Virus record (IMG/VR): IMGVR_UViG_3300025141_000855
Coordinates: 1-22,320 of that record
Direction: 5' to 3' (one strand)
Source of the DNA: a virus
Length of the DNA stretch: 22,320 nucleotides
Positions 1-22,320 of the stretch are shown here, piece by piece. Both the position numbers and the translations under genes were made by a program. Within the stretch, counting starts at the first letter, position 1. Each line of letters begins with the position of its first letter. The notes below the pieces were generated by a model. It had not been told where the DNA came from. It did not search any database and was given only the letters and a program-made list of their open reading frames with translations.

Positions 1-2437
1 AGCCGCTACGTTTAACTTTGATACTACAAGCGGCCGATATATTCGTAAGGTATTTAATACTAATCCTCAGCTTGTTAACTCTAACATTACCCCTTCTGCC
101 AATCGAGAAAAGTATTGGCTCGGTGAGACTTTTGATAGAAACATGAAGGATCTTTTCCCTCAGTATGGCTCGTCTGTTCTCTATGGAGTCCTCCTGGGCA
201 TGGGTTCAGGAAGCGGCAAGTCTTGCGGACAGTTCCGAACGTCCTTCCAAAAGCCTCAAACGCCTCCCATTGTTGCGCAAGCTGATGGTGAAGCGGTTCA
301 CGGCAAGGATGCAACCTTTAATGTGAACAACACACCGAAGGAACTCTTTACTTGTATTGCTTTGGATTCAGCAGAGTGGACACAGAACAATATCAAGATT
401 TCCATCGTTGATGTTAAGGCTAGTCCGAATCCAGACTATGAGCCCTACGGTACGTTCGGCTTGCAGGTACGAAAAATGACTGACAATGATACTGTGCCGC
501 AAGTCTTAGAACAGTTTAACAATCTCAACTTGAATCCCAATTCGCCACAATATGTGGCGCGCCGCATTGGCAACATGTTCAGTGTATGGAACGCCACTCT
601 GCGTAAGTATCGCGACTATGGCGAATATCCCGCTAACTCTAAGTACATTCGCATTGAAATGGCTAATGGCTGGACGGGTACTCCGTCGCACCTTCTGCCT
701 TTCGGTTACAAGGGCGTTCCAAAGTGGATAGGCTTTAATTATCATTCTGGCTCGAGTACCTTCTCGGCTTTGAATCTCACGTCTAGCGCTGCCACAAACA
801 ACGTCGCCTTCAATACAGGTATTGCACGTGGAAGTGGTAGTATTTTTGCTGCTGGTAACGTTCTTGATAATGGAGATTATCAAGGAACGCTCTCTGCGTC
901 CAGCGGCCTTGTTGCCATGGCGCTGAATGATCCGGCCGCCCTAGGGGCCCCGAGAACTGCCAACGTCACTGGTAGCTTCCAGTTCCCAGTTTTGCCCGTA
1001 CGAGTTTCGGGTTCTGACGGGGGTCTCAGTGACTCTACCAACGCCTATTGGGGTTTTAATACGACTCCAAGTCGGACATCCCTTGCATTTGAACCGTCGG
1101 TACGTGAGCATCTTCGCATGCGCCCCGACGAGTTCGACCGTACGGACCCGGATTCTGACAGCTTCCTCGAAAGAGGTCCCGGCTTTACGCTAGATGATCT
1201 GGTATGGGACTCTAAGTTTGCCGATGTTTACCATAGCGGTTCAGCTTATGGGGGCCATGCCCAGGTAGCATACGCCCAGACGCCGCCCATCAGCCCCATC
1301 GTCGGCGGCGGTGGAGTTTCGGTCCAGCTTGGTTCTTATGCTCATGGAACGTCTTGCAACGCAGTTTCGAGTAGCTACTCTCAAATTCTGAGCATGGGCT
1401 ATGACCGGTTTACGGTTCCACTGTTCGGCGGCTTTGATGGTCTCGACATTAAAGAGGCAGAGCCTTTCAATAATGCGCGCGCCCTAGGCGGTGAAGAGAC
1501 TGCTGCTCCGAATGAGCGAGACAACGCTATGTATTATACCGTGAAGAAGGCTATCGACACGATTGCCGACGTTGAGGTAATTGATACCAACTTGTTGGCG
1601 CTCCCGGGTGTTACGGTTCGGGGTCTTACAGCACACGCACTCACGGTTGCAGAAGACCGAGCCGATACCCTTGCTGTTATCGATCTTGAAGCGGGCTACA
1701 CCTCTTCATATGAAAATACTGATAGTTTTGCCACGAGAGGTGGCTCCGTTGCCGGTACCGTATCGGCAGTTAAGAACCGGGCGTTCAACAATAGTTATGG
1801 CGCTTGTTACTATCCTTGGGTTCGTATAGTAGATTCCTTGTCCGGACAACAACTCTGGATGCCCCCCTCTGTGGTGGCACTAGGAACGTATGCTAGTTCC
1901 GCGCGCCGATCAGAACTCTGGTTTGCGCCGGCTGGCTTTAACCGTGGAGGCCTCAGCAGAGGCGCCGCAGGGTTCCCGGTCGTGGGCGTCGTTGAGAAGC
2001 TTACGAGCAAGGAGAGGGATAGTTTGTATGAGGTTAATGTTAACCCCATAGCTAGCTTCCCATCGGAAGGAATTGTAGTGTTCGGTCAGAAGACCTTACA
2101 GGCAACGCCTTCGGCTCTCGACCGAGTTAACGTACGACGACTCCTCTGCTACCTCAAGAAGCAGATTTCACGAATTGCAAACAATATTTTGTTTGATCCG
2201 AATACTCAGGTAACCTGGGATAGGTTCTTGGCGCGGGTGAATCCGCTGCTGAGGTCTGTGAAGTCCCGATTCGGTTTACAGGAGTACCGAGTGGTCTTAG
2301 ATACTAGCACTACAACACCCGAGCTTATCGATCGAAACATTATGTATGCGAAGGTATTCTTGAAGCCCACACGAGCCATTGAGTTCATTGCTCTTGACTT
2401 TGTAATTACAAGAACGGGAGCGTCGTTTGATGACTAA
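1..2437 (+). CDS. Contractile tail sheath protein (5' end outside the window)
   Basis: This is the sheath subunit that surrounds the tail tube and contracts to drive it through the host envelope (T4 gp18 role). The frame is open from base 2, and the residues before the first in-window ATG (143) read as protein (a stretch like TSGRYIRKVFNTNPQ), so the true start lies upstream; the visible part is about 811 residues. The last 100 residues have the conserved sheath C-terminus: NVRRLL followed by a helix, then a strand around a FxPN-type segment, a region near VTWDRF, and a final strand rich in alternating hydrophobics (AKVFLKPTRAIEFIALDF). This is the part that makes inter-subunit contacts in known sheaths. 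The variable middle, rich in Ser, Gly and Asn, is probably surface exposed. The next gene is the tail tube, the order seen in T4-like phages. It is longer than T4 gp18 (659 residues). Confidence 0.9.
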   Translation, partial: AATFNFDTTSGRYIRKVFNTNPQLVNSNITPSANREKYWLGETFDRNMKDLFPQYGSSVLYGVLLGMGSGSGKSCGQFRTSFQKPQTPPIVAQADGEAVHGKDATFNVNNTPKELFTCIALDSAEWTQNNIKISIVDVKASPNPDYEPYGTFGLQVRKMTDNDTVPQVLEQFNNLNLNPNSPQYVARRIGNMFSVWNATLRKYRDYGEYPANSKYIRIEMANGWTGTPSHLLPFGYKGVPKWIGFNYHSGSSTFSALNLTSSAATNNVAFNTGIARGSGSIFAAGNVLDNGDYQGTLSASSGLVAMALNDPAALGAPRTANVTGSFQFPVLPVRVSGSDGGLSDSTNAYWGFNTTPSRTSLAFEPSVREHLRMRPDEFDRTDPDSDSFLERGPGFTLDDLVWDSKFADVYHSGSAYGGHAQVAYAQTPPISPIVGGGGVSVQLGSYAHGTSCNAVSSSYSQILSMGYDRFTVPLFGGFDGLDIKEAEPFNNARALGGEETAAPNERDNAMYYTVKKAIDTIADVEVIDTNLLALPGVTVRGLTAHALTVAEDRADTLAVIDLEAGYTSSYENTDSFATRGGSVAGTVSAVKNRAFNNSYGACYYPWVRIVDSLSGQQLWMPPSVVALGTYASSARRSELWFAPAGFNRGGLSRGAAGFPVVGVVEKLTSKERDSLYEVNVNPIASFPSEGIVVFGQKTLQATPSALDRVNVRRLLCYLKKQISRIANNILFDPNTQVTWDRFLARVNPLLRSVKSRFGLQEYRVVLDTSTTTPELIDRNIMYAKVFLKPTRAIEFIALDFVITRTGASFDD

Positions 2438-2495
2438 GAAAAACGGGCAGATTTACTCTGTCTCACTAATTAAACTAAACAGGAGAACCTAGAAG

Positions 2496-3041
2496 ATGGC
2501 CTTTTGGAACAATGCAGCAGTCGAGCCGAAGCGATCACATCGCTTTTTGCTCCAATTTCAACTCCCTGGCGGAACAACGACACAGGTATACGCCAGGAAG
2601 GTAACGAAGCCAGCCTATGATATTGGCCAATCTGAGCACAAGTTTTTGGGCCAGACCTTCTACTATCCGGGCGCTATTACCTGGAACGATGTAGGTACTA
2701 CCTTGGTAAACGCAGCCACTCCTGATTTTGATGCCCTCTTGGCTATCCTATTAGAGAGCTCCGGCTGGGTAAATCCAGATAATATTTCTAATACCGGCAA
2801 TGTCGACAATGCCCGCACTATCAGTAAGGCCCGAGCCGTCTCAATATTGGGCTCTGTGCTTATTAAAGAGATTGATGGGGACGGCAACCCTTTGGGTTAT
2901 TATGAGTTGCACAATGCTTGGGTGAAGGGTATTAGTTACACCGATCTAGATTATGCCTCCGAAGAACTGATGACCGTAGACGTAACGTTCCGTTATGACT
3001 GGGCTACATATAGGACCGGCGAAGTTCAAGGCAGAGGCTAG
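2496..3041 (+). CDS. Tail tube protein (T4 gp19-like)
   Basis: This 181-residue protein is the major tail tube subunit, which stacks as rings inside the sheath. Its length and sequence pattern fit the T4 gp19 family: an N-terminal FW...VEPKRSHRF segment, a mostly beta-strand body, and a C-terminal segment GISYTDLDYASEELMTVDV followed by TFRYDWATY, where the last strand of tube proteins is expected. The start at 2496 is supported by an AGGAGA Shine-Dalgarno (2481-2486) nine bases upstream. It follows the sheath gene after a 58-base gap with no clear terminator. The next gene (3054) starts with the same FW...VEPKR...RF motif and is a paralogue. The stop codon is embedded in TAGGA, the likely ribosome-binding site of that gene. 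Confidence 0.88.
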   Translation: MAFWNNAAVEPKRSHRFLLQFQLPGGTTTQVYARKVTKPAYDIGQSEHKFLGQTFYYPGAITWNDVGTTLVNAATPDFDALLAILLESSGWVNPDNISNTGNVDNARTISKARAVSILGSVLIKEIDGDGNPLGYYELHNAWVKGISYTDLDYASEELMTVDVTFRYDWATYRTGEVQGRG

Positions 3042-3053
3042 GAATCCTAGTTC

Positions 3054-4910
3054 ATGCCTTTTTGGGGCGGCGGCTGGGCTAACCCCTATGTAGAGCCCAA
3101 ACGGCCTTATAGGTTTATTGTTCCCTTTCCGGTAGTAGTTCCGGACGGGTCCTCGACCGAAACATCAATATCAGATATATTCCCCAACAGTAGGTTTGAG
3201 GGAAACAAGTACGGCTCAGGGCCCGAGCAACAATACTTTGATTTTCCATGTATACGATGCAAAAAGCCGGGCTATCAAACCGAAGCATATAAAGCGTCCC
3301 ACGTAGTACGAGGTTACCAACCCATATTGCCAGATGCACCGGCATCCTTTCAATTTACACCGGTTGAACTCGAACTAATAGACACTTACGATTTTGATCT
3401 TGAATCTACCTTAACTGCTTATCTATACGGGGGTGGACAACTCCCCAGCGGAGAGAATGGAGACCCGTCCAACGGCACACCCCGCTCAATCAAGATTACC
3501 AATATTGATTTCGAGAGTCGTGATTTTCAAATAATTGAATTATTAGACATGATGGCTCTGTCTGGGCCGACATTGTACCCGACCAGTAATACCACACGCT
3601 TTTTGGGCGCTGCCGGCGATAGCTCGACAAGTACCCGCATGACGGCTCTTGATGCAATAGACATAGCGGGATACCAGGAAATCGATCCCTCTACTATGAT
3701 GTTTAAAGCCCGGAAGTTTATTTTAAGAAACTCTTATATTTCGGGAGTAACTTTTGGGGAGCATAGTCAAGATACCAACTCGCTTTCCAAAGTTACAGTT
3801 CAAATTGTATATGATAGGTTTGACTACGAGTGGATATTGTATAGGCCTTCGGAAGAACTTGCAGAGCGTCTTTGGTCGGAGACATATAGAGGTAGTCTTT
3901 TGAAGCACAACCCCAACCGACTTACAAAAGAACAACTAGAAAGAATGGCAGAAATCATGGAAGAAGTGGATGTTAGCGAAGGCCTGCGGACAGAAGAACA
4001 GGCACAGGCAGCCAAAATGCAAGACCTGCAAGACGCGGTTGATGCAGACCAGGGTGGTCTTGCTGCCCTCGAAGCGGCCGGCGCCGAAGCCATGGCCGAT
4101 GGTGACGATGCTGACGTCGCCGGCCCCATCGACACAGGCGATGACTTTGACGTTGACGAGGAGGCCGGCTCGATCGCGCGCGAAGAGGATGCTTTTGCTG
4201 CTGAGGTAGAGGGCAACGAGGCAGCGGCAGATGCTGCACGCGACGAGGCCGAGCTCGACGCGCTAGCCGACGAAGAACTGGCGCTCAATCGCGACGACGA
4301 TGAGGCCAGGGCTCTACTACCCGATGAGTTCGAACCCCTGGACCTAGGTGATTCTGCCGACGTAGATGCAGCAGCAGAGGGCTTGGAAGGGCCTGACACC
4401 GCGGCAGAAGTAGAAGAGCATATGGAGGGTCTCGCTCCCCGGGGCACTGGCGAAACAACTGGCGGCGAGCCTATACTTGGCGGCGACGGCCCCGAGAACA
4501 CCTACGCGGGCCCTGATACCAACCCGGCACTCCCCCCAGAGACGGAGAGGAATATTCTACGCGACGCCGCGGGCAGGGCAACCGATTTACCGGCGCCCGA
4601 CGCTGATGATTGGGGCGATCCAACTGAGGGCCTTTATGACGACGATGCGCTCCCGGCTCCTGATGCTCCGGATCCGAGCGCGCCCAGCCCTGCATGGCTG
4701 GACCAGGCTGATGATGACGCAACTTCTGCCGATGACGTTGCAGATCTTACCGAAGGCCACGACCCCGATCCGCCGGACTCGTACGGAGATGGGCATGAGT
4801 ATCCTCCTGTCGGAGTAGGTGACCAGCCCGCGCTCACCGACGAGGAGAGAGCCCAGAACTTGCAGGACCTACTCTTTGAGTATGGCGACGATCCCGACGC
4901 CGACGTCTAG
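3054..4910 (+). CDS. Tail tube paralogue with long acidic C-terminal extension
   Basis: The first about 285 residues of this 618-residue protein form an ordered domain starting MPFWGGGWANPYVEPKRPYRF, clearly related to the preceding tube protein (MAFWNNAAVEPKRSHRF). It contains a strand-rich region ending near residue 262 in VTVQIVYDRFDYEWILY, parallel to the VDVTFRYDWATY end of the tube protein. From about residue 288 to the end it is low complexity: Asp, Glu, Ala, Gly and Pro dominate and hydrophobic runs are rare, so the chain is probably disordered and strongly negative. The DNA of this half is visibly richer in G+C than the first half. Possible roles are a specialised ring at the end of the tube (terminator or baseplate-proximal) or an assembly factor whose acidic tail occupies the tube lumen; both are inference. 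The start at ATG 3054 lies 10 bases after AGGA. Confidence 0.75.
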   Translation: MPFWGGGWANPYVEPKRPYRFIVPFPVVVPDGSSTETSISDIFPNSRFEGNKYGSGPEQQYFDFPCIRCKKPGYQTEAYKASHVVRGYQPILPDAPASFQFTPVELELIDTYDFDLESTLTAYLYGGGQLPSGENGDPSNGTPRSIKITNIDFESRDFQIIELLDMMALSGPTLYPTSNTTRFLGAAGDSSTSTRMTALDAIDIAGYQEIDPSTMMFKARKFILRNSYISGVTFGEHSQDTNSLSKVTVQIVYDRFDYEWILYRPSEELAERLWSETYRGSLLKHNPNRLTKEQLERMAEIMEEVDVSEGLRTEEQAQAAKMQDLQDAVDADQGGLAALEAAGAEAMADGDDADVAGPIDTGDDFDVDEEAGSIAREEDAFAAEVEGNEAAADAARDEAELDALADEELALNRDDDEARALLPDEFEPLDLGDSADVDAAAEGLEGPDTAAEVEEHMEGLAPRGTGETTGGEPILGGDGPENTYAGPDTNPALPPETERNILRDAAGRATDLPAPDADDWGDPTEGLYDDDALPAPDAPDPSAPSPAWLDQADDDATSADDVADLTEGHDPDPPDSYGDGHEYPPVGVGDQPALTDEERAQNLQDLLFEYGDDPDADV

Positions 4911-4944
4911 TCGAGAATATTAATTTAAACAAAAACTTGTTTAG

Positions 4945-4953
4945 TGATATAAT
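4945..4953 (+). promoter_or_regulatory. Candidate extended -10 promoter
   Basis: In the 65-base gap before the gp26-like gene, TGATATAAT matches the extended -10 form TGnTATAAT exactly. No good -35 box is seen at normal spacing, which extended -10 promoters do not require. Transcription would start near 4960, just upstream of the Shine-Dalgarno. It differs from the T4 late promoter TATAAATA. Confidence 0.4.
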
Positions 4954-4975
4954 TACTATGAAAGAGAGGTAACTT

Positions 4976-5848
4976 TTGCCTAGAAATAATGAAGATCGAT
5001 TTGCGGCGCCACAACCCGACACCGCAGCTCCCCCTCAAACCACACAAGAAAATCACCCACAGAGTGATCCTTTCTCTTTTGTAGTACCCACAGAATTTGT
5101 GGACTTACCGAGCTTAGGAAAGTTTTATTCACCGACTCACCCTCTACACAACAAGGAGCATGTCGAGGTAAGATACATGACAGCGAAGGAAGAGGACATC
5201 CTAACCTCTCAAAGCCTTCTGGAAAAGGGAGTGGCTCTTGATCGCTTGATTACCAATCTCTTGGTAGATAAGCGTGTTAAGGTAGAGAGCCTTTTGGTGG
5301 GAGACAAGAGCGCTATTTTGATTGCTGCAAGGCGATCAGGGTATGGAGACATTTACGAGACGGACATTACATGTCCCGCTTGTGAGAGTATTCAGCACAG
5401 CTCTTATGACTTGGGAGTGGCACACACGCACCACGGAGGGGTTACTGATGAGGATTCAGATGCGGAAGTAACAATTAATGTAGGCGGGAATTTTGTTACC
5501 ACGCTTCCGTCTAATCCAGTAACTCTTGAATTTAGATTACTCACCGGCAAAGATGAAGTAGCGCTTATGAATGCAACAGAGCGCCGTCGCAAGAAGAAGC
5601 TATCAGAACGCTTGGTTACCGATCAGCTTAACCTAATGATTGTTTCGATCAATGAATATACTGATACTAATTTGATTAGTAAGTTCGTTGATACGATGAC
5701 GCTTGCTGACACAAAATATTTAAGATCTCTTTATCAAAAAGTTAATCCCAACATAGAGTTAAAGGAGGTATTCGTCTGCAATGAATGTGATCATTCAGAT
5801 GATATCATATTTCCCTTTACAACCGACTTTTTTTGGCCTCAGCGATAA
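4976..5848 (+). CDS. Baseplate hub protein, T4 gp26-like, zinc-binding
   Basis: This 290-residue protein belongs to the T4 gp26-type baseplate family. After a disordered Pro/Gln/Ala-rich start (residues 1-35), it has the conserved block FVDLPSLGKFYSP, then VEVRYMTAKEEDIL and a helical region with LLVGDKSAILIAARRSGYG. Two Cys pairs, C133-x2-C136 (CPAC) and C268-x2-C271 (CNEC), could form one zinc site. It ends TDFFWPQR. The start is TTG at 4976; GAGAGG (4964-4969) lies six bases upstream, and the nearby ATG at 4958 meets a stop after four codons. In T4 the protein acts in hub assembly. Its 3' end overlaps the next gene by 68 bases. Confidence 0.8.
   Translation: MPRNNEDRFAAPQPDTAAPPQTTQENHPQSDPFSFVVPTEFVDLPSLGKFYSPTHPLHNKEHVEVRYMTAKEEDILTSQSLLEKGVALDRLITNLLVDKRVKVESLLVGDKSAILIAARRSGYGDIYETDITCPACESIQHSSYDLGVAHTHHGGVTDEDSDAEVTINVGGNFVTTLPSNPVTLEFRLLTGKDEVALMNATERRRKKKLSERLVTDQLNLMIVSINEYTDTNLISKFVDTMTLADTKYLRSLYQKVNPNIELKEVFVCNECDHSDDIIFPFTTDFFWPQR
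5762..5769 (+). promoter_or_regulatory. Strong internal Shine-Dalgarno for the gp51-like gene
   Basis: AAGGAGGT is a near-perfect match to the 16S rRNA 3' end. It lies inside the gp26-like coding sequence, 11 bases before ATG 5781. It fixes the start of the next gene and explains the long out-of-frame overlap by internal initiation. Confidence 0.8.
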
Positions 5849-6068
5849 ATATATCCAAGACGTTTACGAACAGTTTTTTACATTAAAATACCATGGTGGG
5901 TGGAGTTTTACAGAGGCATACAATTTGCCTGTTAAGCTGCGCGAATGGTTCGTTCAACGGCTTCTCAAACAGAAGACGGACGAGGCCGAAGCGATGGAAT
6001 CCTCACAAGGCGAAGGGGGCCACTCCACTACTGAACTCGGTCCGGGAGTAAATCCTCCCTCCCTTTAA
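5781..6068 (+). CDS. Small baseplate assembly protein, gp51-like
   Basis: This is a 95-residue protein. Its centre, YEQFFTLKYHGGWSFTEAY followed by NLPVKLREWFVQRLLKQ, fits the pattern of the small hub assembly proteins that follow gp26 in T4-like phages, where gp51 helps assemble the hub and may not be in the final particle. The C-terminal 30 residues are Gly/Ser/Pro rich and probably disordered. It is read in a different frame from the gp26-like gene and overlaps its last 68 bases. The first ATG (5781) is preceded by a very strong AAGGAGGT; the alternative ATG 5799 has no comparable site. The family match is by remembered pattern, and only moderate. Confidence 0.6.
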   Translation: MNVIIQMISYFPLQPTFFGLSDKYIQDVYEQFFTLKYHGGWSFTEAYNLPVKLREWFVQRLLKQKTDEAEAMESSQGEGGHSTTELGPGVNPPSL

Positions 6069-6121
6069 CCCTTTAATTACTTTCAGGACTAATTAATTAT
6101 GTACTCACATGAGGGCTTTAT

Positions 6122-6457
6122 ATGGATGAATTAGTACCTATTGTTGTTAATCTAAACGCTGCTAACGAAAAAAAGTTAGATGAGAGCTATCTATCAATGT
6201 TTGGAGGGGCTATCGAAATGATGCTGCAACGCATGTTTGGTGGAACAGATTTAGCTCAGGATTCCCGGTACGCGGTCCGCGGAACTGCGTCACAGGTGGC
6301 TGCTTTTGGTGATGCTTTGGCCAAAGAAAAGAACTACATGGAAACTTTCATGAAGAACGGCCTTAATAATCCTAGCAGCTTTCGTTCGCGCCACGACCTA
6401 GAACGCGCCGTCGCCAATTTTGAACGAGAAACCGGCTTGAAGTGGCCCTTCACCTAG
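6122..6457 (+). CDS. Conserved hypothetical protein upstream of tape measure
   Basis: This 111-residue protein has no recognised catalytic motif. It starts with a short strand (LVPIVVNLN), then an Ala/Met-rich helix, a second strand region (SRYAVRGTASQVAAFGDAL) and an Arg-rich helix ending GLKWPFT. The last motif resembles the end of small hypothetical proteins found near the tape measure in marine myoviruses. Its position between baseplate genes and the tape measure suggests a tail assembly role, possibly a tape-measure chaperone, but that is inference. A GAGGG site (6111-6115) precedes ATG 6122, and the stop is part of TAGGAT, the likely ribosome site for the tape measure gene. Confidence 0.65.
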   Translation: MDELVPIVVNLNAANEKKLDESYLSMFGGAIEMMLQRMFGGTDLAQDSRYAVRGTASQVAAFGDALAKEKNYMETFMKNGLNNPSSFRSRHDLERAVANFERETGLKWPFT

Positions 6458-6466
6458 GATTAAGTT

Positions 6467-9028
6467 ATGGCCCTTGACGAGAAAGACCTTAACGCTTATC
6501 TAGAGCGGTCTAAATTTACCCAAGAGGAGGTAGCCCTCGCCCGAGAAGCCATTAAGCTTATGGCCGAAGGGTCCGCTCTCCAAAAAGAGCATCAGAATAT
6601 TCTCAGAAGACTCCACGCAGAGCGCGCCAAAACGAACGACCAACTACGAATAGAGTTAGAAACAACTCGAGAATTAATACAAGCTGAAAAGCAGCGCAAC
6701 GCATTCCTCGGTGACCATGCTCAAATTTTGGCGCAGAATCGGAATTTGCGCCAGGCGGAAGGTGATGCAATTCGAAGCGAAATCCGAGATCTTCAAACGA
6801 AGCTCGCGCAAGAAGAGGCGTCAGAAAACATAGTTGAGGGGACAGCCGCGAAGTACCGGGAACAGATCGTTGCTTTACGGCAAATTCATCAAGTATTGAA
6901 CTCCAACAGTAATGCGCACGATGCGATTGAGCGTGGAACTCGCGGTGTATTAAAGACAAGTCTGGGGATCAGCAACGCATGGACAGGAACCCTTACTGGG
7001 GGTATGGTCCGAGCCGCAGCAACGGGCGACAGCATGGCCGAGGGCTTTGCTACTATGGGCCGCACTCTTCAAGACACCATATTTAGCATCGAGGGCCTCG
7101 GAAATATAGCTTTTAGTCTTCTTCAAAAAGTTCAAGAAATGACCTTCCGCAATATTAAGGCCGGCGACACCCTTAATGCTCAGTATGCCCGGGCCACCGG
7201 CCTTGTCACCGAGAACGCACAGTCTACTAGCATGTTGAGCAGCGAATTACAACGAAATCTCTATGCGACGAATGACCTTTATGCTAGTATGGAAGAGGTT
7301 AATAAGATACGCACGACATTGGCGGTGAGCAGTAGCACATTTGTTAATATGTCCGAGAGAGAGCGCAAGGCCATGTCGCGATTGGGTATTGCACTTGATA
7401 AAGCCGGCTATGGAGTAGAGTTATTAGGAAACCACCTCGATACTTTTAGCATTGGTATGGGTATGGGAAGCGCACAGATAGAGCGCTTTACGCGCGAGGT
7501 ACATGCGATGGGCCAGCAGATAGGGATTACCGCGTCGCAGATGAGTAGAGATTTTGCGCCCGCTATGAAAGTGGCAATCCATTATACTGGCCGAGAAACC
7601 GAGGTGTTGAACGGGTTGATGCGCCAAGCAAAGGCCACAGGTCTTGAAATGAATAAGATGCTTGGCATTGTGGCCAAGTTTGATACCTTCGAGGGCGCAG
7701 GAGAGGCAGTCGGTAGACTTAATGCCATCCTGGGCGGCCCGTACCTCAACGCGATTCAAATGGTATATGCCACAGAGGATCAGCGTCTTGATCTTTTGAG
7801 ACAATCCGTATCTGCTTCCGGTAGAAGTTTTGCATCTCTTGCGAAGTATGAGCAAAAGGCTATTATGGCAGCTGCGGGAATTAATGATATCAATACGGCC
7901 ATGCAGCTGTTTGGACAATCGGCTGCGTCATACAATGTTCATATAGAAAAACAAAAAAGCCTAGAAGAGGCCGCGCGCGCTGCAACCCCCGTCTTCCAGC
8001 AACTTGCCGCCTCGGCTCAACGTCTTGCGGTCGCATTCCAACCTTTTGTTAATATGCTCACTGCTGTTTCGGACTTTTTAGCCGCGCGCATACCAGAAAG
8101 CGCCGGATCCGCTAGCCTAGCGCTGATAGGCTTTATCGGCACGCTTAAGATAGCCTATGTGGCAGTCAAGCGTGGGATATCGAACACAATCAAGTCCAAG
8201 ATGGAAACCCTAGGGCTCAACCAGGCGCTGAGAATCCACCAGCTAGAACTAAACCGCACCGCACTGGCGTGGCGAAGGGTAGGAGAACAGTCCAGTAAAG
8301 CCATGAACAGACAAACATCTGCGACTCACGAACTTGGGTCAGCGATCAGGTCGGCTGCTCCTCATGGTGGCTCCGTACCGGTCCCGACTGGTGGAGGTGG
8401 TCGCCGCGGCGGAGGCGGAGGGACTCCGCGCGCGGGAGGGATGAGCAGAGGGGGCATAGGAATGCTCGCCGGTATGCTCACCATGATGTTGGCCCCAGCG
8501 CTCACCTCGGCTATCAAGGACAAAAAGAAGCGCGCTGCGACTTCCGGGGCCTTGCAGTACGGCGCCGGAGGAGCTATGCTCGGTGCCCAGATTGGTTCCC
8601 TGTTCACTCCCGCGGGCACGGCCATCGGCACGGCTATCGGTGGCGTGGGCGGCGCAGCGTACGGAGCGTACCAAGGCTATACCTCGCACCACCGCGGCAT
8701 CTATGGAGGTCCTGTGCCGGGTCCCCGCGGCAAAGAGAGAACGATCCGAGCCCAAGGTGGCGAAATGGTTGTGCAGCCCGAACAGTTGGCAGCACTAGCC
8801 CGTGGCGCCGGAGACCCGGGCATCGGCCGTGCCGTAGACTCGTTAAAGGGGGTAGTTGGCTCTCTCGGTGAACAGATTAGTAATCTTGGATTCACAGTCA
8901 ACAGTCTTTTAGGCATGGGTAAGGAAAAGAACGACTTGTATGTTACTGTTAATATGGACAGCCAAGAGGTAACACATCAGGTTGTCAATAATCTTGAAAC
9001 CAATCCTATTTATGGATTGGCGGTATAG
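6467..9028 (+). CDS. Tail tape measure protein
   Basis: At 853 residues this is a long, largely helical protein, as expected for a tape measure that sets tail length and is ejected with the DNA. Residues 1-150 are charged and heptad-like (coiled coil). The middle is rich in Met, Ala and Gln. Residues about 640-670 are Gly/Arg rich, followed by hydrophobic Gly/Ala segments (GMLAGMLTMMLAPALTSAI and GAGGAMLGAQIGSLFTPAG) that could be membrane-active during ejection. After these comes a GGEMVVQPEQLAALARG motif, similar to the segment near the end of many tape measures. The Gly-rich part is unusually G+C rich. The 1.5 angstrom per residue rule used for tape measures would predict a tail of roughly 130 nm, as a rough inference. 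The neighbouring tube initiator and tube genes support the call. Confidence 0.85.
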   Translation: MALDEKDLNAYLERSKFTQEEVALAREAIKLMAEGSALQKEHQNILRRLHAERAKTNDQLRIELETTRELIQAEKQRNAFLGDHAQILAQNRNLRQAEGDAIRSEIRDLQTKLAQEEASENIVEGTAAKYREQIVALRQIHQVLNSNSNAHDAIERGTRGVLKTSLGISNAWTGTLTGGMVRAAATGDSMAEGFATMGRTLQDTIFSIEGLGNIAFSLLQKVQEMTFRNIKAGDTLNAQYARATGLVTENAQSTSMLSSELQRNLYATNDLYASMEEVNKIRTTLAVSSSTFVNMSERERKAMSRLGIALDKAGYGVELLGNHLDTFSIGMGMGSAQIERFTREVHAMGQQIGITASQMSRDFAPAMKVAIHYTGRETEVLNGLMRQAKATGLEMNKMLGIVAKFDTFEGAGEAVGRLNAILGGPYLNAIQMVYATEDQRLDLLRQSVSASGRSFASLAKYEQKAIMAAAGINDINTAMQLFGQSAASYNVHIEKQKSLEEAARAATPVFQQLAASAQRLAVAFQPFVNMLTAVSDFLAARIPESAGSASLALIGFIGTLKIAYVAVKRGISNTIKSKMETLGLNQALRIHQLELNRTALAWRRVGEQSSKAMNRQTSATHELGSAIRSAAPHGGSVPVPTGGGGRRGGGGGTPRAGGMSRGGIGMLAGMLTMMLAPALTSAIKDKKKRAATSGALQYGAGGAMLGAQIGSLFTPAGTAIGTAIGGVGGAAYGAYQGYTSHHRGIYGGPVPGPRGKERTIRAQGGEMVVQPEQLAALARGAGDPGIGRAVDSLKGVVGSLGEQISNLGFTVNSLLGMGKEKNDLYVTVNMDSQEVTHQVVNNLETNPIYGLAV

Positions 9029-9040
9029 GAGATAGAAAAA

Positions 9041-10153
9041 ATGGCTAACCCGGGACTTTTCAACGACGCAAAACTAAGCAAGGGCCAACAGGCCTTAGTA
9101 AAAAACGGTTTAAAATATTATGGCGACTATGGTGACGCGTGGCCCCCGGCTGATCTCGGTGCTCTTGAAACGATTCTTAAAAATGCGTTAGACGCCGGCG
9201 CCCACACTACCGTTGCAGAACTTCGTGGTCTTCTTAAAGCAGCACGAGCTGCGCAGACAGACGCCCAAAAAGATTTTAGCGCAACCACCCAGCAACTACT
9301 TGATCCCAAAACCGCCCCCCTTGTACAGTCTCGGATCCTGGGAGACGCCAATATAGAATTTCTTGAAATTGAATACCCGGCGATTAATAGAAAACTAATC
9401 CTCCCGGGCACCTTAATCACCTTCGAAGATCGATATAAACCAAAGTTCACCAAGGAAGAGGTGTATGGGCGTATGGATCCCATTGTTAGTTATCAAAATA
9501 CTAGTCGATCAATTACGTTAGGGTGGGAAGTAGGACTTACTGATGGCGACGTTGAGTGGGCGTACGCGGCAATGGGAGATCTAGCCAAGCTGATGTACCC
9601 AGTATACCAGGAGGCAAACTTTAATCAACTTGGCACCGGCACTCTGGTTGCAGCGCCACTATTGCGGTTTAGTCTTCCAAACTCTAAGAAATTATTAAAG
9701 AACGTCGAGATGAATGGCATCTTGGGCGCGGTTGACTCATTCGATTACATGAAGATGTCAGCCGATCAGGGCAAGTTCGACATGATTCGTCAGGGGCACG
9801 GCCTGGCAGGAATGATCGTGCCCACCAAGCTTCTGATTACCATTTCATTTACGGTATTGCATGAGGGGGCCAAGGTTGGCTGGGTGTGGAGTAAAGAGGC
9901 AGACACCAAGGAGACCATTAACGGAGTTACAACAGAAATTAAAGGCGGTGATCTACTTACTTTCGGACAGGGGCGTGATTATCCATATGGGATGGGAAGT
10001 ACCATAGATAACATGACCAAAGGAATACCAGTCGCCGACGAGGGAGACCAAGAGCCCAGCGTGAATCTACACAACGCCGATGACCGGACACTTAATGAGC
10101 GCGCCAGAAACCTTAATACTCTGCTTGACCAAACCGGTACCGGCTTGGGATAG
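9041..10153 (+). CDS. Baseplate tail tube initiator (gp48/gp54-like)
   Basis: This 370-residue protein probably forms the ring on the baseplate on which the tail tube polymerises. Residues 1-85 are helical and Ala/Leu rich. The core contains GRMDPIVSYQNTSRSITLGW, matching the strand-loop-strand of T4-like tube initiators (G-R-x-D-P-I, then Y-Q-x-(T/S)-x-R-x-I). It then has a helix WAYAAMGDLAKLMYP and a PLLRFSLPN strand, as in tube-like folds. The C-terminal 60 residues are polar. The start ATG 9041 follows AGGAG (9027-9031), which overlaps the tape measure stop codon. Whether it equals gp48 or gp54 cannot be said. Only one such gene is visible here, whereas T4 has two. Confidence 0.72.
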   Translation: MANPGLFNDAKLSKGQQALVKNGLKYYGDYGDAWPPADLGALETILKNALDAGAHTTVAELRGLLKAARAAQTDAQKDFSATTQQLLDPKTAPLVQSRILGDANIEFLEIEYPAINRKLILPGTLITFEDRYKPKFTKEEVYGRMDPIVSYQNTSRSITLGWEVGLTDGDVEWAYAAMGDLAKLMYPVYQEANFNQLGTGTLVAAPLLRFSLPNSKKLLKNVEMNGILGAVDSFDYMKMSADQGKFDMIRQGHGLAGMIVPTKLLITISFTVLHEGAKVGWVWSKEADTKETINGVTTEIKGGDLLTFGQGRDYPYGMGSTIDNMTKGIPVADEGDQEPSVNLHNADDRTLNERARNLNTLLDQTGTGLG

Positions 10154-10170
10154 GATAGACGAGACTAAAA

Positions 10171-10509
10171 ATGCCTTCAAGATACGAGAACAGGATACTT
10201 TTTAAAAATGGAGCTCCAATCTATTTTCATCTATTAGAGGAGAGGGGTGTTCCTTATATCCAGCAGTATGCCACTCCCATTATGGAGAAAATTACCCAAC
10301 CGCGGTATGATCGCCTCGCAGTGAGTTCACAGAAGTGGACCGTGGGAGATAGATTATATAAATTAGCAGCCAAACACTATGGAAGTTCTAATTTGTGGTG
10401 GGTAATAGCGAGGTTTAATAATAAGCCTACGGAGGCGCATTTCAAACTGGGTGACACAGTATATATTCCATTTCCCTTGGAAACTATATTGAGTTATTAT
10501 AGGAATTAG
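10171..10509 (+). CDS. Baseplate wedge protein with LysM-like domain (gp53-like)
   Basis: In this 112-residue protein, residues 52-100 read WTVGDRLYKLAAKHYGSSNL, then WWVIARFNNKPTEAHFKLGD and TVYIP. This is a LysM-like fold: an opening strand, two helices around a W-W, and a final G-D-x-(V/I)-x-I-P strand. T4 gp53 wedge proteins share this layout, and in the baseplate it joins wedges rather than binding peptidoglycan. The N-terminal part (RYENRILFKNGAPIYFHLLE) is strand rich. It sits between the tube initiator and the hub-like protein, an expected place for a baseplate gene. It ends two bases before the next start. Confidence 0.75.
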   Translation: MPSRYENRILFKNGAPIYFHLLEERGVPYIQQYATPIMEKITQPRYDRLAVSSQKWTVGDRLYKLAAKHYGSSNLWWVIARFNNKPTEAHFKLGDTVYIPFPLETILSYYRN

Positions 10510-10511
10510 AG

Positions 10512-13500
10512 ATGGCCGAAACCAGTTTCGATGATATTGTAAAATCGACCCAGGCCGCGACGGGAGATACCCTCACCCGCACCTTGGCTTTCAATGCCCA
10601 GTGTTGGCTTATAGCAAATATGTTTGAGATATCGAAGACGGTCGAGGCGATGCAGTCACTCAAAGACACTCCGATAGTTGAGACACTTCGCGGGGGCGAT
10701 GACAAGTATCCCCCCCCGGGAGCCGCGGCTTTCCCGCCTACCTCAAAGCTTGCAGAGGGAGAGTCCAACCACTTTGCGGCTAGCCACTATACAAATTTAG
10801 CGCCTGTGATTAGTGAGAGCGGAGCGGCAACGGCTTATACCTCATTAATAAAGAAAAAGAATGCCGAAAAACTTTTAGACATTCCTTCGGAGCTTCTATC
10901 ATTATTGGTACCCACCGTACGTTTATATAAAGTTGAATATGCATCGAAGACAGACCCAGAAGATACCACTCGTTTAATACCCGATCGCGCCGCGGCACCA
11001 GTTGAACGAGAAATCATTTTTGATGATTTTACAGATCCCAAACAGGTGGACGCTATTTTTCAAGACCGCCAAGGACGTATTTCCGGTACCGGACTTAAAA
11101 GTTTCCAATGGGCACTCAAAGGAGTTAACCCTGCCGATGTAGATGCCAACATAACAGCCCAATTAAAAATTCATTTTAATGATGTTGCCGATATTTTTGT
11201 TGATCAGTATCGGAAACCACTGTCTGGTAAAAAAGCTGGCTTACAAGGCAAAGCATCTTTTCTTGACCTTATTATATATGCTCCGCAGGCAAAGAAGCAC
11301 ATGGGCCAGAAGTTAGCAGCCGACGAACCACTATATATGTTATACGAGGGCGTCTTTTTCGAAATAAAGGCCGTCGTAGGATGGGCGGTGCCTCCCCACG
11401 CAGCAGGAATGTTCCCCCGCGAAGACGGAACGACTTTGGAGGAGTTCCAAGATTCAATTAGAAACTCTCAAACCATTCTATTTTTGCAACTAACTACTCA
11501 TAAGTTTGATTTTAATCAAGACGGAACGGCTACTTTGGTTGTGAATTACCGGGCCCGATATGACAATAAAACGAAGCAAGACGATATTTTTAGTGCCGAC
11601 ACCGCTCATGAGAAAACAGTTGAGAATTACAACGATTTAGTAGAACGCCAGAGAGAACACCCGGATGCTTATAAGGATGGGGAAGCAGGTAAAGAGCGGC
11701 TCGATAAAGCACGAGACGCCTTAGAAAATAGTTTAGCCACGCGTTATAATACCATAATAACGGATCTCCTCGCCCGACTGTATACAGTAACGGCGAAGCC
11801 AGGACAGCTCGGCGCGCTCGGTGGTTCCTCGACAGTCGGATCCGCGCCGAAAGATCCGCGAGGCGGGGCGACGTCCGGGGAGCTTCTAGAACTTTTGAAC
11901 AGCGCCGGCGACGACGACGCCGGCTCCGACGCGGAAGTGGCCCTCGCGAGAGGCAGCGAGATAGGAAGTCTAGGGTTCAATCGACGCCGCGCCGACCGCA
12001 AAAAATGGTTGAAAAGCTATTTTTCAGTAGGGCGGATCAAAAAATATGTGCCAAGCCACAGGTCCAGGGCCGGGACAAAATACCCAGACTATATTAAAGG
12101 ATTAACAACTCGGTCTAGCCAGGATGACAAGGACGACGAGATGACATTCTTCAACGTTGCTCACATCATCCCAGAAAAGGGCGTGACCGATGCGTGGACG
12201 CGCGTCCGGGACCAAACCGCGGCAAAGAACAACTATCCGGTGGTGAAGTTCTTCTTTTTGGGGGACCTTATTGACATCGCCGCACACCAGAGCGCAGCAG
12301 GAGCTACCGAATGGATAACTAGGCACCCCAATGGTTTACGTGCACGAGAAGATGTGAGCAACGGGAGCGCTGGATTTATTACCACTGATATAGAATTTTT
12401 TAATGTCAAGAGGTTTTACGAACTGGTGAGCAAGAGCTCTGAGGACATGGATATTAAGCCAGAAGTATTTTTTCGAAAATTAAGATATGGAAGGCTTTCG
12501 TTTCTCCCCAAGGACAGAAAGAAACTATATTTACCCATCAACATAGCCTCGATTCCTATTGAATTTAATCGCTTTATAGAATGGTACGCGCAAACCGTAG
12601 CTGGAAGACGCGTCCCCCACTACTTTCTAAATAATTTTATTACGGATGTTATAACTCAGTTGGTGCAGCCTACCCTCTCTTCTAATTGTTTCTACGGGAT
12701 GCCCCCCCAGCAAACACATGTGGGAATGATAGATTTTATGGTTGATCAAGAGTCTGAACTCACGGGATTTCTTTTTCCTCACATTCAAGATAAGACTGGT
12801 GGTGGTGTTGGAAAAAGCAAATTTAATATTAAGACCCAGATCCCACAGGCCGCCCGGGTTAAAGGTGTTGGTAAATCCAGCATGGCTTCTTCAATACAGT
12901 ATATGAAAAAAATGAAATATCTTCCTGCGCCCTGTACACCGAACCCGGATGCAGGTTTTACCGATGAGTGGCCTACTGGTATGAAAACAGGCGGCCCTCA
13001 AAAATATACAAACTTTAAAGTCATCACCCTCACTACGATACAGCCCGATATGTTGATGGGCGATGCTATCGAAGATCGCGAGCAGGGAATTTATCATTTC
13101 CAGATTGGCGCCGACCGCGGTCTTTTAAAGAAAGCAACGTTTACTAGAACAGATGCGCCGTACTTACGCGAGGGACGCATTAATCGTGACAGAACGGCCG
13201 GCGCCGAACAGCTACGAGAGTTATATAGCGTGACCCTCAGTCTCTTTGGGACTCCCATCATTAAGCCGGGACAACTCATATATGTTTCTCCGTCACCGCT
13301 AGGCTTCGGAGACCCCCGATCGATCAACTCAGCAGCACGTTTTTTGGGGATTGGAGGATATCATATGGTCACCTCGGTTCAATCCACGATTGACACCTCC
13401 GGATACAATACCACAGTGAAGGCCCTCCACCAAGCAATGCCGGCATTGAGCGAAAAGGAAGACCTTGCTGATCTGCGCCGACGACAGCTCGCCGACGACG

Positions 13501-13562
13501 AGAGCAACTGGGTGATGGATCCATTAAGAGACACCGTTGGTGTCCTAGCCCCAGGGGAATAA
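10512..13562 (+). CDS. Large baseplate hub-like structural protein
   Basis: This is a 1016-residue virion protein. The C-terminal 250 residues contain LYSVTLSLFGTPIIKPGQLI, then YVSPSPLGFGDP and FLGIGGYHMVTSVQSTIDTS. This strand-rich pattern (G-x-P-x-(I/L)-x-P-G-Q, then G-I-G-G-Y) is typical of hub proteins of contractile tails (gp27/gpD type), placing the baseplate centre as the likely site. The N-terminal 420 residues are mixed and include several soluble-looking strands (TTHKFDFNQDGTATLVVNYR). Between about residues 430 and 495 lies a Gly/Ser/Asp-rich linker encoded by clearly G+C-richer DNA, dividing the protein in two. No lysozyme motif was seen. The start ATG 10512 follows AGGA (10501-10504). 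The general assignment is moderately secure; the exact T4 equivalent is not. Confidence 0.55.
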   Translation: MAETSFDDIVKSTQAATGDTLTRTLAFNAQCWLIANMFEISKTVEAMQSLKDTPIVETLRGGDDKYPPPGAAAFPPTSKLAEGESNHFAASHYTNLAPVISESGAATAYTSLIKKKNAEKLLDIPSELLSLLVPTVRLYKVEYASKTDPEDTTRLIPDRAAAPVEREIIFDDFTDPKQVDAIFQDRQGRISGTGLKSFQWALKGVNPADVDANITAQLKIHFNDVADIFVDQYRKPLSGKKAGLQGKASFLDLIIYAPQAKKHMGQKLAADEPLYMLYEGVFFEIKAVVGWAVPPHAAGMFPREDGTTLEEFQDSIRNSQTILFLQLTTHKFDFNQDGTATLVVNYRARYDNKTKQDDIFSADTAHEKTVENYNDLVERQREHPDAYKDGEAGKERLDKARDALENSLATRYNTIITDLLARLYTVTAKPGQLGALGGSSTVGSAPKDPRGGATSGELLELLNSAGDDDAGSDAEVALARGSEIGSLGFNRRRADRKKWLKSYFSVGRIKKYVPSHRSRAGTKYPDYIKGLTTRSSQDDKDDEMTFFNVAHIIPEKGVTDAWTRVRDQTAAKNNYPVVKFFFLGDLIDIAAHQSAAGATEWITRHPNGLRAREDVSNGSAGFITTDIEFFNVKRFYELVSKSSEDMDIKPEVFFRKLRYGRLSFLPKDRKKLYLPINIASIPIEFNRFIEWYAQTVAGRRVPHYFLNNFITDVITQLVQPTLSSNCFYGMPPQQTHVGMIDFMVDQESELTGFLFPHIQDKTGGGVGKSKFNIKTQIPQAARVKGVGKSSMASSIQYMKKMKYLPAPCTPNPDAGFTDEWPTGMKTGGPQKYTNFKVITLTTIQPDMLMGDAIEDREQGIYHFQIGADRGLLKKATFTRTDAPYLREGRINRDRTAGAEQLRELYSVTLSLFGTPIIKPGQLIYVSPSPLGFGDPRSINSAARFLGIGGYHMVTSVQSTIDTSGYNTTVKALHQAMPALSEKEDLADLRRRQLADDESNWVMDPLRDTVGVLAPGE

Positions 13563-13571
13563 GAAGCTGTT

Positions 13572-15269
13572 ATGACTTTAATTCCACAATATCCTATTTC
13601 ATTAGCTGAACGCGTGGAGCGATGGCAACACGGTGATCGTGTGCCCTTCATAACACCAGAAGAGTTGCGTGCTATTTTTGAAACAAGGGGTCTAGATTCA
13701 GATACCGGGATGCCCCTCGTCGACACCCATCGAGAGCGCTTCCCAGCGACCGGAAGCCTTCCATATTCGATCGAAGAAATAAGTAAACCCCTGGGAAGCA
13801 ACACCCTATCCTCGCGGCAGATGTTTGAGGAACGTCAAAAGTATAAGGACGTTCCCTATTTTATGAATCTCCCAGATCCCATGGAGTCGTGGTACGACAA
13901 ACTATATTTCGGAAGAGTAGACAGAATTCAGAACGGCATAATAGTCAAGCCTGTGGCAGCCAACTTTAAAGAAATTCCCAGCGAGACAAACAACGTGGTG
14001 GCTTTAAATTTTGTGGCTGACGCTTTCGCAATGTTGCAGCGTTACATGCGTTCTTTCACAGATGCAGGACTCCTTCCTACTGAAAGCGTGTATTATGGAC
14101 TCCAACCGGTAGCGGCATTTAAAGATCCAGTTAAGAGTTTAGAAGCCCATCGTGCAACCTTTGCCGCGGCTTTCACATCTAGAATAAGGAGCACTCCGGC
14201 GATTAATAATAGGGTGTTAGATTTTAAATCTTATGTCAAAGAGCTTCTGAACTTCATGAAGCCCGGGGGTGCTACGATGCCCTTAACAGCAACGGGCTTT
14301 ATGGTATCAAGCTTTTCTGATCCAATGATGTCGGGGTTAAGTATAGAATTGTATAATGGCGACTACGGCGATGATGCGACCAAGTTTAATAAATATATAA
14401 TGGATCCAAATTTTAGATTTTTTGTGAAGGCTGCTCGTAAATTTGGCTTTTATGTTGACCGCAACGCACCGTGGCGATTAATTGCGGACCCCCTCTCGCA
14501 GCCAATGATCGATCGCCAAGGAGCGCTTGACACATCTCTCACATCGACGATGACCTATGACGATCCGTACGGGTCTATGTTTTTTAATAGATATTATGAT
14601 CGCACCTATGAGTTGGATGTCAAGTCGACGGGAGGCTTCCACAGTATTGTCGCGCTGCTCTTCGGCCGTGACTTTACAGATGTTAGTATGCGCAGCGCAT
14701 TAAAAAAGATGTACAATGATTTTGTTACGCAATATCCGCGCCGCAGGATACAAACCACAAGCAGCACAAGGTGCTCACCCGATCGTGCAGCCTGGACGAA
14801 TACCAGATCGCCAATTACTACACAAGAAATCGACGATTTTAAAGAAACGTACTGGCTAAATCTATATTTTCAATTGCGACTACGCGAGGCCAAAGTTAGC
14901 TTTCAAGACTACCACAACAAATTTCAGATGGTAAGGCAGTTATATAAATTTCATGGACCTAATGCGCTAATGGTCGGATCGCTCACTCATGCGCAATTTG
15001 ATGCACTTCTAGGACTGATGTGTTATGGACGTTACGATTCCGGTCCACGTGCTGGTGAGTGGTTCGTGGAGAACCCCGAGGTACGCAGCAGGGCTTGCGA
15101 ACTGATAGGCAATCCCGAAGAATTTCTAAAAGCGCAAGGAACAGAAATGGCCGCGCGGTATATTAATAATGAGATTAAGCCCTACCTATACGATTTGCAA
15201 GTAGGGGCAAAAAAGAAGTTGACACTTGGCACGGGACCTGTTAGAATAGGATCAGTGAAAGACTACTAG
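13572..15269 (+). CDS. Unknown protein at end of the tail module
   Basis: I do not recognise the family of this 565-residue protein. It is soluble, without a signal peptide or membrane segment. It is rich in aromatic residues (many Tyr and Phe), with a likely ordered core from about residue 90 to 500. Notable segments are MTYDDPYGSMFFNRYYDRTY, FHSIVALLFGRDF and a long helix ETYWLNLYFQLRLREAKVSF. The last residues (KKLTLGTGPVRIGSVKDY) are basic and may be a tail or strand. It is the final gene before the replication cluster and follows the hub-like gene by nine bases, so a structural or assembly role (baseplate or neck) is a reasonable inference. Its stop codon overlaps the AGGAGG used by the DNA polymerase gene. 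Confidence 0.6.
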   Translation: MTLIPQYPISLAERVERWQHGDRVPFITPEELRAIFETRGLDSDTGMPLVDTHRERFPATGSLPYSIEEISKPLGSNTLSSRQMFEERQKYKDVPYFMNLPDPMESWYDKLYFGRVDRIQNGIIVKPVAANFKEIPSETNNVVALNFVADAFAMLQRYMRSFTDAGLLPTESVYYGLQPVAAFKDPVKSLEAHRATFAAAFTSRIRSTPAINNRVLDFKSYVKELLNFMKPGGATMPLTATGFMVSSFSDPMMSGLSIELYNGDYGDDATKFNKYIMDPNFRFFVKAARKFGFYVDRNAPWRLIADPLSQPMIDRQGALDTSLTSTMTYDDPYGSMFFNRYYDRTYELDVKSTGGFHSIVALLFGRDFTDVSMRSALKKMYNDFVTQYPRRRIQTTSSTRCSPDRAAWTNTRSPITTQEIDDFKETYWLNLYFQLRLREAKVSFQDYHNKFQMVRQLYKFHGPNALMVGSLTHAQFDALLGLMCYGRYDSGPRAGEWFVENPEVRSRACELIGNPEEFLKAQGTEMAARYINNEIKPYLYDLQVGAKKKLTLGTGPVRIGSVKDY

Positions 15270-15273
15270 GAGG
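15268..15273 (+). promoter_or_regulatory. Consensus Shine-Dalgarno overlapping a stop codon
   Basis: AGGAGG begins on the second base of the TAG stop of the upstream gene (15267-15269) and lies four bases before the TTG start of the polymerase gene at 15278. It supports TTG as the start codon and suggests coupled translation across the structural/replication boundary. Confidence 0.8.
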
Positions 15274-15277
15274 CTTC

Positions 15278-16474
15278 TTGCATTTTCAGACGCTCGATAA
15301 CAAGGGGGAGTGCCTTGGTTATTATGCCAACAACAAACTTCATTATGAAGAGGTGCCGCATGCAGCAGATAAGACGTGGTATTATTCTCCTGCCTTAAAG
15401 GATCGCTACGTAGAATACGCTCGCATTTACGCAGGAGGCGCAACCCTAACAGAAGCATGCCCAGATGAGTTTAAGTCCGTGTGGGCCAGTGTCACAAAGA
15501 GGCTGCAAGCATTCCTTAAATCTTTTAAGACAGCGCAGGTAAATCTAAACGAGACGTGCATCTACAATATAATTCCAGAGTTCTTTTTATATGAATTGTG
15601 TGATGCAAAGAATAAGATTACGCAGCATGTGTTAGAAAACTATCCTCGACCTGAGAATCATGATTTTTTAGTAGAAGTAATCAAGATGCTCGAAGACATT
15701 AAGAGGCAGCCTTTAAATATAGATATAGACCCTATCATGACAAAGCTTGTGTCGGTGAAAGGAAAAAACTTTATCAAGAAACTCCAAGAGATTAAGTGGG
15801 CATGTGATTACAACCCCTTTGGCACTGTGACGGGGCGCCTAACCACTCACCCCAAAACTTTTCCGATTCTAACCCTCCATCGAGATTTCCGCGGGTGTCT
15901 CCATCCGCAGAATGATTGGTTTCTGGAACTGGATTACAACGCGGCCGAAGTAAGGACGCTCTTAGGACTATCGGAGACTCCACAGCCCGAGGGAGACATC
16001 CACGAGTGGAATATCGAGAATATTTATGACGGAAAAGTCGATCGCCGAGAGGCCAAGCAAAAGATTTTTGAGTGGCTCTATTCTCATCGAGAAAACAAAA
16101 AGGCTGAGGCCTTTTATGATAAGAACCTCGTTAAAGAAAAGTATTGGGATGGCAAAAACATTTACACAGAGTTCGGAAGAACAATAAAAGGGGTTGACGA
16201 CCATCACGCCTTGAGTTATACTGTACAGAGTACAACTAGTGATTTGGTCATGACGAAAGCAATGGAGATTCACAACAAGTTGAAAGAACTAGAAAGCAAC
16301 GTGGCCTTTATGCTACATGATTCGATTGTGATTGACTTGAAGCATGAAGAGCGCCAGATGATCCCAGAACTCATGAAGATGTTTGGGGCAACTCCCTTCG
16401 GAGAGTATAAAGTGAACGTAGCTCTCGGGAAAAACTTCGGAGACATGAAAGATTTAAACATTAATGGGGCGTAA
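15278..16474 (+). CDS. Family A DNA polymerase, polymerase domain only
   Basis: This 398-residue enzyme matches the palm and fingers of E. coli Pol I. Motif A is DYNAAEVR (D219, E224; Pol I D705, E710). Motif B is RREAKQKIFEWLY (R256, K260, F264, Y268; Pol I R754, K758, F762, Y766). Motif C is HDS (H347, D348; Pol I H881, D882). TGRLTTHPKTF upstream and VQSTTSDLVMTKAMEI between B and C also fit. All catalytic residues seem present, so it should be active. Spacing is shorter than in Pol I (A to B about 37 residues rather than 49; B to C about 79 rather than 115). The N-terminal 180 residues show no clear DEDD proofreading motif and no 5' nuclease. The start is TTG with consensus AGGAGG. It probably replicates the phage genome; a 5'-3' exonuclease is encoded separately at 21795. 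Confidence 0.85.
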   Translation: MHFQTLDNKGECLGYYANNKLHYEEVPHAADKTWYYSPALKDRYVEYARIYAGGATLTEACPDEFKSVWASVTKRLQAFLKSFKTAQVNLNETCIYNIIPEFFLYELCDAKNKITQHVLENYPRPENHDFLVEVIKMLEDIKRQPLNIDIDPIMTKLVSVKGKNFIKKLQEIKWACDYNPFGTVTGRLTTHPKTFPILTLHRDFRGCLHPQNDWFLELDYNAAEVRTLLGLSETPQPEGDIHEWNIENIYDGKVDRREAKQKIFEWLYSHRENKKAEAFYDKNLVKEKYWDGKNIYTEFGRTIKGVDDHHALSYTVQSTTSDLVMTKAMEIHNKLKELESNVAFMLHDSIVIDLKHEERQMIPELMKMFGATPFGEYKVNVALGKNFGDMKDLNINGA

Positions 16475-16772
16475 GAAATACAACAAACTCGTACGGGACC
16501 TGATCCCGGAGATCATTGAACAGTCAGGCAAGAAATGCAAGTGGCACAAGGCACAAGACCGAGCAGTCCCGACCTACCTAGGAAAAAAACTTGTGGAAGA
16601 GGCCAAAGAATTCCAGCAGAACCCTTCGAATGAAGAGCTGGCTGACATTATGGAGGTTATTTATACCATTGAAAAGGTGATGGGCCTTAATCGCTACGCG
16701 AAGATGGGGATTAAAGCATATAATCGGGGAACATTTGAAAACCGTATTGTTTTAGATTGGGTTGAGGACTGA
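16464..16772 (+). CDS. MazG-like nucleotide pyrophosphohydrolase
   Basis: This 102-residue all-helical protein starts KKYNKLVRDLIPEIIEQSGK, the classic opening of the small phosphoribosyl-ATP pyrophosphohydrolase-like/MazG family. The metal-binding pattern is visible: EEAKE (E-E-x-x-E) in the second helix and EELAD (E-x-x-D) in the third. Such enzymes hydrolyse nucleoside triphosphates to monophosphate and pyrophosphate; in phages they may alter nucleotide pools or ppGpp signalling. The precise substrate is not visible. The start lies 11 bases inside the end of the polymerase gene, and the stop shares a base with the next ATG (TGATG). This tight overlap argues for co-translation with the polymerase and the tubulin-like protein. 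Confidence 0.82.
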   Translation: MGRKKYNKLVRDLIPEIIEQSGKKCKWHKAQDRAVPTYLGKKLVEEAKEFQQNPSNEELADIMEVIYTIEKVMGLNRYAKMGIKAYNRGTFENRIVLDWVED

Positions 16773-17629
16773 TGAACGTTATAGGTCTAGGCCGCGCAGG
16801 TTGTGCCATCGCAGATTGTTTTTCCAAGTTTCCTCAGTACGATGTGTACAAATTTGATCACAGCATCAAAGGAGATAACTGCTTTAACGTTCCAAAGAAG
16901 AAATCACACGAAGACTATGAAAAAAGCTTCCCAGATTTCAGAAAACGCTTGCAAATGATCTCCGGAGATGTTATATTCGTACTATGCGGGGCAGGAAGTA
17001 TTACCGGAGCCGCTCTGAGGCTCGCAGAGCAGCTCTCAGACGTTTCTGTGACGGTTCTGTATGTCCAGCCCGATCTGGCGATGCTAAGCGAAACTGAGGC
17101 TATGCAGGAGCGCATAGTAAACAACGTACTTCAAGAATATACCCGCTCGGGTGTGTTCGAGCGTATGTATCTGGTCGCGAATACTGAAATTGAAAAGTGC
17201 ATTGGGGACGTCCCAATCATCAGCTACTATGATAGCATCAACCAGGCCATTGTAAACACTCTCCACATGGTGACCGTCTTTAAAAATTCTGAGCCAATTT
17301 TGGGAACTTTTACGGAGCCTCATGAGATTGCTAGGATTTCTACCATCGGTATTGTGGACATAGAAAAAAGTGAAGAAAAATGGTTTTATGACTTGCAAAT
17401 CCCACGTGATGTGGTATACTATTATGGTATCAATGAGGATGATTTGAAGACTGATGGAACACTTTTCAAGACGATTAAAAATTACATCAGAGAGAAAGTG
17501 GAAGAAAAGATCAACGTATCCTATGGAGTGTATAAAACCAACTACAAACAGAAATATTGTTATTGCGTTAAGTACAGTTCTGTGGTACAATTATATATAA
17601 ATGAATTAGACGATCAGGATATTGGCTGA
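16772..17629 (+). CDS. Divergent tubulin/FtsZ-like GTPase
   Basis: The 285 residues align by pattern with the tubulin/FtsZ fold. Residues 3-11 (VIGLGRAGC) match the first strand and T1 loop of FtsZ (VIGVGGGGC-type). Residues 67-84 (VIFVLCGAGSITGAALRL) match the nucleotide-binding signature GGGTGTGAA followed by the helix, with I77 in place of a Gly. A strand with a V-T-V-x-x-V-Q-P pattern (92-100) and the segment ERMYLVANTEI (130-140) fit FtsZ's next strand and its PN(D/E) motif. SYYDSINQAIVNTLHMVTVF (151-170) fits the long central helix. A strand-rich C-terminal domain follows (about 186-285). The GxNxDxxD catalytic T7 motif is not recognisable; E182 and E185 are the nearest acids, so hydrolysis may be weak or altered. 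In giant phages tubulins position DNA; a similar role here is speculation. The start overlaps the MazG-like stop by one base. Confidence 0.68.
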   Translation: MNVIGLGRAGCAIADCFSKFPQYDVYKFDHSIKGDNCFNVPKKKSHEDYEKSFPDFRKRLQMISGDVIFVLCGAGSITGAALRLAEQLSDVSVTVLYVQPDLAMLSETEAMQERIVNNVLQEYTRSGVFERMYLVANTEIEKCIGDVPIISYYDSINQAIVNTLHMVTVFKNSEPILGTFTEPHEIARISTIGIVDIEKSEEKWFYDLQIPRDVVYYYGINEDDLKTDGTLFKTIKNYIREKVEEKINVSYGVYKTNYKQKYCYCVKYSSVVQLYINELDDQDIG

Positions 17630-17633
17630 TCGT
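17610..17633 (+). repeat. Perfect inverted repeat before the ssDNA-binding protein gene
   Basis: ACGATCAG (17610-17617) and CTGATCGT (17626-17633) pair perfectly over 8 bp around an 8-base loop. The repeat spans the stop codon of the tubulin-like gene and sits 30 bases before the ssDNA-binding protein start. No T-run follows, so it is not a typical intrinsic terminator. A role in mRNA processing or in autoregulation of the ssDNA-binding protein (T4 gene 32 mRNA has a structured leader) is possible. Confidence 0.55.
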
Positions 17634-17662
17634 ACTCTAGCCCAACTATGAAAGGAAACAAA

Positions 17663-18445
17663 ATGGGTATTAACTTGGATAAGATGAGAGAGAAGCTGGC
17701 CACCCTTAAGGGCACCGGCGGAGACAGGGACAGCTTTTGGCGTCCCGAAGATGGGAATCAGGACATTCGTATTGTCCCTACTCCCGATGGAGACCCCTTC
17801 AAGGAGAAGTGGTTCCATTACAACCTGGGAAACACACCGGGATTTTTATGTCCCAAACGTAACTACGGCGACGAATGTCCTGTGTGCGAGTTCGCGTCAC
17901 AGCTATGGCGTGATGGGGTAGACAACAATGATGATGGCAGCAAGAAGGTTGCTAAGAGTCTGTTTGTACGACCCCGCTTTTTCTCGCCCGTAATGGTGCG
18001 CGGCGAGGAAGATAAGGGTGTGCGCATCTGGGGCTACGGCAAGATGGCTTATGAAAGTCTTCTTGGTCTCGTGCTCAATCCGGAGTATGGTGATATCACC
18101 GACCCCGAGACAGGCACCGACCTTACTATGACGTATGGCAAGCCTGCCGGCGCGTCGTTCCCGCAGACGAAGCTCGTCCCTCGACGACGTAGCTCAGAAC
18201 TGTGTGAGGATATGACGCCTGATAAGTGTGCAGAACTACTGGATAGCATTCCAGATCTGGAAGGTCTCTTTGAGCGTAAGACGCCCGAAGACGTGGCGTC
18301 ACTGCTTGATACCTTTATGAACTCGGGGATAGAGGACCCCGAAGCGGTTTCGTCCGAAACCCAAAAGTTCGGTGGCTCATCTACGACCACTGACACTGAA
18401 ACAAACGCTGTTGACCAAGCGTTTGCCGAGCTAGGCGCTCTATAA
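17663..18445 (+). CDS. 32: Single-strand DNA-binding protein (T4 gp32-like)
   Basis: This 260-residue ssDNA-binding protein works with the polymerase and recombinase. A gp32-type zinc site is visible: H52-x10-C63-x8-C72-x2-C75, close to T4 gp32's H-x12-C-x9-C-x2-C. The N-terminus has a basic helix (LDKMREKLATLKG) followed by a strand; in T4 this region gives cooperativity. Aromatic residues (FW, WFHY) in the core may stack on DNA. The C-terminus is acidic and low complexity (many Asp, Thr, Glu, Ser) and ends AVDQAFAELGAL, like the tail that binds partners. I chose ATG 17663 over ATG 17648 because AAAGGA (17651-17656) lies six bases before it, the same layout (GAAAGGAAnAAAATG) as the next gene. 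It is followed by the repeated hairpin element. Confidence 0.87.
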   Translation: MGINLDKMREKLATLKGTGGDRDSFWRPEDGNQDIRIVPTPDGDPFKEKWFHYNLGNTPGFLCPKRNYGDECPVCEFASQLWRDGVDNNDDGSKKVAKSLFVRPRFFSPVMVRGEEDKGVRIWGYGKMAYESLLGLVLNPEYGDITDPETGTDLTMTYGKPAGASFPQTKLVPRRRSSELCEDMTPDKCAELLDSIPDLEGLFERKTPEDVASLLDTFMNSGIEDPEAVSSETQKFGGSSTTTDTETNAVDQAFAELGAL

Positions 18446-18460
18446 GCCTAGCCCTCCACT

Positions 18461-18495
18461 CCCGCAGGGAGGCCCGGGGTTACAGGGGTCTCAAA
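18461..18495 (+). repeat. Repeated hairpin element, copy 1
   Basis: This 35-base segment lies 15 bases after the ssDNA-binding protein stop and 24 bases before the start of the 159-residue unknown. It shares 34 of 35 bases with the copy at 19009-19043. GAGGCCC (18469-18475) can pair with GGGTCTC (18486-18492) around a 10-base loop GGGGTTACAG. One pair here is G-U where the other copy has G-C. A second, overlapping hairpin CTCCCGCAGGGAG (18459-18471) exists only in this copy. No T-run follows, so an intrinsic terminator is unlikely. Confidence 0.85.
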
Positions 18496-18519
18496 TAACA
18501 CTCACTTGAAAGGAATAAA

Positions 18520-18999
18520 ATGAGTCTAGCAGAAACTTTGAGAAACTTGAATTTGTCAGCCGATGCGGTGGCAGAACTATCATACGAGGCGGGCACTGAT
18601 GTGTTCGTCCATAATGAAACCGATACTGAGGATGGCCTTCGCGAAACGGATACCGCTGAGTATCTCGCGGGCCTTGTAACCACTAAGGGGCTTACAGTCA
18701 CCAGTGGCTACGCCAATGAGGAGGTCTTGCAGGCAATGCGTGATAATGATCTGCTCGACGATTACGACCGCGGCGACTTTGCCTTTGAGGACTTCGTTGC
18801 AGAGGTAATCCGCTCGAGCCACTGGGACCATGAATGGGTAGACGCGAGTACCGAGAAGTATGATTATAAGCGCGGCTTTTGTACGGTTTCAGCCAATGTG
18901 AACGTACCTGTGCAGCAACTAATTGAAAACGAATCAGCAGCCACTGGATGGAAGGTGTCCGTCCAGACAGAGAATGGGACTCTCTGCGTAGACTGCTAA
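18520..18999 (+). CDS. Unknown acidic protein between ssDNA-binding protein and recombinase
   Basis: This 159-residue protein is not recognised. It is acidic throughout the first 120 residues (many Asp and Glu), with an Ala/Leu-rich helix near the N-terminus. The last 50 residues (about 110-159) look ordered and strand rich: a KYDYKRGFCTVSANVNVPV segment, then a helix, then WKVSVQTENGTLCVDC. Three Cys are present (C121, C156, C159). The gene lies between the ssDNA-binding protein and UvsX/RecA genes, and both it and uvsX are preceded by the same 35-base element, so a role in recombination (for example as a mediator like UvsY) is possible, but no sequence motif proves it. The start ATG 18520 has GAAAGGAA upstream, matching the ssDNA-binding protein gene. 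Confidence 0.7.
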   Translation: MSLAETLRNLNLSADAVAELSYEAGTDVFVHNETDTEDGLRETDTAEYLAGLVTTKGLTVTSGYANEEVLQAMRDNDLLDDYDRGDFAFEDFVAEVIRSSHWDHEWVDASTEKYDYKRGFCTVSANVNVPVQQLIENESAATGWKVSVQTENGTLCVDC

Positions 19000-19008
19000 C
19001 GCATCCCC

Positions 19009-19043
19009 CCCGCAGGGAGGCCCGGGGTTACAGGGGCCTCAAA
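19009..19043 (+). repeat. Repeated hairpin element, copy 2
   Basis: This second copy lies nine bases after the unknown gene's stop and 15 bases before the UvsX/RecA start at 19059. GAGGCCC (19017-19023) pairs perfectly with GGGCCTC (19034-19040) around the same 10-base loop. The one base that differs from copy 1 (C here at 19037, T there at 18489) swaps G-C for G-U, so the stem is preserved. Confidence 0.85.
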
Positions 19044-19058
19044 AATAGTGGAGAGAAA

Positions 19059-20168
19059 ATGGCAAAGTCAAAATCAAAAGTAGGGACAGTATCGATAACC
19101 GATCTGCGTTCCCTTATTAATAAGGCTTCCGGTATGGAAGTCGCATACAATCTCAACGAGGAGAATCCAACCGAAGTTAAGGAATGGATCCCCACTGGAT
19201 CGCGTTGGCTCGATAGTATTATCTGTCGGGGCCACCTCGCAGGTATTCCTGTGGGTAAGATCTCGGAGATCGCTGGTCTAGAATCAACAGGCAAATCTTT
19301 TATGGCGGCACAGATCGCAGGGAACGCGCAGAGCATGGGGATGAATGTAATCTACATGGACGCTGAGTCTGCAATCGATCCGACCTTCTTGGAGCGCGCC
19401 GGCTGCGACTTGGAGACCCTTATTTACGTACAGGTTCAGTCAGTTGAGCAAGTGCTTGAAACTATTGAACAAATCCTCAATAGTGGATCAGAAAGAACCC
19501 TGTTTATTTGGGATTCACTCGCTCTTACCCCGTCGGTTTCAGACGTAGAGGGAGATTTTAACCCCCAATCGTCGATGGCAGTGAAGGCGCGCATCCTAGC
19601 GAAGGGAATGTCCAAGCTGACTATTCCTATTGCCAACAGCCAGTCGACATTCCTAGTCCTGAACCAGTTGAAGACCAACATCACAAGGTTCCCAGCCGAG
19701 GCAATGACCACGCCCTACGTCACACCCGGAGGGAAGGCGATGATTTATGCCTACTCCCTACGCGTGTGGTTAACGGGGCGCAAGGCCAAGGCCAGCTTTG
19801 TTCTGGACGACAACGGCTTCCGAATTGGATCGGAAGTTAAAGTCAAGCTCGAAAAGTCTCGCTTCGGCACACAAGGGCGCAACTGTGCCTTTAAGATTCT
19901 CTGGGGAGAATCCGTCGGTGTGCAAGACGAAGAGTCATGGCTTGAAGCTATCAAGTCTTCGGAGAATCTCAAGCGCGCTGGCGCATGGTATGCCCTGGTA
20001 CACGATGATGGAACCGAAGAGAAGTTTCAGGGGTCTCATTGGGTTGAAAAGCTCGAAGTCGAACGGTTTAGACAACGAGTGTTTGACATCATGGATGAAG
20101 AGATCATTATGAAGTTTGATAACCGCACAGGAAATGCACAGGATCATTACAGTTTAGATAACGAGTGA
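19059..20168 (+). CDS. uvsX: RecA/UvsX-type recombinase
   Basis: This 369-residue ATPase forms filaments on ssDNA and promotes strand exchange in recombination-dependent replication and repair. The Walker A motif is GLESTGKS (residues 73-80, K79, S80). The catalytic Glu is E103 in MDAESAID (RecA E96 in DAEHALD). Walker B is LFIWDS (D152). LNQLKTN (201-207) matches the RecA NQ motif that senses ATP. The L2-like region follows (about 205-225, with TPGGKA). The ATG at 19059 is chosen with GGAGAG (19050-19055) just upstream; a longer reading from 18948 would overlap the previous gene and translate the repeat element, so it is unlikely. It sits after the ssDNA-binding protein gene as in a replication-recombination cluster. 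Confidence 0.92.
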   Translation: MAKSKSKVGTVSITDLRSLINKASGMEVAYNLNEENPTEVKEWIPTGSRWLDSIICRGHLAGIPVGKISEIAGLESTGKSFMAAQIAGNAQSMGMNVIYMDAESAIDPTFLERAGCDLETLIYVQVQSVEQVLETIEQILNSGSERTLFIWDSLALTPSVSDVEGDFNPQSSMAVKARILAKGMSKLTIPIANSQSTFLVLNQLKTNITRFPAEAMTTPYVTPGGKAMIYAYSLRVWLTGRKAKASFVLDDNGFRIGSEVKVKLEKSRFGTQGRNCAFKILWGESVGVQDEESWLEAIKSSENLKRAGAWYALVHDDGTEEKFQGSHWVEKLEVERFRQRVFDIMDEEIIMKFDNRTGNAQDHYSLDNE

Positions 20169-20194
20169 CTATTTATTGGTAGAGGAAACCTATC

Positions 20195-20845
20195 ATGAAC
20201 CTATCTAAACACCGGCTACTACAAATCATCAGAGAAGAAATCTCTACTGTGAGAGAGGGAGCCGAAGATGCGTTTGCCGCGCTGGATCGAGAAGCGTCAA
20301 AGTTCGACGCCCAGAAGAAAGCTACCGCGGCGGCAAAGCCCCCAGCCACGACGACACAACCGGTGACTCCGCCAGCAACAGCCGCGCCGGCAACGACGCC
20401 GCCAGCAACAGCCGCGCCGACAACGACGCCGCCAGCAACAGCCGCGCCGGCAACGACGCCGCCAGCAGCTACCGCGCCACCACTATCGCGGGCTGAGGCC
20501 GCGTTCGCCGACTTCGACGCCGAGACCGCGGCCGCAGAGAAAAAGTACGGTGATAACTATAAGGTCCAGACAACATCACAGACACGAGAATCTCTGGAAC
20601 AGACCATTCGAGAAGAGATCGAGGCATATCTCGCCGAAGACGACAACTCCTTCTCCAAAGCAGGAGAAGAGATTGAGAAGAAGGGCACCGAAGGTGTCTT
20701 TACGGCCAAGGCCAAGAAGGCAGGTATGGGTGTCCAAGCATATGCCGACAAGGTTCTCGCCAAGGACAGCAAAGCCAGCACCAAGACTAAGCGTCAGGCT
20801 GCGTTTGCCAAGGGAGCGGCGACGGTGGCACGAGAAAACAAGTAG
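20195..20845 (+). CDS. Unknown protein with MxLSK motif and Pro/Ala/Thr repeats
   Basis: This is a 216-residue protein. It opens MNLSKHRLLQIIREEIS, a short amphipathic helix motif shared with the next two genes. A related segment, ESLEQTIREEIEAYLAE, recurs at residues 132-148. Residues 45-97 form a Pro/Ala/Thr linker made of a 10-residue unit PPATAAPATT, encoded by three near-identical 30-base repeats. Short similar modules AEDAFAALDREA (23-34) and AEAAFADFDAET (100-111) flank the linker, suggesting internal duplication. The C-terminal 55 residues are Lys rich and compact (GVFTAKAKKAGMGVQAYADK), perhaps a nucleic acid or protein binding module. No known function is recognised; virion or scaffold-associated roles are possible. 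AGAGGAAA precedes the ATG. Confidence 0.75.
   Translation: MNLSKHRLLQIIREEISTVREGAEDAFAALDREASKFDAQKKATAAAKPPATTTQPVTPPATAAPATTPPATAAPTTTPPATAAPATTPPAATAPPLSRAEAAFADFDAETAAAEKKYGDNYKVQTTSQTRESLEQTIREEIEAYLAEDDNSFSKAGEEIEKKGTEGVFTAKAKKAGMGVQAYADKVLAKDSKASTKTKRQAAFAKGAATVARENK
20366..20455 (+). repeat. Three tandem 30-base repeats in coding sequence
   Basis: Three 30-base units run from 20366 to 20455, each encoding about ten residues of a Pro/Ala/Thr linker; a fourth, diverged unit starts at 20456. The units differ at only one or two bases each (for example T at 20368 and A at 20420), so the repeat is recent or kept by homogenisation. The length is a multiple of three, so changes in copy number would alter linker length without shifting the frame. 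Confidence 0.9.
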
Positions 20846-20856
20846 GAGCAAACCAA

Positions 20857-21102
20857 ATGAAACTTTCAAAGCAAAGGCTAAAAGAGATTATTTTAGAAGA
20901 GATTGGGGAGATTGGCTACGAAGAGCGAGAGGCCGATTATGATCGACAATTGCGCGCCGAAATTAAAGAGTCTAAGAAGGTCCTGTCCGCGGCAATGAAA
21001 CAGTTTGTGATACTTCAGAACGAACAACCCGGGACGCGTCCCGAGTGGGGCCCCCGGATGCTCCGTAAGTTTGTCGACAACTGGCTTGCTGAGTGGAAAT
21101 AA
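20857..21102 (+). CDS. Small unknown protein with MKLSK N-terminal motif
   Basis: This is an 81-residue protein. The opening MKLSKQRLKEIILEEIGE is closely related to the start of the proteins on either side (M-x-L-S-K-x-x-L-x-x-(I/L)-(I/L)-x-E). The rest is highly charged and helical, ending FVDNWLAEWK. No enzymatic motif is seen. The start follows AGGAG (20844-20848), which overlaps the upstream stop codon. The stop abuts the next ATG with no gap, suggesting coupled translation. Confidence 0.75.
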   Translation: MKLSKQRLKEIILEEIGEIGYEEREADYDRQLRAEIKESKKVLSAAMKQFVILQNEQPGTRPEWGPRMLRKFVDNWLAEWK

Positions 21103-21375
21103 ATGAAACTCTCTAAGCACACTCTCAAAAAACTCCTACGAGAAGTTTACGAAGAAGAGAAAGCAGAGGGGGCCCTAGGCCACGCTGCTGAGAAGATGGC
21201 GCAGATGCTACAAAAAGAATACGGAGATGAGACTGCCATCAAGCTTCTCACTTATGCTCTTGACATTATACAGCCGGGACTCTATCAGCCAAGCGACGTT
21301 GAACGCGAAGAGTTTATGCAAGAGCCTTATCCTGGTTCAAGAAAAAGAATGTCGGGCAAGATAGATTTCAAATAA
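21103..21375 (+). CDS. Small unknown protein with MKLSK N-terminal motif (third member)
   Basis: This is a 90-residue protein that starts MKLSKHTLKKLLREVYEEE, the third consecutive gene with this motif. A helix rich in Ala/Met/Gln follows (HAAEKMAQMLQKEYGDETA), then a helix LLTYALDIIQ, and a Pro/Arg/Lys-rich end. No known domain is recognised. It has no separate Shine-Dalgarno region of its own because its ATG follows directly on the preceding stop, so it may rely on reinitiation. It ends four bases before the -35 box of the promoter at 21379. Confidence 0.72.
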   Translation: MKLSKHTLKKLLREVYEEEKAEGALGHAAEKMAQMLQKEYGDETAIKLLTYALDIIQPGLYQPSDVEREEFMQEPYPGSRKRMSGKIDFK

Positions 21376-21378
21376 TCC

Positions 21379-21406
21379 TTGACACCAGCACCCCATAGTG
21401 TATACT
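21379..21406 (+). promoter_or_regulatory. Sigma70-like promoter for the deaminase gene
   Basis: TTGACA (21379-21384), a perfect -35 box, and TATACT (21401-21406), a good -10 box (five of six), are separated by 16 bases, within the range for host sigma70 promoters. It is the best host-type promoter in the window. Transcription would start about 21412-21414, at or beside the deaminase ATG (21412). Confidence 0.72.
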
Positions 21407-21410
21407 ATGG
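21393..21410 (+). promoter_or_regulatory. Operator-like palindrome over the -10 box
   Basis: CCATAGT (21393-21399) and ACTATGG (21404-21410) are perfect 7-bp inverted arms around GTAT, and they cover the -10 box. An alternative outer pair, CCCCATA (21391-21397) with TATGGGG (21411-21417), is also perfect. A repressor bound here would block the promoter; in a read-through RNA the same arms could fold over the start codon. Confidence 0.5.
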
Positions 21411-21411
21411 T

Positions 21412-21798
21412 ATGGGGAAACAACGACGTTACATCTCCTTCGCAAAGAAGGTCGCAGAACAATCAGACTATGGAAAGTTTAGACACGGCGCCGTCCTTGT
21501 AAAGGGGAACTCGATACGCAATGTATCGTGCAACAAACATCGTCATTGCCATTTTGGAAAGAGGTTTCGTGAATCTCACACTGGCATCCCTACCTTACAC
21601 GCAGAGTTGGGGGCCATTCTAGGAATGGATCGCACCGTTACACAGGGCTCAACCATCTACGTAGTAAGAATTAATAAAGAAGGACTCCCGCGCATGAGCA
21701 AGCCGTGCCCCATGTGTGAGAGTGCTCTCAGACACGTAGGTGTGAAGAGAGTAGTCTACACCGACAGGGACGGCAGAATAGAAAACATGATACTATGA
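21412..21798 (+). CDS. Cytidine/dCMP deaminase-like zinc enzyme
   Basis: This is a 128-residue protein of the cytidine deaminase-like fold. The HAE motif is in LHAELGAIL and the PCxxC motif in SKPCPMCESAL: the His and two Cys bind zinc, and the Glu acts in proton transfer. The N-terminal helix ISFAKKVAEQSDY and the strand GAVLVKGNSI also fit. It probably deaminates a cytosine nucleotide (dCMP) to supply dTMP precursors; the exact substrate is not visible. ATG 21412 is the preferred start: an upstream TTG at 21379 is the -35 box, and extending there would add 11 non-family residues. There is no Shine-Dalgarno in the short space upstream, so it might be leaderless. Its stop overlaps the next ATG (ATGA). 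Confidence 0.78.
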   Translation: MGKQRRYISFAKKVAEQSDYGKFRHGAVLVKGNSIRNVSCNKHRHCHFGKRFRESHTGIPTLHAELGAILGMDRTVTQGSTIYVVRINKEGLPRMSKPCPMCESALRHVGVKRVVYTDRDGRIENMIL

Positions 21799-22320
21799 AA
21801 AGAGTAATGATCATCGATGCGCTGAACGCATATTTCAGGGCATACATTGTCGACCCCAGCATGTCCACTAATGGACAACCGATCGGAGGCGTCAAGGGGT
21901 TCTTAAAGATCCTCCAAAAGCTGGTGCGAGAGAATAAGCCTGACATGGTGGTGGTGGTCTGGGATGGACCAGGAGGGTCCGCTAAACGTAGAGCTATTGT
22001 GAAGGAATACAAGGCGGGGCGCAAGCCTATTCGCCTCAACCGCGAGAGTAACCTCACGCCCGACGAAGAGACGGAGAATAAGGTATGGCAGCAGACGCGC
22101 CTCCTGGAATATCTCAATGAACTGCCCATTCCGCAGTTTATGTTTCCCGAAGTAGAAGCTGATGATGTTATTGCTTACATCACTCAGTCGGAGAAGTTTA
22201 AGGGGTGGCAGAAGGTAATAGTTTCTAGCGACAAAGACTTCATTCAGTTGTGTGACGATGAGACAGTTTTGTTTCGACCTATCCAGAAAGAAGTGCTTAC
22301 TACGAAGAATGTTTTGGAGA
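21795..22320 (+). CDS. 5'-3' exonuclease / FEN-RNase H-like nuclease (3' end outside the window)
   Basis: The 175 visible residues start MKRVMIIDALNAYFRAYI, with the first acidic metal ligand in IIDALN. Further family motifs are VVWDGPGGSAKR (conserved D and basic residues), EYKAGRK, EADDVIAYI (E-A-D-D) and VIVSSDKDFIQL (S-S-D-x-D). This acidic set is diagnostic of 5' nucleases: T4 RNase H, T5 exonuclease and the N-terminal domain of bacterial Pol I. It removes RNA primers and flaps on the lagging strand. In bacterial Pol I this domain is fused to the polymerase; here the polymerase is a separate gene more than 5 kb upstream. The ATG overlaps the deaminase stop by three bases (ATGA). The gene continues past the window edge. 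Confidence 0.88.
   Translation, partial: MKRVMIIDALNAYFRAYIVDPSMSTNGQPIGGVKGFLKILQKLVRENKPDMVVVVWDGPGGSAKRRAIVKEYKAGRKPIRLNRESNLTPDEETENKVWQQTRLLEYLNELPIPQFMFPEVEADDVIAYITQSEKFKGWQKVIVSSDKDFIQLCDDETVLFRPIQKEVLTTKNVLE

Follow-up and report, generated by a model that had tools for sequence, protein, structure and literature searches.

Phage tubulins in the literature that we surveyed (including PMC10299810, PMC13282480 and PMC7824862) come from jumbo phages or plasmid-like phages. PhuZ of the nucleus-forming, phiKZ-type jumbo phages is non-essential in at least some Chimalliviridae. Plasmid TubZ/RepX is required for replication and stability (PMC2875224), providing a precedent for tubulins in replication. 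Among cellular proteins, FtsZl1 has a genomic context of membrane remodelling, and its T6-H7 elements are unidentifiable (PMC2875224). In S. aureus FtsZ, D210 and D213 of the T7 loop region hold the catalytic water, and mutants at N208, D210 or D213 fail to assemble (PMC8936486). The tubulin-like family described below is undescribed in PMC10299810, PMC13282480 and PMC7824862, which deal with other phage tubulins, and an earlier mention elsewhere is possible.

We analysed a 22,320-nt stretch of viral DNA (IMG/VR record IMGVR_UViG_3300025141_000855; hereafter the window) containing an ORF that an initial annotation had read as a tubulin/FtsZ-like gene inside a T4-type replication cluster. The gene order given there, polymerase, MazG-like, tubulin-like, ssDNA-binding protein, unknown and UvsX, was confirmed, with the following features:

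15219 to 15247, plus strand: promoter-like TTGACA-17-TAGAAT from a consensus scan alone (11 of 12 matches), 30 nt upstream of the polymerase start
15278 to 16474, plus strand: short family-A DNA polymerase (PolA) with a TTG start, the near-obligate upstream neighbour (PF00476, E 4e-11)
16464 to 16772, plus strand: candidate MazG-like NTP pyrophosphohydrolase, optional, recognised by eye, with no significant Pfam match
16772 to 17629, plus strand: predicted tubulin/FtsZ-fold protein of 285 aa with an ATG start (AlphaFold2, Foldseek, dN/dS)
17648 to 18445, plus strand: gp32-type ssDNA-binding protein, start maybe at 17663 (PF08804, E 1.5e-13; phrog_1192)
18520 to 18999, plus strand: 159-aa protein of unassigned function, optional, found in 29 of 57 loci
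19059 to 20168, plus strand: UvsX/RecA recombinase (PF00154, 2e-37; phrog_97, 4e-57)

The listed UvsX start at 18948 is probably 37 codons too early; we place the true start at about 19059 because the relatives begin at MAKSKSK. The overlapping starts noted in the initial annotation hold for the polymerase and MazG-like genes (11 nt) and for the MazG-like and tubulin-like genes (1 nt), but not for the gp32 gene, which begins 18-33 nt downstream. The short PolA has no exonuclease domain, and its motif C in the window protein is HDS, not HDE. Further downstream, an ORF of unassigned function at 20195-20845 of the window encodes Pro/Thr/Ala-rich repeats with PPATTAP-like units.

Relatives of the tubulin-like protein are encoded on 386 viral stretches in IMG/VR, on fragments reaching 194-204 kb and with identities down to about 35%. 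In comparison with seven relatives, the nonsynonymous distance of the ORF was 0.025-0.24, and in the five of the seven pairs with finite dS, dS was 0.39-1.6 and dN/dS about 0.07-0.15. These ratios demonstrate strong purifying selection and, together with the 386 stretches, that the ORF is a real gene and not a chance reading frame. Conservation counts below refer to the 49 sequences of the family alignment (A3). About 20 of the 49 members keep an acidic C-terminal tail, DDQDI[GS] (window 17609-17626), which is missing from the others and looks similar to the acidic tip of bacterial SSB.

We counted the neighbours of the tubulin-like gene over distinct loci with enough flanking sequence. A gp32 gene lies within 2 kb downstream in 91 of 91 loci, UvsX follows within 5 kb in 56 of 57, and a short PolA precedes in 82 of 91; distant members retain the minimal order PolA, tubulin-like gene, gp32 and UvsX. 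The MazG-like gene occurs in 69 of 108 loci, overlapping the tubulin-like gene by 4 nt in 49 of those 69. We also scanned in the reverse direction, starting from at least 582 PolA stretches gathered by PolA alignment, of which 80 loci were kept and 76 examined by script. The tubulin-like gene was found downstream in all 73 loci with room for it, 71 by script and two by inspection, where the gene lay beyond the script's distance window. Each of 25 long records has one copy of the gene and no canonical tubulin. Linkage to gp32, to UvsX and, in both directions, to PolA, together with the single copy, establishes the tubulin-like gene as a core replication gene and not an accessory one. The conserved neighbourhood is evidence that the genes are co-expressed and inherited together, but not that their products interact physically. 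The 159-aa neighbour was considered as a TubR-like protein, a role that is not supportable from its weak HTH_53 match (E 0.0045); Pfam gave no TubR-like match in the genes neighbouring the tubulin-like gene.

The phages carrying this gene encode a T4-type portal in all 16 long records, which upholds the T4-type assignment in part; the replication genes themselves depart from it, with a short family-A polymerase, and in 10 of 16 records a bacterial-type PolIII alpha some 1146 aa long (for example G001 L254:699-4136(-)), instead of T4 gp43. Likewise, the smaller T4-like layout proposed initially is accurate in a relative sense only, given the 194-204 kb fragments. A relative of 170,861 bases carries terminase, head protease, DnaB, RNR, GroEL, PhoH, transaldolase and heptose-kinase homologues. 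The UvsX proteins reach no more than about 31% identity to those of cultured phages, and the phages bearing the tubulin-like gene look deeply separated from these. A tmRNA scored above the gathering threshold in 7 of 16 related records, one of them (L260 2873-3191(-)) being a phage tmRNA with the ARAGORN tag ANDADYGLALAA. These tmRNA genes, along with the T4-type portal and the bacterial-type PolIII alpha, show that the hosts are bacterial. The sole match to the family in a cellular genome, L221 (CP070664.1, 2241237-2262037, 'WOR-3 chromosome'), was rejected as a cellular copy. This phage fragment sits between runs of N, so the cluster is most likely a mis-scaffolded phage contig in the WOR-3 MAG and uninformative about the host.

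Sequence searches revealed little about the identity of the protein. The window protein had no significant match in Pfam, PHROGs, NCBIfam or PDB sequences, and searches with the family alignment in the same collections found no significant named family covering the protein. Within Pfam, the strongest signal came from TrkA_N, a model of the NAD-binding Rossmann start that matched 21 of the 49 members (best E 4e-5); Pfam Tubulin matched 4 of 49 (best E 0.0064). No relative was detected by tblastn with four family members among 50,697 cultured-phage records, 179 of them with PhuZ. Profile comparisons from the single sequence gave too weak a signal. When the family was compared by hhalign in local mode, the alignment with eight FtsZ-type proteins ran from T1 to H7 (157 columns; one-to-one E 0.0017, against 0.28 for the reversed control), and that with PhuZ covered the first 97 columns (one-to-one E 2e-4, against 0.026 for the reversed control).

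The AlphaFold2 model of the window protein, computed from the 49-sequence alignment, had a pLDDT of 91.4 and a pTM of 0.90. According to DSSP, it comprises an alternating N-domain, a 23-residue central helix (residues 149-171) and a C-terminal domain, in which the strands span 189-196, 211-221, 248-256 and 262-269 and the helices 222-227 and 231-242. The best Foldseek match in the PDB was FtsZ (8h1o; E 8.1e-12, TM 0.73 over 313 alignment columns, 13% identity), the best 50 matches were FtsZ and TubZ only, and the closest predicted viral structures included proteins annotated as FtsZ or tubulin. A second model, of the relative L218 (36% identical), gave the same fold with a pLDDT of 93.4 and a best Foldseek E of 1.4e-13. 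The tubulin/FtsZ-like identity put forward in the initial annotation thus has strong support from Foldseek comparisons of two independently predicted structures; with both the H7 central helix and the C-terminal domain present, the model is not a plain Rossmann fold. We consider it nearly certain, on these models, that the product of 16772-17629 has a highly divergent tubulin/FtsZ-superfamily fold. The elements of the protein are located as follows:

16784 to 16801, plus strand: T1 phosphate loop, residues 5-10, GLGRAG (GLGxAG), aligned to FtsZ GVGGGG by hhalign
16820 to 16840, plus strand: H1-S2 loop FSKFPQY, with Q22 in 48/49 and Y23 in 49/49, position inferred from the DSSP order
16856 to 16858, plus strand: D29 at the T2 Asp position (FtsZ NTD), 48/49
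16988 to 17008, plus strand: degenerate T4 loop GAGSITG, residues 73-79, G-[AS]-G-x-[IV]-[ST]-[GA] in the family
17132 to 17152, plus strand: invariant H4-S5 segment QEYTRSG, residues 121-127, with Q121, R125 and S126 in 49/49
17180 to 17182, plus strand: N137, the T6 guanine-contact Asn (E. coli FtsZ N165), 48/49
17216 to 17284, plus strand: central helix H7, residues 149-171, with Y153 and N157 (DSSP)
17285 to 17335, plus strand: segment in place of the T7 loop and helix H8, residues 172-188 (DSSP of two models)
17336 to 17590, plus strand: C-terminal tubulin-type domain, residues 189-273 (DSSP, full-length Foldseek alignment)

The nucleotide pocket is in register with T1, T4, T6 and H7 of FtsZ in the hhalign comparison; this residue mapping rests on the sequence register and not on model coordinates. 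In T1, G5, L6 and G7 are found in 49/49 and G10 in 48/49 sequences. On H7, N157 (49/49) is in register with E. coli FtsZ N186, and Y153, four residues ahead of it and Tyr, Phe or Trp in 44/49, with F182; H165 is also invariant (49/49). The T4 motif, GAGSITGAA (residues 73-81), differs from GGGTGTGAA at three positions including I77 for Gly, as had been noted initially. The family does not match the GGGTG(S/T)G signature, its Thr position is variable, and its T2-T4 region is short, without the FtsZ T3 sequence. We did not take this signature as obligatory for the superfamily because phiKZ PhuZ deviates from it too. From the conserved positions of the pocket, the protein is likely to bind a guanine nucleotide.

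Unlike the pocket, the catalytic region of FtsZ seems to have no counterpart. Residues 172-188 form no helix in either model, and across the 49 family sequences they contain no conserved acidic position and no NxDxxD, in agreement with the unrecognisable T7 loop downstream of H7 reported in the initial annotation. The length of this segment is constant in 47/49 members; NxD is present at the T7 position in 7 of the 8 FtsZ-type sequences compared. Because the pocket is conserved and the T7 and H8 features are absent, guanine binding looks kept, whereas canonical T7-loop hydrolysis looks lost. The FSKFPQY and QEYxRSG elements have entropies of 0.92 and 0.99 bits, respectively, versus 1.65 overall, and would lie, by the topology of the model, at the end opposite to the nucleotide site. 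As they are among the most conserved parts of the protein, this suggests a functional surface there.

The apparently retained pocket and the apparently missing GTP-burning loop favour a replication scaffold over a classic moving filament. Our main reading, to which we give a probability of roughly 40%, is that of a divergent tubulin-superfamily core replication gene encoding a nucleotide-bound scaffold without the T7 hydrolysis cycle. The protein would bind GTP or GDP, with the bound nucleotide possibly serving as a structural switch, and could self-assemble or dock to form a scaffold on which phage replication proteins or DNA are brought together, without the canonical T7-loop hydrolysis cycle that powers treadmilling in FtsZ, TubZ and PhuZ. 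Probably, it is not a treadmilling GTPase, and we hold the role of a replication scaffold without canonical hydrolysis tentatively. It is unlikely, if taken in full detail, that the protein is a non-treadmilling, nucleotide-bound part of the replication machine that uses a new FSKFPQY/QEYxRSG face for gathering PolA, gp32 and UvsX on phage DNA. Of the three functions suggested by the initial annotation, the best fit is the nucleotide-dependent scaffold; the protein may position genomes, and there is weak support for interference with host FtsZ.

The strongest competing reading is a dynamic, hydrolysing filament resembling PhuZ or TubZ, with a rearranged catalytic site, which would position or segregate replicating phage genomes. 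Positioning of phage DNA is a known role of phage tubulins (PMC13282480), the predicted fold is the same as in FtsZ and TubZ, and the requirement of plasmid TubZ/RepX for replication and stability is in line with such a role. The loops at both ends of the N-domain are strongly conserved, and the FSKFPQY/QEYxRSG conservation would be equally compatible with subunits that polymerise head to tail and arrange their catalytic residues differently; the T4 loop of phiKZ PhuZ is non-canonical as well. However, the family has neither a conserved T7 acid nor H8, and the short T2-T4 region without FtsZ T3 and the variable T4 Thr also speak against a hydrolysing filament. No TubR-type DNA-binding adaptor was recognised in the cluster, and the phiKZ nuclear shell protein had no match in 16 records in a search run without a positive control. 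We regard this filament as somewhat unlikely.

Alternatively, a monomeric or dimeric guanine-nucleotide sensor could adjust the activity of the polymerase or of the recombination proteins to the nucleotide pools, without any scaffold. Conservation of the pocket with degraded polymer and hydrolysis features would agree with a sensor, as would the MazG-like gene often found directly upstream with its 4-nt overlap, but about a third of the loci have no MazG-like gene, and the conserved loops distant from the nucleotide point to an additional interface with proteins. We consider a pure sensor improbable. It seems very improbable that the protein is a mimic blocking division by capping or poisoning the filaments of host FtsZ. 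The hosts are bacterial, as the tmRNA genes indicate, a subunit with a nucleotide face but without the T7 face could terminate a filament, and FtsZ inhibition is known from other phages (PMC3961180, PMC11897509); the phage FtsZ inhibitors there are, however, small unrelated proteins. Early host-takeover genes are variable, whereas this gene keeps a fixed position in the replication core throughout the clade, and its product shares little with FtsZ (13% identity), making FtsZ interference less likely. Finally, a Rossmann-type nucleotide-binding protein unrelated to tubulins is largely refuted and barely credible: TrkA_N outranks Tubulin in Pfam, but its signal is consistent with a common GxGxxG start, and both models match FtsZ/TubZ over the full-length fold, H7 and C-terminal domain included, the best 50 matches all being of the tubulin superfamily.

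The scaffold without T7 hydrolysis, our preferred reading, would make this family a case from nature in which a tubulin fold seemingly dropped canonical hydrolysis. As a near-obligate core gene of a large, widespread and uncultivated clade of T4-like phages, present on hundreds of contigs and tied to replication genes, the family makes the link between the tubulin fold and DNA replication directly testable.

Compared with FtsZ, the protein shares the whole predicted fold, T1, the T6 Asn, the Asn and aromatic guanine contacts of H7 and the C-terminal domain, but is about 13% identical, has a degenerate T4, lacks the T3 sequence, the T7 NxDxxD, H8 and a long C-terminal tail, and is set in a phage replication operon. 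With PhuZ it has in common a phage-encoded tubulin fold and the departure from GGGTG(S/T)G seen in phiKZ PhuZ. Unlike PhuZ, to which the family has no tblastn-detectable sequence relation, it occurs in phages with a T4-type portal, always within the replication cluster. TubZ/RepX of type III plasmid and phage partition systems shares the tubulin fold and, in plasmids, the link to replication and stability (PMC2875224), whereas our protein is about 100 aa shorter, without a T7 motif or a recognised TubR adaptor. FtsZl1 and FtsZl2 (Makarova and Koonin 2010, PMC2875224) are likewise deep, divergent branches of the FtsZ superfamily, but they are cellular, large and multidomain, and both retain a recognisable GGGTG(S/T)G. 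The closest predicted viral structure, A0A6J5RW92 ('FtsZ cell division GTPase') of an uncultured Caudovirales phage (E 5e-13, TM 0.75), differs in its length of 452 aa, its 16% identity and its annotation as FtsZ. The tubulin-like protein is thus a member of the tubulin/FtsZ superfamily by its predicted fold and pocket, and stands outside both FtsZ and PhuZ by the features examined.
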